NCBI RefSeq assembly: GCF_002443155.1
Contig: NZ_CP023667.1
Location: 62,001-126,000 of the forward strand
Direction of reading: 5' to 3'
DNA: 64,000 bases
Source of the DNA: Alcaligenes faecalis
GTDB lineage: Bacteria; Pseudomonadota; Gammaproteobacteria; Burkholderiales; Burkholderiaceae_B
In this document: piece after piece, positions 1 through 64,000 of the stretch
How positions within the stretch are numbered: position 1 is the stretch's first letter
Layout of the letters: each line of letters begins with the position of its first letter
Notes under the pieces: model-generated
What the model was told of the DNA's origin: nothing
Database searches by the model: none
What the model saw: the letters and a program-made list of their open reading frames with translations, nothing else
Position numbers and translations under genes: made by a program

Positions 1-373
1 GCATGGATTCATAAATGCTGTTCAGCGTCCAGCGATCATCCGAGCGTGGACGGCGGGCCAGCCCGGCCAGGCGCAGGCTTTCCTGCACGGTCAGTGTGGG
101 AAATCGGCCCCGGCCTTGTGGCACCAGCGCCATGCCTAGAAAGGCGATTTTGTGGGTAGGCCAGCCCGCAATATTTTGTCCATGCACATTGATTTGCCCA
201 CTCCACTGCGGGCCCATATTGAACAGGCAGTGCAGCAGGCTGGTTTTTCCGGCGCCGTTGCGGCCCAGCAGGGCCACGCTCTGGCCGCCGGGAATATCCA
301 GCGAAATTTCTTGCAGAATGTCGGCCCGATCGTAGCGTGCATGCAGGCCCAATATGTTCAGCGCTGTGCTCAT
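1..373 (-). CDS. livF: Branched-chain amino acid-type ABC transporter ATPase LivF (partial, runs off left edge)
   Basis: Only the N-terminal 124 codons are in the window; the frame is open to base 1. It begins MSTALNILGL and has a Walker A motif GRNGAGKTS near residue 36, then the Q-loop region with ALVPQGRGRFPTLTV, which is typical of LivF. It should be the second cytoplasmic ATPase of a LivKHMGF importer, energising uptake of branched-chain amino acids or another small amide or amino acid. Its ATG overlaps the livG stop codon by 4 bases (ATGA), so translation is coupled. The family assignment is firm; the substrate is not known. Confidence 0.9.
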   Translation of the reverse strand, partial: MSTALNILGLHARYDRADILQEISLDIPGGQSVALLGRNGAGKTSLLHCLFNMGPQWSGQINVHGQNIAGWPTHKIAFLGMALVPQGRGRFPTLTVQESLRLAGLARRPRSDDRWTLNSIYESM

Positions 374-1128
374 GCTGTCTCCAAAGCCAGTTCACCCAGG
401 TAGGCCTGGCGCGCGCCAGCGTGCTGGCGCACGGCGTCCGGGGTATCGCAGGTCAGCAAGGTGCCGGACGACAGCACGGCGATCCGGTCGCATTCCTGAA
501 AAACAATATCAATGTCGTGGCTGATCAGCAGCACGGCGCATTGGCCGCGCATGGCATGGACCAGCGCCATGACTTCACGGGATTCGGATTCGGACAGGCC
601 AGCGGTTGGCTCGTCCAGCAAGAGGACTCGGGGTTCCTGCGCCAGGGCAATCAGCAAATCCAGGATGCGTTGCTCGCCATAAGACAGGGAGCGGGCCAGC
701 AAATGGCCGCGACCGGCCAGGGCGCTGTGTTCCAGCAATGCTTCGGCCGCTTGTTGACTGGCATTGCGGGCAGACTTGCGGCCCCACCAGTGGTAGCCGC
801 AATCTTTTTTGATGCGCACGGCCAGGGCCAGATTTTGCAGCAGGCTCAGTTCAGGAAAGATGCGGCTGGTCTGAAAGCTGCGTACCAGACCTTGCTTGGC
901 GCGCTCAATGGGCCCCAGGCTGCGCAGGTTCTTGCCTTCCAGCAAGACCTGGCCGCTGGAGGGCGTGGCCAAACCGCTGATGATATTGAACAGCGTGGTT
1001 TTGCCTGCCCCATTGGGTCCAATCAGCCCCAGGGTTTCGCCCGCACGCAGCTCCAGACTGACATCCGTCAGGATATCCAGGCCCCCCACATGCAAGGCCA
1101 GTTCGCGAGTGCTTAGTAACACGCTCAT
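370..1128 (-). CDS. livG: Branched-chain amino acid-type ABC transporter ATPase LivG
   Basis: A 252-residue cytoplasmic ATPase of the LivG class. Walker A GPNGAGKTT lies near residue 38, the Q-loop follows in VRSFQTSRIF, the signature is LSYGEQRILDL near residue 148 and Walker B is VLLLDEPTAGLS. The extended GLVRSFQ region is characteristic of LivG as opposed to LivF. It overlaps livM upstream and livF downstream by 4 bases each, so it is part of one tightly coupled minus-strand operon. It pairs with LivF to power the LivHM membrane channel. Full length for the family with nothing unusual in it. Confidence 0.93.
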   Translation of the reverse strand: MSVLLSTRELALHVGGLDILTDVSLELRAGETLGLIGPNGAGKTTLFNIISGLATPSSGQVLLEGKNLRSLGPIERAKQGLVRSFQTSRIFPELSLLQNLALAVRIKKDCGYHWWGRKSARNASQQAAEALLEHSALAGRGHLLARSLSYGEQRILDLLIALAQEPRVLLLDEPTAGLSESESREVMALVHAMRGQCAVLLISHDIDIVFQECDRIAVLSSGTLLTCDTPDAVRQHAGARQAYLGELALETA

Positions 1129-2063
1129 GAGGACCTCTTGCGCCGCTCAGCCAGACCGTTGGGCATGAACAGAACCGTCAGCACAAAGATCAAACCCACC
1201 AGCAACTGCCAACGATCCGTGTAGGAGCTGAGGTAGGTCTGGGCAAACAGATAAAACGTAGCGCCGATGAACGCCCCGCGCCAGGTGCGTATGCCACCGA
1301 TCACGCCCATGATGATGAGTGTGGCCGAGAAGCTCCAATGCACTTGTTGCGGGCTGACGTACTGGTTCGCAAAGGGATACAGGCCGCCAGCTGCACCGGC
1401 TACCGCACCTGCAATCATGAAGGTGTAGAGGCGAATGCGCCATGCCTGATAACCCAGGGCAGCCATGCGCAAGGGCTGGTCACGCAGGCCGGTCAAGGCC
1501 AGCCCGATCGGGGCGCGGCTAAAGGAGCGCAGCAGCAACCAGCAGATCACCGCCAGCACCAGGGCCAGAATCATCAGGGTGTAGGGAGCGCTCAGGGGCA
1601 GGTCACCCAGGCTCAGGCGCGGGAAACCGCGCAGGCCGTCTGCACCGCCGGTGACGTCACGCCAGCGAAACGCCACTTCCCAGATCAACTGACCGGCAAC
1701 CAGCGTTGCCACCATGAAAAACAGTTCGGAACTGCGCAGGCTGATCAGCGCCATCAAAATGGACAGCAAGGTCCCCGCCACAATGCCCACCAGCAACATC
1801 AGTGGCAGGGACGCGCCCCAGTACTGGCTGCTGACAGCGGTGGCGTAGGCGGCAAAGCCAAAGACGGCACCGTGACCCAGGGACACGAGGCCGCCGTAAC
1901 CAATCAAGAGATTGATGCTAAGGACAGCGCAACCGATCAGCAGGGCTTCGGTGCCAAAGCGCCACAAGAAGGCGTCGCCCCAGAAATAGCTGCTGAGCAG
2001 GACCAGGCAGGCCAGAGCGGGCCAAAGTCCAGTGCGCAGCAGGCAGGTGTTGAGCTTGTTCAT
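1125..2063 (-). CDS. livM: Branched-chain amino acid-type ABC transporter permease LivM
   Basis: A 312-residue integral membrane protein with eight or more hydrophobic segments. The conserved LivM stretch INLLIGYGGLVSLGHGAVFG is near residue 50, and the FFMVATLVAGQLIWEVAFRWRDVTGGADGL region, conserved in the family and followed by the LivM GxRxxP-type area, is near residue 115. It forms the transmembrane pore together with LivH. Its ATG abuts the livH stop codon with no gap and its stop overlaps livG by 4 bases. Length is normal for LivM without the N-terminal extension of enterobacterial forms. Substrate cannot be read from this subunit. Confidence 0.92.
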   Translation of the reverse strand: MNKLNTCLLRTGLWPALACLVLLSSYFWGDAFLWRFGTEALLIGCAVLSINLLIGYGGLVSLGHGAVFGFAAYATAVSSQYWGASLPLMLLVGIVAGTLLSILMALISLRSSELFFMVATLVAGQLIWEVAFRWRDVTGGADGLRGFPRLSLGDLPLSAPYTLMILALVLAVICWLLLRSFSRAPIGLALTGLRDQPLRMAALGYQAWRIRLYTFMIAGAVAGAAGGLYPFANQYVSPQQVHWSFSATLIIMGVIGGIRTWRGAFIGATFYLFAQTYLSSYTDRWQLLVGLIFVLTVLFMPNGLAERRKRSS

Positions 2064-2945
2064 TTAAACCTGACGCGTAGCGGATTTGCTCAAGCCATTG
2101 GGCCAGCAAAGCAGAAGGCCCAGCATGACGGCCAGGGTAGCGGCATTGGCAAAGGCCGGGACCCAGACGCGGGCAAAGGTGGTGACGAAACCCAGAATCA
2201 GTGCACACAGCAAGGTGCCGCGTACCGAGTTCAAGCCGCCAATGACCACCACCAGCAAGGCCAGCAAGAGGATTTCTTCATCCAGGCCGGGGTAGACCGA
2301 CAGCATGCCTGCGCCCAAGGCTCCACCCAAACCGGCCAGACCGGCGGCCAGCGCCATGCCGATGGCAAACAGGCGACGCGAGTTCAAGCCCAGGGTTTCG
2401 ACAATCTGGGCGTCCTGCACGCAAGCGCGAATGGCCGCGCCCCACAGGGTGCGATCCAGCAGAAACCAGAACAGCAAGGCCAGCGTCAGGCCGGTGACGA
2501 TCAGGAACAGACGATAGGTGGGGAAGGGCAGGCCCATGATCCACACGCCGCCACGCAGCACTTGCGGCAGCATGGGCGAGAGTGTGTCGGCACTGAAGCC
2601 CCAGCGCATCAGGTCCGCCAGAATGACGGACAGACCATAGGTCAGCAGCACCTGCATCAAGTGGGTGCGCTGGTAGAACTGGCGAAAGGGGAAGCGGTCC
2701 AGCAACAAGCCCATCAGCCCGCACAGCGCAAAAGCGGCGGGGAAGGCCAGCCACCAGGGCGCGCCGGATGCCAGCCACTGGACGCTGATATAGCCGCCCA
2801 ACAGGAAAAAAGAACCGTGTGTCAGGTTGATGAAGTTCATCAGGCTGAGCACTAAAGACAGCCCCAGCCCCGCCAACATCAGCAGGGCTGAGAAGGACAG
2901 GGCATTGAGGATTTGAAGCAGGAAATAAGACAAGGTGGAGCTCAA
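2064..2945 (-). CDS. livH: Branched-chain amino acid-type ABC transporter permease LivH
   Basis: A 293-residue polytopic membrane protein. The N-terminal family signature is visible: LAGLGLSLVLSLMNFINLTHGSF near residues 24-46, matching the LivH pattern of Gly-rich helix, then N-x-x-HG. The C-terminal half carries the LLALLVVVIGGLNSVRGTLLGA-type segment where LivH proteins interact with the ATPases. It overlaps livK by 4 bases and directly abuts livM. With LivM it forms the channel of the importer encoded by this operon. Confidence 0.92.
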   Translation of the reverse strand: MSSTLSYFLLQILNALSFSALLMLAGLGLSLVLSLMNFINLTHGSFFLLGGYISVQWLASGAPWWLAFPAAFALCGLMGLLLDRFPFRQFYQRTHLMQVLLTYGLSVILADLMRWGFSADTLSPMLPQVLRGGVWIMGLPFPTYRLFLIVTGLTLALLFWFLLDRTLWGAAIRACVQDAQIVETLGLNSRRLFAIGMALAAGLAGLGGALGAGMLSVYPGLDEEILLLALLVVVIGGLNSVRGTLLCALILGFVTTFARVWVPAFANAATLAVMLGLLLCWPNGLSKSATRQV

Positions 2946-4189
2946 GAACGCGGGCCGGGGTCCTGGATACGCTGGTAAGTGTGAACCACGGTGTTAAAGG
3001 GGCGACCTTGGGCGTCTTTTTCCACCCGGTTGACGTAAATATCCAGAATGGACTGGTTATTGCGCGGGTCAAAAGCCATGGGGCCAAAGGCCGTGTTGAT
3101 GGGCTTGTCCAGCAGGGCTTGCTTGAAGGCGGCCTTGTTGGACAGATCCCCCTTGACCGCATCCAGACCGGCCTTGATGACCTGGCCGGTTACGTAACCG
3201 GAGGTGCTGGCCTCGCCGGGCAAGCGGCCACGACTGGCCTGGTAGGCGGCAACAAAGTCCTGGGCAGCCGGAGCGCCAGGCGATTGGTGGAAGGTGCTGA
3301 CACCGCCCAAAGCGGCTTCGCCTACAGCGGTAATCACGTCTTCCTGATCAAACAGGGCGCCGGGGCCCACGATCTGGATCTTGCCGTGCAACTGGTAGTC
3401 CTGCATTTGCTGGTGGAAACGAACGGCGTCGGCACCGGCCAGGAAGGTGTAGACAAACTTGGGGTTGCTGGCAGCCAGATTCATCAGGATGGGCGCGAAG
3501 TCGGGCGTACCCAGGGGTGTCCAGATGCGCTCGCCCAGCGTGCCGCCTTGTTCCTGATAGGTATTGGCAAAGTCGTCGATGTATTCGCGGCCTGCGGTGT
3601 AGTCCGAACCCAGCGTGATACCACCGGATTTTTCGATATGCTCGAAAGTCCACAAAGCGCCGGTGTGGCCCAGCATCCAGCTGGTTTTGGTGGGGCGAAA
3701 CACGTAGGGGCTGGCGGCTTCACGTGCCAGGCCATTGGCAGCGGCGTTGGAAATAAAGGTAGGCAGTTGCGCATCGTGCACGATGTCACGAATGGCCAGT
3801 GCGATATTGGCGCTGATGACGCCGCCCAAAATGTCGATCTTGTCGCGCTCGATCAGCTTGCGCACTTTACGGATGGCTTCGTCCGGCTTGCCGTGATCGT
3901 CCTCGACCAGCAACTGCACCTTGCGCCCACCCATTTCGTAATTGCATTGTTGCAGCATCAACTCCAGACCGGCGCGCATGCTTTCGCCCAAGGAGGCGAA
4001 GGGGCCGGACAAGGATGTCAGCAGGGCAATTTTCAGGGGACCGTCTTGGGCGCGAAGCAGGCGGGGAACGCCAAATAGCAAAGGGCTGGCCGCGGCAGCT
4101 AGCAAGAGCTGGCGACGTCCAGCACGGGTAGGGGAGAGAGTCACGAGAGCTTGTTTCCGTAAGAGAGCCAAGTTCGCCTGGGAAGACAT
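2942..4189 (-). CDS. Periplasmic substrate-binding protein of the Liv-type importer
   Basis: A 415-residue type I periplasmic binding protein (Peripla_BP_6 family). The N-terminus holds a Tat-like signal, RAGRR followed by LLLAAAASPLLFG, ending near RAQ at residues 46-48. The mature part starts PLKIALLTSLSGPFASLGESMRAG, the usual LivK-like opening. It is the first gene of the livKHMGF-type operon and captures the ligand in the periplasm. Branched-chain amino acids, aromatic compounds, amides and urea are all possible ligands in this family. A Fur-box-like sequence lies 22 bases upstream of the chosen ATG, which has no strong ribosome site of its own; I kept this start because it includes the whole signal peptide. 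Confidence 0.87.
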   Translation of the reverse strand: MSSQANLALLRKQALVTLSPTRAGRRQLLLAAAASPLLFGVPRLLRAQDGPLKIALLTSLSGPFASLGESMRAGLELMLQQCNYEMGGRKVQLLVEDDHGKPDEAIRKVRKLIERDKIDILGGVISANIALAIRDIVHDAQLPTFISNAAANGLAREAASPYVFRPTKTSWMLGHTGALWTFEHIEKSGGITLGSDYTAGREYIDDFANTYQEQGGTLGERIWTPLGTPDFAPILMNLAASNPKFVYTFLAGADAVRFHQQMQDYQLHGKIQIVGPGALFDQEDVITAVGEAALGGVSTFHQSPGAPAAQDFVAAYQASRGRLPGEASTSGYVTGQVIKAGLDAVKGDLSNKAAFKQALLDKPINTAFGPMAFDPRNNQSILDIYVNRVEKDAQGRPFNTVVHTYQRIQDPGPRS

Positions 4190-4210
4190 TTCAGGCAGGA
4201 GGCTGCGCTA

Positions 4211-4229
4211 CTAAATGTTAATCATTATC
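4211..4229 (-). promoter_or_regulatory. Fur-box-like site upstream of the liv-type operon
   Basis: Read on the minus strand the 19 bases are GATAATGATTAACATTTAG, 14 of 19 identical to the Fur consensus GATAATGATAATCATTATC, with the first nine perfect. It lies 22 bases before the binding-protein ATG at 4189. The likely reading is iron-dependent repression of the importer. Whether Fur really binds is inference. Confidence 0.5.
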
Positions 4230-4383
4230 ATTTTATGGCCTTTCCTGATGTAAATAAAGGCTCATTGCCTTTGGGTGTCCATTTCAAGCATGGATAATCA
4301 GGGCCGACAGGCCCCGATTTGGGGCTGATCAGCTTGAGAAAGCGGCCATGTGGACGCTTTGCAGGAACGCAGAGGGAGAGCGC

Positions 4384-4845
4384 TTAGCGGGCATCCCCAT
4401 TGATATTGGCGCGAATGCGGTTCAGAAACTGGCGCAGTTGGGTCAGTTCTTCAGCCGAAAAGCCCTGAATGGCACGGTGATGAATGTCCAGAGCGGCGGG
4501 CAGGACGCGCAGAAAGTGTTGCCGACCTTGCTCATGCAGATGGATCAGTACACGGCGCTGGTCCAGAGGGTCGGGCTGGCGGGACAGGTGGCCTGCGTTT
4601 TCCATCACCACCAGGGCGCGCGACAAGGTGGTTTGATCCACGTCGGTATATTGCGCCAGGGTGCTGACGCCCAGGCCATCGGTTTCGTTCAGAAAAGCCA
4701 GTACGCGCCAATGCAGCAGGGTTAGTTCATGGCTGCGCAGCAAGGTCTGAAAGTCAGCATTTAAGGCCGAGGTACTGCGATTGAGCAGATAGGGAATAAA
4801 CGTATCGTGCCCGGTATAGGCGTCGGTCAGAGGACGGCTGGCCAT
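4384..4845 (-). CDS. MarR-family transcriptional regulator
   Basis: A 153-residue winged-helix regulator of the MarR family. The recognition part reads LTLLHWRVLAFLNETDGLGVSTLAQYTDVDQTTLSRAL at about residues 41-78, followed by the wing with DPLDQRRVLIHLHEQG, which contains the family's D-x-R-x-x-x-v-x-L pattern. It should bind DNA as a dimer and respond to a small ligand. It lies downstream of the opine dehydrogenase/ABC operon on the same strand but is separated from it by a clear terminator at 4870-4912, so it has its own promoter. Either neighbouring operon could be its target. Confidence 0.88.
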   Translation of the reverse strand: MASRPLTDAYTGHDTFIPYLLNRSTSALNADFQTLLRSHELTLLHWRVLAFLNETDGLGVSTLAQYTDVDQTTLSRALVVMENAGHLSRQPDPLDQRRVLIHLHEQGRQHFLRVLPAALDIHHRAIQGFSAEELTQLRQFLNRIRANINGDAR

Positions 4846-4869
4846 AGTGAAGCGGCTTCCTTGATGCAG

Positions 4870-4912
4870 AAAAAAAGCAGGCTACTCGCTCAGAGTGATT
4901 GAGTGAGCCTGC
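4870..4912 (-). terminator. Rho-independent terminator of the opine dehydrogenase/ABC operon
   Basis: On the minus strand an arm GCAGGCT at 4912-4906 pairs with AGCCTGC at 4883-4877, with further pairing inside the loop, and is followed directly by seven T residues (4876-4870). It sits 50 bases after the last permease stop codon and before the MarR start. Confidence 0.85.
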
Positions 4913-4961
4913 GAAAGCCCGGTCAGCGCTGCCATTGACCGGGCAAGTGGTTGGTTCAGTC

Positions 4962-5774
4962 TCAGTTCGTATGATCCACTTTGCGCTGCAAAGCGGCAAT
5001 CGTCAGGTTCAGTGCGAAGCCCAGCACACAGATCCAGACCAAGGGTACAAACATATCAATCGTGCGGTAGCTGCGTGCGGCGGCGGTCAGCATATGGCCC
5101 AGACCGTCGGTGGAGGCAATCATCTCGGCCAGAAAAACCACCACGCAGGCAATCACGCCGGCCACCCGGACACCGGCCAGCACGGTCGGGCTGATGGCGG
5201 GCAAAATGATTTTCCACAGGCAGACACTGCGGGAGGTGCCCGCAGCACGTGCCGACCAGATCAGCTTGCGGTCCACGGTTTGCGCCGCCACCCAGCTGGC
5301 CATCAGCACAGGGAAAATTGCATCCGAGACCACAAGAGCGATTTTCGATGAGCTTTCAAACCCCATGATCAGGATCAGTGCCGGGTAAAGGGCGATCTTG
5401 GGGATAGGGGCCAGCAGGCGGATCAGGGCATCCAGCAGAAACGAGCTCCAGCGTGTCAGTTGTGCAATCAGCGCCAGGGCGACACCGGCCACACAGGCAA
5501 TCAGCAAGCCGCTTAGCAGGCGGTAGACGGTGATGCCCAGGTTCTGCCAGAAGTCCGCCTGACCGGCCAGTTCCAGTACACGCATCAAAATGGAAGAGGG
5601 GGCCGGCAACAACTGCGGGCTGACCCAGCCCGAGCGGGTGCACAGCTCCCAGACGATCAGCATCAGGGCTGGACTGATGCACAAAGACAGGCCCGACCAA
5701 TCACGGCGTTTGGCCGGGCGGGTTTGAGTAGAACGCATAGCTTGTCCCGGTGAGGCTAAGGTTTTGGTGGTCAT
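4962..5774 (-). CDS. ABC transporter permease, taurine/nitrate/sulfonate type (SsuC/TauC-like)
   Basis: A 270-residue inner-membrane permease with about six hydrophobic segments. The binding-protein-dependent transport EAA region reads WSARAAGTSRSVCLWKIILPAISPTVLAGVRVAG at about residues 173-206. It follows a second permease gene of the same class (5779-6564) after a gap of 4 bases, and it ends the operon before a terminator. Two different permeases, one ATPase and one binding protein suggest a heterodimeric channel, which is uncommon for SsuC/TauC-type systems that normally use one permease. Substrate is unknown. Confidence 0.9.
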   Translation of the reverse strand: MTTKTLASPGQAMRSTQTRPAKRRDWSGLSLCISPALMLIVWELCTRSGWVSPQLLPAPSSILMRVLELAGQADFWQNLGITVYRLLSGLLIACVAGVALALIAQLTRWSSFLLDALIRLLAPIPKIALYPALILIMGFESSSKIALVVSDAIFPVLMASWVAAQTVDRKLIWSARAAGTSRSVCLWKIILPAISPTVLAGVRVAGVIACVVVFLAEMIASTDGLGHMLTAAARSYRTIDMFVPLVWICVLGFALNLTIAALQRKVDHTN

Positions 5775-5778
5775 AGCG

Positions 5779-6564
5779 TCATCCTTTGTCCATCAGGCTC
5801 TGGGTAGAGTCATGCCAGTGCGTGCAGCGTTTGCGGACAAACTCGAACAGCGCATCGCAGGCAATGCCCAGCACGGCCAGCAGCATGATGACTGCATACA
5901 CCGTGGAGTACTGCGCCATATCCATGGAGGTGAACAGCAGATTGCCTATGCCTTCCTGACGCGCAATCATCTCGGAGGACACCATCACGATCAGGGCCAT
6001 GACCACCCCGACGCGGCAGCCAATCATGACTTCCGGCAAGGAGGCGGGCAGCACAATCTTGCCTAGACGGGCCAGTGGACCCATGCCCATGGACTGGGCC
6101 ACCCAGATCAGCTTGGGCTCGATACGGGTTGCGCCGTGATAGCTGTGATAGAGCAACGGCAGGGATACCCCCAGCGCAATGACCAGAATCTTGGAGAAAT
6201 CCCCCAGACCGAACCACAGCATCAGGATCGGCATCAAGGCCGCTTTAGGCATGGGGTAGGCCAGGGCCACCAAGGGATAGAAGGCGGTATAGACCAGACG
6301 GCTGCGACCCATGGCCAGACCCAGCGGCACGGCTACGACCAGCGCCAGGGCATACCCGGCAAACATGCGGCCTACCGACTGCAGGATGGCCGACCAGGCC
6401 ATCGGGTCACTGATCAGGGCGGGCAACTCCTGCAGGGCTGCCCAGGGGCTGGGAAAGGAATCCAGCCCCACCCAACGGGCCAGCCCTGCCCAGGCCAGCA
6501 GCACCAGAATGGCCGCCATGACCAAAGAGGCCCAGCGATGTTCATACCAGTGCTGTGGCGTCAT
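5779..6564 (-). CDS. ABC transporter permease, taurine/nitrate/sulfonate type
   Basis: A 261-residue inner-membrane permease. It has a clear EAA-type loop, WVAQSMGMGPLARLGKIVLPASLPEVMIG at about residues 154-182, and SPWAALQELPALISDP near the N-terminus, as seen in SsuC, TauC and ThiX-like permeases. The ATG overlaps the ATPase gene's stop by 4 bases. Together with the following permease it would make the membrane part of the importer. The C-terminal tail CTHWHDSTQSLMDKG is hydrophilic and cytoplasmic. Confidence 0.9.
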   Translation of the reverse strand: MTPQHWYEHRWASLVMAAILVLLAWAGLARWVGLDSFPSPWAALQELPALISDPMAWSAILQSVGRMFAGYALALVVAVPLGLAMGRSRLVYTAFYPLVALAYPMPKAALMPILMLWFGLGDFSKILVIALGVSLPLLYHSYHGATRIEPKLIWVAQSMGMGPLARLGKIVLPASLPEVMIGCRVGVVMALIVMVSSEMIARQEGIGNLLFTSMDMAQYSTVYAVIMLLAVLGIACDALFEFVRKRCTHWHDSTQSLMDKG

Positions 6565-7325
6565 GGGTGGGCCTCCGCCATCAAGGATTGCTCCAGACGA
6601 ATAATGGTTTCCTGATAGACGGGATTGCGCAGCAGCTCGCTACGGACGCGGGGGCGGGGCAAGTCAATCTCAACCACCTCCTTGATGCGGCCGGGCGAGC
6701 CGGTCATGACAATCACGGTATCGGACAGGAAGACGGCCTCGTCCACGCCGTGCGTCACAAATACCACGGTATTGCGCAACTGCTCCCACAAGCTGAGCAG
6801 TTCCGTTTGCAGGGTGACGCGCGTATGCGCATCGAGCGCCCCGAAGGGCTCGTCCATCAGCAGGATGTCCGGCTCATAGGCCAGGGTGCGGGCAATGGCC
6901 GCGCGCTGACGCATGCCGCCGGACAGCTCACGCGGATAGAAGGAGGCGTAAGGCCCCAGCTTGACCTTGTCCAGCCACTCGCTGGCGCGCTGCTCGGCCT
7001 GGTCCTTGGGCATGCCTTGTTCGCGCATGCCGTAGGCTACGTTTCCCAGCACGGTTTTCCAGGGAAACAGGGCGTACTCCTGAAACACCGGGCCCCGGTC
7101 TGGACCTGGGCCGGTAATGGGCTTGCCCTTGACGCGGATCTGGCCGCTGGAGCAGGACTCAAAGCCCCCTAACATATAGAGCAGGGTGCTTTTACCGCAG
7201 CCGCTGGGTCCCAGAATAGAGACAAATCGCCCTGCCGGAATGCTCAGGGCGATGTCTTGCAGGGCCGTATGGCTGCGGCCGTGCCGGGTGTTAAAGGTTT
7301 TACCGACACCATCCAGTTCAATCAT
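6561..7325 (-). CDS. ABC transporter ATPase, taurine/nitrate/sulfonate type (SsuB/TauB-like)
   Basis: A 254-residue ATPase. Walker A is GPSGCGKST near residue 39, the Q-loop is in PVFQEYALFPWKTV, the signature is LSGGMRQRAAIARTLAYEP and Walker B is ILLMDEPFGALDAHTR; the switch His is in VVFVTHGVDEAVFLSD. These match the SsuB/TauB class. It overlaps the binding-protein gene upstream and the permease gene downstream by 4 bases each, so the operon is translated as a coupled unit. Confidence 0.93.
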   Translation of the reverse strand: MIELDGVGKTFNTRHGRSHTALQDIALSIPAGRFVSILGPSGCGKSTLLYMLGGFESCSSGQIRVKGKPITGPGPDRGPVFQEYALFPWKTVLGNVAYGMREQGMPKDQAEQRASEWLDKVKLGPYASFYPRELSGGMRQRAAIARTLAYEPDILLMDEPFGALDAHTRVTLQTELLSLWEQLRNTVVFVTHGVDEAVFLSDTVIVMTGSPGRIKEVVEIDLPRPRVRSELLRNPVYQETIIRLEQSLMAEAHP

Positions 7326-8374
7326 GGTGTTGCCTCGCGTAAATCAGCCCGGTAGAAGTCCTGCACGTTCAAGGCTTTTTTCAGGAAACCAGCCTTGTGA
7401 TAGCGGTCGTAAGTGCCCTGGATGGATTCCAGGTTGGGCTGCATGTCCGGGACGCGGGCAAAGTCCTTGTCGGTGAACAGGTACTGGGCCAGCAAGTCCT
7501 TGGGCGCACGGGTGATTTGGGCGGTGACTTCCACGGCCAGCGATGGGTCTTTGCTGAGCATGCCCATGGCGGTCTTCAAGTCCTGCACATAGGCGCGCAC
7601 CACTTCGGGGTTGGCGTCGCTATAGGATTTGCTGCAGGCTTCGAAAATCTGTACGGATGGGCTGGCCACTTCGGACAGGGAGAACAGCTTTCGCAAGCCG
7701 CCTTTCTTTTCGTTCAGCAGGGCAAAGGGCTGGGCCATGGGACCGGCATCAATGCGGCCACTGCGAATGGCGTCGGCGGCAGGCGGAAAGCCCGTTTCAA
7801 CGATTTTCACGTCCTTGTCCGGGTCAATGCCGTTCTGACGCAGCCACAACAGCATGTCGAAGTACACCCCGGCACCATAGGCATTGGTGCCAATGACCTT
7901 GCCTTTCAGGTCCGCCGCGGTTTTGATCGGGCTGTCTTCCTTCACGGCCCAGTAAACAGAGAAGTGATCATCGTCTGAGTGCACGTGCTGGGCCACGATA
8001 TAGGCTTCCAGACCGCTTTCAATCGCGCCATTGGCCAGCGACATGGGGGCCATGGTGGAGCACTCCAGAACGCCAGCGCGCATAGCCTGCACCATGGGCG
8101 AGGTGCCCTGGAACTGGGTCCACTGGATTTGATATTTCTTGCCCAACTGCGGGAACAGCTCGGGGCGCTTGGCCATCAGATACTTGGCTTCCTCACCCGG
8201 AATGGTCCAGCCTACCCGCAGGGTGGGGACTTCCTGAGCCTGGCTCAGACCGTGACAGCTCATCAGGGCAAACAGCAACGCAGCGGTTGTTTTCATCGTC
8301 GGGCCGCCCCAAGATGAAAAGCGCCCTCTTGGAGGGCAGCAAGCCGAAGGCGCAGCGTGGGAGTCTTTTTTCAT
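7322..8374 (-). CDS. ABC transporter substrate-binding protein, NMT1/SsuA-like, with an inserted N-terminal extension
   Basis: A periplasmic binding protein (NMT1/TauA-like), 350 residues from the ATG at 8374. That ATG overlaps the preceding stop by 4 bases and has a strong AAGGAG site 8 bases upstream, as elsewhere in this operon. The first 26 codons are odd: they come from a 78-base in-frame segment that contains a dispersed repeat (8301-8363). A second ATG at 8296 starts a normal signal peptide, MKTTAALLFALMSCHGLSQA, but has no good ribosome site. Both ATGs are followed by AAAA, giving a 7-base direct repeat at the ends of the segment. The mature protein starts near PTLRVGWTIPGE. The ligand is not known; neighbouring opine dehydrogenase-like and hydroxyacyl dehydrogenase-like genes suggest an N-substituted amino acid or hydroxy acid. 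Confidence 0.85.
   Translation of the reverse strand: MKKDSHAAPSACCPPRGRFSSWGGPTMKTTAALLFALMSCHGLSQAQEVPTLRVGWTIPGEEAKYLMAKRPELFPQLGKKYQIQWTQFQGTSPMVQAMRAGVLECSTMAPMSLANGAIESGLEAYIVAQHVHSDDDHFSVYWAVKEDSPIKTAADLKGKVIGTNAYGAGVYFDMLLWLRQNGIDPDKDVKIVETGFPPAADAIRSGRIDAGPMAQPFALLNEKKGGLRKLFSLSEVASPSVQIFEACSKSYSDANPEVVRAYVQDLKTAMGMLSKDPSLAVEVTAQITRAPKDLLAQYLFTDKDFARVPDMQPNLESIQGTYDRYHKAGFLKKALNVQDFYRADLREATP
8301..8363 (+). repeat. REP-like dispersed repeat, copy R1
   Basis: A 63-base element beginning GGGCCGCCCC and ending CAGCGTGGGAG, with a central hairpin GCCCTC-ttg-GAGGGC. It aligns without gaps to copy R2 at 42252-42314 (44 of 63 identical). It lies inside the 5' end of the binding-protein gene, between the coupled start at 8374 and the signal-peptide ATG at 8296. 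Confidence 0.7.
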
Positions 8375-9387
8375 TCCTGTGTCTCCTTGGCAAGGTGTTC
8401 GGCGCGGGCGGGGGCCAGGCCGATGTGATCCAGCATTCCCAGTACGCGGGCCAGCACATCGCGGCGGTATGCCTGTTGCTGGTCCACCGGGTATTCGTGA
8501 AAGCCCTGTCCGCTGCGCAGACCGTTGCGTCCACTTTCCATATAACGGGTGATGATGTCGGGTACGGCGTAGCGTTCCGGGTCCAGGTTCTGCGACAGAT
8601 ACTGTCCGGCGTGATACAGAATGTCGTTGCCGCCATAGTCGATGAACTCCAGTACGCCGATGCTGGCAAAGCGGAAACCCAGGCCGTAGCGGGTGGCTTT
8701 ATCAATATCAGCCGCACTGGCCACGCCTTCCTCCACCATGCGAGCAGCCTCGTTCATGATCAGGGTTTGCAGACGCGGAACGATGAAACCGGGATGGCAG
8801 CCACAGACCACGGGCACTTTGCCGATGGACTCCAGATTGCTTTGCAGACGGCTCAAGGTCTGCTCGCTGGTGCCGGGGTGGGCGCTGATTTCAACCAGGG
8901 GGATGAGGAAGGCCGGGTTGAGCCAGTGCGCGTTCAGGAAACGCTCGGGATGGCTCAGCATGGGGGCCAGATCCGAGGCCAGCATGGTGGAGGTGGTGGA
9001 GGCGATCAGTGCATCGGGCTGAGCCAGTTCACCGATACGGCCCAAGGCGTCAGTCTTGGCTTCCCGTGTTTCGGGCACGCCTTCGTAAATCAGATCGGCC
9101 TGGCCCAGCACTTGCGCGGCTTCGCTCAAGGGGGCGACGCCGATGCAGGCCAGATAGCCGTCGATCTGTTCGGCGGCGAACATGCCCAGGTCGGCCAGCT
9201 GTTCCAGCGTGGCACGCAATTCCTGGCGTATTTCGGCTTCCAGACGAGCGCTATCAGCAGGCTGACGGGGTTTGAAATCCAGTAAGGTCACGGCTTGGCC
9301 GCGCAGCGCATAGGCCAGGGCGATGCCCCGCCCCATGCGACCTGCGCCCACCGCAACGATACGTTTGATCGGGGCGGGCGCGTTCAT
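8371..9387 (-). CDS. 3-hydroxyacyl-CoA dehydrogenase family protein (NAD-dependent)
   Basis: A 338-residue two-domain dehydrogenase. The N-terminal Rossmann motif is VGAGRMGRGIA at about residues 12-22 and the acidic residue after beta 2 (LLDF) suggests NAD. STTSTMLASDLAP and HWLNPAFLIPLVEIS match the substrate-binding region with its conserved catalytic-type His and Asn, and the C-terminal helical domain starts GFIVPRLQTLIMNEAARMVEEG. Length fits stand-alone members such as L-carnitine dehydrogenase or 3-hydroxybutyryl-CoA dehydrogenase-like enzymes. It starts on the stop codon of the opine dehydrogenase-like gene (TGATG) and is followed by importer genes, so it likely oxidises a beta-hydroxy acid derived from the imported compound. 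The exact substrate cannot be read. Confidence 0.87.
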   Translation of the reverse strand: MNAPAPIKRIVAVGAGRMGRGIALAYALRGQAVTLLDFKPRQPADSARLEAEIRQELRATLEQLADLGMFAAEQIDGYLACIGVAPLSEAAQVLGQADLIYEGVPETREAKTDALGRIGELAQPDALIASTTSTMLASDLAPMLSHPERFLNAHWLNPAFLIPLVEISAHPGTSEQTLSRLQSNLESIGKVPVVCGCHPGFIVPRLQTLIMNEAARMVEEGVASAADIDKATRYGLGFRFASIGVLEFIDYGGNDILYHAGQYLSQNLDPERYAVPDIITRYMESGRNGLRSGQGFHEYPVDQQQAYRRDVLARVLGMLDHIGLAPARAEHLAKETQE

Positions 9388-10469
9388 CAGGCTCTCCCGG
9401 CTTGCAGCATCTCTTGCAGTTGCTCGCGGCTCATCGTGTCCAGACCCAGGCTGGCCAGTGTGCGTTGGCCCTGGCGCAGGTCTTCTCCCACGATGGCACC
9501 GGCAATGGCCAGCAAGCCTTTGGTGACGGGGGCGTCTACGCCGGCCCAGTCGGCGACGGAAGCGAAGAAGGCCAGACCCAGCATGGTGTCTTCACGCATG
9601 TAGCGGTGTTCGTGCAAGTCGATCTTCTCGCGCCAGTCGCCGCTTTTCACCAGCTTGGCGTGCGAAGAACGGTCGCCATACATCCACTGGTCGTTTTCGT
9701 AGTGGTCGGACAGGGGGAAGTGCGGGGCACCGTAGCCCAGCGCTTCACGAATGCGCATGCGCTCGTTGTCCAATTGCGTGGTCACGGCACGTACCGAGGG
9801 CTGAGTGCCTTCGTTATGAATATCCCAGGCCGGGAAGTGTTCCAGCGGGCCTGCGTTCATCATGATCAGTGGTGGGTGGATGATGGGGCCGGCATTCATC
9901 AGGGCACCGGACAGGGCATCTTCGCAGCGCTCCACGCTGGGGAACACTTTGCCAATCACCTCCAGGGCGTGGTCGGTATTGCGCGCGGGGTACACGCCGG
10001 TAGGCAGGCGGGTGGCGCGAGTGGTGATGTTGATGACGGTATCGCCATGCTTGCGGGCCAGCCAGGGCAGGGTGCCGGTTTCCGCCCAGCTGACATCGGC
10101 CTTGTTGCCGGTGCCACGCACGATCTCGCTCATGATGAAGGAGCCAAAGGTGCCCGGTGGCAGGAATACGACCTGGCCGTCGGTCAGGTGGGGGGCCATG
10201 ACGCGGGCAATATCGGTTTGTGCAATGGCGGGCGAAGGAATCAGTACCAGGTCGGCACCGGCGATCGCCTCGCCAATATCCGCGCAGACTTTGGCAATGG
10301 GGATGTCACGCTCGCCTGCTTCGTCTTTCAGTGTCATGACTGGACGGTCCAGCAAGGGCTGCAGCTGAGCCGTGTCGCGACGCCACAAACGTACTTCGTG
10401 ACCCTGTTCGCTCAAGTCTGCCGCTGCTGCGTAACAACCGTGCCCGCCACCTAATACCGCTACCTTCAT
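9387..10469 (-). CDS. Opine (octopine/nopaline) dehydrogenase family protein
   Basis: A 360-residue protein with N-terminal Rossmann motif LGGGHGCYAAAADL at about residues 5-18 and a C-terminal octopine dehydrogenase-type domain containing NAGPIIHPPLIMMNAG and the conserved His-Asp pair region HFPLSDHYENDQWMYG. Opine dehydrogenases interconvert N-(carboxyalkyl)amino acids with an amino acid plus a 2-oxo acid, using NAD(P)H. I chose the ATG at 10469 because it has a GGAGA site and starts exactly at the Rossmann strand (MKVAVLGGG); an upstream in-frame start at 10511 adds 14 unlikely residues. First gene of the coupled operon ending at 4962. The direction (oxidative, catabolic) is inferred from the linked importer. 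Confidence 0.83.
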   Translation of the reverse strand: MKVAVLGGGHGCYAAAADLSEQGHEVRLWRRDTAQLQPLLDRPVMTLKDEAGERDIPIAKVCADIGEAIAGADLVLIPSPAIAQTDIARVMAPHLTDGQVVFLPPGTFGSFIMSEIVRGTGNKADVSWAETGTLPWLARKHGDTVINITTRATRLPTGVYPARNTDHALEVIGKVFPSVERCEDALSGALMNAGPIIHPPLIMMNAGPLEHFPAWDIHNEGTQPSVRAVTTQLDNERMRIREALGYGAPHFPLSDHYENDQWMYGDRSSHAKLVKSGDWREKIDLHEHRYMREDTMLGLAFFASVADWAGVDAPVTKGLLAIAGAIVGEDLRQGQRTLASLGLDTMSREQLQEMLQAGRA

Positions 10470-10558
10470 ATTCGTCTCCAATCTCTTTTTTTGATTTCTA
10501 TGCACTTGCATATAAATACAGACTAAAAGATGTTGAGGCCTAAAACAAGAGGACGAAT

Positions 10559-10581
10559 GGGGGGAGTTACCCTAGGGCGGG
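10559..10581 (+). repeat. Fragment of the REP-like dispersed repeat (R3)
   Basis: The 23 bases run GGGGGGAGTTACCCTAGGGC and on; they match the end of copy R2 (42289-42312) at about 20 of 23 positions with one gap. Only this part of the element is recognisable here, in the gap between the siderophore esterase gene and the opine dehydrogenase gene. Confidence 0.5.
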
Positions 10582-10633
10582 AAAACTTGGATATGAAGGG
10601 AAAAGACGCAGAGTGCGCGCAGGAAAAAAGCGC

Positions 10634-11413
10634 CTAAGCCGCGCCGCAGGCCAGTTCCAGGGCGCGCAGGGTGGCTTGTGCCAGCACATGGCCGTGACCG
10701 GCTCCGGGCAGCACATGCAGATTGGCCTGCATGCCTTGAGCTTGCAAGTGTGCTTGCAGTTTTTGCATGGTGGGCAGGGTAGGCACACCATTTTTGCGTC
10801 CTTCCGGTCCTGCTGCCTGAGCGCTAAGCGGATACCAGGCCTCGGAGGCACCGGCCAGAATATCCACCTGTACCGGCTTGCCCAACTGCTCCAGCAAAGT
10901 CCAGATCAGGGGATCGCGCCACCACAAGGACGGGCTGGCGCACAGGTAGTGCTGGATGGGCAGGCTGTGCTGGCTAAGGGCATACAGCACGAACAGACCG
11001 GCGTAGGAATGGCCGTACAGGCTGATGCGCGAACGGGTCAGCGCGGGTTCTACTCGTTGGGCCAAGGCCAGAGCCATGCGCACTTGTTCGACCATGGCGG
11101 GTGCGCCACCGGCTTGCCACTTGGCAATGCGCGGATCTTCCCATAGGCCGCCGTCCGGGCCGGGCGGGGTGTAGTCCAGGGCGCGATAACGGGTGATCTG
11201 ATCGCGATCGCCTTGATAGCCCAGCGACAGAATCGCGCAGTGCTGCAAGGCGGGGTGGCCGCTTTCTTCCAGCAGGGGCAAGGTCCACTGACCATCAAGC
11301 AGGCACAGCAAAGGCAGAGGGCCTTGTGCAGGCTTTCCGTCCGGCAGGCGCAGCAAGACGTGATGGGGATGGCCGCCCGCAGGCGGTAGTTCCAGTGGAA
11401 TCAGACGAGACAT
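10634..11413 (-). CDS. Alpha/beta hydrolase, siderophore esterase (IroE/Fes-like)
   Basis: A 259-residue alpha/beta hydrolase of the esterase D/IroE class. The nucleophile elbow is GHSYAGLF near residue 134, followed by YLCASPSLWW, which is characteristic of siderophore esterases (IroE/BesA type), and a C-terminal His in GAGHGHVLAQ. Such enzymes hydrolyse ferric or apo siderophores after import to release iron. No signal peptide is visible, so it probably acts in the cytoplasm. It is the last gene of a minus-strand run with the ferric-siderophore importer, 7 bases after the binding-protein gene. A second hydrolase of the same type lies at the other end of the locus. Confidence 0.85.
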   Translation of the reverse strand: MSRLIPLELPPAGGHPHHVLLRLPDGKPAQGPLPLLCLLDGQWTLPLLEESGHPALQHCAILSLGYQGDRDQITRYRALDYTPPGPDGGLWEDPRIAKWQAGGAPAMVEQVRMALALAQRVEPALTRSRISLYGHSYAGLFVLYALSQHSLPIQHYLCASPSLWWRDPLIWTLLEQLGKPVQVDILAGASEAWYPLSAQAAGPEGRKNGVPTLPTMQKLQAHLQAQGMQANLHVLPGAGHGHVLAQATLRALELACGAA

Positions 11414-11419
11414 GAAGGC

Positions 11420-12553
11420 TTAGGAGGCGGGCTTCAGATCAATCATGTAGGTGCCTTCCATGGGCACGGTCAGAAAGCGCTGGTTCACCTCTTCCAGCGT
11501 TTTCAAGGCCGAGACCCCTTCAAAACGATCCGGGTGAATCCAGGTTGCCAAGGCCTCAATGAAAATCATGTGCAAAGGCGAGTCGTTGAAGGCGTGCCAG
11601 ATGCCGTGGCTATTGCCGCTGCGCACGGCTGGCAAGGCTTGCAGGCGGTTGCCATCGATAATGGCTTGCAAGCTTTTACGGGCCTGTTCTTCGCTGACGC
11701 CTGTGCCAATGGCCAATCCACCGGAGGTGGTGCGCTTGCCTGCGCCTGTGCCCGTGGCCACATAGACCACAGGGGCGCGGGAGTGGATGTACTCAAAGTT
11801 CAGCTTGCCGGTGGAGCTTTTCAGAACGTCCGCGCCAATATTGTGACCGCCTGCATAACGGATCATGTCGTTGAAGGTGCCTGCACCGGGAGAGTTGCAG
11901 CAGTCTGTGCTGCCTGCATGGGCGTGCACGAACACAGGCGGGTGATCTTCCTTGGGGAGATCGGCCAGTCGCTGGGCCACGCCTTGCATGTGTTCTTCGT
12001 AGAACTGAATGAATTCGTCGGTGCGTTCTTTCTCGCCCACGGCGTAACCCAATGCGCGCAGGCTGGGCACGGTGTTTTCCAAGGGGTTCACAAAGAAGTC
12101 GATCACGATGACTGGCACTTTGGCGGCAGTCAGGCGCTGGATCAGGGCCGAGTCGCGCGTGTCCTGACCGGGAGTCAGGCCCGCAAAGGCGGCAGTCAGT
12201 ACCACCAGGTCGGGGCGCAGGGCCAGAGCTTGCTCAACCGAGAAGGTGTCTGCCGTATGGCGACCTACAACGGGGATTTTGGCCAGTTGCGGGTAGCGCT
12301 TCAGATAGGTTTCGTATTCGTTGGAGAAAGATGTTTTGAACTCGTCCGACCAGCCTGCAATCAGGTTGGCAGGCTCGGGATGCACCAAAGCCAGCACTGG
12401 AAAATGTCGCGCCTGGGTCAGCACAATGCGTTTGGCCGGGCCGGGCAGGGTGACGGTACGACCCATGGCATCGGTAACTTCGATGGGCTGGGCTTGCACA
12501 CCCAAAGGCAAGAGCAAGGTCAGCGACAACAGCAGGTGGCGCAGGATGTTCAT
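11420..12553 (-). CDS. Ferric-siderophore ABC transporter, periplasmic binding protein
   Basis: A 377-residue class III periplasmic binding protein (FecB/FepB fold). The signal peptide is MNILRHLLLSLTLLLPLGVQA, followed by the typical opening PIEVTDAMGRTVTLPGPAKRIV. The helical backbone and RPDLVVL segment are present. I chose the ATG at 12553, which has a GGAGAACCC site and starts the signal peptide; in-frame extension to 12625 overlaps the ATPase gene. It is preceded by the ATPase gene and followed by an esterase gene. It is longer than FecB or FepB (about 300), as in the large clade that binds xenosiderophores or heme. Confidence 0.87.
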   Translation of the reverse strand: MNILRHLLLSLTLLLPLGVQAQPIEVTDAMGRTVTLPGPAKRIVLTQARHFPVLALVHPEPANLIAGWSDEFKTSFSNEYETYLKRYPQLAKIPVVGRHTADTFSVEQALALRPDLVVLTAAFAGLTPGQDTRDSALIQRLTAAKVPVIVIDFFVNPLENTVPSLRALGYAVGEKERTDEFIQFYEEHMQGVAQRLADLPKEDHPPVFVHAHAGSTDCCNSPGAGTFNDMIRYAGGHNIGADVLKSSTGKLNFEYIHSRAPVVYVATGTGAGKRTTSGGLAIGTGVSEEQARKSLQAIIDGNRLQALPAVRSGNSHGIWHAFNDSPLHMIFIEALATWIHPDRFEGVSALKTLEEVNQRFLTVPMEGTYMIDLKPAS

Positions 12554-12567
12554 GGGTTCTCCGAAGG

Positions 12568-13353
12568 TCACAGCACAGGCTCTTGCAGCCCGTCGATAAT
12601 GATTTGCAAGGTGCCTTGCGAGCAACTTTCCACGCGGGCGCGTACGCCATAAGCCTGGGCCAGCGAGGTGGGGGTAATGACTTTGGACGGTTCCCCTTGC
12701 GCCAGCAGACCGCCGCCTTCAATCATCAGCGCATAGTCGCTGTGGCGCAGGGCCACGTTCAGGTCATGCAGCACGATCAGGGTGATCAGATTATTGTCGT
12801 GCGTTTCCTGGGCCAGCAAATCCATCACGTGGAATTGATAGTTCAGGTCCAGGGCAGACAAGGGTTCATCCAGCAGCAGCAAAGTGGGCTTGCGTATCAG
12901 GGCTTGTGCCAGGCCCACCAGCTGTTTCTGGCCGCCCGAGAGCTGGTCCAGATAGTGCATGGACAAGTGCGCAATGCCCAGGCGTTGCAGGATGTGCATG
13001 ATGTGCTCATGGTCCACATCGCGGGCACGGCCGCCGGGGGCCGAGGCATTGGCCGCCACCAGCACGGATTCAAACACACGCAGATGGACTGAGGCGGGCA
13101 GGGACTGGGGCAGGTACACCACTTTTTGGGCGCGCTGCTCGAAACTGACGCCGCTCAGCTCCTGGCCGTCCAGCAAGATCTTGCCGGTGGTGGGCTTGAG
13201 CAACCCTGCCAGGGACTTGAGCAGGGTGGATTTGCCGCTGCCGTTGGGGCCCAGCAAAGCCACCAGCTGACCTGGCTGCAAAGGCTCGATGGTCAGCTTG
13301 GACAGGATTTCGCGTTTGCCGTAAGACAGGCTCAGGTCGTGGACTTCAAGCAT
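12568..13353 (-). CDS. Ferric-siderophore ABC transporter ATPase (FecE/FepC-like)
   Basis: A 261-residue ATPase. Walker A is GPNGSGKST near residue 35, signature LSGGQKQLVGLAQALIRKP, Walker B LLLLDEPLSALDLNYQ, and the switch His is in IVLHDLNVALRHSDYALMI, a sequence characteristic of FecE, FepC and FhuC. It energises import of an iron chelate through the permease encoded immediately upstream (3-base gap). Full length for the class. Confidence 0.92.
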   Translation of the reverse strand: MLEVHDLSLSYGKREILSKLTIEPLQPGQLVALLGPNGSGKSTLLKSLAGLLKPTTGKILLDGQELSGVSFEQRAQKVVYLPQSLPASVHLRVFESVLVAANASAPGGRARDVDHEHIMHILQRLGIAHLSMHYLDQLSGGQKQLVGLAQALIRKPTLLLLDEPLSALDLNYQFHVMDLLAQETHDNNLITLIVLHDLNVALRHSDYALMIEGGGLLAQGEPSKVITPTSLAQAYGVRARVESCSQGTLQIIIDGLQEPVL

Positions 13354-13356
13354 GGT

Positions 13357-14409
13357 TCACTTTATTTGGCGGCGCAGCACAACGCCCAGGAAGAAGGGCA
13401 CACCCACCAGCGAGGTGACAATGCCGACCGGGATGATGATGCCCGGCACAATGTTTTTCGAGGCAATCGAGGCCAGCGACAGAATCACCCCACCGACCAG
13501 CGCACTGCCGGGCAGGTAGAAACGGTGGTCTTCACCAAACAGGCGGCGGGCAATATGCGGTGCAATCAGGCCCACAAAGCCAATCGTGCCCACAAAGGAG
13601 ACGGCCAGCGCGGCCAGCAAGCTGATGCGCAGCAAGGACACCAGACGCAGGCGCGAGACATTGATACCAAAGCTGGTCGCACGGTCTTCACCCAGGCGCA
13701 GCGCGGTCAGTTTCCAGGTATCGCGCAGGGAAAGCGGCAGAATCAGCGCAAAGACCGCCAGCATGATGCCGACCTTGCCCCAGGACGAGCGCGACAGGCT
13801 GCCCATGGTCCAGAACACCAGCCCTTGCAGGGCTTCGGCGCTGGCCACAAACTGTACCAGCGAAACCAGTGCATTGAAGGAGAACACCAGCGCAATGCCA
13901 AACAGCACCAGATTGGCGGTGCTCATGGCGCCCCAGCGGGCGACCGCGTCCAGCAGCATGGCGGACAGCAGGGCGAAAATAAAGGCGTTGGCGGCAATGG
14001 TCCAGGCTTGCGGAATGCCGGGAATCGACAGGTCCAGCACAATGGCCAGGGACGCGCCAAACGCCGCTGCCGAGGAAATCCCCAAGGTAAAGGGGCTGGC
14101 CAGTGGGTTGTTCAGGATAGTCTGCATTTCCGCGCCGGACAGGCCTAGCGCCAAACCAATGGCCATGGCCATCAGGGCATAAGGCAGGCGGATTTCCCAG
14201 ACGATGACGCGGGTGGTTGGGTCGGACTGTTCCGGGTTGAACAGAGCGTGGCTCAGTTCTCCCAGGTTAAGGCCCGACGGTCCCAACATGAAGTCGGCCA
14301 CAATCGAGGCCAAAATCACAAGAACCAGCGCACCTACCAGGAGCCAGCGACGTCTGAGGATGTGTTGATAGTCGGCCAGAGCAGGGGCCGGAACAGCGGA
14401 TGTGGACAT
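13357..14409 (-). CDS. Ferric-siderophore ABC transporter permease (FecCD family)
   Basis: A 350-residue FecCD-family permease with about ten hydrophobic segments. Family motifs include LPYALMAMAIGLALGLSGAEMQTILNNPLASPFTLGIS near residues 70-110 and VSFVGTIGFVGLIAPHIARRL near the C-terminus. A single gene is present, so the channel should be a homodimer. Start at 14409 (MSTSAVPAP) is preferred to the in-frame ATG at 14457 because the latter would place the start in the divergent promoter region. A Fur-box-like site lies just upstream at 14417-14435. Confidence 0.9.
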   Translation of the reverse strand: MSTSAVPAPALADYQHILRRRWLLVGALVLVILASIVADFMLGPSGLNLGELSHALFNPEQSDPTTRVIVWEIRLPYALMAMAIGLALGLSGAEMQTILNNPLASPFTLGISSAAAFGASLAIVLDLSIPGIPQAWTIAANAFIFALLSAMLLDAVARWGAMSTANLVLFGIALVFSFNALVSLVQFVASAEALQGLVFWTMGSLSRSSWGKVGIMLAVFALILPLSLRDTWKLTALRLGEDRATSFGINVSRLRLVSLLRISLLAALAVSFVGTIGFVGLIAPHIARRLFGEDHRFYLPGSALVGGVILSLASIASKNIVPGIIIPVGIVTSLVGVPFFLGVVLRRQIK

Positions 14410-14416
14410 TAAGTGT

Positions 14417-14435
14417 CTGAATGATAACCGTTTAC
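14417..14435. promoter_or_regulatory. Weak Fur-box-like site in the divergent siderophore promoter region
   Basis: The 19 bases CTGAATGATAACCGTTTAC match the Fur consensus at 12 of 19 positions, including AATGATAA. It lies 7 bases before the permease ATG on one side and 118 bases before the esterase on the other. Iron repression of this locus is expected; the match itself is only moderate. Confidence 0.4.
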
Positions 14436-14552
14436 ATAGAAAGAAAGTATAGTTCATTGGCTAGGGTCTGTTAACTCTAAAAGCAGTCTGCTTTCGGCAG
14501 GCTGTTCGTGCTTGTAGACCTTGGCCTTTGGCGTCCTTACCGCGATTCTTTT

Positions 14553-15308
14553 ATGCAGCTTGAACATCTGGATTTTCTTTCCCCTTTGGGCCGACAGTAT
14601 CGTCTGACTTTGGCCTGGCCGGACACGCCAGCGCCTGCGGATGGCTGGCCATTGCTGTGTGTGCTTGATCTACCGCAATTTGAAGCGGTGCTGGCCACCT
14701 GTGAAAAGCAGACTCCACAAGCCTGTGCCGTGCTGGGGATAGGTTATGGCGGTGAAGTCTGGCGCGATCAGGACTTCACGCCTGCGCTGAATGGAGAAGC
14801 AGGTCACGCGCCGGATTTTCTGGCCATGATGCAGGACGTGTTCTTGCCCTGGGCCTACGCACAAGCGCCCTTGAATGCGCAGCGGCGTTTGCTCTGCGGC
14901 CATTCCCTGGGAGGCCTGTTTGCCTTGCAACTGCTGTATCAGCAGCCGGAATTGTTCGATGCGCTGGTGGTGTCCAGCCCCTCGGTCTGGTGGGGGGAGG
15001 GCTATCTGGCTCGATTGCTGGCTCAACCCTTGCCTAAAGCTGCCTTGACGATGCCCGTACAGTTCTCCGTTGGCGAGTTCGAGCAAAGCCTGGGCCCGGC
15101 AGAAGAAGCCATGCCTGAGGACAAGCGCGAGCTGCGTCGTCTGCGTTTGCAAAAGCGCCGCATGGTGGATGGCACCCGCGAACTGGCGCAGGCTTTGGCG
15201 CAGCAACAAGGTGGTGAGCCGCGTTTTCGCATCGTGCCGGGCTGTAATCACAGTCAGTCCGGTTTGGCCGCTTTGCCGCAAGCTTGTCTGGAATGGTTGG
15301 CTGAGTAG
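14553..15308 (+). CDS. Alpha/beta hydrolase, siderophore esterase-like (second copy)
   Basis: A 251-residue alpha/beta hydrolase of the same class as the one at 10634-11413: nucleophile elbow GHSLGGLFALQLL, then VVSSPSVWWGEG, an acidic patch and a C-terminal CNHSQSG with the catalytic-type His. It is transcribed divergently from the ferric-siderophore importer. I used the ATG at 14553 (MQLEHLDF); an upstream in-frame start at 14508 is possible. Two diverged esterases around one importer suggest either two siderophores or stepwise hydrolysis of one polyester siderophore. No signal peptide is seen. Confidence 0.82.
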   Translation: MQLEHLDFLSPLGRQYRLTLAWPDTPAPADGWPLLCVLDLPQFEAVLATCEKQTPQACAVLGIGYGGEVWRDQDFTPALNGEAGHAPDFLAMMQDVFLPWAYAQAPLNAQRRLLCGHSLGGLFALQLLYQQPELFDALVVSSPSVWWGEGYLARLLAQPLPKAALTMPVQFSVGEFEQSLGPAEEAMPEDKRELRRLRLQKRRMVDGTRELAQALAQQQGGEPRFRIVPGCNHSQSGLAALPQACLEWLAE

Positions 15309-15465
15309 TCCTGTGTCTTCTTGCCCACAAAGACGTGCAGCACGGTGATTGCCTGTATCCTCTGAACGTCCCCGAGCAGACCCGTATAATGCTGCTCATG
15401 CTTGCTTGAACCGGCTTTTCTGCCTTTCTCGTTCTCTTCTTCCCGTATTTTCAGGTCCCCGCCCT

Positions 15466-18400
15466 ATGGCTGCGCGTCGCGCTTCGTCTGTTTCCGATTC
15501 TCCCGTCCCCACTCAAGCGGGCTTGCTGCTCCATCCCCAATGGCTGGATTATCCGCGTCTGGAAGGTGTGGCTCGTCAGGTCGCCAAGAAGGCGCGTTTT
15601 CAGGACCGGGCAGGCATACGGCGCGTATGGCTGAAAGCCTGGCGCTTGCCGCAGGATGCCGCTTTTTTCAATCAGATCATCGCTGCCGAACTGGGCTTGA
15701 AGGATGCGGACCAGCGCCTGGAGTCCCAAGGGGTGCCTGAGGTTGTGATTCGTACCCTGCGTCTGCTCTATCAAATGAGTGCAGACAAGCTGGAGGCGGA
15801 TGTTTATGAAGCCCTGCGCGAGCAACTGCTTGAACAGCGCGGTCAATTGGCCGGAGCGATTGCCTCCCAGTCCTTGCCCTTAAGCGAGAACTGGCCCGAC
15901 GCCGAACGCGGCCCGCGCTTGCAGGCTTTGGTGCAGGCCTGGCAGTCCTTGCCCCTGGCACAAACCTATCTATGGCAGTTGCAGGCCGAACAGCGTGACC
16001 GCGAGCAACGTAGTCAGCGCTGGGAACAGGCTCAGAAAGAACGTGAACAAGCGCGCCAAAAAGAAAAAACCGACAAGCAGCGCAAGTTCGATCAAGCCCA
16101 GGAGCGTTTGACAGCCTGGCTGCAAGAGCAAGGTTGCGAGCCGCAGCGCATCACCCTGGAGGCCTTTGAGGGCCTGCAAGCCGGTGAGCCTGCCCACTGG
16201 TTCATGACCGTGTATGGCCGCAATGCCAGCGCCGCTGTCTTGACTCAGGAATTCAAGCTGGATGCCGAGCAGCAGGAGTTTCTGCTGCAAGCCCAGGCAC
16301 AACGTCAGGAACGTCAGCGCGAGCAACGCCAGCAGCGTTGGGCCTGGGAGCAGGAGTGCATAGGCTCGGAAGAGACCATGGCCTTGCTGGGTATTACCCG
16401 GCAGGAGTACGAGCTGTGGCTTGCCGATCGCCGTTTGCCCAGTACCAAGCTGGAAGTGCGTGGCGGCCGTGACCGTGTTGCCCATCATCCGGATTTGCTG
16501 GTGGCCATTGACCAGAACCAGATTGAGCAATGGCGCGAGCAACACGCCAGCACCTTGAGCAATCGTGAGCGTGCGCAGTACCAGCGAGCGGCTGACCGCG
16601 CCCGCACGCAATGGCGTCAGCAACAAGTGCTGAACCAGATCAAGAAGCAAGAAGAGTGCGATTACGAAATTGACCCGGAAGATCCACTGCGCCTGTGGTG
16701 GCACAAGGATTTGTGGCTGGCGGTGAATGTGCCCGTAGCGGGCGAGCGTCAGCACTGGCGCGCCAATGTTCGTATGCAGGCCGCCGTGCCTTTGCCGCGT
16801 ACCGGCTCGGAGCTGGATCGATTGCCTGCTCGTGTTTCGGTCTTGTTCAACACGGCAGCTCAAAACCGTCTGTCCCAGCGTCTGGAAGATTCGCTGGATG
16901 CGTTTTTGCAAACCCAGCGCCCTCTGATTGATGGCTCGTCCTTTCTGGAGTTGGCCAAAGCCTTGCGCATGGCTCTGGAAGAGGGTATCGAGCAAAAGGA
17001 AATCGAGGCCGGGGACTTTGAAAAACGTCTGCTCAATGGCCCGGTGCGTCGCATCCTGGAAAGTGTGGAGCAGCAGCGCGCTCAAGATCTGATGCGCCTG
17101 GGCGATTTCCCGGAAATGTTCAGCCTGGCCCGAGGCATTCGCCGCCATCTGGTGTTCCGTTTGGGCCCGACCAACTCGGGCAAGACGCATGAGGCCCTGG
17201 AAGCTTTGATGGAAGCCCGATCGGGCGTGTATCTGGCCCCGCTGCGACTGCTGGCCATGGAAGTGCGTGACCGCCTGATGAATGCTGGTATCCCTTGCAA
17301 TTTGGTGACGGGCGAAGAGCGCGTGATGGTGCCCGGTGCCCAGCACACCGCCTGCACGGTCGAGATGATGGACCCCACGATGGAAGTGCGTGTGGCCGTC
17401 CTGGACGAGATTCAAATGCTGCAAGACGAGCAGCGTGGCTGGGCCTGGACGGCAGCCTTGGTCGGTGTTCCGGCCCGTACCCTGTTTGTCTGTGGTGATG
17501 CTTCGGTCTTGCGTCCGTGCGAGCGTCTGGTGCGCTCCATGGAGGAGACCATGGAGCTGGAATTTACCGAACGTAAAACTCCCCTGGAGGTCATGCCTTA
17601 CCCAGTGGAGCCGCCACGAGCAACAGGCAAGCAAGGGCGACATGAAGCGCCGTGGCGGGGGCGCAAAGATCGTCAGCGTGAAGCTCAGGGTGTTTCCAAA
17701 GGCGACGCGGTGGTGGCCTTTACCCGTAAGGACGTACTGACGCTCAGTGCCCGCTACCGTGCCCAAGGCTGGAAAGTCGCCACCATTTACGGCGCGCTGG
17801 CTCCGGAAGTACGCCGCACCGAGTCCGAGCGCTTTTCTCAAGGCGAGGCCGATGTGCTGGTGGCCACCGATGCGATTGGCATGGGCTTGAACCTGCCGAT
17901 TCGCCGCGTTTTGTTCTCTACGGTTCACAAGTTCGACGGCCGCTCCATGCGCGCCCTGAACGCCACTGAAGTACGCCAGATTGCCGGACGGGCAGGCCGC
18001 TACGGTCTGTACCCCAAAGGCTATGTGGGAGCGATGGACAAGCAGGACTTGAACCATATCCGTACCCAATTGCAGAGCGATGCTCCCAGTGTGGATTTGC
18101 GCTTGCCCATTGCACCCAGCCCCGAGCACGTGCAGGCGCTGGCGTCCTTATTGGATAACAACAATATTGGCGCGGTGCTCCAGTACTTTGCGCAGAAAGT
18201 GGCTTCTGATAGCCCCTTGTTCCAGACAGCGGGCTTGAAAGACGCCATCGAGTTGGGCTTTTGTGTAGACCGTCTGGCCCCCAAGCTGGAGTTGCGTGAG
18301 AAGTTCACCTTTGCCTGTGCGCCGGTGTCCGTGGACAAGGATACGGAGCTGGATTACTTCAAGCGTTGCCTGTCAGCCTACGTGGCGCAACGCCCCATGG

Positions 18401-18654
18401 CCTTGCCACCGGCGCCGTCCTGGTTGAAATCCGCCAGTCCCTCTCGTCTGGAAGATGCCGAATTGCTGAGCAAGCAGATCAGCCTCTATGCCTGGTTCAG
18501 CATGAAGTTCCCGCAAGTGTTTGACCAGGGCCCCTGGTTGCCGGAAGTGCGCTCCCAGGTCAGCCGCTTTATTGAGCGCAGTCTGCTGCACCAAAGCGGT
18601 TTCGGGCAGACCAGCCGCGAGGCTTTCGGGACGCCATCGCCGGGCCGACGCTGA
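15466..18654 (+). CDS. SUV3-like RNA helicase with long N-terminal coiled-coil region
   Basis: A 1062-residue protein. The helicase core at about residues 560-870 has motif I GPTNSGKT, motif II DEIQ (VLDEIQMLQDEQRGWAW), the phrase TALVGVPARTLFVCGD, and the C-terminal half VATIYGALAPEVRRTE, VATDAIGMGLNL and motif VI QIAGRAGRYG. These are characteristic of the mitochondrial SUV3 degradosome helicase family rather than the RecQ or DEAD groups. The N-terminal 550 residues are rich in Gln, Glu and Arg, with a likely coiled coil at about residues 170-310, and match nothing I recognise. A start at 15466 (MAARRASS) is chosen over an in-frame TTG at 15349. Role in RNA turnover is inferred from the family. 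The gene stands alone. Confidence 0.85.
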   Translation: MAARRASSVSDSPVPTQAGLLLHPQWLDYPRLEGVARQVAKKARFQDRAGIRRVWLKAWRLPQDAAFFNQIIAAELGLKDADQRLESQGVPEVVIRTLRLLYQMSADKLEADVYEALREQLLEQRGQLAGAIASQSLPLSENWPDAERGPRLQALVQAWQSLPLAQTYLWQLQAEQRDREQRSQRWEQAQKEREQARQKEKTDKQRKFDQAQERLTAWLQEQGCEPQRITLEAFEGLQAGEPAHWFMTVYGRNASAAVLTQEFKLDAEQQEFLLQAQAQRQERQREQRQQRWAWEQECIGSEETMALLGITRQEYELWLADRRLPSTKLEVRGGRDRVAHHPDLLVAIDQNQIEQWREQHASTLSNRERAQYQRAADRARTQWRQQQVLNQIKKQEECDYEIDPEDPLRLWWHKDLWLAVNVPVAGERQHWRANVRMQAAVPLPRTGSELDRLPARVSVLFNTAAQNRLSQRLEDSLDAFLQTQRPLIDGSSFLELAKALRMALEEGIEQKEIEAGDFEKRLLNGPVRRILESVEQQRAQDLMRLGDFPEMFSLARGIRRHLVFRLGPTNSGKTHEALEALMEARSGVYLAPLRLLAMEVRDRLMNAGIPCNLVTGEERVMVPGAQHTACTVEMMDPTMEVRVAVLDEIQMLQDEQRGWAWTAALVGVPARTLFVCGDASVLRPCERLVRSMEETMELEFTERKTPLEVMPYPVEPPRATGKQGRHEAPWRGRKDRQREAQGVSKGDAVVAFTRKDVLTLSARYRAQGWKVATIYGALAPEVRRTESERFSQGEADVLVATDAIGMGLNLPIRRVLFSTVHKFDGRSMRALNATEVRQIAGRAGRYGLYPKGYVGAMDKQDLNHIRTQLQSDAPSVDLRLPIAPSPEHVQALASLLDNNNIGAVLQYFAQKVASDSPLFQTAGLKDAIELGFCVDRLAPKLELREKFTFACAPVSVDKDTELDYFKRCLSAYVAQRPMALPPAPSWLKSASPSRLEDAELLSKQISLYAWFSMKFPQVFDQGPWLPEVRSQVSRFIERSLLHQSGFGQTSREAFGTPSPGRR

Positions 18655-18744
18655 TTCGTTTTAACTCGTTTGCTACCGGATTGGACCGAACGGAAACGGG
18701 CTGCGTCGATCCGGTTTATATCGTTTGATACACTATGCCCTGTG

Positions 18745-18761
18745 CGGACGTGTCCGTACGG
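18745..18761. promoter_or_regulatory. Overlapping palindromes before the MFS gene (operator candidate)
   Basis: CGGAC-GT-GTCCG at 18745-18756 is a perfect 12-base palindrome and overlaps CCGTACGG at 18754-18761, itself palindromic. The block lies just after a TTGATA/TACACT-type promoter-like stretch and about 70 bases before the exporter ATG. It looks like a binding site for a repressor such as a TetR or MarR protein, whose gene is not adjacent. Confidence 0.35.
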
Positions 18762-18832
18762 TCCGGTTAAGGGGTACCATGCCCCTATCCCTGCGCCGAT
18801 TCTGGCGCCCTCCCTGTTTTCCAAAGCTATCT

Positions 18833-20026
18833 ATGAATTACCGCAAGCTGACCTTGGTGTTGGCGGCGTTGGCGATGCTGGGGCCTTTTGCTACCGATGC
18901 CTATCTGCCGTCATTTCACCGTATCGGTGTTGAATTTTCCGTTGACCAGTCAATGGTTCAGCAGACTTTAAGTCTGTATCTGTTTGGTTTTGCCTTCATG
19001 AGCCTGTTCTGGGGCATGTTGTCCGACAGTTTCGGGCGACGTCCCGTGATTCTGGCCTCCCTGATCCTGTTCCTGATCGGGTCCGTGGGCTCGGCGCTGG
19101 CCCCCAGCTTTTCCTGGCTGTTGTTTTTTCGTTTGATCCAGGGCTGTTCGGCTGGTGCAGGGCGGGTCGTCGGTCAGGCCCTGGCGCGCGACTGTGTGCA
19201 AGGGGTGCAGGCCCAGCGCTTGTTTGCCCACATCACCATGGTGTTCAGTTTGGCGCCCGCGCTCGCTCCGGTAATGGGAGGCTATTTAAGCAGCTATTCG
19301 GGTTGGCGTTCTGTGTTCTGGATGCTGACCGTGCTGAGCGTCGGCCTGATCGCGCTGTGCTGGCGGCAACTGCCTGAAACCTTGCCCGTGGCTTCACGCC
19401 AGCCCTTGAAACTGTGGGTGATTCTGGCCAATTATGCACGCGCCTTGAGCAATGGCCGCTTCGTGCTGGCGATCTCTGCCATTGCCTGTGCGTTTGGCGG
19501 CTTTGCCTTGTACATTTCGTCCGCGGCCAGCTTTGTAATTGGTGTGCTGGGCCTGACAGAAACCGCCTTTGCCTGGCTGTTCCTGCCCTTCATTGGCGGT
19601 ATGCTGGGTGGCTCCATCCTGAATGCCCGCTTTGCCGAGAAGCTGGCTCCGGCACGCATGATTCGTCTGGGCCTGTCCCTTATGCTGGCTGGCGCGACGT
19701 TCAACACCGTATACAACTTGCTGTTCCAGGCTGAAGTGCCATGGGCCGTGATGCCGATTTTTGTGTACGCCTTTGGCATGTCCATGGCTTTGCCGGGCAT
19801 GACGGTGGTGACCTTGGGCACCTTCCCCACCATGCGCGGCCTGGCCTCCTCGGTACAAAGTGCCTGGCAAATGCTCTTGTTTGCCACCGTGTCCGGGGTG
19901 GTGGCCCCGCTGCTGTTCGACAGCGGCTTGTTGTTGGCCTTGGGCATGTTGTGTGCGGCGGCCTTGTCGGCCGGGTTCTGGTGGTGCAGCCAGTTCCGCT
20001 CCAAATCTACCGAGGCGTCCGCTTAA
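18833..20026 (+). CDS. Bcr/CflA-family MFS multidrug exporter
   Basis: A 397-residue protein with twelve expected membrane helices. The opening LAMLGPFATDAYLPSFHRIG is the signature of the Bcr/CflA (DHA1) group, and MFS motif A appears as GMLSDSFGRRPVI near residue 62, with RLIQGCSAGAGRVVGQALARD following. These proteins use the proton gradient to export drugs such as bicyclomycin and chloramphenicol, or dipeptides and cysteine-related metabolites. The ATG at 18833 fits the family N-terminus; an upstream in-frame start (18725) would add a poor leader. Operator-like palindromes precede it. Confidence 0.9.
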   Translation: MNYRKLTLVLAALAMLGPFATDAYLPSFHRIGVEFSVDQSMVQQTLSLYLFGFAFMSLFWGMLSDSFGRRPVILASLILFLIGSVGSALAPSFSWLLFFRLIQGCSAGAGRVVGQALARDCVQGVQAQRLFAHITMVFSLAPALAPVMGGYLSSYSGWRSVFWMLTVLSVGLIALCWRQLPETLPVASRQPLKLWVILANYARALSNGRFVLAISAIACAFGGFALYISSAASFVIGVLGLTETAFAWLFLPFIGGMLGGSILNARFAEKLAPARMIRLGLSLMLAGATFNTVYNLLFQAEVPWAVMPIFVYAFGMSMALPGMTVVTLGTFPTMRGLASSVQSAWQMLLFATVSGVVAPLLFDSGLLLALGMLCAAALSAGFWWCSQFRSKSTEASA

Positions 20027-20032
20027 GCGACA

Positions 20033-20602
20033 TCAAGAGCGGGTGTTGCTGTCAGCGCCTGCGCTTTGAGCGATAGCCGGACTGTTTTTCTGAGCGCCAC
20101 TGCCATCCGCAGTGGCGTTTTTGTTTTCAGCCGCCGCAGGCACGGAAGGGGTAAACCATTGCACCAAGCCCATGCCGACCAAAATCAGCAGCACGCCCGC
20201 GATGCGTCCCATATGTACAGGGCGCGGGGTCAGGCCCATCAAGCCGTAGTGGTCGATCAGCATGGAACTGAGCATTTGACCGGCTACGACACAAACAATA
20301 AAACTGGCCGCGCCCATGTGTGGCGTCAGAATCAGGGCGGCGCTGATGTAAATGACGCCGCCAATCCCCCCCGTCCATACCCACCAGGGGGCGTGCGCCA
20401 GTTGCGCGGTCAGGGGAGCGGGGGCGCGCATCAGCCAGATTGTTGGCAGCACCAGGGCCGCACTGATACAGAGCGAGACCAGCGTGGCCCAGAGCGGATG
20501 CCCCAGGACTTTACCCAGAACGGCATTGCTGGCGGCTTGAAATGGCACGGCCGAGCCGGCAAAGACAGCTACCAACATACTGAACAAAGCGGTACCGGGC
20601 AT
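20033..20602 (-). CDS. DMT-superfamily small membrane protein (YdcZ/DUF606 type)
   Basis: A 189-residue membrane protein with about five hydrophobic segments. The patterns FAGSAVPFQAASNAVLGKVLGHPLWATLVS and PWWVWTGGIGGVIYISAALILTPHMGAASFIVCVVAGQMLSSMLIDHYGLMG are typical of the DUF606/YdcZ branch of the drug/metabolite transporter superfamily. The C-terminal 35 residues form a polar Ala/Ser/Asn tail. It ends against the MFS gene (6-base gap between the convergent stops) and is divergent from a LysR gene, which may control it. Substrate is unknown. Confidence 0.85.
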   Translation of the reverse strand: MPGTALFSMLVAVFAGSAVPFQAASNAVLGKVLGHPLWATLVSLCISAALVLPTIWLMRAPAPLTAQLAHAPWWVWTGGIGGVIYISAALILTPHMGAASFIVCVVAGQMLSSMLIDHYGLMGLTPRPVHMGRIAGVLLILVGMGLVQWFTPSVPAAAENKNATADGSGAQKNSPAIAQSAGADSNTRS

Positions 20603-20691
20603 GAGCGCATCTCCATAAGAATCAAAGCTCTATCTTGCACTATTCGCGATTCTTATTGAAATTAATAGTGTGCACAGTCATTATTCGTTCT

Positions 20692-21588
20692 ATGGATGAG
20701 CTACGCCGTATAGACCTGAATTTGATGTTGAGCCTGCATGCCTTGTTGACCGAACAGCATGTGACGCGGGCCGCCTTGCGCCTGCACAAAAGCCAGCCTG
20801 CCGTAAGCCACGCCTTGGCGCATTTGCGCCAGGTGTTCAACGATCCCTTGCTGATACGCCGCGGCTCCCGGCTGGAGCTGACCGCGCTGGCCTTGCAATT
20901 GCAGCGCCCTCTGGAACAGGCTTTGCAGCAGCTAAATGGCCTGTTGGATACAGGCGGGTTTGATCCGGCCAGCGAACAGCGCGAGTTTCGTCTTGCCATG
21001 TCGGACTATGGTGCACAAATCGTTTTGCCTCCTTTGATGCGTTGTCTGCGTCGTGAGGCTCCAGGGATTCGCCTGGCGGTTAGCCAGGCCAGCCGGGAAG
21101 CCATGTTGGCCCAGCTGCGTGATGGCGAGATTGATCTGGCCCTGGGCGTGTTCTCGGAAATTCCGGCCAGTTTGCAAGCGCAGACCTTGTTTGAAGAACA
21201 TCTGATCTGTATTGCGGATCGGGCCAGTCTGGCCAAGGGGCAGGCTCCTGCTCTGGAGGAGTGGTTGCAGCGTCCGCATGTGCTGCTGGCCATGCGTCCG
21301 GGTGGGGAAAGCGAGGTCGACAATGTCTTGAACCGGCGCGGACTTAAACGGCAGATCGTGCTGTCCTTGCCGCATTGGAGTGCTGCTGCTCAGGTATTGG
21401 CGGGTACGGATCTGATTTTGACGGTTTCCAGCCGCAGTGCCGAGCATCTGCGCGAGCAGGCTGAACTGGTGTTTTTCCAGCCGCCGCTGCCGGTTCCCTC
21501 GGTATCCTTTCAGCAAGTCTGGCATAGCCGTCGCCACCTTGATCCAGCCCATGCCTGGCTGCGCCAGCAGTTGATGCAGTGCTGTTAA
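20692..21588 (+). CDS. LysR-family transcriptional regulator
   Basis: A 298-residue LysR protein. The N-terminal winged helix is seen in LRRIDLNLMLSLHALLTEQHVTRAALRLHKSQPAVSHALAHLRQVFNDPLLIRRG, followed by a ligand-binding domain beginning FRLAMSDYGAQIVLPPLMRCL, a pattern of the NodD/NahR/PcpR branch, which often senses aromatic compounds. The ATG at 20692 is chosen because it gives the usual short leader before the helix-turn-helix. It is divergent from the DUF606 gene across 89 bases, the usual arrangement for autoregulation plus control of the neighbour. Confidence 0.9.
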   Translation: MDELRRIDLNLMLSLHALLTEQHVTRAALRLHKSQPAVSHALAHLRQVFNDPLLIRRGSRLELTALALQLQRPLEQALQQLNGLLDTGGFDPASEQREFRLAMSDYGAQIVLPPLMRCLRREAPGIRLAVSQASREAMLAQLRDGEIDLALGVFSEIPASLQAQTLFEEHLICIADRASLAKGQAPALEEWLQRPHVLLAMRPGGESEVDNVLNRRGLKRQIVLSLPHWSAAAQVLAGTDLILTVSSRSAEHLREQAELVFFQPPLPVPSVSFQQVWHSRRHLDPAHAWLRQQLMQCC

Positions 21589-21675
21589 CCCCGGTCTTTA
21601 CCCTTTATGACTGCCTGTCGCTTGACGATAGGGCCTGCAGTTTCCGACAATTTATGTTTGCTCTTGAAGATCAGC

Positions 21676-21709
21676 TTTTATCCGTTTAAACGGTTGGATA
21701 AAACGTTTT
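21676..21709. promoter_or_regulatory. Nested palindromes upstream of the orphan fecR-like gene
   Basis: TTTTATCC (21676-21683) and GGATAAAA (21696-21703) form an 8-base inverted repeat enclosing the perfect palindrome CCGTTTAAACGG (21682-21693), followed by AAAACGTTTT (21700-21709). The block ends 48 bases before the ATG. It is a plausible operator or promoter region; no known consensus is recognised. Confidence 0.4.
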
Positions 21710-21757
21710 GGATTGCGATTGTCAGTCCTTGTGTAGTGCTTTTTGAATTGATTGTTG

Positions 21758-22732
21758 ATGAACCCTGCTAATGCCTTGAATCTGGATGAAGACACCTTGC
21801 ACAAGGAGGCACGAGCCTGGGTCAGCCGCCTGAAAACGTCCTCGCTGACCTCTCGTCAGGCCCGGGAACTGCGCCGCTGGTGTGGGCGCAGTCCTTCGCA
21901 CGCCTCCGCTTTTGCGCACGCGCGCGAAATGTGGGATGCCATGCCCCAAGATCGTGAAGAGTGGCTGCGCGAAGCCAAGTTGATGAAAAAGCGCGGCCAC
22001 CAGCCTGTGCGCCGTGCCTTGCTGGGCGGTTTGCTGGTGGGCGGCGGTGTGTATCTGGTCGCCAAACCCCCCATGCAGCTATGGCCTTCGCTGGCCGATT
22101 TGCGCGCCGACTACCGCACGGGGGCCGGTGAGCTGCGGCGCGTGCAGTTGCTGGACCATGTCTGGCTGGATATGAATACACGCAGTCGCCTGAATGTCAG
22201 CGACGACCCGCATCTGGGCCGCATTGTGGCTCTGCTCGATGGCGAAGTGGAGGTGCGCCAGTCCGAGCGCTCGGCCTCGGTCTGTACGGTGTTTGCCGGC
22301 GCTGGCTCCATTCAGACCTTTAATGGCCGTACCAATATTCGCTATCTGGACGGCAAAACCGAAGTTACTTGTTTGTCCGGCAGTGCTCAGGTGGATTTTG
22401 GTGGGCAAGGCTATCGTTTGGGTGCCGGGGAGCAACTGGTGTATGGACGCCATGCCATCAGTTCGGTACAGACGGTGGCGGCGGAGGATTTCCCGTCCTG
22501 GCGTCAGGGCCGTCTGACTTTTCATGAGCAGCCTTTGTCGCGGGTGCTGGCCGAGCTGAACCGCTATTGGGCAGGGCATCTGATCCTGCGTGACGCAAGC
22601 TTGGGGTCTGTCCTGGTCAGCTTTGCCGTCAACCTGGACAACTTGCCCGAGGTGCTGGACATTTTGCAGCAGTTATACGGCGTGGCGGTGATGCGCTTGC
22701 CGGGTGGAATCGCTCTTTTAAGCCGAGCCTGA
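21758..22732 (+). CDS. FecR-family anti-sigma/sigma-regulator-like membrane protein (orphan)
   Basis: A 324-residue FecR-like protein. Residues 1-60 are the cytoplasmic DUF4880-type region (EARAWVSRLKTSSLTSRQARELRRWCGRSPSH and AFAHAREMWDAM). A membrane segment follows at about residues 84-103 (RRALLGGLLVGGGVYLVA), then a FecR periplasmic domain starting DYRTGAGELRRVQLLDHVWLDMNTRSRL, and a C-terminal segment with RVLAELNRYWAGHLILRD that docks TonB-receptor signalling domains. FecR normally relays ligand binding at an outer-membrane receptor to an ECF sigma factor. Neither a FecI-type gene nor a receptor gene lies beside it, which is unusual. ATG at 21758 is used; two upstream TTG codons are unlikely. 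Confidence 0.87.
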   Translation: MNPANALNLDEDTLHKEARAWVSRLKTSSLTSRQARELRRWCGRSPSHASAFAHAREMWDAMPQDREEWLREAKLMKKRGHQPVRRALLGGLLVGGGVYLVAKPPMQLWPSLADLRADYRTGAGELRRVQLLDHVWLDMNTRSRLNVSDDPHLGRIVALLDGEVEVRQSERSASVCTVFAGAGSIQTFNGRTNIRYLDGKTEVTCLSGSAQVDFGGQGYRLGAGEQLVYGRHAISSVQTVAAEDFPSWRQGRLTFHEQPLSRVLAELNRYWAGHLILRDASLGSVLVSFAVNLDNLPEVLDILQQLYGVAVMRLPGGIALLSRA

Positions 22733-22735
22733 TTG

Positions 22736-22769
22736 AAAAAGGCCCGCTGTGACGCGGGCCTTTTCTTTT
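22736..22769. terminator. Bidirectional terminator between fecR-like and terC-like genes
   Basis: GGCCCGC (22741-22747) pairs with GCGGGCC (22754-22760), preceded by AAAAA and followed by TTTTCTTTT. It serves the fecR-like gene on the plus strand and could also serve the convergent terC-like gene. Confidence 0.85.
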
Positions 22770-24327
22770 ACTCTTGTGGCTGCTCAGGTTCCTGCAAGCG
22801 GCTGACGTGTACCGTTGCAATACGACGCTGGCTGACTTCGGTAATCTCGAAGCGCAAGCCGTCTGCTTCAACAACTGTACCCACTTTGGGCAGGGAGTCC
22901 AGACGTTCCAGCAAGAAGCCGGCCACGGAGTTAAAGCTGCTGTCCTTCAGAAGCAGATCGTCCGCCTCCACCGCCTGGGCCAGCAGGAGCAAATCTATGC
23001 TGCCGTCTACCTGCCACAGATTGGGGCCAATCTGCTGAATGGCGGGCTGTTCGTCCTCGTCGGGGAACTCACCGGCAATGGCTTCCAGAATGTCGATAGG
23101 CGTCAGCAAGCCTTCAATCGCACCGTACTCGTCGGTAACCAGCACAAACTGGCCATTGGACTGCTTGAGCATGGCAATGGCGCTGAGCACATCGGTGTGC
23201 TCGTGCACGATGATGGGTTCGCGCAGGTCGGGCCATGACTTCACCTCGGGGTGGTCGTCCAGATCCGCCAGCAAGTCCTTGGCACGCGCTACACCCACCA
23301 CCTGGTCCAGATCGCCCTGACACACAGGCAAGAAACTGTGCGGGGTAGAGCGCAATTGCTGGCGCAAGGTGTCGGTGGAATCCTCGATGTTGAGCCAGGT
23401 AATTTCCTGACGAGGGGTCATCAGGGAACGGATAGGGCGTTCTGCCAGGCTGAGCACACCGCTGACCATATTGCGTTCTTCGGTGCGGAAAGCCTGCTCG
23501 TCCAGTTCCAGCTGACCATCACTGCTGCTGTCGTCCTTGTCCTCATTCTTGCGGTTGCTCAGCATGCGCAGCACGGCTTCGGCCGTACGGTCACGCAAAG
23601 GTCGGCGCGATTGTGAACGCTGCAGGCTGCGGCGGGCAATCTGGTTGAAGAACTCGATCAGGATGGAGAAGCCAATGGCCGCGTACAGATAGCCCTTGGG
23701 AATCTTGAAGCCCAGGCCTTCGGCGGTCAGTGTCAGACCAATCATCAGCAGGAAGCTCAGGCACAGCACCACCACGGTGGGGTGGTTGTTCACGAAGGTG
23801 GTCAGTGGCTTGGAGGCCCAGATCATCAGCGCAATCGAGATAATGACGGCTGCCATCATGACGGGCAGTTGATCCACCATACCCACGGCAGTAATGACGG
23901 CATCCAGCGAGAACACGGCGTCCAGCACCACAATTTGGGCTACCACCACGCCAAAGCTGGCATAGGCCTTGTTGGTGCTGGAGTGATGGTCGCCGCCTTC
24001 CAGACGCTCATGCAGTTCGCTGGTGGCCTTGAACAGCAGGAACAAGCCGCCCAGCAGCAGGATCAGGTCGCGGCCCGAGAAGCTCAGCGGTCCGATGGAG
24101 AATAGCGGCGTGGTCAGGGTGACCAGCCAGGAGACGATAGTCAGCAGACCCAGGCGCATGATCAGCGCCAGAGACAGGCCGATCAGACGAGCACGGTCGC
24201 GCTGATGCGGAGGGAGTTTATCGGCCAGAATCGCGATAAAGATCAGGTTGTCGATGCCGAGAACAATCTCCAGCACCACCAGAGTTAATAAGCCGACCCA
24301 GATGCTGGGATCGAGTAGCCATTCCAT
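22768..24327 (-). CDS. TerC-family membrane protein with CBS pair and CorC/HlyC domain
   Basis: A 519-residue protein. Residues 1-230 form the TerC domain with seven to eight membrane helices and the acidic metal-site-like motifs [11 protein letters not shown] and [17 protein letters not shown], which resemble manganese exporters of the TerC family. Residues 295-415 are a CBS-domain pair ([37 protein letters not shown]), and residues 430-505 are a transporter-associated CorC/HlyC domain. The same architecture is seen in E. coli YoaE and YegH. Role in metal efflux or envelope stress is inferred from the family. A manganese riboswitch was looked for upstream and not seen. Confidence 0.88.
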
Positions 24328-24398
24328 GATGTTGTCCTGTTAGACAGATAAATAAGTGCAAAAAAGCAAAGAGGCAGGGCGCTGCAGCGCGTCAGGGA

Positions 24399-24749
24399 TC
24401 AGACGCGGGGCGGGCGGTGCTCCGGGGCGAATTCGCAACAAATAGCGGGCAGGGAATAAGGCGGGCAAGCCGAGGGCCAGGCATGCAGCCAAAAAGACTG
24501 AACCGGGCAGGGCAAAGGTGTGTCTGCGTGATCGGCGTACTGTTGCATGGGCGTGTGCGCCAGAATGGCGCTGAGCTGCTGCAAAGGATGGCTCCCGGGT
24601 TTGACACGGTGTTCCGCAGGCTCGGCCGCATGGGATTCGTGTTGAACGAATAAAGCGGACTGACCACCTTGCACAGTGGCGTGGTAGTGAGAGCTGTAAG
24701 CCTGCAGGGGAAGGATCAGAAGTAAGACGACGACGAACCAGCGTCTCAT
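24399..24749 (-). CDS. Small secreted His-rich protein, possibly CzcI/DUF2946-like
   Basis: A 116-residue protein starting MRRWFVVVLLLILPLQAYSS, a clear signal peptide of the style found in CzcI-type and DUF2946-type proteins of metal-resistance clusters, followed by a His-rich mature part with QHESHAAE and several HxxH-like spacings plus three Cys. I do not recognise it firmly. It ends 71 bases before the TerC-like gene on the same strand, so a metal-related role together with that protein is possible. The ATG at 24749 is chosen for the signal peptide; an upstream in-frame start at 24803 exists. Confidence 0.55.
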   Translation of the reverse strand: MRRWFVVVLLLILPLQAYSSHYHATVQGGQSALFVQHESHAAEPAEHRVKPGSHPLQQLSAILAHTPMQQYADHADTPLPCPVQSFWLHAWPSACPPYSLPAICCEFAPEHRPPRV

Positions 24750-24893
24750 AGTGTCTAAGGGAAGTCTGTGACGGGTCAGTATATCGTATGCGGGCAAGTT
24801 CAAGGCAAGTGCCAGATCAAGTTCTGCATGCCGGCAGCAAGCGTCAAGCCTGGCCGCTCGTGAAAGAGCCCCGTGCGGGCATAGAGGGGATAT

Positions 24894-25757
24894 TCATCCC
24901 AGGCAGCCAAATCGGCCCTGATCAAAGTCGGCCAGAGCCTGGGTAATTTCCTGTTGTGTATTCATCACAAAAGGGCCGTAGGCCTGGACGGGTTCATTGA
25001 TGGGCTCGCCGCCCAGCAAGAGCAAGCGGGTGTCGTTGTGGGCCTCCAGTGCAATGTGCTGCCCTTCCTGTTCCAGCAATACGACCTGGCTTGGGCGGGC
25101 CAGGGTTTGCTGGTTCACCTGTACGGCACCATTGAGCACCAGCAAGCTGCTGTTCCAGCCCTCAGGCACCTGGAAGCAGGCTTGATGTCCGGCTTTGATC
25201 TGTATGTCCCACAAAAGCAGCGGGCTGTGGTGATGGGCAGCGCCAGGCTGTTCCTGATACTGACCCGCTATGACACGAATCGTGCCGGATTCTTCTGGCA
25301 GGGCACGAACGGGAATCTGCGTCTTGGACAAATGCTGCTGGCTAGGAGCCCGGGATTTTGCACGGGCAGGCAGATTTACCCATAACTGCACCATTTCCCA
25401 TGGACCGCCCTGGCGGGCGAATTGCTCGGAATGACGGGCCTGATACAAGAGACCGGAGGCTGCACTTAGCCAGTGCACATCGCCGGGCTCCAGAATGCCG
25501 CTCTGGCCGGTAGAGTCGCGATATTCAAGCTCGCCCTGATACACCAGGGTGACGGTTTCAAAGCCACGTTGGGCAGAACCATGCACTTTGCGTCGTCGAC
25601 TGTGGGGTGAGTAGTGGGTGGGAGCGGCGTAATTCAGACGTAAAAAGGGGCTGTGCCGGTCTGCGTGATCCTGATGGCTGAACAAAGTACGCGCCGCCAG
25701 ACCATCGTCGCCCCCCAGGGACGGACAGGGATTCAGGATGCTGGCGACTTTTTTCAT
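24894..25757 (-). CDS. Pirin-family cupin protein lacking the canonical metal ligands
   Basis: A 287-residue bicupin with the pirin signature region GSAQRGFETVTLVYQGELEYRDSTGQSGILEPGDVHWL at about residues 60-97. Pirins normally carry His-x-His just before RGFET and His-x-Glu in the SGIIHSE segment; here these are Ser61-Ala-Gln63 and Tyr105-Gln-Ala107, so all four usual iron ligands are missing. The C-terminal cupin and the PVQAYGPFVMNT motif are intact. Pirins act as quercetin 2,3-dioxygenases or as iron-dependent redox sensors; this one should do neither in the usual way. ATG at 25757 is preferred to the in-frame start at 25805. It is divergent from the lipid operon at 25949. Confidence 0.85.
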   Translation of the reverse strand: MKKVASILNPCPSLGGDDGLAARTLFSHQDHADRHSPFLRLNYAAPTHYSPHSRRRKVHGSAQRGFETVTLVYQGELEYRDSTGQSGILEPGDVHWLSAASGLLYQARHSEQFARQGGPWEMVQLWVNLPARAKSRAPSQQHLSKTQIPVRALPEESGTIRVIAGQYQEQPGAAHHHSPLLLWDIQIKAGHQACFQVPEGWNSSLLVLNGAVQVNQQTLARPSQVVLLEQEGQHIALEAHNDTRLLLLGGEPINEPVQAYGPFVMNTQQEITQALADFDQGRFGCLG

Positions 25758-25910
25758 GGCACAGGTTCCGCTTAAAAAACGCATGCCTTCAAGGATAGGG
25801 GCCAAATCCCGCCATGATTAGCCCCTGCCAGTGCAAAACTGTATTGCTGGGGCGGGCTGGACGAATGTGAGCAATTAGTAACCAAATTAACAAACGTAAT
25901 CTTCCTGAGC

Positions 25911-25926
25911 GCGCTAGCATTAGCGC
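25911..25926. promoter_or_regulatory. Inverted repeat upstream of the lipid operon
   Basis: GCGCTA-gcat-TAGCGC is a perfect 6-base inverted repeat located 22 bases before the first ATG of the 25949-30458 operon, in the divergent region shared with the pirin-like gene. It could be an operator. No known consensus is recognised. Confidence 0.35.
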
Positions 25927-25948
25927 ACTTTGTTACGTAGAGAGTGGA

Positions 25949-26686
25949 ATGGGGCAGGCTTTTCAGGCCTTGAGCGTCTGGCAGGTGATGGGCGTGGGCT
26001 TATTGTTCTTCGGCGGTATTTACGTGCTGTTCGCACTGGGCACCTTGGCGCTGACACATTGGCTGTTTCCTGCCTTGGGTTGGGGACGCCCTCTGGACAC
26101 GCGCCCTTTGCGTCCCGGCCAGTTGCGTCGGGAACTGAAGCAGTCCGCTACGGCCATCCTTATTTTCGGCACAGGCATGATTTTCCCCTGGGGATTCTTG
26201 CAGCTGGGCTGGGCGCATTTGACGCCCGATGCCAGCGCGACCCGTATTGCCCTGGAAATTCTGGCTCTGGTGATCTGGAACGATGTGCACTTCTGGATCA
26301 ATCATCGTCTCTTGCATACTCGCTGGTTGCGCCGCTATCACGGCCCGCACCATTCTTCCGTGGTGGTGACACCGTTTTCCACCTACAGCTTTCACCCGCT
26401 GGAGTCGATCATGCTAGGCAATGTGATCTTGCTGCCCATGGTCGTGCATGACTTCAGTTTCTGGTCGCTCTTGTCCGTGCCTCTGTTCAGCCTGTTTTTC
26501 AACAGCATCGGCCATTCCAATTACGACTTTTTCCCCATGGTCTCCAGCCGCAACTGGCTGGCAGCCAGCCGTCGTCACCAGCGCCATCACGCGCACTACA
26601 ACGGGAATTACGGTTTTCAGTTCAGCTTCATGGATCGCCTGTTTGGCACCCGTTTGCCTGATCGCCCCGAGGAGGCGCGGGGATGA
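25949..26686 (+). CDS. Fatty acid hydroxylase/sterol desaturase family membrane protein
   Basis: A 245-residue membrane diiron enzyme. Four hydrophobic segments carry the His clusters of the family: HFWINHRLLH (HxxxH) near residue 115, HGPHH near 131, a lone His in IGHSNYDFF, and RHQRHHAHYN near 210. Enzymes of this family hydroxylate or desaturate acyl chains or isoprenoids using O2 and an electron donor. It opens a four-gene operon and overlaps the next gene by 4 bases (ATGA). Its substrate is probably a lipid made or modified by the neighbouring desaturase and ketosynthase. Confidence 0.88.
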   Translation: MGQAFQALSVWQVMGVGLLFFGGIYVLFALGTLALTHWLFPALGWGRPLDTRPLRPGQLRRELKQSATAILIFGTGMIFPWGFLQLGWAHLTPDASATRIALEILALVIWNDVHFWINHRLLHTRWLRRYHGPHHSSVVVTPFSTYSFHPLESIMLGNVILLPMVVHDFSFWSLLSVPLFSLFFNSIGHSNYDFFPMVSSRNWLAASRRHQRHHAHYNGNYGFQFSFMDRLFGTRLPDRPEEARG

Positions 26687-27597
26687 GCGCTGCGTGGCGT
26701 TTGCGCCAGCCGCGCGATTGGCAAAGCCTGCTGTACCTGATTGCCTATCCTGTGCTGGTGGTCGCGCTGTGGCGTGGCGGTTTCTCCTGGATTCTGTACG
26801 GCTTGCTGCTGTTCCTGACGCTGGGCATAGGCGTCATCAACCACAACCATCATCACCTGCGCATGTGGCGGGGGCGTCTCCCCAATCGCTTGACGGATTT
26901 CTGGCTGACCATGGTACAAGGCCATCCCGCTTGCGTGTTCTGGCCTGCGCATGGGCGTAATCACCATCGCTATAAACATGGTGAGAAAGACGTGGCCCGC
27001 ACCTACCGTTTCTGGCGGGGTGACACCAACGACACGCTGGGCTGGCTGATGCACCCCTTTGAGGCCGTGCCTGCGCTGTACCCCACGATTTTTGGATGGC
27101 TGGGCAGCTTGCGCCGGCATTGGCCGGGCGTCTGGGCCTATTGCATGGCGCAGTATGGTGTGTGGCTGGCTAGCTGGACGCTGGCCCTGGCGCTGGACCC
27201 GGTGAAAGGTTTCTTGTACGTCATCCTGCCGCAGCTGCACGGTTTGCACTGGCTGCTGACTACGAATTATCTGCAACATGCTCATGCCGACGGCAGTCAT
27301 GAGGGCCGACATGGCGAGCAACTGGCCTATGCCCGCAATTTCGAGGGCCTGGTCAATCCCTTGCTTTTTAATATTGGCCTGCATGTGGCTCACCATGAAC
27401 ATTCTCGCGCGCACTGGTCCGAGCTGACCCGGCTGCACGACACCGAATACCGAGCCCGCACCCCGGACGCCTTGAACGAAGGGGGGCTGGTGCCTTATAT
27501 GCTGCGTGTTTTTGTGCTGGGCCTGTTTGTGCCCCGCTACCGCAGTCAATCCTTGAACGCCGTGGGCCAGACGGAGCGTCGGCGTGATTCCGTGTAA
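26683..27597 (+). CDS. Fatty acid desaturase family membrane protein
   Basis: A 304-residue membrane desaturase. The three His boxes are visible as HNHHHLRMW near residue 49, HGRNHHRYKHGEKD near 88 and HVAHHEHSRAHW near 233, with an extra NYLQHAHADGSHEG. Membrane segments separate the first two boxes from the last. Family members introduce double bonds, or occasionally triple bonds or hydroxyl groups, in acyl chains. The strong GAGGAGG site lies within the end of the previous gene. Co-transcription with the hydroxylase and ketosynthase-HDO genes suggests one lipid-derived product. Confidence 0.87.
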   Translation: MSAAWRLRQPRDWQSLLYLIAYPVLVVALWRGGFSWILYGLLLFLTLGIGVINHNHHHLRMWRGRLPNRLTDFWLTMVQGHPACVFWPAHGRNHHRYKHGEKDVARTYRFWRGDTNDTLGWLMHPFEAVPALYPTIFGWLGSLRRHWPGVWAYCMAQYGVWLASWTLALALDPVKGFLYVILPQLHGLHWLLTTNYLQHAHADGSHEGRHGEQLAYARNFEGLVNPLLFNIGLHVAHHEHSRAHWSELTRLHDTEYRARTPDALNEGGLVPYMLRVFVLGLFVPRYRSQSLNAVGQTERRRDSV

Positions 27598-27611
27598 TCA
27601 GGAGTATTTCT

Positions 27612-29522
27612 ATGCCCGTGGCCTTTGAGCACGTTGTTATCCATCAGGCCCAATGGTTCATGCCCGGTGAGCCGGTCGATAACACCGCCATGGATAACTT
27701 TATTGCCCCCTTGAATCGTATTTCGGGGCGTATCAAGCAGCGCATTCTGGCCGAGAACGGCATTCAGCAGCGCTACTACGCCATTGGTGAAGATGGCAGT
27801 ACGCGCTGGAGCAATACGGCCATGGCCGCCAATGCCATCCGCAGTTGCCTGGAGCAGGCGGGTTTGGACATGGGCGATATCGGTCTGCTGGCCAGCGGCT
27901 CGTCGGGTGGGGATTTGCTGATGCCCGGTTTTGCCAACGCGATTCAGGGTGAACTGGCGGCTCCCCCGCTGGAAGTGCATTCCGTACACGGGATTTGCGC
28001 TGCGGGTGTCACGGCTTTGCAGACGGTGGCCCAAGGTATTGAGCTTGGAGCGCATCGTCATGGCATGGCCGTAGCCAGTGAAATGCCTTCGCGCCTGTTC
28101 CGTCGTTCGCGGTTTGCATCGCAGGATTATCAGGCAGACTTTGATGCGCATTTCTTGCGCTGGATGCTGTCCGATGGCGCGGGTGCGGCCTTGCTCAGCC
28201 ACCAGGATCAGGTGCTGCCCACTACGCAGCCCGGTGTGCGTTTGCGCCTGCGCTGGATTCATCAGAAATCCTTCTCCGGTGACTACCCCGTTTGCATGCA
28301 GCTAGGTGCGGCACGCGATTCCACCCGCAGCCACCTGGATTACGACTCCTGGGCCGACGCCGAGCAGGCCGGTGCCTTGTCCTTGCGCCAGGACATTCGC
28401 CTGCTGCCGCACTTGTTCGACATCGGTATTCACGAGTACGTGAAACTGGTGCGCGATGGCTGGGTCGACCCCGAGCGCATCAGCCACTTCCTGTGCCATT
28501 ACTCGTCCGAAAAATTCATCCCCGTGGTGGCCGATCTGCTGGAACAGGCTGGCCTGGGCATTCCCGCCGAGCGTTGGTACAGCAATCTGCGCTGGCGCGG
28601 CAATACGGGCGCGGCATCCATTCTGATCATGCTGGCCGAGTTCATGCGTGACCGGACCTTGACGCCGGGCGAGCAGGTCCTGTGCTACGTGCCCGAGTCG
28701 GGCCGCTTCATGACGGCCTATATGCTGCTGGAAGTGGAAGCCTGCGATGCACCGGCCCCCGCCGTGTCCTACCCGTCTGCCAAGCAAACGGTCGCTGCGT
28801 CCTCCGATCAGGTGGATATTGCTCCCCCGCATGACCCCGCCACTGCCCCGCAAGGCTTGCGTGATCTGCTGACGCAATTGGCTCCCATCTGGCACGACTA
28901 TCGCTCCCAGGTGTGGCGCACCCCTTTGTTGCGCAGCCTGCACGATGGCTCGATTCGCATACAGGACTATCAAAAGTGGATGGCAGACTGGATTCCCCAA
29001 GTGCGCGAAGGGGCCAAGTGGATGCGCGAAGCCTGCGACTCCCTGTCGCCCGCCTACGCACCGCTGGCCGAGCTGATACGTCTGCACGCGGGCGAAGAAC
29101 AGGACGACTTCAAGATTCTGTTCGAGGATTATCAACATGCAGGTGGCACCGCGACCGAGATCGAGCAACTGAGCCGTAATCCTGGCGGTCAGGCCCTGAA
29201 CTCCTACCTGCATGCTCTGGCGGCCAGCCAGGACCCGATTGGCTTGCTGGGCGCCATTTATATTATCGAAGGCACCGGCCAGCGCATTGTGCCCGCCTTG
29301 CTGCCCCTGTTGAAATCCTCGCTGTCGCTGGAACCGAATATGTACCGTTTCCTGCACTATCACGGCATGAACGACGAGCATCACCTGGCCCGTTGGCTGG
29401 TGGCGGTGGAGCTGGCTCTGGATTGCGACGAAACAGGCCGCGCCGAGCAGATTATTATTGAAACCGCACGCCGTACCGCCGCCCTGTACCTGATGCAGTT
29501 CCAATACGCGAAAGAGTTTTAA
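27612..29522 (+). CDS. Ketosynthase III fused to a heme-oxygenase-like diiron (HDO) domain
   Basis: A 636-residue fusion. Residues 1-378 are a thiolase-fold ketosynthase III with the full triad: Cys129 in VHGICAAGV, His296 in FLCHYSSEKF and Asn331 in WRGNTGAAS. A Pro/Ala-rich linker (about 379-412) leads to an all-helical TenA/PqqC/HDO-type domain. There His584-x3-Asp588-x2-His591 and Glu553, with Glu487 and His492 earlier, reproduce the six-ligand spacing of diiron or manganese-iron HDO enzymes such as CADD, UndA and SznF. The first domain could condense or load an acyl group and the second oxidise or cleave it. Some StlD/DarB-type ketosynthases have a similar length, so a dialkylresorcinol-like condensation is an alternative. 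Strong AGGAG site. Third gene of four. Confidence 0.83.
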   Translation: MPVAFEHVVIHQAQWFMPGEPVDNTAMDNFIAPLNRISGRIKQRILAENGIQQRYYAIGEDGSTRWSNTAMAANAIRSCLEQAGLDMGDIGLLASGSSGGDLLMPGFANAIQGELAAPPLEVHSVHGICAAGVTALQTVAQGIELGAHRHGMAVASEMPSRLFRRSRFASQDYQADFDAHFLRWMLSDGAGAALLSHQDQVLPTTQPGVRLRLRWIHQKSFSGDYPVCMQLGAARDSTRSHLDYDSWADAEQAGALSLRQDIRLLPHLFDIGIHEYVKLVRDGWVDPERISHFLCHYSSEKFIPVVADLLEQAGLGIPAERWYSNLRWRGNTGAASILIMLAEFMRDRTLTPGEQVLCYVPESGRFMTAYMLLEVEACDAPAPAVSYPSAKQTVAASSDQVDIAPPHDPATAPQGLRDLLTQLAPIWHDYRSQVWRTPLLRSLHDGSIRIQDYQKWMADWIPQVREGAKWMREACDSLSPAYAPLAELIRLHAGEEQDDFKILFEDYQHAGGTATEIEQLSRNPGGQALNSYLHALAASQDPIGLLGAIYIIEGTGQRIVPALLPLLKSSLSLEPNMYRFLHYHGMNDEHHLARWLVAVELALDCDETGRAEQIIIETARRTAALYLMQFQYAKEF

Positions 29523-29525
29523 GTC

Positions 29526-30458
29526 ATGGATCAAATCCCGGATTTTTTAAGCAAGCCGCATGACCCGCAGGACCCCAATCCCTGGCGGGCCCTGTATCTG
29601 GATCGCAGCACGCCTTTGCCTGATGAAGTGAAGCAGGCCTGGCTGGCCGATTCCAGCTCTTCGTCACGCCAGTATTTGCTGCCGTTCTTGCGGCCACTGG
29701 CACGCTTGATGATTGTGCTGATTCAGATTGTTAAAACCTTTTTGCCGCGTAAATGGTCGCACTCGGGCCTGTTGCATCGCATTCTGGTGTGGGGCCTGAA
29801 GCGCTTTGTTTCGCCCCAGGCCAACTGGCTGATTCTGCGTCACTTTCATCTGGGTTCACAGGTGCTGGCTTTTATTGCCGCCAACTCGCCCACCAAGGTG
29901 CCGACCACGCCGCTGACGCCCATGAACATCGACGAATTGCGCGATCACACCTTTGTGAAGCACGATTTGAATCTGTTCAATTTCGTGATCCGGCTCAATC
30001 AAACCTTGCGGGACAATAATCAGGAAATCGGCCCACCGGAGCGGGTGGACTTCTCCATGATTCAGCCCGTGCCCCTGGCGCTGGACGATATGCCGCAAGG
30101 CCTGCTGAACAAGATGGACCTGCAAAGCGCCATTGAACTGTTCACGCCCTTGTACCAGCTGCTGCTGACCGATAACGACTTCTGGCGTGCAGCCAATTCC
30201 TTGCAGCTGGACGAGACGATCGGGATTTACGCCGCCAAGATTTTGCAGGCGCCCGAGCATCTGATTCTGGTGAACAATGGCCACCCTCTGGTGCCCATGT
30301 CGACCTTGCGAGCAGGCTACCGACTGGTGCTGCACGGCTTGTCGACAGAGATGCTGCATAGCCTGCTGAATCAGATGAAGCAGGCGCAAGCGCAGCAGGA
30401 TAGCGGGCAAGCGCCAGACCTGGCGCAAGACAATAGCGCAGCGTCGCCTGAAGTGTGA
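29526..30458 (+). CDS. Protein of unknown function, last gene of the lipid operon
   Basis: A 310-residue protein I do not recognise. It starts 3 bases after the ketosynthase-HDO stop. A basic amphipathic or membrane-associated stretch is seen at about residues 50-125 (FLRPLARLMIVLIQIVKTFL, HRILVWGLKRFV, LILRHFHLGSQVLAF), followed by a soluble helical part and a Gln/Ala/Ser-rich tail. There are no cysteines and no obvious catalytic motif; HFHLGSQ and KHDLNLFN could hold metal or cofactor but this is not established. Its position makes it a likely partner or accessory factor of the ketosynthase fusion. A terminator follows at once. Confidence 0.75.
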   Translation: MDQIPDFLSKPHDPQDPNPWRALYLDRSTPLPDEVKQAWLADSSSSSRQYLLPFLRPLARLMIVLIQIVKTFLPRKWSHSGLLHRILVWGLKRFVSPQANWLILRHFHLGSQVLAFIAANSPTKVPTTPLTPMNIDELRDHTFVKHDLNLFNFVIRLNQTLRDNNQEIGPPERVDFSMIQPVPLALDDMPQGLLNKMDLQSAIELFTPLYQLLLTDNDFWRAANSLQLDETIGIYAAKILQAPEHLILVNNGHPLVPMSTLRAGYRLVLHGLSTEMLHSLLNQMKQAQAQQDSGQAPDLAQDNSAASPEV

Positions 30459-30464
30459 GGTAGA

Positions 30465-30492
30465 AAAAACGGCTCAATAATGAGCCGTTTTT
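30465..30492. terminator. Bidirectional terminator after the lipid operon
   Basis: AAAAACGGCTCA and TGAGCCGTTTTT form a perfect 12-base stem around a 4-base loop (ATAA). It lies 7 bases after the operon's last stop codon and can also stop transcription from the convergent aminotransferase gene. Confidence 0.9.
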
Positions 30493-30552
30493 CTATTGGG
30501 CATACGGCCCACATCCAGTCATGCTGATCGCCTTCTGGCAATTTTGCGAGAC

Positions 30553-31395
30553 TTAGTTGCGCTTGGTGTAGGCCATGTACAGCTCGTGGGCGCGGGTTTC
30601 AATCGGGCCGTGCGCGTAGTGGCGATCGTCAATGCGATTGCAGTGCAGAACCTTGCCGTAGTTGCCGGTACTGAAGACTTCGTCCGCATCCAGCACGTCT
30701 TGTGGTGTCAGGCTGGCTTCACGCACTTCAATGCCATCGTCGCGCAGCAGTTGCATGACACGTCGGCGGGTAATGCCGTTCAGAAAGGTGCCGTTCAGCT
30801 CGGGTGTCAGCACTACGCCGTCCCGCACAATCCACAGATTGGCAACAGCAAATTCGGCGATCTTGCCTTTGGAGTCCAGCACGATGGCGTTGTCAAAACC
30901 GCGTGCACTGGCCTCGCGCAAGATGCGCTGGGTATTGGGGTACAGGCAGGAAGCCTTGGCATCGGTAGGTGCCATGGAGGGGTCCGGGCGCAGGAATTCA
31001 CTGAAAGTGGCGCTAAAGCCGCTGTCGTCCGGCATGGGGGATTCAAAAATATGAATGGCTAACTGGCTGGTGGCTGGATCGGGCTGGATGAAACCGCCGG
31101 GCGCGAAATACAGCAGCTTGATGTAGTAATCCGTGCTGTGGGACAGCTTTTTCAGGCCTTCGTGCACCAGTTCTACAGTTTGCTGGGGCGTCATCACCGG
31201 CTCCATGCCCAAGGTGATGGCCGATCGGTTCAGGCGCTCACAGTGCAGGTCCAGATCCGGAGTATGGCCCTGAATGGAACGGGCACCGTCAAAAACGGTT
31301 GTGGCCATCCAGAAAGCATGGTCCGTGGCACCAATCAAGGGCGCGCTGGTGTCGCTCCATTGACCATTGGACCAGGTGATTTCGTTGTTACTCAT
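30553..31395 (-). CDS. Class IV PLP aminotransferase (branched-chain amino acid aminotransferase-like)
   Basis: A 280-residue fold-type IV PLP enzyme. The N-terminal half has HAFWMATTVFDGARSIQG with the phosphate-site Arg. The likely PLP lysine is in TDAKASCLYPNTQRILREA near residue 145, and the C-terminal half has the Glu region KIAEFAVANLWIVRDG, then LNGITRRRVMQLL and the DEVFSTGNYGKV phosphate loop. Known members are IlvE, D-amino acid transaminase and aminodeoxychorismate lyase. The second half EFAVANLW, in place of IlvE's SEGSGENIF, points to a divergent branch. It is divergent from a broken LysR gene that may once have regulated it. Confidence 0.85.
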   Translation of the reverse strand: MSNNEITWSNGQWSDTSAPLIGATDHAFWMATTVFDGARSIQGHTPDLDLHCERLNRSAITLGMEPVMTPQQTVELVHEGLKKLSHSTDYYIKLLYFAPGGFIQPDPATSQLAIHIFESPMPDDSGFSATFSEFLRPDPSMAPTDAKASCLYPNTQRILREASARGFDNAIVLDSKGKIAEFAVANLWIVRDGVVLTPELNGTFLNGITRRRVMQLLRDDGIEVREASLTPQDVLDADEVFSTGNYGKVLHCNRIDDRHYAHGPIETRAHELYMAYTKRN

Positions 31396-31503
31396 GGGAC
31401 ATCCCTCCTGATTTTGTTGTGGCGTAGTGGCAATTTATCTTGCCGTTGTACTATTTCCAATACACATAATAGAGAGCAAGAAACGACTTGAGGTGGTGTC
31501 AGC

Positions 31504-32067
31504 GTGCTATCTGATATTTATAAAACATATAACTGGACGCTGGCCGAGCTGCATGCTTTCTGCCTGATCTGCGAATGCCAGAACCTGAGCCAGGCGGCGC
31601 TGCGTATCGGGATCAGCCAGTCGGCCATTTCCTTGATGGTGCAGCGGTGGCGACAGGCTTTGGGCGATCCCTTGTTCGTACGAGCGCGCTATGGCGTCGC
31701 GCCCACGCAGATCGCCATTGCGCTGCGCGAAAAGCTGCAACCCTTGCTGGAAGAAGTGGGCATTGCCTTGACGCAAACCCAGGGCTTTAACCCTGCCCAG
31801 TCTACGCGCGTCTTCAAAGTTCACATGACGGATATCGGCCAACTGGTTTTTCTGCCGGGGCTGAACAATTTTGTCGCCAAACACGCGCCGGGTATTCGTC
31901 TGGTCATCAAGAATCTGGGCTGGGAAGCGCTGGAAAGCGGCTTGAGTTCGGGCGAGATTGATCTGGCGATTGGCTCTTTGCCCTGTACGGCGTGGAAATG
32001 GATGCCGAGCGCATCGCTTTCTTCTGCCTTTTGGACGAGTTTTTTTAAACCCGACGGGTCTGTGTAG
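31504..32067 (+). pseudogene. Truncated LysR-family regulator gene
   Basis: Begins GTG at 31504 and encodes a normal LysR helix-turn-helix (ECQNLSQAALRIGISQSAISLMVQRW) and the first half of the ligand domain (FKVHMTDIGQLVFLPGLNNFV, SGEIDLAIGSLP). After residue 160 the frame degrades: a one-base shift restores LYGVEMDAERIAFFCLLDE, then a stop follows. A LysR protein needs about 300 residues; only 187 codons are open and no remaining C-terminal half is seen downstream. DNA binding could survive, but ligand sensing should be lost. Divergent from the aminotransferase gene. Confidence 0.75.
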
Positions 32068-32091
32068 ACGGGCAAGTGCGTCAACCCCATC

Positions 32092-32125
32092 CGCTTGCTT
32101 CTCCTCGCCGCTTGCTTCTCCTCGC
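32092..32125. repeat. Perfect 17-bp tandem duplication
   Basis: CGCTTGCTTCTCCTCGC occurs twice with no spacer (32092-32108 and 32109-32125), directly beyond the broken LysR reading frame. It may be a scar of the rearrangement that truncated that gene. Confidence 0.85.
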
Positions 32126-32169
32126 ATAAAAGATCAGCCAGCCCACTGCCGTGCGCTGGCGTTGTGCTC

Positions 32170-32940
32170 TTATGCGCAGACAAACTCCAGTTCACCGATC
32201 CCTTGAATGGCGGCTTGAATCCGGTCGCCGGGAGCGGCATACAGCATGGGCAGGCAAGTGCCAGTAATGATGACCTGACCCTTTTGCAGCCCGCCAAGAT
32301 GGTGACTGCCCTGATTGGCCAGCCAGATCAGCAGCCGTGTCAGCTCGCCCGCTGGATTCTGGTTTGGGCCTTGCAGCAAGGTTTGCTGTCCCACTTGCAG
32401 GCGCGCCCATTCAGGCTGTAGCAATGCCATGTCTTGCGCGGCGATACCTTGTGCTTGATGGACCAGCGCTCCGTGGCTGGCCAGATCGGCCAAGGTGGAT
32501 AGACGGCCAACGGCGTCACGCTGCGCAAAACGCGATTCCACAATCTCTACCGCCACACAAACCTGGCTGATCGCCTGCCAGATTTGCTGCATGGAATAGG
32601 GGGCCTGACCGGGTGGCAAGTCCTGACCCAGAATCAGGCCGATTTCCACTTCCATGCCACGCAAGGACAGGTCCTTACCGGCGGGAGCCTCCGGGCTGGC
32701 GTAACGAAAACGCTGGGGCAGGGGGGCGCAGGTAGGCGGGGCCACGCTATTGGCCGCGCCGACTTTCCAGCCGCCTATGGGGCCCAAGGTTTCCATTTGC
32801 GCAGCCTGAACACGATAGGCCTGATCAAAAGACGCAGGGCGCAGCGATTCGGGCCAGTCCTCGATGGGGCGGTTCTCTTGGCGAGCCTGAAGCAGCCGCT
32901 GTGCGGTTGCCAGGCAGCCGGATTGCAGAGGGGCGTTCAT
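32170..32940 (-). CDS. 2-keto-4-pentenoate hydratase-like protein (FAH superfamily)
   Basis: A 256-residue member of the MhpD/HpcG hydratase group of the fumarylacetoacetate hydrolase superfamily. Visible motifs are GWKVGAAN near residue 57, GMEVEIGLILGQDLPPG with the metal-binding Glu pair, VAVEIVESRF, and the C-terminal GQVIITGTCLPMLYAAPGDRI, matching the family's TG(T/S) loop before the A-x-G-D segment. It adds water to 2-oxo-alkenoates released by ring cleavage. It ends the hydantoinase operon, with a 6-base gap after the racemase gene, so its true substrate is probably an open-chain oxo acid from that pathway. ATG at 32940 chosen; TTG at 32943 is adjacent. Confidence 0.82.
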   Translation of the reverse strand: MNAPLQSGCLATAQRLLQARQENRPIEDWPESLRPASFDQAYRVQAAQMETLGPIGGWKVGAANSVAPPTCAPLPQRFRYASPEAPAGKDLSLRGMEVEIGLILGQDLPPGQAPYSMQQIWQAISQVCVAVEIVESRFAQRDAVGRLSTLADLASHGALVHQAQGIAAQDMALLQPEWARLQVGQQTLLQGPNQNPAGELTRLLIWLANQGSHHLGGLQKGQVIITGTCLPMLYAAPGDRIQAAIQGIGELEFVCA

Positions 32941-32946
32941 CAAGGC

Positions 32947-33612
32947 TTACCAGCCTAATAAGCAACGGCCCAAGGCCACCGCAACGGTCGCCTGCGTGGG
33001 CTCCACGACAGTAATGCCCAAAGCCTGTTCCAGCGCCTCGCGCTGATTGGCCATGCCGGCACAACCCAGCACTACAACATCGGCACCGTGCTCATCGCGC
33101 AAGCGCTGGCCAACTTCTGTCAGGCGTTGCAGGGTTTTTTTCTCGTCAGCCAGTTCCGACACGCCCATATTGATGGCCAGATCGGCTGCCAGACGGTCTG
33201 TCACACCCATTGCGCCAAAGTAGCGCAGGTGACGCGGAATGGAAGCCTGCAAAATGGACAGTACGCCAAAGCGCTGGCCCAGTGACAAGGCGGTCAGCAC
33301 TCCGGTTTCGGCAATACCCAATACGGGCACATCCACCACTTCGCGCAAGGTGTACAGGCCGGGGTCGCTGAAGCAGGCCACTACATAAGCCGCGGCGTCT
33401 TCTTTAACACTCAGGGCCTGGGCGCGCAGATGGGGAATCAGGGTGTCAATATCGGTTTGGCTTTGTACACCCGCCGGGCCTTGAGGCAGGCGCAGGCAGG
33501 AAATAGCTGGGCCATCGGCCAGACGCAAGGGCTGGACAGCACGGTCCAGGCCATCCGTTACGATCTGGCTGGAATTGGGGTTCAGAACGTAGATATGAGG
33601 GCGAGGGTTCAT
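32947..33612 (-). CDS. Asp/Glu/hydantoin racemase family protein
   Basis: A 221-residue protein. It opens YVLNPNSSQIVTDGL, has the first catalytic Cys in YVVACFSDPG near residue 80 and the second in VVVLGCAGM near residue 185, both in the expected context of HyuE-type hydantoin racemases; Asp/Glu racemases and maleate isomerases share the fold. It would interconvert the enantiomers of a 5-substituted hydantoin or isomerise a dicarboxylate. Its place in an operon with hydantoinase and carbamoylase genes favours hydantoin racemisation. A 7-base gap separates it from the flavin reductase gene. Confidence 0.85.
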   Translation of the reverse strand: MNPRPHIYVLNPNSSQIVTDGLDRAVQPLRLADGPAISCLRLPQGPAGVQSQTDIDTLIPHLRAQALSVKEDAAAYVVACFSDPGLYTLREVVDVPVLGIAETGVLTALSLGQRFGVLSILQASIPRHLRYFGAMGVTDRLAADLAINMGVSELADEKKTLQRLTEVGQRLRDEHGADVVVLGCAGMANQREALEQALGITVVEPTQATVAVALGRCLLGW

Positions 33613-33619
33613 GATGTTT

Positions 33620-34258
33620 TTATGTTTGGGTGGGCGGTAGCCCGTTTTGGTGGCTTAATTTTTCTGACTGAAAGCGGCCTTGCAGGCCGACATACCAGTC
33701 AGAGCCATGCATGCGCCCGATAGGGTCGTAAGCATCAATATCGATGCGCCCTTCAGGCGTCAGGATGGTGTCGTCGCAGTGCAAATGCAGGATTTCGCCA
33801 ATGACGATATGGCGTAGCGGGCCCAGGTCCAGCGCAGTGTGCAAGCGGCATTCAAACTGCACTGGGCATTGGGCGATACGGGGCGGCTGCACCTGCACGC
33901 TGGGGGCCAGATCCAGGCCCGCTTGCAGATGTTCGGCCTGCCCGGTCGGGTAAGCAATGCCGCAGATATTCATGGCGCGTGCCATCTTGGCGCTGATCAG
34001 GTTCACCACAAACTGGCCGGTGGCCAGAATATTGCGGGTGGTGTCCTTCAGGCCATCGGCAGAGTGTGCATCGTTTTCCAGGCCCAGTGCCAGCACGGCA
34101 GGCTCTGAACCCATCACATTGAAAAAGCTGAACGGGGCCGTGTTCACGCGCCCCTGCTGGTCACAGGTCGTGACCAGGGCAATGGGGCGCGGCAACACAG
34201 TGTTGACCAACAAGCGGTAGCGTTCGCGTTCGCTGAGCTGATCACAGGACCAGTCCAT
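33620..34258 (-). CDS. Flavin reductase-like domain protein
   Basis: A 212-residue FMN-binding split-barrel protein. Family features are RPIALVTTCDQQGRVNTAPFSFFNVMGSEPAVLALGL at about residues 24-60, KDTTRNILATGQFVVNL, and a C-terminal HIVIGEILHLHCDD. Such proteins bind FMN and either supply reduced flavin to a monooxygenase or act as simple flavoproteins. No monooxygenase gene is present anywhere in this cluster, so its partner is encoded elsewhere or it has an independent role. It follows the carbamoylase gene by one base. Confidence 0.85.
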   Translation of the reverse strand: MDWSCDQLSERERYRLLVNTVLPRPIALVTTCDQQGRVNTAPFSFFNVMGSEPAVLALGLENDAHSADGLKDTTRNILATGQFVVNLISAKMARAMNICGIAYPTGQAEHLQAGLDLAPSVQVQPPRIAQCPVQFECRLHTALDLGPLRHIVIGEILHLHCDDTILTPEGRIDIDAYDPIGRMHGSDWYVGLQGRFQSEKLSHQNGLPPTQT

Positions 34259-34259
34259 G

Positions 34260-35516
34260 TCAGTTCCTCTGGTCTAACATGACAACGGTCTGATACAGAA
34301 CCCGCGTACCGTCCAGAAGCTGCTCGGAAGTAATGGATTCTTCGGGGCAATGGCTGCGACCATTCAGGCAAGGAATGAAGATCATGCCCATGGGGCCGCT
34401 GGGTGCCATGTAAACCGCATCATGACCGGCGCCGCTTGGCATCACCATGCTCGGGTATCCCAAAGCGCTGGCAGCCTGCTCGATGATGCTCATCACCTCG
34501 GGCGTGCAGTCCGTGGGCTTGGCCAGGCTGACTTGCGCCGCCTCCAGACCCAGGCCCATGGCCTCGATTTCCGGGCGCAGCTGGGCCAGCAGTTCCTCGG
34601 TGAAGTTCTGCATCAGCTCCTGACGGTCGCTGCGTACCTCTACCATCATCTCCACCCGTCCGGGTACAGCATTGGACGCGTTGGGCGTCAGGTTCAGGTT
34701 GCCAATGGTGGCGACCAGATAGTCTGGTCCCCCCAGTGCACGGCGGGCCTTGCGGTCCACTTCACTGATGATCAGGCTGGCACCGACCAGGGCATCACGG
34801 CGTATGTCCATGGGTGTGGTGCCTGCATGGTCCGGGCGACCCGTGATGATGATGCGGTGGCGGCAAATACCCACAATATTGCTGACCACGCCGATAGGCA
34901 GATCGCGTGATTCCAGTACCGGCCCTTGTTCGATATGCAACTCGACAAAGGCGGCGGTATCACCGGGCGCACGACGGGCCTGGGCCAGCTCCTGGGGGCG
35001 GCCGCCGATGCGGGCAATGCCTTGCGCCAACGTTTCGCCCTGTGGATTGCGTTCGGCCAGCATGGCGTCTGACAGGACCCCGCCCATGGCACGGCTGCCT
35101 ACGCAGGACACGCCATAGTCGCTAGGTTCCTCAGACAGAAAATCTACTACTTCAAAAGGATGGTCCAGCTGGATGTTCTGCTCGTTCAGGCAACGGGCCA
35201 CTTCCAGCCCGGCCAGCACGCCGATGATGCCGTCGTAGCGTCCGCCATACATCACGGTGTCGCAGTGCGAGCCGGTGGTAATCGGTGCCAGGCCGGGCTT
35301 GCGCCCTTCGCGGCGACCGATCAGATTGCCTGCGGCGTCCATGCGTACGGTCAGGCCCGCTTCCTCGAACTGTTGCAGCAACCACTGACGCGATTGCAGA
35401 AACAGATCGGAGAAGGCGCGGCGTGTCCAGGGCTGGTCGGGCAGCGTGAACGCGGCCAGCTCCTGGGTGCTGCGCCACAGGCGCTCCTGATTCAACAAGG
35501 GCATGGCCAGACTCAT
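34260..35516 (-). CDS. N-carbamoyl-L-amino-acid hydrolase/allantoate amidohydrolase-type M20 enzyme
   Basis: A 418-residue Zn-dependent amidohydrolase of the HyuC/AllC group. The metal ligands lie in GSHCDTVMYGGRYDG near residue 81, SEEPSDYGVSCVGS near 129 and ELHIEQGPVLE near 190; the dimerisation-domain motif GRPDHAGTTPMDIRRDAL and the C-terminal PSGAGHDAVYMA are intact. It hydrolyses an N-carbamoyl amino acid to the amino acid, CO2 and ammonia. It overlaps the hydantoinase gene by 4 bases, as in classical hydantoin utilisation loci; allantoate or beta-ureidopropionate are alternative substrates. Confidence 0.88.
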   Translation of the reverse strand: MSLAMPLLNQERLWRSTQELAAFTLPDQPWTRRAFSDLFLQSRQWLLQQFEEAGLTVRMDAAGNLIGRREGRKPGLAPITTGSHCDTVMYGGRYDGIIGVLAGLEVARCLNEQNIQLDHPFEVVDFLSEEPSDYGVSCVGSRAMGGVLSDAMLAERNPQGETLAQGIARIGGRPQELAQARRAPGDTAAFVELHIEQGPVLESRDLPIGVVSNIVGICRHRIIITGRPDHAGTTPMDIRRDALVGASLIISEVDRKARRALGGPDYLVATIGNLNLTPNASNAVPGRVEMMVEVRSDRQELMQNFTEELLAQLRPEIEAMGLGLEAAQVSLAKPTDCTPEVMSIIEQAASALGYPSMVMPSGAGHDAVYMAPSGPMGMIFIPCLNGRSHCPEESITSEQLLDGTRVLYQTVVMLDQRN

Positions 35517-36880
35517 GACAGTTCGCCTGCTTTGTGCGGACGGATGAACTGACCGTCGCCCGCCGCGTTACGCACGGTTTTGCCGTCCCAGGCCAGTTGG
35601 CCGCGCACATAGGTGGCTTCCACACGTACCTGGAATTCACGGTCCTCGAAGGAGCTCCAGGTCACGGCGGACAGGCTGGTGGACGGGTCAAAGCGGTAGG
35701 TTTCGGGTTTGACGATCACGATGTCGGCATCTGCACCTACATTCAGCGAACCCTTGCGGTGTTCCAGCAGGAAGTGTTGGGCAGGGCCCCAGCACAGTTG
35801 CTTGACGACCATGGTGGGGGAAATGCCGTGCTCGGCGCAGCCTGTCCAGAAGGCGGGCAGCAGCGTTTCCAGTCCAGGACCACCGGAGGAGTTCTGGAAC
35901 ACATTGTCAAACTGCTTGCGCTCCAGGCCCCAGCTGACGTGGTCGGAGGACACGAAGGTACATTCGTCGTTGGCGATGTGGGTCCAGAGCAGATCCATTT
36001 CCGCCTTGGGGCGAATGGGTGGGTAGTGCTTGGTCTTGGCACCGAAACGGCGGGTGTGCTCTTCGTGGTTCAGCATCAGGTACTGCACGCAGGTTTCAAT
36101 CGAGGCCTTGTGGCCTGCCTGACGGTACATATTGCAGATTTCAAAACCGCGCGACAGGGACACGTGCACGGCGTGGGCACGGGCGCCGGTCTGGGCACCG
36201 ATCTCATAAATGGCGCTGGTGGCCAGGTTTTCGATCAAGGGGGTATGGGCGCGCAAGAATGCGTCCCAGCCCGTGTCACCGGCTTCGACCATGCGCTTGA
36301 TGTTCTTGCGTGTCAGTTCCTGATCCTGGTTGTGCACACCGCAGGCCAAGCCGGAGGGGGCGATCAGGCGGAAGGCTTCCATCAGAATGTCTTCTTCCAC
36401 GCGCGGGAAACGGTTGGGGCTGGCTTCAAAGGTAGAGAATTTGAAACCGCAAACGCCGCCTTCAATCAGGCCAGCCGCGGCTTCCAGACCATGCTGATCG
36501 TTCAAAGTGCCGTAGCAGGCCACGTCCACGTGGCAATCGCTTTCAATGCGAGCAATCTTGTCTTCCAGCTGCGGGCGGGAAGCAACAGGTTCGGGATCGT
36601 CGTAAGGCATTTCCACCATGGTGGTCACGCCACCGGCGGCGGCCGCACGCGAGGCCCAGCCCAGACCTTCCTGATTGGCCTGGCTGCCGGAGTGCACCTG
36701 ACCGTCCAGCACGCCGGGCATTACCCACATGCCACGTGCATCCACATGCTCACGGGCCGAAGGAGCCGCGCCAACGCCACGGGCCGCTACTCGGCCTTCA
36801 CGCACGGCCAACCAGCCGTCAGTGATGATGCGGTCGCGCTCAACAATATTTCCTCGTACTACCAGATCGAAGTCGCTCAT
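35513..36880 (-). CDS. Hydantoinase/allantoinase-like cyclic amidohydrolase with altered metal motif
   Basis: A 455-residue TIM-barrel amidohydrolase of the dihydropyrimidinase/allantoinase group. The expected D-x-H-x-H is DGQVH (Asp59, Gln61, His63), so the first metal-binding His is Gln. The other ligands are present: the carboxylated-Lys position Lys147 in GFKFST, His183 in GVHNQD, His239 in HAVHVS and Asp313 in SSDHVSW. It would open a hydantoin- or dihydropyrimidine-like ring to an N-carbamoyl acid for the next enzyme. It is the first gene of its operon, with a LysR-site-like sequence about 91 bases upstream. I recall a Burkholderiales clade with the same Gln but cannot verify it here. 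Confidence 0.86.
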   Translation of the reverse strand: MSDFDLVVRGNIVERDRIITDGWLAVREGRVAARGVGAAPSAREHVDARGMWVMPGVLDGQVHSGSQANQEGLGWASRAAAAGGVTTMVEMPYDDPEPVASRPQLEDKIARIESDCHVDVACYGTLNDQHGLEAAAGLIEGGVCGFKFSTFEASPNRFPRVEEDILMEAFRLIAPSGLACGVHNQDQELTRKNIKRMVEAGDTGWDAFLRAHTPLIENLATSAIYEIGAQTGARAHAVHVSLSRGFEICNMYRQAGHKASIETCVQYLMLNHEEHTRRFGAKTKHYPPIRPKAEMDLLWTHIANDECTFVSSDHVSWGLERKQFDNVFQNSSGGPGLETLLPAFWTGCAEHGISPTMVVKQLCWGPAQHFLLEHRKGSLNVGADADIVIVKPETYRFDPSTSLSAVTWSSFEDREFQVRVEATYVRGQLAWDGKTVRNAAGDGQFIRPHKAGELS

Positions 36881-36970
36881 TATCTTCCTCCTTGGATGGC
36901 TCGGACCCGCGCATGTCGCGTGTCCGTAATCGTGTTCGTTTCCATGATTGAAGCAAATCCAGTCATGAAT

Positions 36971-37012
36971 GTCGTATGCCTATTTATCGGTAAAACATAA
37001 CGTCATGTTAAG
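36971..37012 (-). promoter_or_regulatory. LysR-site-like element, copy 1 (before the hydantoinase operon)
   Basis: Forty-two bases beginning GTCGTATGCC and containing AAAACATAACGTC match, without gaps and in 30 of 42 positions, the sequence at 41281-41322. It contains TATG and CATA half-sites. Its near edge is 91 bases from the hydantoinase start, compared with 107 bases for the other copy and the importer operon. Confidence 0.6.
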
Positions 37013-38511
37013 TTTTGTTTGGGGTGCGCCCAGCGCTGCACGTGATAGCGGTCGTGGCCCAGGCACAGGCAGAACGAACCTACGGCTTTGGCCAGTTTTT
37101 CTGTGATGTGGCGCTTGTCGTAGGTATTGCGTGTGATGCGTTCCTGGGCCTGCTCCACTTGCTGACGCAGGCGCGGCATATTCACTTGCGTTAACTGTCG
37201 GTCGCACACGGCAAACTGGCCGTCGACCATGACATGGCGTAGCGCCAGACCGTCTTCCAGGTGTACTAGCTGGTTGACCGTGTTGTTATGCGGAATCCAG
37301 TTGATATGGGCCAGATCCAGAAACACGATGTCGGCCTTGCGACCCGGTTCCAGACGTCCCAGTTGTTCGCCCATGCCCAGGCAGCGGGCGCTGCCTTCGG
37401 TGGCCGCGTACAGCGCTTGTTCGGTGGTGACCCAGCGTTCGGTATCGGGGCCGCGAACCTTGGACGAGAAGGAGGCCAGACGCATGGCTTCGTACATGTT
37501 CTGGTTATCGCCACTGTTCGAGCCGTCCGTGCCCAGGCCCACGGTAATGCCGCGCTCCAGCATGGAGTTCACATCGGCAATCCCATTACCTAAACGCATA
37601 TTGCTGCCGGGGTTGTGGGCCACCATGGCTCCGCGCACCGCCAGAATGTCCAGGTCGCGCTCGTCCAGCCAGATGGCGTGCGCCAGGGTGAAACGGGGCG
37701 AGATCAGGCCCAGCTTGTCCAGATGCTGAACAATGGTGGTGCCATAACGTTTCATGCCGGTCAGGGCTTGCACATAGGACTCGCCAACGTGGCTGTGCAG
37801 GCCGATATTGCGCTCCGCACTGATTTCACCGCAGGTTTGCAGGAACTCGTCCGAACACAACATGGGAATGGTCGGGGCCAGTGCCACGCGAATGCGCTCG
37901 GGGTTGCGCTGCTGGTCCAGAAAGTCCGTCAGACCCGATAGCGTGGCCCGGAAGGATTGTGGTGCCAGTTGCGCTACAAACTTCTGCAGTTCTTCCGGCA
38001 GGGCATCGATCAGGCCGGGGACGGATTGGTAAAAGGACAGGTCCGCCATCATGGGGGCGACCGTGGCTCGCATACCGGCATCCACATAGGCCTGGGCGAC
38101 GGCATTCATGCCTTCTGCCGTGGGCACGGGGACTTCAGAGTACAGGTCGTAGCTGGCGGTACAGCCTTTCAGCAGCATTTCTGCCGCGTTCAGCTGAGTG
38201 CTCAGGTACTTGTCTTCCAGATGGCGGTCGCCATTGATCCAGGGGCCCGCCGTCAGTAACAGTTCCAGCGACCAGCGATCCCCCATGGCCTTGGCATAGG
38301 TGCCGTGGCCGTGGGTATGCGCATTGATCAGGCCGGGATGCAGCAATTGGTCATCCGCTTGCACTACTGTGGCATCAGCAGGTGCGGGCAGGCCGGGCGG
38401 GCCCATGGTTTCGATCTCGCCATTCTTGATCAGAATGTCCAAAAGCTCGGCTTTGGCGTGAGCGTGGGCCAGCACCAGGCCCCCGCGGATGACGGTATAA
38501 GGTGATGTCAT
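37003..38511 (-). CDS. Amidohydrolase/deaminase family protein (TrzA/AtzB/SAH deaminase-like)
   Basis: A 502-residue metal-dependent hydrolase. The first metal motif is NAHTHGHGTYAKA near residue 77, then GLHSHVGES near 244, LAHAIWLDERD near 283 and LGTDGSNSGDNQNMYEA near 337, giving the usual His, His, His and Asp ligands of the aminohydrolase subgroup. These enzymes deaminate or dechlorinate N-heterocycles such as guanine, cytosine, triazines or 5'-deoxyadenosine derivatives. It lies in the importer operon, 2 bases after the permease stop, so its substrate is probably the imported heterocycle. ATG at 38511 chosen; an in-frame ATG at 38541 overlaps the permease gene. Confidence 0.85.
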   Translation of the reverse strand: MTSPYTVIRGGLVLAHAHAKAELLDILIKNGEIETMGPPGLPAPADATVVQADDQLLHPGLINAHTHGHGTYAKAMGDRWSLELLLTAGPWINGDRHLEDKYLSTQLNAAEMLLKGCTASYDLYSEVPVPTAEGMNAVAQAYVDAGMRATVAPMMADLSFYQSVPGLIDALPEELQKFVAQLAPQSFRATLSGLTDFLDQQRNPERIRVALAPTIPMLCSDEFLQTCGEISAERNIGLHSHVGESYVQALTGMKRYGTTIVQHLDKLGLISPRFTLAHAIWLDERDLDILAVRGAMVAHNPGSNMRLGNGIADVNSMLERGITVGLGTDGSNSGDNQNMYEAMRLASFSSKVRGPDTERWVTTEQALYAATEGSARCLGMGEQLGRLEPGRKADIVFLDLAHINWIPHNNTVNQLVHLEDGLALRHVMVDGQFAVCDRQLTQVNMPRLRQQVEQAQERITRNTYDKRHITEKLAKAVGSFCLCLGHDRYHVQRWAHPKQNLT

Positions 38512-38513
38512 GA

Positions 38514-39332
38514 TCAGCTCCGATTGTCCTTGATCGCCCAAGGGAACAGGATGCGTTCGGCGGCAGAGATCACCTGGAAGAACACAATGCCTAGCACCGA
38601 CAAGATCGCCATGGCGCCAAAGGCAACCGGTGTCTTGAAGAAGGCCGTAGAGGTGGTGATCAAGTAGCCCAGACCTTGGTCGGCCGCCACAAACTCACCG
38701 ACCACCGCGCCGACCACGGACAAGGTGATAGCCACTTTCAGGCCCGAGAAAATAAAGGGCACGGCAAAGGGCAGGCGGATACGGAAGAACTCTTGCAAAC
38801 GGGTGGCACGGCAGGCGCGGACCAGCTCGATCAACTCGGGTGGAGCAGCCAGAAGGCCAGCGGTCATGGAGATGACCAGCGGGAAAAACGCGACCAGAAA
38901 GGTGACGACGACGCGTGGCAGCTCGGTAGGTCCAAAGATAATGACAAGAATCGGAGCCAGGGCCACCTTGGGAATGGACTGAGTCAGAATCAGCAGCGGG
39001 TAGATGGCCTGCTCGAAAAAGCGCGAGTAGGTAATCAGCACGGCCAGCGGAAAGCTGATCACGATGGACAGCAAAAAGCCCAGCATGATGGTGCGCGTGG
39101 ACACCAGCGTGTGCATCAGCATGGCCTCTTTCATTTGCATGGAATCGGCCCAGATGCGCGAGGGGGCGGGCACCAGGTATTCAGGAATATCAAACAGGCG
39201 GCTGGCCAGTTCCCACAGAATGACCACGGCAATCAGGGTGATGGCCGGGATGGTAATTTCATTGAAATCGCGCAGGCGCAATCGTCGCTTGCGCACGGGC
39301 GCGGCGGCCAGGGTTTGAGTTTGCTCGCTCAT
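38514..39332 (-). CDS. ABC transporter permease, SsuC/TauC/RibX-like
   Basis: A 272-residue inner-membrane permease with about six hydrophobic segments. The EAA-type loop is ELVRACRATRLQEFFRIRLPFAVPFIFSGLKVAITLSVVGAVVGEFVAADQGLGYLI at about residues 173-229, closely resembling permeases of pyrimidine-precursor and thiamine-precursor importers. ATG (39332) starts on the ATPase stop codon (TGATG); a TTG one codon upstream is possible. It works with the ATPase and NMT1/THI5-like binding protein encoded just before it. Confidence 0.9.
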   Translation of the reverse strand: MSEQTQTLAAAPVRKRRLRLRDFNEITIPAITLIAVVILWELASRLFDIPEYLVPAPSRIWADSMQMKEAMLMHTLVSTRTIMLGFLLSIVISFPLAVLITYSRFFEQAIYPLLILTQSIPKVALAPILVIIFGPTELPRVVVTFLVAFFPLVISMTAGLLAAPPELIELVRACRATRLQEFFRIRLPFAVPFIFSGLKVAITLSVVGAVVGEFVAADQGLGYLITTSTAFFKTPVAFGAMAILSVLGIVFFQVISAAERILFPWAIKDNRS

Positions 39333-40093
39333 CAAGCCACCTCGTGTTGGAAAATAAGTTCACGGACGGCGGCGGCACAGCGCGTAAATTCCGGCGTGCC
39401 CACCAGAGAAAAGTCGCGTTCGCGGGGCAGGTTTACATCCAGAGTTTCGGTAATCTGGCCGGGACGCGGCGACATCACCACAATGCGGTGACCCAGCATG
39501 ACGGCTTCGGAAATCGAGTGCGTCACAAACACAATGGTTTTGGGGTCTTCGTACCAAAGGCGCAGCAGTTCCAGCGTCATGGTTTCGCGGGTCAGCGCGT
39601 CCAGGGCGCCGAACGGCTCATCCATCAGCACCACTTTGGGGTTGTGAACCAGTGCGCGGCAAATGGCCACGCGTTGCTGCATGCCACCGGATAATTGCTT
39701 GGGGTGGTGGTGCAGGAAATTGCCCAGACCGGCGGTGGTCAGCAGACGCGTGGCGCGGCTGCGGGCCTGATCGTCCAGACGACCCATGATGCTGGATGGC
39801 AAGAGGGTGTTGTCCAGAATATTGGCCCAGGGCACCAGGGTCGGGGCCTGGAACACAATGCCGGTGTCTTGGCGAGGGTGGGCAACGATTTCATCATCAA
39901 TGCTGACGGTGCCGTTTGTGGGCATCAGCAAGCCTGCAATCAGGCGCAGCAGGGTGGATTTCCCACAGCCCGACGCGCCGACGATGGCAATGATTTCGTT
40001 GTCCTGAATGTCCAGATTGATTTGTTTCAGTGCCTGAGTCTCACGCTCGGTATTGCGACCGTAGATCAGGTTCACGTCTTGAATGCGTATCAC
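39332..40093 (-). CDS. ABC transporter ATPase, SsuB/TauB/ThiZ-like
   Basis: A 253-residue ATPase: Walker A GASGCGKST near residue 38, Q-loop VFQAPTLVPWANIL, signature LSGGMQQRVAICRALVHNP, Walker B VVLMDEPFGALDALTR and switch region VFVTHSISEAVMLGHRIVVM. All match the nitrate/sulfonate/thiamine-precursor class. Second gene of the importer operon, 67 bases after the binding protein. Confidence 0.92.
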   Translation of the reverse strand: MIRIQDVNLIYGRNTERETQALKQINLDIQDNEIIAIVGASGCGKSTLLRLIAGLLMPTNGTVSIDDEIVAHPRQDTGIVFQAPTLVPWANILDNTLLPSSIMGRLDDQARSRATRLLTTAGLGNFLHHHPKQLSGGMQQRVAICRALVHNPKVVLMDEPFGALDALTRETMTLELLRLWYEDPKTIVFVTHSISEAVMLGHRIVVMSPRPGQITETLDVNLPRERDFSLVGTPEFTRCAAAVRELIFQHEVA

Positions 40094-40160
40094 AATGCGC
40101 TCCTAGCCGCGCGCTGACCCGCCTGGGCCAAGCCAGTGCGCGCGCAAAAATCAACTCAAC

Positions 40161-41174
40161 TTAGGGCTTGGCTGTGCCGTTGGCCTTGACGATGAACTGG
40201 GTGTCGTAGGCTTGGTGATAGTCCCAGGCAGGGTCCAGGCTCTGCGCTTCTGCAACCGCCTCGTAGGTGGTTTTCATGCGGCCTTCTTCCAGGCTGCCCA
40301 CCCCATGCTCGGCGCTGAAATCGGTGTAGATGTAGCCCAGCACCGCGTTCAGGTTGCCCATGCAGTCATCCAGATCGATTTCCGGATTGGCCTTGACGTG
40401 GGCCTGGCAAGCCGTGTCCGGGTCCTTGCGGGCGGCGTCCCAGGCTTCGATGGTGGCGTTCAGAAAGTTCTGCACCATCTGTGGGCGTTCGGCCAGCGTC
40501 TTGTCCGTGGTGAAAACGGACAGGGCGTAGATGTTGAAACCCTGATCGCTAAAGGGCAGCACCACGATTTCCTTGCCAAAACGCTTGGCCTGCTTGTTCT
40601 GGTAGTAGTAGTTGGTGGCCAGGAAAGGAGCGGCGTCCACTTTGCCGTTGATCAGCAAGGGAGCCATGGAGGAACCGTCTACCGTCACCCACTGAATCTT
40701 GTCGGGATCGGTATTGGCTTTGCGTGCCACCATGGGGAAGTAAAGCTTGTGGCTGTTACCGGGCGAGACGGCAATTTTCTTGCCCTCCAGGCCGGAGAAG
40801 TTGGTGATACCCGAGTCCTTGAGCACAAACAGGGAATGGGCCGAGTGCGAGAAGGTGGACGCAATGGCCTTGATGGGAGTCTGGCTGTTCTGGCGCGAGG
40901 TCAGAATGGCGGAAATGTCGGCCAGACCAATATCGGCGGCGCCACCGGCTACCTTCAGAACGGTGTCGCCCGAACCTGTGCCGCGGGTGATCTTCAGGTC
41001 TATGCCGTGTTTCTCGTAAATCCCGTGGGCAATGCCCGAGTAATACGGGGCATAGTCGCCGGTGGGAATGAAGTCCAGCATCAGGTGAACGTTGTCAGCG
41101 GCGTGGGCGGTGGGCGCAGCGGCGGCCAGTCCCAAGCCCAGCACCGCAAGGGTGCGTGCAAGCAGGGTTTGCAT
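40161..41174 (-). CDS. NMT1/THI5-like periplasmic substrate-binding protein
   Basis: A 337-residue binding protein. The signal peptide is about 25 residues (MQTLLARTLAVLGLGLAAAA, cleaved near AHAAD), followed by LMLDFIPTGDYAPYYSGIAHGIYEKHGIDLKI, the characteristic N-terminus of the NMT1/THI5 family that binds pyrimidine or thiamine precursors and related heterocycles. KVAGGAADIGLADISAI follows. First gene of the importer/amidohydrolase operon. I looked for a thiamine riboswitch in its leader and found none. A 42-base sequence shared with the hydantoinase operon lies upstream. Confidence 0.88.
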   Translation of the reverse strand: MQTLLARTLAVLGLGLAAAAPTAHAADNVHLMLDFIPTGDYAPYYSGIAHGIYEKHGIDLKITRGTGSGDTVLKVAGGAADIGLADISAILTSRQNSQTPIKAIASTFSHSAHSLFVLKDSGITNFSGLEGKKIAVSPGNSHKLYFPMVARKANTDPDKIQWVTVDGSSMAPLLINGKVDAAPFLATNYYYQNKQAKRFGKEIVVLPFSDQGFNIYALSVFTTDKTLAERPQMVQNFLNATIEAWDAARKDPDTACQAHVKANPEIDLDDCMGNLNAVLGYIYTDFSAEHGVGSLEEGRMKTTYEAVAEAQSLDPAWDYHQAYDTQFIVKANGTAKP

Positions 41175-41259
41175 GATTTTGTCTCCGTGTCGTAGTTATG
41201 AAGCCGCTCTTTGGGCCCGTTGCGATCAGAGCGCAGCGAGATGGCAGCTTGAAAAAATT

Positions 41260-41322
41260 GAAACATAGGCAAATCAAAATGTCTTATGCTTATTTGTGCT
41301 CGAAACATAAGGCTACGTTAAG
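41260..41322. promoter_or_regulatory. LysR-site-like element, copy 2 (between importer operon and lysR)
   Basis: Contains the 42-base match (41281-41322) to 36971-37012, with TTATG (41284-41288) and CATAA (41306-41310) as an inverted repeat 17 bases apart. A further GAAACATAGGC at 41260-41270 repeats GAAACATAAGGC at 41302-41313. It lies between the divergent binding-protein gene and the lysR gene, where LysR proteins normally bind. Confidence 0.6.
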
Positions 41323-41324
41323 GG

Positions 41325-42233
41325 ATGCTGCTCAATCTTCGTCAAATCGAGGTTTTTCGCGCGATCATGCTGACCGGTTCCATCAGCAAGGCGGCGCAGT
41401 TGCTGAACGTGTCGCAACCGGCCATCAGCCGCCTGCTTTCCTATACGGAATCGCGCATTGGTCTGGTGCTGTTCGAGCGCATCAAGGGGCGTCTGTACCC
41501 CACGCCGGAGGCGCGTCGGCTCTATCAGGAAGTGGAGCAAGTCCATAACAGTGTGCAGCGGGTTAACGAGGTGGCGACCGACCTGATCGAAAAGCGCCAC
41601 GGCAGCTTGCACATTGCCGTCAGCCCCAGTTTGGGACAGACCTTGATCCCCATGGCGGTGACGCGTTTTCGCCAGGCCTTTCCGGATGTGAAGGTGTACG
41701 TACGCACGCTGATCTCCAGTGATCTGGTGCAGGCTTTGGTCACGCAACAGGCGGAAGTGGGTGTCGCGATTGTGCCGCTGACGCATCCCAGCCTGCATGC
41801 CCAGTCCATTTACGAAAACCATCTGGTGGCGGTCTTGCCAGCCAGTCATCCTCTGGCCGACAAGCAGGAGCTGGACGCCAGCGATCTGGAAGGGCTGGAC
41901 CTGATTGGTTATGGCAATGACACCCCTTATGGCCAGATGGTGCAGCAGTTATTTGGTAACCGTCCTGGCGTGCCGCAACTGGCGGTGGAAGTGCGTTTGA
42001 CGCACATTGCCTGTGCCATGGTGCAGGCCGGAGCCGGGATTGCGATTGTGGACGAACTGGCTGTGGCCGGCCGGGTCTGGCCGGATGTAGTGGTACGCCC
42101 CATCAATCCCCGCACCACCATGCCCTTGCACATGCTGCATTCCAATGTGGTGCCGGTATCGCAGTTGGCACACGACTTCATGGAAGTAGTGATTTCCACG
42201 GCCTCCCGAGGCATGCGGGCAGGCTGGGCCTGA
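41325..42233 (+). CDS. LysR-family regulator, probable controller of the hydantoinase and importer operons
   Basis: A 302-residue LysR protein. The winged helix is LRQIEVFRAIMLTGSISKAAQLLNVSQPAISRLLSYTESRIGLVLFERIKGRLYPTPEARRLY. The ligand domain begins LHIAVSPSLGQTLIPMAVTRF and resembles regulators of amino acid catabolism. It is divergent from the importer operon, and sequences overlapping its own promoter recur upstream of the hydantoinase operon, so it probably senses the imported compound and controls both. It may also affect the plus-strand amino-acid importer that follows. ATG at 41325 is 3 bases from the end of the shared element. Confidence 0.9.
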   Translation: MLLNLRQIEVFRAIMLTGSISKAAQLLNVSQPAISRLLSYTESRIGLVLFERIKGRLYPTPEARRLYQEVEQVHNSVQRVNEVATDLIEKRHGSLHIAVSPSLGQTLIPMAVTRFRQAFPDVKVYVRTLISSDLVQALVTQQAEVGVAIVPLTHPSLHAQSIYENHLVAVLPASHPLADKQELDASDLEGLDLIGYGNDTPYGQMVQQLFGNRPGVPQLAVEVRLTHIACAMVQAGAGIAIVDELAVAGRVWPDVVVRPINPRTTMPLHMLHSNVVPVSQLAHDFMEVVISTASRGMRAGWA

Positions 42234-42251
42234 GTGACTCACCAATACCGC

Positions 42252-42314
42252 CTCCCGCGCTGCGCCTTCGCTTGACTGCCTTTTCAAAGGGGGGACTTAC
42301 CCTTAGGGCGGACC
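42252..42314 (-). repeat. REP-like dispersed repeat, copy R2
   Basis: Read on the minus strand it starts GGTCCGCCCTAAG and ends CAGCGCGGGAG. It is exactly 63 bases like copy R1 (8301-8363) and 44 of 63 positions agree, with GAAGGCGCAGCG fully conserved. It follows the lysR stop by 18 bases. Confidence 0.7.
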
Positions 42315-42478
42315 GGCGGAAAAACAGGCTGTGTTCGTGGAGTCCGCCGTGTACAGGGGACACGGAAATTCGCTTAACGCTGTGTTATGAAGAGTTAATA
42401 AAAAAGCATATGACATCAAGGTTTTGCCACCCCTAGAATTAAAGCACTACAAACAGAAAATGATGGCAAGGAGACCTT

Positions 42479-43423
42479 ATGCAAGGCGTAAACACAATCG
42501 CCGCGTTGGCTGCGGCTGTTTCTCGCAAACACAGCGTTGCTCATTTAGGACGTGCCCGTCTGGGACGTAAAGCTGGCTTGATGCTGGCTGCCGTGGCCGC
42601 TGGCCTGGCCTTGAGCCTGCCGGCTCATGCGGACAATCCCAACAAGGGCAAGATGTTCAAAGTGGCTGCGGATGTGGGCCTGGTGCCGTTTTTCATGCGT
42701 GGCACCGACGGCAAGATGGATGGCTTTTCCAACGACCTGACTCAGGAAGTGGCCCAGCGCATGGGCTATGACGGTGCCGAGGTCATCGACACCCCGTTTT
42801 CCGCCATTTTTGCAGGCCTGTTTTCCAGTCGCTACGACATGGTGGCCGCACCCACCAACACCACGCAGGAGCGTGCCCAGCAAATGCTGTTTGCTGAGCC
42901 GTACATGGCCGGTGGCCTGAGTTTTCTGGCTAAAAAGGGCGCCATCGTCAATTCACTGGAAGACCTGAAGGACAAGACAATTGCCGTCAATAACGGCAGT
43001 TTTTCGGATCGCTGGTTGCAAGAAAACCAGGAAAAGTACGGCTACAAGATTCAGCGCTTCAACAAGAACACGGATGCCGTGCAGGCCGTGGCCATAGGTC
43101 GTGCCTTTGCCAATATGTCCGAGACCCCTCTGGCCCGCTATATCGCCACGAAAACTCCCGCACTGGCCCCGGTGTACGACATGACGACCGAGGCCAATTA
43201 CGCCTTTGCCTTTCGTAAGGATGACACGGCCTTGCGTAACCGCGTGGATGAAGTGCTGGAATGCATGAAGCAGGATGGCTCGCTGTCCAAGCTGCATGTG
43301 AAATGGTTTGGTACGGAACCGAATGCCGGTACGGCCATGACAGTCGTTTTCCCCGGCTATGGCGCGCCTGACTTTTCTGGCTACGAGCCCACTGAGCACA
43401 CCCCCGACTGCTCCCGTCCTTAA
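42479..43423 (+). CDS. Polar amino acid ABC transporter, periplasmic binding protein (family 3)
   Basis: A 314-residue family 3 solute-binding protein. An unusually long 50-residue N-terminus with a basic front half ends in AGLMLAAVAAGLALSLPAHA; the mature domain starts FKVAADVGLVPFFMRGTDGKMDGFSNDLTQEVAQRMG and contains YDMVAAPTNTTQERAQQMLFAEPYM, typical of GlnH/HisJ-like proteins. The AAGGAG site 6 bases before the ATG supports this start. It begins an operon with an ATPase, two permeases and a DapA-family protein. Two stable hairpins follow the gene. Ligand is a polar or charged amino acid or derivative. Confidence 0.88.
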   Translation: MQGVNTIAALAAAVSRKHSVAHLGRARLGRKAGLMLAAVAAGLALSLPAHADNPNKGKMFKVAADVGLVPFFMRGTDGKMDGFSNDLTQEVAQRMGYDGAEVIDTPFSAIFAGLFSSRYDMVAAPTNTTQERAQQMLFAEPYMAGGLSFLAKKGAIVNSLEDLKDKTIAVNNGSFSDRWLQENQEKYGYKIQRFNKNTDAVQAVAIGRAFANMSETPLARYIATKTPALAPVYDMTTEANYAFAFRKDDTALRNRVDEVLECMKQDGSLSKLHVKWFGTEPNAGTAMTVVFPGYGAPDFSGYEPTEHTPDCSRP

Positions 43424-43454
43424 AAGCGCCTTTGCGCTGTTTCTCTAGCTATAT

Positions 43455-43497
43455 GGCCCTCTAGGGGCCGGTCCCCGCCTGCCCGACTGGCAGGCGG
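43455..43497 (+). terminator. Two consecutive hairpins between binding-protein and ATPase genes (attenuator-like)
   Basis: GGCCC-tctag-GGGCC at 43455-43469 is followed by CCGCCTGCC-cgact-GGCAGGCGG at 43475-43497, a perfect 9-base stem. There is no T tract. Such structures often protect the upstream transcript and lower downstream expression, giving excess binding protein. Confidence 0.55.
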
Positions 43498-43510
43498 TCA
43501 AGGAGCGACC

Positions 43511-44242
43511 ATGAGTGAAATTGTCCGCATCCAGGGCTTGCGCAAATCGTTTGGGCAGGCCGAAATTCTTAAAGGCATAGACCTGAGCGTCAACACCGGT
43601 GAAGTCGTTGTGATGATTGGCGGTTCGGGTTCGGGTAAAAGCACCTGCCTGCGCTGCATCAACCGCCTGGAAACTCCCACCAGCGGCACGATTGTGGTGG
43701 CAGACAGCGATGTGACCTGTCCGCGTACCGACCTGAACCAGGTGCGTCAGAACATAGGCATGGTGTTTCAGGGCATACACCTGTACCCGCACATGACGGC
43801 GCTGGGCAATGTGATGCTGGCGCTGCGCAAGGTGAAAAAAGTACCCAAGGCGCAGGCCGAAGAACTGGCCCGTCACCATCTGGAACAAGTGGGCCTGGCC
43901 GAACGTATCGAGCACTATCCCAGCCAGTTGTCCGGTGGCCAGCAGCAGCGTGTGGGCATTGCCCGCGCCCTGGCGCTGGAACCCAAAGTCATGCTGTTTG
44001 ACGAGCCGACCTCGGGCCTGGATCCGGAGCTGGTCGGTGAAGTGCTGAACGTGATGAAGCGTACCCGCGATGCCGGCATGACCATGGTGATTGTCACGCA
44101 TGAAATGCAGTTTGCCCGCGAAGTGGGGGACCGCATTGTGTTCATGGACCAGGGCGTGATTCTGGACCAGGGCAGCCCTGATGAAATTCTGTGTAAGCCG
44201 CGTCACAAGCGTATTCAGGATTTTCTGAGCCGCATGAACTGA
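43511..44242 (+). CDS. Polar amino acid ABC transporter ATPase (GlnQ/HisP-like)
   Basis: A 243-residue ATPase: Walker A GGSGSGKST near residue 38, signature LSGGQQQRVGIARALALEP, Walker B VMLFDEPTSGLDPELVGEVL and switch VIVTHEMQFAREVGDRI, all in the exact style of GlnQ and HisP. GGAGCGACC precedes the ATG. It powers the two permeases encoded downstream. Confidence 0.93.
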   Translation: MSEIVRIQGLRKSFGQAEILKGIDLSVNTGEVVVMIGGSGSGKSTCLRCINRLETPTSGTIVVADSDVTCPRTDLNQVRQNIGMVFQGIHLYPHMTALGNVMLALRKVKKVPKAQAEELARHHLEQVGLAERIEHYPSQLSGGQQQRVGIARALALEPKVMLFDEPTSGLDPELVGEVLNVMKRTRDAGMTMVIVTHEMQFAREVGDRIVFMDQGVILDQGSPDEILCKPRHKRIQDFLSRMN

Positions 44243-44250
44243 GGTCGGCC

Positions 44251-44922
44251 ATGGATCAGATCGTTTATTACTTCTTTAACTGGACGCTGATCAGCCCCCA
44301 TCTGCCCGAGATCATGCAGGGCTTTTGGGTCACGCTGCAAATGGCTGTGATGACCGTGATTCTGGGCACCGTCCTGGGTCTGGGCTTGGCCGTGCTGCGC
44401 TGCTATGGCTGGCGTCCCGTCAATATTCTGATGACGCTGTATGTGGACGTATTCCGTGCGATTCCGCAGCTGGTCATTATTGTGCTGGTGTTCTTTGCTC
44501 TGCCGTCCCTGGGCATTGTGATTGAACCCGTTCCTGCCACCCTTCTGGCCTTGAGCTTGGTGCTGTCTGCCTTTGCTGAAGAAATCTTCTGGTCCGGCAT
44601 TGCTGCGGTGCCCACGGGGCAGTGGGAAGCGGGCCGCTCCACCGGCATGGGTTTCAGCCAGACGCTGTTTGCCATCATCCTGCCGCAAGCCGTGCGCCTG
44701 GCGATTCCACCGCTGACCAATCGCGCCATCGGGATTACCAAAGGCACCACGCTGGGCTCAGTCATTGCCGTGCCCGAGCTGCTCAACGTGTCCAGCAATA
44801 TCCAGTCCAACATCGCCAACCCCACTGCCTTTACGGCCGGGGCCATTTTGTTCTGCCTGATTTTCTTCCCCTTCGTTCATCTGACGAGGGTGCTGGAACG
44901 GCGCTATGCGATCAAGTCGTAG
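44251..44922 (+). CDS. Polar amino acid ABC transporter permease (HisM/GlnP-like), first copy
   Basis: A 223-residue permease with about five membrane segments. The N-terminal family motif GFWVTLQMAVMTVILGTVLGLGLAVLR is near residue 25, RAIPQLVIIVLVFFALP near 68, and the EAA-like loop WEAGRSTGMGFSQTLFAIILPQAVRLAIPPLTNRAIGITKGTTLGSVIAVPELL near 126. Eight bases after the ATPase gene. It forms a heterodimer with the next gene product. Confidence 0.92.
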   Translation: MDQIVYYFFNWTLISPHLPEIMQGFWVTLQMAVMTVILGTVLGLGLAVLRCYGWRPVNILMTLYVDVFRAIPQLVIIVLVFFALPSLGIVIEPVPATLLALSLVLSAFAEEIFWSGIAAVPTGQWEAGRSTGMGFSQTLFAIILPQAVRLAIPPLTNRAIGITKGTTLGSVIAVPELLNVSSNIQSNIANPTAFTAGAILFCLIFFPFVHLTRVLERRYAIKS

Positions 44923-44934
44923 GAGTGATGCGCT

Positions 44935-45603
44935 ATGGAACTGATCGATACTTTTCTGAACCCGACGATTATTGCCGCCAGCTGGCCGCTGCTGATGCAG
45001 GGCCTGTGGCTGACGGTCAAGCTCGCCCTCATCATTGTGCCGCTGGCGGCCCTGCTGGGTCTGATCATTGCCTGCCTGCATTATCAGCAGCATCGCTGGC
45101 TGAATCGGCTGATCCTGCTGTACGTGGATTTCTTCCGTGCCTTCCCGCCTTTGGTGTTGCTGATCTTCATTTACTACGGCTTGCCATTCCTGGGCCTGCC
45201 CCTGAATGAGTTTTCAGCCACGGTGCTGGCGCTGGTCCTGAACAGCAGTGGCTACTTCGCGGAGATCTTCCGCGCCGGGCTGGAGTCGGTGTCCCCTGGT
45301 CAGAACGAGGCAGCGCGCTCGACTGGCTTGAACGCCCGTCAGGCCATGGCTTATGTGGTCGTGCCTCAGGGGGTGCGCAATGTGATTCCGGATCTGGCCA
45401 GCAACACGCTGGAAGCCATCAAGCAGACCTCGATTGCCTCGGCCGTGGCTTTGCCAGAGCTGCTGCGTTCAGCCCAGATCATGCAGGGCGAGACCTATAG
45501 CCAGACACCGCTGGTGGCTGCCGCGCTGATTTATTTCCTTCTTCTATGGCCCTTGGTACGCATGATTTCGCGTATGCAAAAGCCGTTTGTTATTCCTCGT
45601 TGA
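44935..45603 (+). CDS. Polar amino acid ABC transporter permease (HisQ/GlnP-like), second copy
   Basis: A 222-residue permease of the same family. Motifs are GLWLTVKLALIIVPLAALLGLIIA, FFRAFPPLVLLIFIYYGLPFLGL and the EAA-like loop NEAARSTGLNARQAMAYVVVPQGVRNVIPDLASNTLEAIKQTSIASAVALPELL. Twelve bases after the first permease gene, which it complements. No unusual features. Confidence 0.92.
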   Translation: MELIDTFLNPTIIAASWPLLMQGLWLTVKLALIIVPLAALLGLIIACLHYQQHRWLNRLILLYVDFFRAFPPLVLLIFIYYGLPFLGLPLNEFSATVLALVLNSSGYFAEIFRAGLESVSPGQNEAARSTGLNARQAMAYVVVPQGVRNVIPDLASNTLEAIKQTSIASAVALPELLRSAQIMQGETYSQTPLVAAALIYFLLLWPLVRMISRMQKPFVIPR

Positions 45604-45617
45604 GCCTAAGCGTAACT

Positions 45618-46523
45618 ATGAAAAATAAAGGTGTCTTTTCCATTTGCCCCACTCCTTTCAAAGCGGGTGGCGAGCTGGATTTGCAAAGCCTGGTCAGTCT
45701 GGTGAATTTCCAGCTGGAAGCCGGTATTCACGGACTGGCGATTTTGGGGGTGATGGGGGAGCTGCACAAGCTCAGTACCTTTGAGCGTCGGCGTGTCATT
45801 GAAACGGTGGTGGCCGCGGTGCGCGGTGCGGTGCCGGTGTGGGTGGGCGTGCGTGCCTTGGGTACGGCAGCCGCAGTGGAGCAGGCTCGCAGTGCCGAGG
45901 ACTTGGGCGCGGATGCGATCTTTGTCGCCCCCTTGGCCGGGGCAGATGACGAGATGCAGGTGTCCTATTACCGTCAGATCGTGCAGGCGATCCGTATTCC
46001 GGTGGTGATTCACGATTTCCCGGAACTGTTTGCCGCCCGCATCAGCCCCGCCTTGGCCGTGCGCCTGAAAGGCGAGGCGGGTGTGTCCATTTTGAACTCT
46101 GAAGATCCGCCCGTTGGTCAGAAAATTACTGCCGTGCGTGGTTTGTCGGGCGATGCCTTGCCGATCTTGAGTGGCCTGGGTGGCATGCATTTTCTGGAAG
46201 AGCTGCAACGGGGGGCCGATGGCGTGGTCACCGGCTTCTCCTTCCCGGAAATTCTGCTGAAGGTATATGCCTTGCATCGTCAGGGCGAGCAGGAAGAAGC
46301 CGCGCGCGTGTTTGACCGTTACTGCTCCTTGATCCGTTACGAGTTTCAGCCGCTGGTGGCCTTGGCGCTGCGCAAGTATTCCTATATGCGCCGTGGCATC
46401 GTCGCTTGTGATGCCACGCGCGATCCGGCCACGGCGCTGGATCACATCAGCCGCGCCGAGTTCGAGGCTGTGGTGCGTCGAGTGGGTCTGGACTTGTCCG
46501 TAAAGGGTGTACAGACCGTTTAA
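45618..46523 (+). CDS. Dihydrodipicolinate synthase/NAL-family protein lacking the Schiff-base lysine
   Basis: A 301-residue TIM-barrel protein of the DapA/N-acetylneuraminate lyase family, opening KGVFSICPTPFKAGGELDLQSL with GVMGE (residues 44-48) in place of the usual GSTGE. The catalytic Tyr (YNVP in DapA) aligns with His132 (HDFP) and the Schiff-base Lys aligns with Asn160 in SILNSEDPP. Loss of both argues against normal aldolase chemistry. GADGVVTGFSFPE near residue 225 matches the family. It follows the permease stop by 14 bases and the importer operon ends after it, so it probably acts on, or senses, the imported compound. ATG at 45618 chosen; an in-frame start at 45546 lies inside the permease gene. 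Confidence 0.84.
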   Translation: MKNKGVFSICPTPFKAGGELDLQSLVSLVNFQLEAGIHGLAILGVMGELHKLSTFERRRVIETVVAAVRGAVPVWVGVRALGTAAAVEQARSAEDLGADAIFVAPLAGADDEMQVSYYRQIVQAIRIPVVIHDFPELFAARISPALAVRLKGEAGVSILNSEDPPVGQKITAVRGLSGDALPILSGLGGMHFLEELQRGADGVVTGFSFPEILLKVYALHRQGEQEEAARVFDRYCSLIRYEFQPLVALALRKYSYMRRGIVACDATRDPATALDHISRAEFEAVVRRVGLDLSVKGVQTV

Positions 46524-46564
46524 ACCTTGCTGTTCTTGAGTAACTGCTGCATTTGTTGGATTTG

Positions 46565-46613
46565 CCGGGTAAGTAAGGTCTGGGGGGCCCCGGCGTTATT
46601 TACCCGGTTTTTT
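46565..46613 (+). terminator. Rho-independent terminator of the amino-acid importer operon
   Basis: CCGGGTAAGTAA (46565-46576) pairs with TTATTTACCCGG (46596-46607), 12 base pairs including one G-U, followed by six T residues. It lies 41 bases after the DapA-family stop. Confidence 0.88.
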
Positions 46614-46740
46614 GTTTGCGCTTCTTCTTCTTTTTCGGTTGCCTGAGCGTTGGGAGTGGCGCTGCTTGTGTGCAGAGCAGGAGGTTTGTGAGACAAGGAG
46701 CGCAGAGAGCCTGCATGTTTGGATCGTGCTTCGTGGAAAC

Positions 46741-46878
46741 GCCGGTCTTGGCCGGGGGGCCGTCCTCCGGGCTTGGCTCCTTGCCGGTGCTGCGCACCGG
46801 TACCCTGGTCAGGCTTGCTATTCGGGCGCGCCCTGAACTCGCGAAAGTGCCTTGTCCCCCGTACATGGACGCCCCTGT
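46741..46878 (+). repeat. Dispersed repeat copy A, left of the IS element
   Basis: About 138 bases related to copy B at 48243-48372, which is in the opposite orientation. Shared blocks are GGCCGGGGGGCCGTCCTC, GGCTTGCTATTCGGG, GTGCCTTGTCC and ATGGACGCCCCT, in the same order with gaps between. No credible gene is seen from 46524 to 47032; that stretch holds only the terminator and this repeat. Confidence 0.65.
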
Positions 46879-47035
46879 TTTGCCAAGCACTCACTTCATG
46901 TTGGACAGTGGGTCGAGATTGCACCCGTACATCCGGACTTGATTGCCGCGTCAGCGGCGGTCCCTGATGGGTTCTGCTGGTTGGTGCCTCAATCGGACAA
47001 GCGCACTGCTTAGTGCCTGGGGGACATCGGGTTTA

Positions 47036-47137
47036 ACCAACCACGGTCTGACCTATCTTGCCATCATGTCGTGTTTGCCTGAGCAATCGGGAGAAGGGTT
47101 AATAGTGGCTTTTAAGGGGAAGCTCAGTCCAGCCTGA
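47036..47137 (-). ncRNA. Candidate bridge/seek RNA region of the IS1111-type element
   Basis: The roughly 100 bases between the transposase stop and the right-end inverted repeat are non-coding. In IS1111-subgroup elements this is where the target-guiding seekRNA is encoded. The assignment is by position only; I did not derive a structure. Confidence 0.4.
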
Positions 47138-48166
47138 CTATGAGCCGTCAGGCGTGTAGTCAGGCTGGAAGGTTCGTTGATTGGCCAGTAACGCCCAGAC
47201 GATACGGGCATTTTTGTTGGCTAATGCAACAGCCGCTACGTTAGCGTGAGATCGCTGCAAGAGTCGTTGTAGCCAACCGGTGGGCTCTGCGGCTTGCCGT
47301 GCACGATAGATCACCGCTCGAGCGCCATGAATTAACAAGGTACGTAGATATTGATCTCCTCGTTTGCTGATTCCCAGGAGCACGGACTTGCCACCACTGG
47401 AGTGCTGCTTGGGCACTAAGCCTAGCCACGCCGCTAACTGTCGGCCATTGGTGAAGTTTTTGGCATCGCCGATCGTGGCAACCAAGGCACTGGCGGTGAT
47501 CGGGCCAATGCCCGCAACTTTCTCAAGTCGGCAGCTCGCTTCATTGGCCTTATGCCAGGCTTTAATCTGCCGCTCCAACTCATGGACCTGTTTATCCAGC
47601 TCTTTTAAGTGATCCAGGAGCCGGAGTATGAGTAATCGAAATGAGCCCGTCAGCTCCTGATTCGCCTGCTCGAGTAGCGCAGGGACACGTGTATGCAGGT
47701 GAGAGATTCCCTGTGGGACGATCAGCCCGAACTCAGCCAGTAATCCGCGGATCTGATTGGCCTGTGCGGTCCGTGCCCGTACGAACCCTTGTCGAGCCCG
47801 GTGCAAGGCCAAGACGGACTGTTGTTCGATATTTTTGATCGGTACAAACCGCATGTTAGGCCGAGCCACTGCCTCGCAGATGGCTTCGGCATCAGCAGCA
47901 TCGTTCTTGTTGGTTTTAACGTAGGGTTTAACAAACTGAGGGGCAATCAAGCGTACGGTATGCCCGAACGATTCTAATTTACGGGCCCAATGATGCGCAC
48001 TTCCACATGCTTCCATGCCAATCAGGCAGACCGGTAAGGTGGCGAAGAACGTGGCCATCTGGTCGCGTTTGAGCTGTTTTCTTAACACGGTTTTGCCTTG
48101 TTCATCGACGCCGTGCAGTTGAAAGACTTGCTTTGCCAGATCGATACCTAGTGTCGTAATCTTCAT
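47138..48166 (-). CDS. IS110-family (IS1111 subgroup) transposase
   Basis: A 342-residue DEDD recombinase. The RuvC-like N-terminal domain has the catalytic acids in TLGIDLAKQVFQLHG, CLIGMEACGSAHHWA and VKTNKNDAADAEAICEA; the C-terminal Transposase_20 domain has VAGIGPITASALVATIGDAKNFTNGRQLAAWLGLVPKQHSSGGK with the conserved Ser. It appears intact. The ATG at 48166 matches the family start (MKITTLGIDLAK); the open frame continues to 48373 through repeat B but that part is not protein-like. It catalyses RNA-guided excision and insertion through a circular intermediate. Confidence 0.9.
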   Translation of the reverse strand: MKITTLGIDLAKQVFQLHGVDEQGKTVLRKQLKRDQMATFFATLPVCLIGMEACGSAHHWARKLESFGHTVRLIAPQFVKPYVKTNKNDAADAEAICEAVARPNMRFVPIKNIEQQSVLALHRARQGFVRARTAQANQIRGLLAEFGLIVPQGISHLHTRVPALLEQANQELTGSFRLLILRLLDHLKELDKQVHELERQIKAWHKANEASCRLEKVAGIGPITASALVATIGDAKNFTNGRQLAAWLGLVPKQHSSGGKSVLLGISKRGDQYLRTLLIHGARAVIYRARQAAEPTGWLQRLLQRSHANVAAVALANKNARIVWALLANQRTFQPDYTPDGS

Positions 48167-48242
48167 GATGGACGCCTCGCTCGGTTCAAGTGGTTGGTGA
48201 TACGCCCACTTTGGCACATAGGATGCCGGTGCGGGTAGGGGC

Positions 48243-48372
48243 GTCCATCCCATTGGACAAGGCACAAGCATTTCGCTCAAACAACAGGACGCTTGAACCC
48301 CGAATAGCAAGCCCGCCTGCGGCAAGAAGCCTGAATCGCCCAGAGGACGGCCCCCCGGCCCAGACGGGCTCA
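48243..48372 (-). repeat. Dispersed repeat copy B, right of the IS element
   Basis: Inverted counterpart of copy A (46741-46878), about 38 bases beyond the estimated IS end. From 48373 to 48681 I see no convincing gene; open frames there on both strands have no recognisable protein. Confidence 0.65.
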
Positions 48373-48681
48373 CAATAACTATTAATACGGGCCCTTCTTC
48401 CTTCTGGGGCCTGGCAGTATGTGGTTCTTTCGGCTGCTGTAGCGGCCTGAGGGGCTTGAGGGGGGCGAGGTTTGCGTGTGGGTCGTCGCACTTAACCGTT
48501 AGCGGTGGGTGTGGGGAGATGCAAAAGTCGGAGCCAACTACTAACTATTGAGTGCCAGACGCTTAATGGAAGCATGAAGCTTGCTCGGGATATCCCGTTC
48601 AACAAACTGCCGTGCGTAATCTGGAGCTTGTCGTTTGTCTTTGACGCGAAAGCCCAAGCTGCCTGGGTGTTGCCAGCGTTT

Positions 48682-48710
48682 TTGAACTGGCTGGAGGCGC
48701 GCAGTATGAT
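48682..48710 (+). promoter_or_regulatory. Sigma-70-type promoter for ogt
   Basis: TTGAAC (48682-48687), a 17-base spacer and TATGAT (48705-48710) lie 30 bases before the ATG of ogt. Both boxes are close to consensus. Confidence 0.6.
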
Positions 48711-48740
48711 CAAACATTCTGCTCTCGGATCGGGATTGCC

Positions 48741-49298
48741 ATGTTTGCCTATGTTGGGCTGCGTACTGCCTGCTTTGATACGCCTTTAGGGGCGATGCGT
48801 CTGTTAGTAGATGCCCAAGGCGCTTTGCTGCGTCTGGACTTCGAGGAAGAGACCGTACATGGCCTGGCACCCGAGCAATTGGCCGGGTTGATCCCGGAAC
48901 CTGCTTTGGCCGAGCCCGTTCAAGCTCAGTTGGATGCGTATTTTGCCGGCAAGCTGCAACAGTTCGATCTACCTTTCAGCCTGCAAGGCACCGAATTTCA
49001 GCAACAGGTCTGGCAGGCCTTGCAGACCATTCCTTATGGTCAAACCTGGACCTATGGCCAGATGGCTGAGCACTTGGGCCGCCCCAAAGCCGTTCGCGCC
49101 GTAGGCCAGGCCTGCGGCCTGAATCCCATCAGCATCATCGTGCCTTGCCACCGCGTGCAAGGTGCCAATGGCATGTTGACCGGCTTTAGCTCCGGTTTGC
49201 ATCGCAAAGCCAGCTTGCTGGATTTTGAACGCCGCGTGCATTTGACCGGTGTGGGCGACTTTCAGCTCAGCATGCCCGCCCAGCTGGATTTGTTCTAA
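48741..49298 (+). CDS. ogt: Methylated-DNA--protein-cysteine S-methyltransferase
   Basis: A 185-residue repair protein. The acceptor Cys136 lies in the invariant IIVPCHRV motif, preceded by TIPYGQTWTYGQMAEHLGRPKAVRAVGQACGLNP, the DNA-binding helix-turn-helix with its Arg finger. It removes alkyl groups from O6-guanine and O4-thymine, inactivating itself. No AdaA-type Cys-rich domain is present, so it is the Ogt form. The gene is monocistronic with its own promoter, 125 bases before the aldehyde dehydrogenase gene. Confidence 0.93.
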   Translation: MFAYVGLRTACFDTPLGAMRLLVDAQGALLRLDFEEETVHGLAPEQLAGLIPEPALAEPVQAQLDAYFAGKLQQFDLPFSLQGTEFQQQVWQALQTIPYGQTWTYGQMAEHLGRPKAVRAVGQACGLNPISIIVPCHRVQGANGMLTGFSSGLHRKASLLDFERRVHLTGVGDFQLSMPAQLDLF

Positions 49299-49352
49299 CG
49301 CAGGTCAGGGCTCACTCCGTACCCAAATCAACAAGCCCCCGTGCACAGAATC

Positions 49353-49383
49353 ACAAGTCCGGGCTTGTCCTCGTCCCTATACT
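49353..49383 (+). promoter_or_regulatory. Inverted repeat and -10-like box before the amine catabolic operon
   Basis: ACAAG (49353-49357) and CTTGT (49364-49368) form an inverted repeat, preceded by a related ACAAGCCC at 49331-49338; TATACT at 49378-49383 could be the -10 box, with no good -35. This suggests an activator-dependent promoter, perhaps for the AraC-type regulator encoded at 55533. Confidence 0.35.
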
Positions 49384-49423
49384 GGATTCGTTAAGAATCA
49401 ACTATTCCGTGTGGAGACAGACT

Positions 49424-50914
49424 ATGGGGCAGGACGTACAACCCGAGCGCAACGCGATTCGCGAACACATGATTATTGACGGCAAAGCCGTCAGTGATTC
49501 TCAAGGACCCACCATTCCCGTCTACGATCCCGCAACGGGACAGGTGATTGCGCACCAGCCCGAAGCCGGTGCTCAAGGCGTAGATCTGGCTGTTCGTGCC
49601 GCCCGCCAGGCGTTGGAGCAGGGTGAGTGGGGCAAGATGCTGCCCGCCCAGCGCGAGCGCCTGCTGTTGCGCTTGGCCGATCTGGTCGAAGCCAATGCCG
49701 ACGAGCTGGCGCGTCTGGAAACCCTGAACAACGGCAAACTGCTGTTCTTCTCCTACGGTCTGGAAGTAGCCGCCAGCGCGCAATGGCTGCGTTACATGGC
49801 TGGCTGGGCAACCAAGATCAGCGGTGAACTGCTGTCGCCCTCTATCGCTTTTCCTCCCGGCATCAATTACCACGCTTACACACGTCAGGAACCCGTGGGT
49901 GTGGTCGGCGCCATCGTGCCCTGGAACTTCCCGCTGCTGATGGCCGTGTGGAAAATCGCCCCTGCCATGGCAGCGGGTTGCACCGTGGTTCTGAAGCCTG
50001 CTGAAGAGACTCCGCTGACCGCCATCCGTCTGGCCGAGCTGGCTCTGGAAGCCGGTTTCCCCGCTGGTGTGATCAACGTGATCACTGGCCGTGGCGAAAG
50101 CACGGGTGCCGCTTTGACGGCTCACCCAGACGTGAACAAGATTTCCTTTACTGGCTCTACGGAAGTGGGCAAGTTGATTGGTCATCAAGCCATCAACGAT
50201 ATGAAGCGCATGTCCCTGGAACTGGGCGGCAAGTCGCCCGTGGTCATCATGGATGATTGCGATGTGGACATGGCCATTCAAGGTGCGGCCAACGCCATCT
50301 TCTTTAACCAGGGCCAGGTGTGTACCGCTGGTTCGCGTCTGTTTGTCCAAAAAGGCATTTACGAGCGCGTGGTGCAGGGCGTGGCCGATCTGGCTTCCTC
50401 CATGACACTGGGTTCGGGCTTTGAACAATCTACCCAGATTGCTCCGCTGATCTCGGCACGCCATCAGCAGCGTGTACAGAACTACATTGATGTGGGTCGC
50501 CAGCAAGGTGGCCGCATGTTGGCAGGCGAGGGCGCACGCCCCGAGCAGGGCTACTTTGTACGCCCCACCGTGTTTGCCGACGTGGCCCCCGATGCCCGCA
50601 TCATGCGCGAAGAAATCTTTGGCCCTGTGGTGGTTGCGACCCCGTTTGAAACCGAGGCGCAGGCATTGGCATTGGCCAACGATACAGACTTTGGCCTGGG
50701 TGCCAGCGTCTGGAGTCAGGACCTGGCCCGCGTACAGCGCCTGAGCGCTGGTATCAAGGCGGGCACGGTGTGGGTCAACACCCACAACATGCTGGACCCC
50801 AGCATGCCCTTTGGTGGCTACAAGCAGTCTGGCCTGGGTCGGGAGCACGGGCGCGCTGCGGTAGAGGCTTACCTGGAGACCAAATCGGTCTGCATGGCCT
50901 ACCCGGCAGCCTAG
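49424..50914 (+). CDS. NAD-dependent aldehyde dehydrogenase (phenylacetaldehyde dehydrogenase-like)
   Basis: A 496-residue aldehyde dehydrogenase. Motifs: PWNFPLLMAVWKIAPAMAAGCTVVLKPAEETP near residue 167, FTGSTEVGKLIG near 243, the general-base Glu in LELGGKSPVVIMDD near 266 and the nucleophilic Cys in NQGQVCTAGSRLF near 300. Overall style is that of phenylacetaldehyde dehydrogenase (FeaB/StyD). It should oxidise the aryl-acetaldehydes released by aromatic amine dehydrogenase to arylacetates. ATG at 49424 has a GGAGA site; an in-frame GTG at 49409 overlaps it. It heads the aau gene run, separated from it by a hairpin. Confidence 0.9.
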   Translation: MGQDVQPERNAIREHMIIDGKAVSDSQGPTIPVYDPATGQVIAHQPEAGAQGVDLAVRAARQALEQGEWGKMLPAQRERLLLRLADLVEANADELARLETLNNGKLLFFSYGLEVAASAQWLRYMAGWATKISGELLSPSIAFPPGINYHAYTRQEPVGVVGAIVPWNFPLLMAVWKIAPAMAAGCTVVLKPAEETPLTAIRLAELALEAGFPAGVINVITGRGESTGAALTAHPDVNKISFTGSTEVGKLIGHQAINDMKRMSLELGGKSPVVIMDDCDVDMAIQGAANAIFFNQGQVCTAGSRLFVQKGIYERVVQGVADLASSMTLGSGFEQSTQIAPLISARHQQRVQNYIDVGRQQGGRMLAGEGARPEQGYFVRPTVFADVAPDARIMREEIFGPVVVATPFETEAQALALANDTDFGLGASVWSQDLARVQRLSAGIKAGTVWVNTHNMLDPSMPFGGYKQSGLGREHGRAAVEAYLETKSVCMAYPAA

Positions 50915-50925
50915 CCAGGGATACA

Positions 50926-50957
50926 GGCGCGAACACAATAACGATATCGTTCGCGCC
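50926..50957 (+). terminator. Hairpin between aldehyde dehydrogenase gene and the aau genes (attenuator-like)
   Basis: GGCGCGAAC (50926-50934) pairs perfectly with GTTCGCGCC (50949-50957), followed by TTCTT. It lies in the 64-base gap and may reduce read-through or protect the upstream transcript. Confidence 0.55.
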
Positions 50958-50978
50958 TTCTTCGAGGAGACAACAATA

Positions 50979-51851
50979 ATGTATGCAATTTTGCAGCGGA
51001 CCGCTCTGGCCTTGGCCTTGAGCGGCGTCAGTGCCGGGGCTGCCTTTGCGGGCGACCCCAGTGCTCGGGATTGGATACCTGCTCCGGTGGGTACCAATGT
51101 TTTGGCCGTCTATATGATGGGCCTGAAGTCGCATGGTTTTTATGATCAGGGTTCGCGTATTGGCGACAGCCCCAAGCTTAATGTGCAAGGCATGATTTAC
51201 CGCCAGATGCACTATCGCGAGCTGGCCGGCAAAACGGTGCAGTACGAGCTGATCGTGCCCGGTTTTCGCAACACGCTGGATGTCCCGGGGGCAGACCGGG
51301 ATCGCATGACGGGGATCGGTGATGTGACCGCCGGTGCCGCCGTCTGGCTGCACAACGATCCGGACAACCGCTTCTGGTTTGCCTGGGAGCCCTTCATTAC
51401 AGCACCGACAGGCCGCTACCACGGCTCGCAGGCCGATGTGTCTGCCGGCAAGAATCGCTGGAGCACCGTGCAGGACTTCGCGATTGTGAAAGGCTTTGGC
51501 GAATCCTCCTTTGTGGAAGGCGTGGCGGAGTTCGAGTTCTTTGGCAATAACAAGAACTACTACGGCCAGACCCTGAAAAAAGACACGGCAATCCGCCTGA
51601 TGGCCCTGGTTTCAACCAACCTGACTGAAAAGACCTATGTGGGTCTGCGCTACCGCTACGAAACTGGCGGTCGCGAAAAGGTCAATGGCGAAACCACGGT
51701 GACGCGGGCGCGTAACCATCAACTGGCTGCCGAAATTACCCATCAGCTGACCGATGCCCACCAGGTGCAATTGCAGTACATCCATGATTTGAAAGTCGAG
51801 AATGGCCCGCGCATGCGCGGCCTGCAATTCCGTTATGCCTATGCGTTCTGA
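50979..51851 (+). CDS. Outer-membrane beta-barrel-type protein (MetA-pathway transporter family), aau orf1
   Basis: A 290-residue exported protein. Signal peptide [24 protein letters not shown], then [19 protein letters not shown] and alternating beta strands with aromatic girdles, ending in RFQYAYAF-like LQFRYAYAF, a typical outer-membrane C-terminus. This is the pattern of the phenol-degradation meta-pathway transporter family (DUF/PF13557 type). It probably lets aromatic amines or their products cross the outer membrane. GAGGAGA site before the ATG. It is the first gene after the attenuator-like hairpin. Confidence 0.8.
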
Positions 51852-51882
51852 CAGCGTGAACGCTCATGAGGAGAGACATCCA

Positions 51883-53055
51883 ATGAAGTCTAAATTTACA
51901 TTAACGACCGCCGCCGCCATGTTGGGGCTGATGGTTCTGACCGGTGGTGTGCAAGCCCAGGACAAACCGCTGGAGGTCCTGACCGGTGGCCATAGCGTGT
52001 CTGCCCCCCAGGCAAACCGTATCTATGTCATGGACTCGGTGTTCAACCACCTGACCGAAAGCCGCGTGCATGTCTACGACTACACCAACGGCAAATTTCT
52101 GGGCATGGTGCCTACCGCGTTCAACGGCCACGTGCAGTTGTCCAACGACGGCAAGAAAATCTACACCATGACGACCTACCACGAGCGCGTCACTCGCGGT
52201 AAGCGCTCGGACGTGGTGGAAGTCTGGGACGCCGACAAGCTGACCTTTGAGAAAGAAATTTCCCTGCCGCCCAAGCGTGTTCAGGGCCTGAACTACGATG
52301 GCATGTTCCGTCAGACCACTGACGGCAAATTCATCGTGCTGCAAAACGCCTCGCCAGCGACCTCCATCGGGATCGTGGACGTGGCCAAGGGCGACTATGT
52401 GGAAGACGTTACCGCTGCCGCCGGTTGCTGGAGCGTGATTCCCCAGCCCAATCGCCCCCGCAGCTTCATGACCATTTGTGGTGATGGTGGCTTGTTGAGC
52501 ATCAATCTGGGCGAAGACGGCAAGGTCGCCAGCCAGTCGCGCAGCAAGCAGATGTTCTCCGTGAAGGACGATCCGATCTTTATCGCTCCCGCCCTGGACA
52601 AGGACAAGGCTCACTTCGTGTCCTACTACGGCAATGTCTACAGTGCGGATTTCAGCGGTGATGAGGTCAAGGTGGACGGCCCCTGGTCCTTGCTGAACGA
52701 CGAGGACAAGGCCAAGAACTGGGTGCCCGGTGGCTACAACCTGGTGGGTCTGCATCGCGCCAGCGGTCGCATGTACGTGTTCATGCATCCCGATGGCAAG
52801 GAAGGCACTCACAAGTTCCCTGCTGCCGAGATCTGGGTCATGGACACCAAGACCAAGAAACGCGTAGCCCGCGTGCCCGGACGTGATGCCTTGTCCATGA
52901 CCATTGATCAGCAACGCAATCTGATGCTGACCCTGGACGGTGGCAATGTGAATGTCTACGACATTAGCCAGCCTGAACCCAAGTTGCTCCGCACCATTGA
53001 AGGCGCCGCCGAAGCCTCCTTGCAAGTTCAGTTCCACCCAACTGGAGGTGTCTGA
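51883..53055 (+). CDS. aauB: Aromatic amine dehydrogenase large (alpha) subunit
   Basis: A 390-residue periplasmic protein with signal peptide [26 protein letters not shown]. The mature part is a repeated beta-propeller-like sequence with [38 protein letters not shown], the opening seen in amine dehydrogenase heavy subunits. Two alpha and two beta subunits make the enzyme, which oxidatively deaminates tyramine, phenylethylamine, tryptamine and similar amines to aldehydes and passes electrons to azurin. ATG at 51883 has a GAGGAGA site. An in-frame start at 51802 lies in the previous gene. The next ATG follows its stop by one base. Confidence 0.93.
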
Positions 53056-53056
53056 T

Positions 53057-53599
53057 ATGGACCCGGTCCTGACCTATGCCAGCCTGGCTTGCTTGGCCGT
53101 GCTGATGGGACTGGGGGCGCTGGATAAACTGCGTCACTTCAGCCTGTTCGAGGCAGCCGTTGGCGGTTATCGATTGTTGCCGGAAGTGTTGTTACGACCG
53201 TTCAGTGTGCTGTTTGTGGCTGCCGAGGCCTTGAGTGCGCCTTTGCTGCTGTGGCCAGCCAGTCGTTCGCTGGGAGCAGTGCTGGCCCTGTGCGTCTTGT
53301 TGGTCGCCACCAGTGGCATTGTGATGAACCTGCTGCGTGGCCGCCGCGATGTGGATTGCGGCTGCTCCGGGTTGGGTGAATCCTCCGGTGGTCTGTCCTG
53401 GTGGCTGGTGGCTCGCAATGCCTTGCTGGCTGCGCTGGCCGTGGCCAGTGGTGACTGGGCTATTAACAGCGCCCGTGAACTGGTCTGGGTGGACGGTTTG
53501 ACCTTCTTTGGTGCCACATTGGCCTTGCTGGGCCTGTACTACGCAGCCAACCAGCTGATCGAATCCCATCTGAAATTCCAGAAAATGCAGAATTCTTAG
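53057..53599 (+). CDS. aauE: AauE/MauE-type membrane protein for amine dehydrogenase biogenesis
   Basis: A 180-residue inner-membrane protein with four or five hydrophobic segments, containing LGALDKLRHFSLFEAAVGGYRLLP and the Cys pair RRDVDCGCSGLG near residue 98. It belongs to the MauE/DoxX-like group needed for disulfide formation or transport of the Cys-rich small subunit. The Cys pair probably exchanges disulfides with AauD. It begins one base after aauB and ends 9 bases before aauD. Confidence 0.9.
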   Translation: MDPVLTYASLACLAVLMGLGALDKLRHFSLFEAAVGGYRLLPEVLLRPFSVLFVAAEALSAPLLLWPASRSLGAVLALCVLLVATSGIVMNLLRGRRDVDCGCSGLGESSGGLSWWLVARNALLAALAVASGDWAINSARELVWVDGLTFFGATLALLGLYYAANQLIESHLKFQKMQNS

Positions 53600-53608
53600 G
53601 AGACCTAA

Positions 53609-54250
53609 ATGACCGCTTTAATGATTTCCAACGTCATTTTATGGGTAATCGTACTGGCCCTGGTGCTGGTTGTGCTTGCCCTGTCGCGCCAGATTGGCGT
53701 GTTGTATGAACGGGTTGCCCCCATGGGTGCCCTGACCATGGACAAAGGCCCGCAAGTGGGTGATGCCGCGCCCGTCATGGAACTGCAGGACCTGCGTGGT
53801 CGTGCCGTTACCGTGGGGGTGGCTGGCCCGCGCAGCCAGTTGATTTTCTTCATGTCGCCCACCTGCCCGGTGTGCAAGAAACTCTTGCCGATTCTGAAGT
53901 CCATCCAGGGCTCGGAAGGTCAGTGGGTTGATATTGTGCTGGCCAGTGATGGCGAGATGCCCGAGCACCTGGCTTTCTACCAGAAAGCACAGCTGGACGC
54001 CTTCCCCTACGTCCTGTCCACGCAACTGGGCATGGGCTTTCAGATCAGCAAACTGCCTTACGCCGTCCTGATCGACGAGAACGGTGTGGTGCGCGGCAAG
54101 GGTCTGGTCAATTCGCGTGAACAGCTGGAAAGCCTGTTTACCGCCAAAGACCTGGGCGTGGCCTCGGCGCAAGAATACTTGGCCGGTGACTCGGGCATGA
54201 AGCAAGTGCAGGTATCACGAAAGGAGAACGTCAATGCGTTGGCTGGATAA
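53609..54250 (+). CDS. aauD: AauD/MauD-type thioredoxin-like protein
   Basis: A 213-residue protein with an N-terminal membrane anchor (residues 6-26) and a periplasmic thioredoxin fold holding the active site SPTCPVCKKLLP near residue 91 (CPVC) and cis-Pro in KLPYAVLID. MauD is required to form or isomerise the many disulfides of the small subunit, and loss leads to its degradation. TAGGAGA site before the ATG; its last 17 bases overlap aauA in another frame. Confidence 0.92.
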   Translation: MTALMISNVILWVIVLALVLVVLALSRQIGVLYERVAPMGALTMDKGPQVGDAAPVMELQDLRGRAVTVGVAGPRSQLIFFMSPTCPVCKKLLPILKSIQGSEGQWVDIVLASDGEMPEHLAFYQKAQLDAFPYVLSTQLGMGFQISKLPYAVLIDENGVVRGKGLVNSREQLESLFTAKDLGVASAQEYLAGDSGMKQVQVSRKENVNALAG

Positions 54251-54782
54251 ATTTGGGGAGAGCCTCTCCCGTTCGGTGGCCCACAAGACTTCGCGTCGCA
54301 GCGTGCTGCGCTCGGTGGGCAAATTAATGGTCGGTTCGGCCTTTGTGTTGCCCGTATTGCCTGTGGCTCGTGCTGCCGGTGGTGGTGGCAGCAGCAGTGG
54401 TGCCGATCACATCAGTCTGAATCCCGATCTGGCGAATGAAGACGAAGTGAACTCCTGCGACTACTGGCGTCATTGCGCGGTGGACGGGTTCCTGTGCTCT
54501 TGCTGCGGCGGCACAACTACCACCTGCCCGCCGGGCTCGACGCCCTCGCCCATCTCGTGGATTGGCACTTGCCATAACCCGCATGATGGCAAGGACTACC
54601 TGATCAGCTACCACGACTGCTGCGGCAAGACCGCGTGTGGCCGCTGCCAGTGCAACACGCAGACCCGAGAGCGTCCTGGTTACGAGTTCTTCCTGCACAA
54701 TGACGTGAACTGGTGCATGGCGAACGAGAACAGCACCTTCCATTGCACGACATCGGTACTGGTTGGCTTGGCTAAAAACTAA
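54234..54782 (+). CDS. aauA: Aromatic amine dehydrogenase small (beta) subunit, precursor of tryptophan tryptophylquinone
   Basis: A 182-residue precursor with a Tat signal (TSRRSVLRSVGK, residues 19-30), so it is exported folded. Trp109 (ISWIGTC) and Trp160 (DVNWCMAN) are the two tryptophans that become the TTQ cofactor and Asp128 (YHDCCG) is the catalytic base; these precursor numbers agree with published AADH numbering. There are 14 Cys in the mature part, enough for six disulfides and more. AAGGAG site; start overlaps the end of aauD. Residues 50-60 form a Gly/Ser-rich stretch after the cleavage site. Confidence 0.95.
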   Translation: MRWLDKFGESLSRSVAHKTSRRSVLRSVGKLMVGSAFVLPVLPVARAAGGGGSSSGADHISLNPDLANEDEVNSCDYWRHCAVDGFLCSCCGGTTTTCPPGSTPSPISWIGTCHNPHDGKDYLISYHDCCGKTACGRCQCNTQTRERPGYEFFLHNDVNWCMANENSTFHCTTSVLVGLAKN

Positions 54783-54921
54783 AAAAGGCCCGATGGGCTG
54801 CCAGGGTTGCGGGAAGAACGGTCCCTGGGACGTCGGTTCTTTCCCGTCTTGGCAAACTTAAGGGTTTGAACAAGGTGTCGGGCGGCCTGGATGGCGTCCG
54901 GTCACTCAAGGAGGCAACACT

Positions 54922-55422
54922 GTGTGGACATCTTTGCGCCTGGCCTGTTTGGGCGCCGTATTCCTGGCGTTTACGCCTTGGGCCCATGCCCAAGAAGAGA
55001 TGGCCGGAACGGGCGATTACCTGCAAAGTTCCCAGGCTTTTAAAGACTATATGCTGCAATGCGCAGGCTGCCATCGCTACGATGGCCAGGGCCTGACCCA
55101 TCGTGGAATCCCCAATTTCAACCAGTCCATTGGCTTGTTTACCCGCTTGCCGGCGGGACGGGACTATATGATTCGGGTGCCCGGTGCCTCGCAGTCGCAG
55201 CTGGATAATGCAGATCTGGCTCGTGTGCTGAACTGGATTGTGGCCAAGTTCAGCCCTGAAGAAATAACACCTGATTACCGACCCTTTACCTCCGCCGAGG
55301 TGGGAGCGTCACGCCGTCACCGTTTTGATGATGTGCTCAAGGCGCGTACGGAGTTAACCGTCAAGATGAACAGCATGGGTCTGGAACCTGCTCCTTACCT
55401 GTATGGCTCCATGGAGCGCTGA
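54922..55422 (+). CDS. Small periplasmic c-type cytochrome-like protein, aau orf2
   Basis: A 166-residue exported protein. It begins with GTG at 54922, supported by an AAGGAGG site, and has a signal peptide ending at AHAQ. One heme-binding motif CAGCH is at about residues 51-55, with a possible distal Met in MIRVPGASQSQLDNADLARVLNWIVAKF. It is encoded directly after aauA. Mau clusters have the diheme MauG for TTQ formation; this protein has one heme motif only, so it may serve in electron transfer from the dehydrogenase or in cofactor maturation. Both are inferences. Confidence 0.82.
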   Translation: MWTSLRLACLGAVFLAFTPWAHAQEEMAGTGDYLQSSQAFKDYMLQCAGCHRYDGQGLTHRGIPNFNQSIGLFTRLPAGRDYMIRVPGASQSQLDNADLARVLNWIVAKFSPEEITPDYRPFTSAEVGASRRHRFDDVLKARTELTVKMNSMGLEPAPYLYGSMER

Positions 55423-55532
55423 TACAGCGGGTTAACGACCGTAGACGCTTGAATTTTTTAGGGCTATAAGAAAGGGGGCGTACTCTGCCCCTTACCCCGA
55501 TCAATCGAGTTGGCCGAAAGGGCCCCCAGGCA

Positions 55533-56489
55533 ATGTCTATGTTATTGCGCACTCCCTCTGCTTCTTTCAAGAGCCTGGCTGCTTGGCAGGAAGTGGTGTG
55601 CGCGTACTTTGTGCCGTTGGAGGTCCAGCCGGACTCGCGTCGTGGTTTCTCCAACCGGGCAGCCACCGACCGCATGGGCTCGGTCGATGTCATGGAGCTG
55701 TGTACCAGCGCGCAGCGCGTGCGCCGTACCCAGGCTCTGGCCAGCCGTTCCGAGCAGGCGTTGTACAAGGTCACCTTGCAAATCAGTGGCAGCAGCCAGA
55801 TTCAGCAGGATAATCGCAGTGGCATTTTGCACGCCGGGGAGTGGGGTATTTATGACACCACCCGTCCTTACGAGGTGGCCGTGCAGGATCAATCCCATTT
55901 TCTGGTCTTGCAGTTCGAGGAAGAGCGTTTGCTGCCTTGGCTGCCCTGGCTGAGCGATGCCGTGGCCCGGTCTTTTTCGGCCACTACGGGCCCGGCCCGG
56001 ATTGCCATGGACATGCTGCGTCTGGGCTTGCAGGAGCGCGGGCACCTGTCGCCCTCGGCCTTGAGCGAACTGTCCCAAACCGTGATTCGCATGATGGCCC
56101 TGAGCCTGGCCGACGGCCGTCCGGTGACGACCGAGTCGGCCCTGGACGAGGTGCGGCGCGGGCAGCTGTTGCAAATTCAGCAATACGTGCAGGATCACCT
56201 GGGTGATACCGGCTTGAATGCACAGGCCCTGGCACTGCAATTTCGCATTTCACGCCGTTATCTCTACAAGCTGTTCGAGCTATGCGGGCAAGCGCCTGCC
56301 GATTACATCATGGCCGCCCGCCTGGAGCGCGCCTGTCAATTATTGGTGGATGGCAAACCAGGCCGGCAGATCAGTGAGCTGGCCTGGCAAATGGGTTTTT
56401 CCGATGCGGCCGTGTTCAGCCACGCCTTTCGCCGACGCTATGGCGTGTCGCCCAGTGAGTGGCGTCGCAGCCGCATTCTGGGCGATTAA
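55533..56489 (+). CDS. AraC-family regulator, FeaR-like
   Basis: A 318-residue regulator. Residues 1-190 form an AraC_binding_2-type sensor domain (QALYKVTLQISGSSQIQQDNRSGILHAGEWGIYDTTRPYEVAV), and residues 215-315 a double helix-turn-helix ending in ISELAWQMGFSDAAVFSHAFRRRYGVSPSEWRR. The architecture matches FeaR, which activates phenylethylamine oxidase and phenylacetaldehyde dehydrogenase genes in E. coli. Given its place after the aau genes it very likely activates the amine operon. ATG at 55533 or 55539; no strong ribosome site was seen for either. Confidence 0.88.
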   Translation: MSMLLRTPSASFKSLAAWQEVVCAYFVPLEVQPDSRRGFSNRAATDRMGSVDVMELCTSAQRVRRTQALASRSEQALYKVTLQISGSSQIQQDNRSGILHAGEWGIYDTTRPYEVAVQDQSHFLVLQFEEERLLPWLPWLSDAVARSFSATTGPARIAMDMLRLGLQERGHLSPSALSELSQTVIRMMALSLADGRPVTTESALDEVRRGQLLQIQQYVQDHLGDTGLNAQALALQFRISRRYLYKLFELCGQAPADYIMAARLERACQLLVDGKPGRQISELAWQMGFSDAAVFSHAFRRRYGVSPSEWRRSRILGD

Positions 56490-56602
56490 GTACAGCTACG
56501 TAGACGCAACTCCGACTTATCGCAAACAGGTCGGATTTCTATCCTAGAAGCTCGTGATTGGGGCGGCCAATGTGGTCCGCCCGGCTTCTCAAGGACAGTC
56601 TC

Positions 56603-57406
56603 ATGCGTCTACATCTCGATTGTGCCCTGTTGCATACTCAGCCCACGTGGGCCCCGAATTTGCTGGCCATTATTCCGCCATGCGAGCGTCTGCAGCTGCA
56701 AGCCTTGCAGGCTCCGCCGCCTCCCCATCCCGATCAGGACTATTTGTTTTTGCGCCGTTCGGCTGCCTTGCTGCTGCGGTTTGACGCTTGTCTGATTCCC
56801 GTTGAAGCCTCCACCCTGATCCAGGTGCGTCGGGCCTTGTCGGCGGCCCAGGGCCATTTGCCGGTGCCGGTCTTTGGTCTGGTGCGTGCTGCCATCAAGG
56901 CCGCCGCCCTGACCGATCTTCTGGAACTGGGCCTGGCCGATTACGTACGCGAGCCTTTATGCCTGGACGATTTGCGTGCCCGCATCAATCGTCAGCGTTT
57001 GCAGACCTCTTCCCACGCTTTGAATGAACCGGGGCTGCCGGGTCGGATACACTATAGGGTGCAGGAAAACCAGGATCTGGTCCTGCACCCCGGCCCAACG
57101 GAGCAGCGTCTGTCGCAAACGATCTTGCAACAGGAAGGGACAACGCTGGAAGCCTATGCCGCTGCGGTAGCCTCGCGCTACGCCAGCAGCCAGGAGTCTT
57201 TCAAAGTAGCCAAGGGACGGATAGTGGCCCGCTTCGAGCAGGCTTATATCCATGCCGCCCTTGATCGCCATAGCGGCAATATCGCCATGGCGGCCCGCTC
57301 CGCGCAAAAGCACCGGCGTGCTTTCTGGGCACTGATGCGCAAACACCATATCGATGCAGCACGCTTTCGATCCGCGTCAAACCCAGACGACGAACACGAT
57401 GGTTAA
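56603..57406 (+). CDS. Degenerate response regulator-like protein with Fis-type C-terminus, aau orf4
   Basis: A 267-residue protein. The N-terminal 125 residues look like a receiver-fold remnant ([65 protein letters not shown]), without a clear phospho-acceptor Asp. The C-terminus, residues 210-250, is a Fis-type helix-turn-helix: [38 protein letters not shown], as in NtrC-class activators. The AAA+ domain that normally links these parts is missing. It probably binds DNA constitutively or through a partner. AAGGACA site before ATG 56603. It overlaps no gene; hemE starts 31 bases later. Confidence 0.72.
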
Positions 57407-57437
57407 AATTAACAGGCATTTTTCAATAGGGATTGCC

Positions 57438-58514
57438 GTGTCTTTACCTCAATTAAAAAACGATGTCTTCCTGCGCTCGCTGTTGCGCGAACCTGTGCCT
57501 TACACCCCCATCTGGCTGATGCGTCAGGCCGGGCGTTATTTGCCTGAATACAATGCCACCCGTGCTCAGGCTGGCTCTTTCATGCAACTGGCTCAGAATC
57601 CCGAGTTTGCCTGCGAAGTAACCCTGCAACCCCTGCGTCGTTTCGATCTGGATGCCGCCATTCTGTTCTCGGACATCCTGACCGTGCCACACGCCATGGG
57701 TCTGGGTCTGGATTTCGTTGCTGGTGAAGGCCCGCGTTTTGCCCGTCCTGTACGTAACGAAGCCGATGTCATGGCGCTGGAAGCGCCGGACATGTCCAAG
57801 CTGCAATACGTGTTCGACGCTGTCTCGCTGATCCGCAAGGAGCTGGACGGCAAAGTACCGCTGATCGGCTTTGCCGGCAGCCCCTGGACCATCGCCTGCT
57901 ACATGGTTGAAGGTCAGGGCTCGGACGACTACCGTCTGGTGAAAAGCATGATGTATCAGCGTCCGGACCTGATGCACCGCATGCTGGAAATCAACGCCCA
58001 AACCACCTGCGACTACCTGAACAATCAGATCCGTGCCGGTGCACAGGCTGTGATGCTGTTCGACAGCTGGGGTGGTGTCTTGTCCGACTCCCTGTTCCAG
58101 GAGTTCTCCCTGGCCTACACCCGTAAAGTGGTTGATGGCCTGATCCGCGAGCATGACGGCAAGCGCGTTCCTGCCATCGTCTTTACCAAAGGCGGCGGCA
58201 TGTGGCTGGAAGATATTGCTGGTTGTGGCGCTGATGCCATGGGTGTGGACTGGACCGTAAATTTGTCCCGTGCGCGCGCTCGTATCGGAGACAAGCTGGC
58301 CCTGCAAGGCAATCTGGACCCCATGACCATGTTCGGTGGCGAAGAAGCCATCCGTCGTGAAGCCCGTCGCGTTATCGACGACTTTGGCCCGGTGGGTCAG
58401 GGCGGTCACGTGTTCAACTTCGGCCACGGTATTTCGCGTTTCACCGATCCGGAAGCCGTGGGCATTCTGGTCGATGAAGTGCATTCCTACAGCCGTCGTC
58501 ACCACAGCGTTTGA
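57438..58514 (+). CDS. hemE: Uroporphyrinogen decarboxylase
   Basis: A 358-residue cytoplasmic enzyme converting uroporphyrinogen III to coproporphyrinogen III in heme synthesis. Signatures: [21 protein letters not shown] near residue 28, [21 protein letters not shown] with the catalytic Asp, and [15 protein letters not shown] near 148. I use the GTG at 57438 because the product then starts [19 protein letters not shown], the normal family N-terminus; an in-frame ATG at 57399 overlaps the preceding gene. Position after the amine cluster may supply heme for the cytochrome but is probably historical. Confidence 0.95.
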
Positions 58515-58520
58515 CAGCCT

Positions 58521-58799
58521 TTGCGCACGGGCTGACGCAGCTTGTGCGCAAAGTTATGCACACAGATGGGGCTGGGTTTGAGGTCTTTATATTTAAGGTT
58601 TAATTTCAATACCCAGTTTTAATTAGTTGATTTCTCTGCGTTTTATCCTTATTTCAGAGATATTGAAAATTAAATTGTATCTGTGCTTGCTTCTTTGTAT
58701 TTTTTGTTCATGCCATTTTCCCCAAAGTTATCCACAGGCCGCTAAGCTCTTGACTTATCAGGCTTTCAGCCAGGCCAGCCCTTTTTTGAACCACCATCC
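58521..58799. other. AT-rich intergenic region with two DnaA-box matches
   Basis: Between hemE and priA. TTATGCACA at 58554-58562 and TTATCCACA at 58728-58736 both fit TTWTNCACA and both sit in the wider context AAAGTTATNCACA. The sequence between them (about 58565-58720) is far richer in A and T than its surroundings. A perfect 8-base inverted repeat TTGCGCAC/GTGCGCAA (58521-58528, 58544-58551) starts the region. It could be part of a replication origin, a DnaA-control site for priA, or coincidence. Confidence 0.4.
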
Positions 58800-60893
58800 A
58801 TGACCGCCACTCCTGACGCTATTTCTGCATCGGCAAGCACCGGACCTTTCTGGCTGCATGTGGCGTTGGACGTCCCCCTGGATGGGGTGTTTGATTATCA
58901 GCACCACGAACCTGTCCTGGTCGGGCAGCGTGTCATTGTGCATTTTGGTCGGCGGCAGATGATAGGGGTGGTGGTCGCCTTGCCGGAACAACCTTCCTAC
59001 CCGCCCGAGCAGGTCAAAGCGATTGACCAACTGCTGGATGACTTGCCTCCCTTCCCGGAGGACTGGTTACGGATGGCGCGCTTTGCGTCCACCTATTACC
59101 ACCGTCCGTTGGGCGAGGTCATGATGCCGTCCTTGCCGGGGCCCTTGCGTAAACCTTCTGCCTATCTGGGCAAGCGTTCCGCAGGTGGTCCTGTACTGCG
59201 TATGGCCAAGCGCAAGGAAAAGAAGGTGGAGCCGGTGGACAGCGATGTCCTGCCCGTGCTCAATGCCGAACAACAGGCTGCGGTAGATGGCATTGTGGCG
59301 GCCAAACCCGGTAGCTGCCTATTGCTGCATGGCGTAACGGGTAGCGGGAAAACCGAAGTCTATATGCGGGTGCTGGAACAAGTGCTGGCCGCTGGTCGGC
59401 AAGTCCTGTTCATGGTGCCCGAAATCAATCTGACGCCTCAGTTCGAGCAGGTCCTGCGTGCCCGTTTGGCGCGCGTCCTGCCGGGCGATGTGCTGGCCGT
59501 CCTGCATAGCGGCTTGTCCGAAGGCGAACGTTTGCGTTCCTGGTTGCGCGTCAATAGTGGTCAGGCGCGCATTCTGCTGGGAACACGGCTGTCCATTTTT
59601 ACCCCCATGCCCGAGCTGGGCCTGATTATTGTGGACGAGGAGCACGACGCTTCTTACAAGCAGCAAGATGGCTTGCGTTACTCTGCTCGGGACCTGGCTG
59701 TGTGGCGTGGCTACGATCTGAAAGTGCCGGTGGTGCTGGGTTCAGCCACCCCCTCACTGGAAAGTTGGAATCATGCTCGGCAAGGGCGCTATAGCCTGTT
59801 GAGCCTGCCCAAGCGTGCGCGAGAGGTTTCCTTGCCGCGAGTGCGTCTGGTCGATACCCGCCATTTGCGCCTGGAGTCGGGTTTTTCTCCTCAGTTGCTG
59901 GATGCGCTGGAAGCGTGTCTGGACCGTGGCGAGCAGTCGCTGGTGTTCATCAACCGGCGTGGCTATGCGCCTGTGTTGCATTGTGCCTCTTGCGGCTGGT
60001 TGTCCCAATGCCCGCGTTGTACGGTGTACACCGTGCTGCATAGGCAAAACGGCTTCAAGCACAATCTGCAGTGCCACCACTGCGGCTATCAGGCCCCCGT
60101 GCCGCGCGCTTGCCCAGATTGTGGCGATCAGGACTTGCAGCCCATGGGCCGGGGTACCCAGCGTATTGAAGAGTTTCTGGGCGAGCGTTTTCCGAATGCC
60201 CGCCTGGTGCGTATTGATGCGGACAGCACCCGTTTGAAGGGCAGTGCGCAGCAATTGTTCGAGCAGGTTCATGCAGGCGAAGTGGACATCATGGTGGGCA
60301 CCCAGATGGTGGCCAAAGGTCATGACTTCACGCGCTTGAGCGTCGTCGGTGTGCTCAATGCCGATGCCACCTTGTTCGCCCATGATTTCCGTGCACCCGA
60401 GCGTCTGTTTGCTCAGCTGATGCAGGTGGCAGGCCGCGCAGGTCGCCATACCGAAGGGGCGGATGTCATCATCCAGACCGGCTATCCGGAGCAGGCGGTT
60501 TATCAAAGTCTGATCAAGCACGATTACATCGGTTTTGCCCAAAGCGCCTTGAACGAACGCGAATCGGTGGGCTTGCCGCCGTTTGCCTATCAAGTGCTCT
60601 TGTCGGCCGAAGCGCCGCAACTGGCCGACGCGATACGCCTGCTGACGCAGGCACGACGCTTGCCTGAAGAGTATCCGAACGAATTTCCGGGTGCGGATCA
60701 GGTTTTCCTGTACGATCCTGTGCCTTTACGCGTTTTGCGCGTCGCCAAAGTGGAGCGTGCTCAGCTGTTGCTGGAAAGTGCTCATCGCCCGGCCTTGCAG
60801 GCCTTTGTGCGCTGTTGGGGGCCACAGGTCGCACAGTTGGCCAAGCAGCATAAAGTGCGCATTACGATTGAGGTCGATCCTCTCGAAATTTAA
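58800..60893 (+). CDS. priA: Primosomal protein N' (replication restart helicase PriA)
   Basis: A 697-residue helicase. The N-terminal 3'-DNA-binding domain is residues 15-110; Walker A is GVTGSGKTEVY near 182, Walker B DEEHDASYKQQDGLRYSARD near 281, and motif VI is QVAGRAGRHTEGADVIIQT. Between them are the eight zinc-binding Cys (CASCGWLSQCPRC and CHHCGYQAP, CPDCG). It reloads the replicative helicase at stalled forks and D-loops. Full length; ATG at 58800 as usual for the family. Confidence 0.95.
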   Translation: MTATPDAISASASTGPFWLHVALDVPLDGVFDYQHHEPVLVGQRVIVHFGRRQMIGVVVALPEQPSYPPEQVKAIDQLLDDLPPFPEDWLRMARFASTYYHRPLGEVMMPSLPGPLRKPSAYLGKRSAGGPVLRMAKRKEKKVEPVDSDVLPVLNAEQQAAVDGIVAAKPGSCLLLHGVTGSGKTEVYMRVLEQVLAAGRQVLFMVPEINLTPQFEQVLRARLARVLPGDVLAVLHSGLSEGERLRSWLRVNSGQARILLGTRLSIFTPMPELGLIIVDEEHDASYKQQDGLRYSARDLAVWRGYDLKVPVVLGSATPSLESWNHARQGRYSLLSLPKRAREVSLPRVRLVDTRHLRLESGFSPQLLDALEACLDRGEQSLVFINRRGYAPVLHCASCGWLSQCPRCTVYTVLHRQNGFKHNLQCHHCGYQAPVPRACPDCGDQDLQPMGRGTQRIEEFLGERFPNARLVRIDADSTRLKGSAQQLFEQVHAGEVDIMVGTQMVAKGHDFTRLSVVGVLNADATLFAHDFRAPERLFAQLMQVAGRAGRHTEGADVIIQTGYPEQAVYQSLIKHDYIGFAQSALNERESVGLPPFAYQVLLSAEAPQLADAIRLLTQARRLPEEYPNEFPGADQVFLYDPVPLRVLRVAKVERAQLLLESAHRPALQAFVRCWGPQVAQLAKQHKVRITIEVDPLEI

Positions 60894-61004
60894 GATTCTC
60901 CAGGCACATGAGCGGACGGAAACAGTAGGAGCATCTCGGGTACAGCAGGGTGTATCCTTGTCCGCTATGCAGCTATGCAGCTATGAGCCAAGAGGCAGGA
61001 AGCG

Positions 61005-61133
61005 ATGAAGCTGTGGCGCGATGTTGTTGCCCTGCCGCTGTCATGCTCTTGTGCCTCGTTTTCGCTGTATCTCTGTGTTGGCCTTTCGCTTGTCATCAAA
61101 CCATACTCGGCTTGGCCGGGATGCCACTTTTAG
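61005..61133 (+). CDS. Possible small membrane protein (weak)
   Basis: A 42-codon frame starting MKLWRDVVALPLS with an AGGCAGGA site 4 bases upstream, a hydrophobic stretch of about 20 residues and three Cys. It lies in the 299-base gap between priA and rep. No relative is recognised, and the hydrophobic bias could be chance. An 8-base repeat (CTATGCAG twice, then CTATGAG) lies just before it at 60964-60986. Confidence 0.2.
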   Translation: MKLWRDVVALPLSCSCASFSLYLCVGLSLVIKPYSAWPGCHF

Positions 61134-61192
61134 TTTTGCATGCTGTTTGGCTTTGAACCTCGTTTTCTTGCCTAGTATTCACTGATTTCACC

Positions 61193-63268
61193 ATGTCCAC
61201 CTCCGTCACTACACCAGGCCATACCGTCCCCACCGACCTGAACGCCATGCAGCGTCAGGCTGTGTTGTATATGGATGGGCCTTGCCTGGTGCTGGCCGGA
61301 GCGGGCAGTGGCAAAACACGGGTGATCACGCAGAAAATCGCTTATTTGCTGCGTGAGTGTGGGTACACGGGCCGGCAAGTGGTCGCGCTGACCTTCACCA
61401 ATAAAGCGGCGCGTGAAATGAACGAGCGGATTCGCGCCTTGGTAGACCCCAAGTTGCTGCGAGGGCTGACTGTCAGCACTTTTCATTCTCTGGGCCTGCG
61501 TATGTTGCGCGAGGAAGCCCAGCATGTAGGCTTGAAGCCGCGCTTTTCCATTCTGGATTCCAACGATGCGCTGGCAATTATCCAGGAGCTGCTGGCCACC
61601 ACGGATAAAGGTCGCCTGAAGTCCGTTCAGCAGGAAATTTCCTTGTGGAAGAACGCCTTGATGGGGCCGGATGAGGCGGAACGTGCCGCAAATTCGCCCA
61701 GCCAGATCGAGGCGGCCCGTATTTATCGTGACTATGCCGCCACCTTGATTGCCTATCAGTCGGTGGACTTTGATGATCTGATCCGCCTGCCTGCGCAATT
61801 GATGGAAGAGAATCAGGAAGTACGCGAGCGCTGGCAGCGTCGGGTGCAGTATTTGCTGGTGGACGAGTATCAGGACACCAACCTGTGTCAGTACCGGCTG
61901 GTGCGTTCCCTGACCGGTCAGCGCAATATGTTTACCGTGGTGGGGGACGACGATCAGGCCATTTACGCTTGGCGTGGCGCCACCGTGGAGAATCTGGCGC
62001 AACTTCCGACGGACTATCCAGATCTGAAAGTTGTGAAGCTGGAGCAGAACTATCGCTCGGTGCAGCGCATCTTGCAGGCCGCCAATAATGTCATTGGCAA
62101 TAATCCTGTCGTGTTTGGTAAAAAGCTCTGGTCTGATCTGGGTTTTGGTGAACCTATCCAGGTCCACGTGACGGACGACGAGCAGAACGAGGCCGATTCG
62201 GTAGCCATGCGTATCTCGGCAGAGCGCTTCGAGCGTCAGGCCGAGTGGCGTGATTTTGCGGTGCTGTACCGTGGCAACCATCAGGCCCGTATCTTTGAGC
62301 AGGCTCTGCGTAATTTGCGCATTCCCTACACGATCTCTGGTGGGCAAAGCTTCTTTGACAAGGCCGAGATTCGCGACATTTTGTCTTACCTGCGGATCGT
62401 TGCTAACGAGGATGACGATCCAGCTTTCATCCGTGCAGCGACGACACCCAGGCGAGGAATTGGGCAGGCGACCTTGCAGGTGCTGGGGCAATTCGCGGCA
62501 GAGCAAAAGCTGTCTTTATATTCCGCTGTCTCGCAAATCGCTTTGACGGATCGTTTACCGGAAAGACAGCTGGAGCCCTTAAGTGTCTTTGCGCAGTTCA
62601 TTGGCCGTATCCAGCAAAGGGCGGACCGGGTAGAGAGCGAGCAGGAAGGGCACGAAACGGCTGTCAGCGAATTGCTGGACGAGCTGCTGCGGGCGATTGA
62701 TTACGAGCGCTATCTTTACGATATGTTCGACGAACGTCCCGCGCAGACCCGTTGGGAAAACGTGCTGGAGCTGATTACCTGGCTGAAGTCCAAAGCGGCA
62801 GACGATGAGCTTAGTTTGAACGATCTGGTGCAGCGAGTTGCCCTGATCACCATGCTGGAGCGTGGCGAGGACGAAGACCCGGATGCGGTCAAATTGTCCA
62901 CGCTTCATGCCTCCAAGGGGCTGGAATATCCGCATGTGTTCCTGGTGGGGGTGGAGGAAGGTTTGCTGCCGCACATCGGGCGCGATGACGAGGATATAGA
63001 CCCGGATAAAGAGGCCGATATTCTGGCTCAACGTATTCAGGAAGAACGGCGTCTGATGTACGTGGGTATTACGCGTGCGCAACGCAGCTTGCGTTTGAGC
63101 TGGTGCAAGAAGCGCAGACGTGCACGTGAAAATCTGGTGCGGGAGCGGTCGCGCTTTATTGATGAGATGAAGATCGAAGACCCAGGTGCGCAGGAAGATC
63201 CGGCGCAGGCAGCGTTAAGTCCCAAGCAGCGGCTGGATATGCTGAAGAACTTGTTGAACAAGTCTTAA
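61193..63268 (+). CDS. rep: ATP-dependent DNA helicase Rep (UvrD/Rep family)
   Basis: A 691-residue superfamily 1A helicase. Motif I is GAGSGKTRVI near residue 36, Ia ALTFTNKAAREMNERI, II DEYQDTN near 223, III GDDDQAIYAWRGA, IV FAVLYRGNHQARIFEQALR, V KLSTLHASKGLEYPHVFLVG and VI EERRLMYVGITRAQRSLRLSW. The length and the ERQAEWRDFAVLYRGNHQAR region favour Rep over UvrD. It unwinds DNA 3'-5' ahead of forks and removes proteins; priA next door has a related replication role. A terminator follows at 63333. Confidence 0.9.
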   Translation: MSTSVTTPGHTVPTDLNAMQRQAVLYMDGPCLVLAGAGSGKTRVITQKIAYLLRECGYTGRQVVALTFTNKAAREMNERIRALVDPKLLRGLTVSTFHSLGLRMLREEAQHVGLKPRFSILDSNDALAIIQELLATTDKGRLKSVQQEISLWKNALMGPDEAERAANSPSQIEAARIYRDYAATLIAYQSVDFDDLIRLPAQLMEENQEVRERWQRRVQYLLVDEYQDTNLCQYRLVRSLTGQRNMFTVVGDDDQAIYAWRGATVENLAQLPTDYPDLKVVKLEQNYRSVQRILQAANNVIGNNPVVFGKKLWSDLGFGEPIQVHVTDDEQNEADSVAMRISAERFERQAEWRDFAVLYRGNHQARIFEQALRNLRIPYTISGGQSFFDKAEIRDILSYLRIVANEDDDPAFIRAATTPRRGIGQATLQVLGQFAAEQKLSLYSAVSQIALTDRLPERQLEPLSVFAQFIGRIQQRADRVESEQEGHETAVSELLDELLRAIDYERYLYDMFDERPAQTRWENVLELITWLKSKAADDELSLNDLVQRVALITMLERGEDEDPDAVKLSTLHASKGLEYPHVFLVGVEEGLLPHIGRDDEDIDPDKEADILAQRIQEERRLMYVGITRAQRSLRLSWCKKRRRARENLVRERSRFIDEMKIEDPGAQEDPAQAALSPKQRLDMLKNLLNKS

Positions 63269-63332
63269 GCGGTTTGCATCGTCCGAGGACGATTTGTTCT
63301 TAGACTATGTTTTGAGAGACCGTAGGTCAGTA

Positions 63333-63355
63333 GGCCAGCATTTGCTGGCCTTTTT
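63333..63355 (+). terminator. Rho-independent terminator of rep
   Basis: GGCCAGCA-tt-TGCTGGCC (63333-63350) followed by five T residues, 64 bases after the rep stop. The rest of 63269-63510 holds nothing I recognise. Confidence 0.88.
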
Positions 63356-63510
63356 CATGTCTTGCGTCGACAAGAAGAAGAGCTTTCTTTGCCACGACCT
63401 GTTTCGATCTTGAAGGGGGAAGCTGTGAGGCGCTTACGCGCAGTGGGCTGCTAAAGCCTTTGGCTGAGCGTTAACGTGTGTTATCAAAAATATTGGTTTG
63501 GCAAACGTAG

Positions 63511-63544
63511 AAAAAACAAAAGCCTGCTAAATCAGCAGGCTTTT
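63511..63544 (-). terminator. Rho-independent terminator of the small gene at 63593-63829
   Basis: AAAAGCCTGCT (63518-63528) pairs with AGCAGGCTTTT (63534-63544); on the minus strand it is followed by a T-rich tract (63517-63511). It lies 49 bases after the small gene's stop. Confidence 0.88.
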
Positions 63545-63592
63545 CAACATCAAGCGGTGTTTTGCTTGAGCGTTACGACGGTGATGCGTGGC

Positions 63593-63829
63593 TTACCAGT
63601 AGCTGGCCGACATGCGGGAATCGCGGATGCGGGCTTCGTTCAAGGCACGGGTCAGTTCGACCATGTACTTGAACACCACGTTTGCGGCTTTGGAAACTTG
63701 TTTGGCCGCTGCTTTGGTCAGTGCAGTTAAAGACACGGATTCACCATTTTCCAGGGCATGCTGCATTACCCCACGCTCAACAGCATCACTCCAGTGGATG
63801 TAGTGCGAGTAAGTGGTCATGGTAGACAT
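63593..63829 (-). CDS. Small protein of unknown function with operator-rich promoter
   Basis: A 78-residue protein, MSTMTTYSHYIHWSDAVERG and on, ending RDSRMSASYW. It is mostly helical by composition, Ala/Ser/Thr-rich in the middle (LTALTKAAAKQVSKAANVVFKYMVELTRALNEARIRD), without Cys, signal peptide or membrane segment. I do not recognise it. It has its own promoter and terminator, and three copies of a palindromic motif upstream, so it is probably tightly regulated and may be abundant under some condition. Confidence 0.72.
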   Translation of the reverse strand: MSTMTTYSHYIHWSDAVERGVMQHALENGESVSLTALTKAAAKQVSKAANVVFKYMVELTRALNEARIRDSRMSASYW

Positions 63830-63870
63830 TTGCTTTCCCTTTAAGGTGAAGGTCTAAGTTACGAGCCCTC

Positions 63871-63899
63871 ATTATAGGGTTTTCCCTAGTCGGAAAGCA
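63871..63899 (-). promoter_or_regulatory. Promoter of the small gene at 63593-63829
   Basis: On the minus strand TTGCTT (63899-63894) and TATAAT (63876-63871) are 17-18 bases apart, with the first palindromic motif filling the spacer. The -10 box is a perfect consensus. Confidence 0.6.
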
Positions 63900-63953
63900 A
63901 GGGTAAACCCTAGAGGTTGGATTAGCCTGTGGTTTTTAGGGGAAAACCCTAGG
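63875..63953. promoter_or_regulatory. Three copies of a GGGWAAACCCTA operator-like motif
   Basis: CTAGGGAAAACCCTA (63875-63889, minus strand), AGGGTAAACCCTAG (63900-63913) and AGGGGAAAACCCTAG (63938-63952) share the core GGG(A/T)AAACCCTA, itself nearly palindromic. The first copy lies between the -35 and -10 boxes of the small gene. No known regulator consensus is recognised. Confidence 0.6.
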
Positions 63954-64000
63954 GTGTTTTGGAAAGAGAAATTAAATCAAAGGCTTATGGGGTGGGATTT

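Follow-up and report, generated by a model that had tools for sequence, protein, structure and literature searches.

Organization of the Operon

The window analyzed here is a stretch of 64,000 nucleotides from the genome of Alcaligenes faecalis, a single contig of 4.08 Mb. It harbors four genes on the forward strand, with boundaries defined by ORF calling (Table 1). Genes 1 and 2 overlap by 4 bases, gene 3 starts 14 bases after gene 2, and gene 4 follows gene 3 after a gap of 3; the initial annotation had described four same-strand genes with spacings of -4, 14, and 3, and these values match the ORF coordinates. The strong terminator that it had placed at the end of the run was recovered as well, as a hairpin directly after gene 4 with a folding energy of -22.9 kcal/mol, computed on a piece of 51 bases (z -7.2, all 200 shuffles being less stable). 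This hairpin is absent from the output of a simple consensus scan, probably because its T run forms part of the stem.

Table 1. Features of the four-gene operon, in window positions
Feature	Position	Strand	Basis or remark
AATTAGTAACCAAATT, TTnGTAA-type element upstream of gene 1	25873..25888	+	possible regulator site
Gene 1: membrane fatty acid hydroxylase-family protein, 245 aa	25949..26686	+	PF04116
Gene 2: membrane fatty acid desaturase-family protein, 304 aa	26683..27597	+	PF00487
Gene 3, whole	27612..29522	+	ORF calling
Gene 3, residues 1-375: StlD/DarB-like ketosynthase domain	27612..28736	+	Cys129, His296, Asn331
Gene 3, residues 376-403: linker, low confidence in the model	28737..28820	+	pLDDT
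Gene 3, residues 404-636 and stop: heme-oxygenase-like iron domain	28821..29522	+	PF14518
Gene 4: DUF6999, 310 aa	29526..30458	+	PF22523
Intrinsic terminator hairpin of the operon	30459-30497	+	folding versus shuffles

The Ketosynthase Domain of Gene 3

The N-terminal part of gene 3 matches the KAS III C-terminal family PF08541 (ACP_syn_III_C) with 38.7 bits (cut-off 26.6), and this match sits on the same chain as that to PF14518, the family of the iron domain. The ketosynthase III with intact Cys-His-Asn that had been read from the sequence is indeed present, with Cys129, His296, and Asn331 as catalytic residues. Among 96 aligned ketosynthases (95 of them distinct, L103 having the same sequence as L060), Cys129 is kept in all 96, and His296 and Asn331 in 95 each. 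The sole row without these two residues is that of locus L049 from Verticiella sp., where the gene is broken in frame. The break lies within the ketosynthase part of gene 3 (L049:7996-9968), genes 1 and 2 were not found in this stretch, and either decay or a sequencing error may account for the broken frame.

The nearest solved relative of the domain is StlD, in sequence and in fold comparison. In the structural comparison, the OleA family comes directly after StlD, and PqsD and AbyA1 are also among the matches. StlD/DarB enzymes join two acyl chains into a ring in the isopropylstilbene and dialkylresorcinol pathways. The gene 3 ketosynthase resembles them most closely, with Cys-His-Asn kept, which narrows its likely chemistry. 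It differs from them by the HDO (heme-oxygenase-like iron) domain fused to it and by its profile scores: it reaches 313 bits with the StlD/DarB family profile (NCBI cut-off 450) and 248 bits with the DarB profile (NCBI cut-off 550; NF005293 and NF053539 were the profiles tested). Ring formation is not assured, because both scores fall below the cut-offs. Relatives of this ketosynthase from one alphaproteobacterium, two gammaproteobacteria, and one Streptomyces likewise lie under both thresholds.

The partners also differ. The dar and stl clusters contain a DarA-type aromatase and their own DarC-type ACP. By Pfam families, neither is found among the four genes of the operon, in which the ketosynthase is accompanied by DUF6999 and membrane oxidases. 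The earlier statement that the operon holds no ACP or ligase gene is therefore correct for these four genes, and it extends to the aromatase. An StlD-like ketosynthase of 39% identity is found in two Streptomyces plasmid loci (L111:9682-19258 and L112:9691-19252), in a cluster with two ACPs, FabF, FabG, a FAD-dependent oxidoreductase, an SCP2 protein, and a P450; these two clusters contain no DUF6999 match.

The Heme-Oxygenase-Like Iron Domain

The second domain of gene 3 matches Haem_oxygenas_2 (PF14518) with 39.1 bits, above the Pfam gathering cut-off of 28.9. The linker that precedes it has pLDDT values under 50 at residues 380-402 of the model. Described HDOs (UndA, BesC, SznF, CADD, AetD, and PolF) share with this domain the PF14518 fold family and the Glu, Glu, His-x3-Asp-x2-His positions, and the spacing of the gene 3 ligands presumably fits the ligand numbering of UndA and CADD. 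The domain differs from them in having Asp499 at the motif His position and, in Burkholderiales, in being covalently joined to a ketosynthase.

Seven residues of the domain (His492, Glu496, Asp499, Glu553, His584, Asp588, and His591) are invariant in all 96 rows of the alignment, 95 of them distinct, and the same seven are kept in 16/16 members of a further alignment (A3). All of them except His492 are predicted iron ligands. According to a review of the family, the usual HDO set consists of three His and three carboxylates; a minority has a 3H/4C set, and there is also a mononuclear variant (PMC13108848). The gene 3 domain departs from the usual and from the 3H/4C motif, with Glu-x2-Asp replacing Glu-x2-His in 96/96 rows. 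In alignments with the heme-oxygenase-fold structure 3dde, used as partner for the domain, Asp499 faces a His (E 0.0034 with a single sequence, 3.6e-12 with profiles), and the other HDO ligand positions (Glu, Glu, His, Asp, and His) are retained. The iron domain would thus probably have two His and four carboxylates, unless the invariant His492 takes part. Two-His, four-carboxylate ligand sets occur in some ferritin-like enzymes. Metal binding could also be altered or absent, since the ligand motif departs from the one described for HDOs. The Asp-for-His swap would test how much variation in the metal site the HDO fold tolerates. As to the fusion, a word search of the same review for ketosynthase, ketoacyl, fusion, and fused gave no occurrence (PMC13108848).

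DUF6999 and the Membrane Oxidases

The product of gene 4, initially described as a novel protein, belongs to an existing Pfam family. It is a full-length member of DUF6999 (PF22523; 443.2 bits, cut-off 27, all of profile positions 1-275 being covered), and 3,685 homologues of it were found with an E-value of at most 0.001. It is 93-95% identical in Alcaligenes sp. SORT26, A. pakistanensis, and A. faecalis AU14. The model is all-helical, with one hydrophobic stretch at residues 51-69, and Foldseek returned no structural match for it at E 0.001 or better. Invariant residues are His106, His146, Asp147, Asp198, Asp229, His270, and Glu275. A search of the open-access literature found no paper naming DUF6999. 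The operon supplies a context for this function-unknown family with thousands of members.

Gene 1 matches FA_hydroxylase (PF04116) with 86 bits (Pfam cut-off 31) and displays histidine clusters and two hydrophobic stretches. Gene 2 matches FA_desaturase (PF00487) with 64.1 bits (Pfam cut-off 29.7) and carries the histidine boxes HNHHH, HGRNHH, and HVAHH. Together with the two domains of gene 3, these matches support, as predicted functions, the initial reading of an acyl-condensing enzyme beside likely O2-activating partners. Gene 1 has the broad hydroxylase superfamily in common with the OlsE-type ornithine lipid hydroxylases, as seen from a weak profile match (NF052566). At 24.2 bits it stays far below the curated cut-off of 475, and an OlsE-type role was dropped.

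Linkage in Burkholderiales

To count the genes outside A. faecalis, 200 Burkholderiales genomes were drawn, the source genome included. A DUF6999 match had to reach E 1e-3, a gene 3 match 1e-40, and a gene 1 or gene 2 match 1e-30; the draws for the four gene queries look identical. These counts are less open to selection bias than those from the locus sets described below. Gene 3 has matches in 14 genomes, in 11 of them along its whole length with 56-100% identity. DUF6999 is found in exactly these 11 genomes and lies adjacent to gene 3 in every one. Gene 1 (10/200) and gene 2 (9/200) occur only within the same 11 genomes and in the same gene run, each gene 2 match adjoining gene 3; G316 lacks gene 1, and G929 and G953 lack gene 2. 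Homologues that are usually unlinked would have refuted the initial proposal, and these counts show the opposite. The three remaining genomes match the ketosynthase part of gene 3 only, with 35-36% identity, and DUF6999 is absent from them at E 1e-3; their ketosynthases may be DarB-type enzymes.

The same picture emerges from the best 80 of 275 loci ranked by gene 4 similarity, a set biased towards linkage. Ketosynthase, HDO, and DUF6999 are all present in 80/80 of these loci, and genes 1 and 2 in 78 each. The five domains are ordered on one strand in 77, and the fused gene 3 is open in 79. Besides L049, the exceptions are L035, without gene 2, and L075, without gene 1. Single stop codons were observed in the gene 1 match of G953 and in the gene 2 matches of G923 and G316; they may reflect decay of the tailoring genes, or only matches that overrun the gene end.

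The Core Triad in Other Bacteria

A further 15 loci (L096-L110) likewise came from searches with DUF6999 or gene 3, which biases them towards linkage too; five of them (L098-L102) come from G082, G170, G196, G316, and G350, which belong to the 11 genomes above, and the two sets are not independent. Domain positions in GC-rich loci derive from tblastn and GC3-guided gene calls. In 15/15 of these further loci, the matches to ketosynthase, HDO, and DUF6999 form one uninterrupted run. Six belong to Burkholderiales and nine to alpha- or gammaproteobacteria, these classes being deduced from kinship, from the presence of Sphingomonas among the nearest relatives of the L096 DUF6999, and from a Pseudoalteromonas record. 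In the nine alpha/gamma loci, the ketosynthase frame stops before the HDO match, and the two domains are separate genes. No relatives of gene 1 or gene 2 were detected in these nine stretches at E 1e-3, that of L104 being only 5.8 kb long. Five of the six Burkholderiales loci possess genes 1 and 2; the sixth, L101, lacks gene 1 and has a diverged gene 2 spread over two frames. A broken HDO gene in L108 was considered and dropped: the stop comes at residue 18 of the 235 matched and could lie ahead of the true start.

The triad of ketosynthase, HDO, and DUF6999 is contiguous in all 15 of these loci and the additional genes vary, and the triad is therefore the shared unit. The gene 3 fusion and the two membrane oxidases are traits of the Burkholderiales version. 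Genes 1 and 2 look like optional tailoring add-ons, since each can be absent alone and no relatives were detected in the alpha/gamma loci. The four genes had been proposed to form one pathway: they do form one conserved operon, yet they do not have equal standing within it.

The neighbors of the triad outside Burkholderiales are diverse. Locus L096, which is sphingomonad-like, has a divergent TetR gene, and a gene encoding an MFS-acyltransferase-AMP ligase follows the triad on the same strand. This downstream acyl-ligase was rejected as a core part, being beside the triad in L096 only among the fetched loci; two weak (29%) ligase matches in L058 and L037 lie away from it. A methyltransferase precedes the triad in L104, and a flavin amine-oxidase-family gene follows it in L105. 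Other alpha/gamma neighbors, which vary by locus, include a chaperonin, an RND pump, SelO, and an M6 peptidase. Several of these neighbors are unrelated to lipids, which counts against the reading as a lipid pathway. In two gamma loci, a His-rich membrane-type protein of 188 residues is encoded directly upstream of the triad (L110:9436-9993 and L097:10441-11007). The two proteins are 64% identical, have no Pfam match, and in L110 contain the motifs DWCCHR, HEVVAHWD, and WEMHAHSY. This protein is possibly an undescribed membrane metal oxidase, and it may be a stand-in for gene 1.

The operon is conserved and patchy, occurring in Alcaligenes, Achromobacter, Bordetella, Variovorax, sphingomonad-like bacteria, and a Pseudoalteromonas. 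DUF6999 was counted in 9/398 genomes at the phylum level, in 6/289 of the class of G223, and in 2/197 of the order of G368; the central genome of a draw is part of its count. Among 14 control genomes, Caulobacter vibrioides is the sole carrier. Each hit genome shown has one copy of the operon. Such a sparse spread, with a single copy per genome, suits a specialized metabolite.

Proposed Pathway and Alternatives

On the basis of the established gene structure, families, linkage, core and accessory parts, and conserved residues, the operon probably makes a dedicated small molecule by acyl condensation. That this condensation is an StlD-like ring formation is a tentative assignment, held at somewhat less than an even chance, and the complete proposal, a dedicated biosynthesis of an oxidized, lipid-like product of the StlD type, stands at about even odds. 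In this proposal, the ketosynthase would be supplied with acyl chains by the fatty-acid machinery of the cell itself and would join two of them, giving most likely a dialkyl cyclohexane-1,3-dione or its beta-keto precursor. The tethered iron domain would then oxidize this product with O2, by ring aromatization or hydroxylation, oxidative decarboxylation, or desaturation, and would thereby replace the separate aromatase partner of the dar/stl pathways. DUF6999 would be an obligatory partner of the oxidation, as a helical, possibly metal-binding enzyme or as a membrane-associated scaffold. Finally, in most Burkholderiales versions, gene 1 would hydroxylate and gene 2 desaturate the alkyl chain at the membrane. 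C-C bond formation and a diiron-type oxidase domain are thus predicted to be coupled on one polypeptide.

The component families are already known; neither their combination nor the fusion nor the altered ligand motif was found described in the open-access literature searched. No described product, paper, or characterized cluster matching the operon was found there either, in agreement with the initial remark that no known pathway has this set. A more far-reaching version of the proposal is unlikely: the core triad would be an undescribed lipid synthase in which a ring-forming ketosynthase passes its product to an iron domain, tethered to it in Burkholderiales, with a ferritin-like 2H/4C ligand set on a heme-oxygenase fold. 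DUF6999 would act with them as a further helical metalloenzyme whose fold is undescribed, and the outcome would be a new class of oxidized membrane lipids or lipid signals in many Proteobacteria.

Other chemistries are compatible with parts of the data. The place of OleA, next after StlD in the structural comparison, would fit a head-to-head joining of chains, with the HDO oxidatively decarboxylating the beta-keto acid to a long-chain ketone or alkene that genes 1 and 2 modify. UndA, a described HDO, is a fatty acid decarboxylase (PMC13108848), which favors this route; we regard it as improbable, at roughly one chance in five. The presence of PqsD and AbyA1 among the structural matches suggests instead a small or aromatic starter, the product being a diffusible signal or an antibiotic and not a lipid. 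Dialkylresorcinols act as signals, and the patchy spread (11/200 genomes of the order) suits a specialized metabolite. The two membrane fatty-acid-type oxidases of most Burkholderiales versions point to alkyl chains, however, and no aromatic-starter ligase is found among the four genes, which leaves this reading rather doubtful. Last, a stress-protection module, in which the HDO would consume reactive oxygen or peroxide and the lipid enzymes adjust membranes, is very unlikely: the Acinetobacter protein DtpC, for which such consumption was proposed, is HDO-like and tied to desiccation tolerance and peroxide control, but it is co-transcribed with a catalase and the paper describing it is without the words ketoacyl and desaturase (PMC13232832), whereas the HDO here lies beside a condensing enzyme with intact catalytic residues.

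Upstream Elements and Flanking Genes

A TTnGTAA motif, as in the element upstream of gene 1, occurs on either strand in 39/79 upstream stretches of 140 bases, many of them from closely related loci; the corresponding averages are 3.2 for mononucleotide shuffles and 0.9 for pieces taken at random from the loci themselves. As a candidate site for a dedicated regulator, it is only suggestive because of this close relatedness.

Downstream of the operon, an ORF at 31504-32067 (+) reads like a LysR-type regulator of only 187 residues. It has no continuation in the three forward frames to 32500, as judged by eye, and looks truncated or decayed. The opposite-strand genes flanking the operon look like a pirin family member upstream and a branched-chain aminotransferase downstream. 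Just 5' of gene 1, at 25911-25926, lies the perfect inverted repeat GCGCTAGCATTAGCGC. Other genera differ in sequence at this position (45 upstream stretches compared); the repeat is kept in L002 and L004, and one base is changed in L003.
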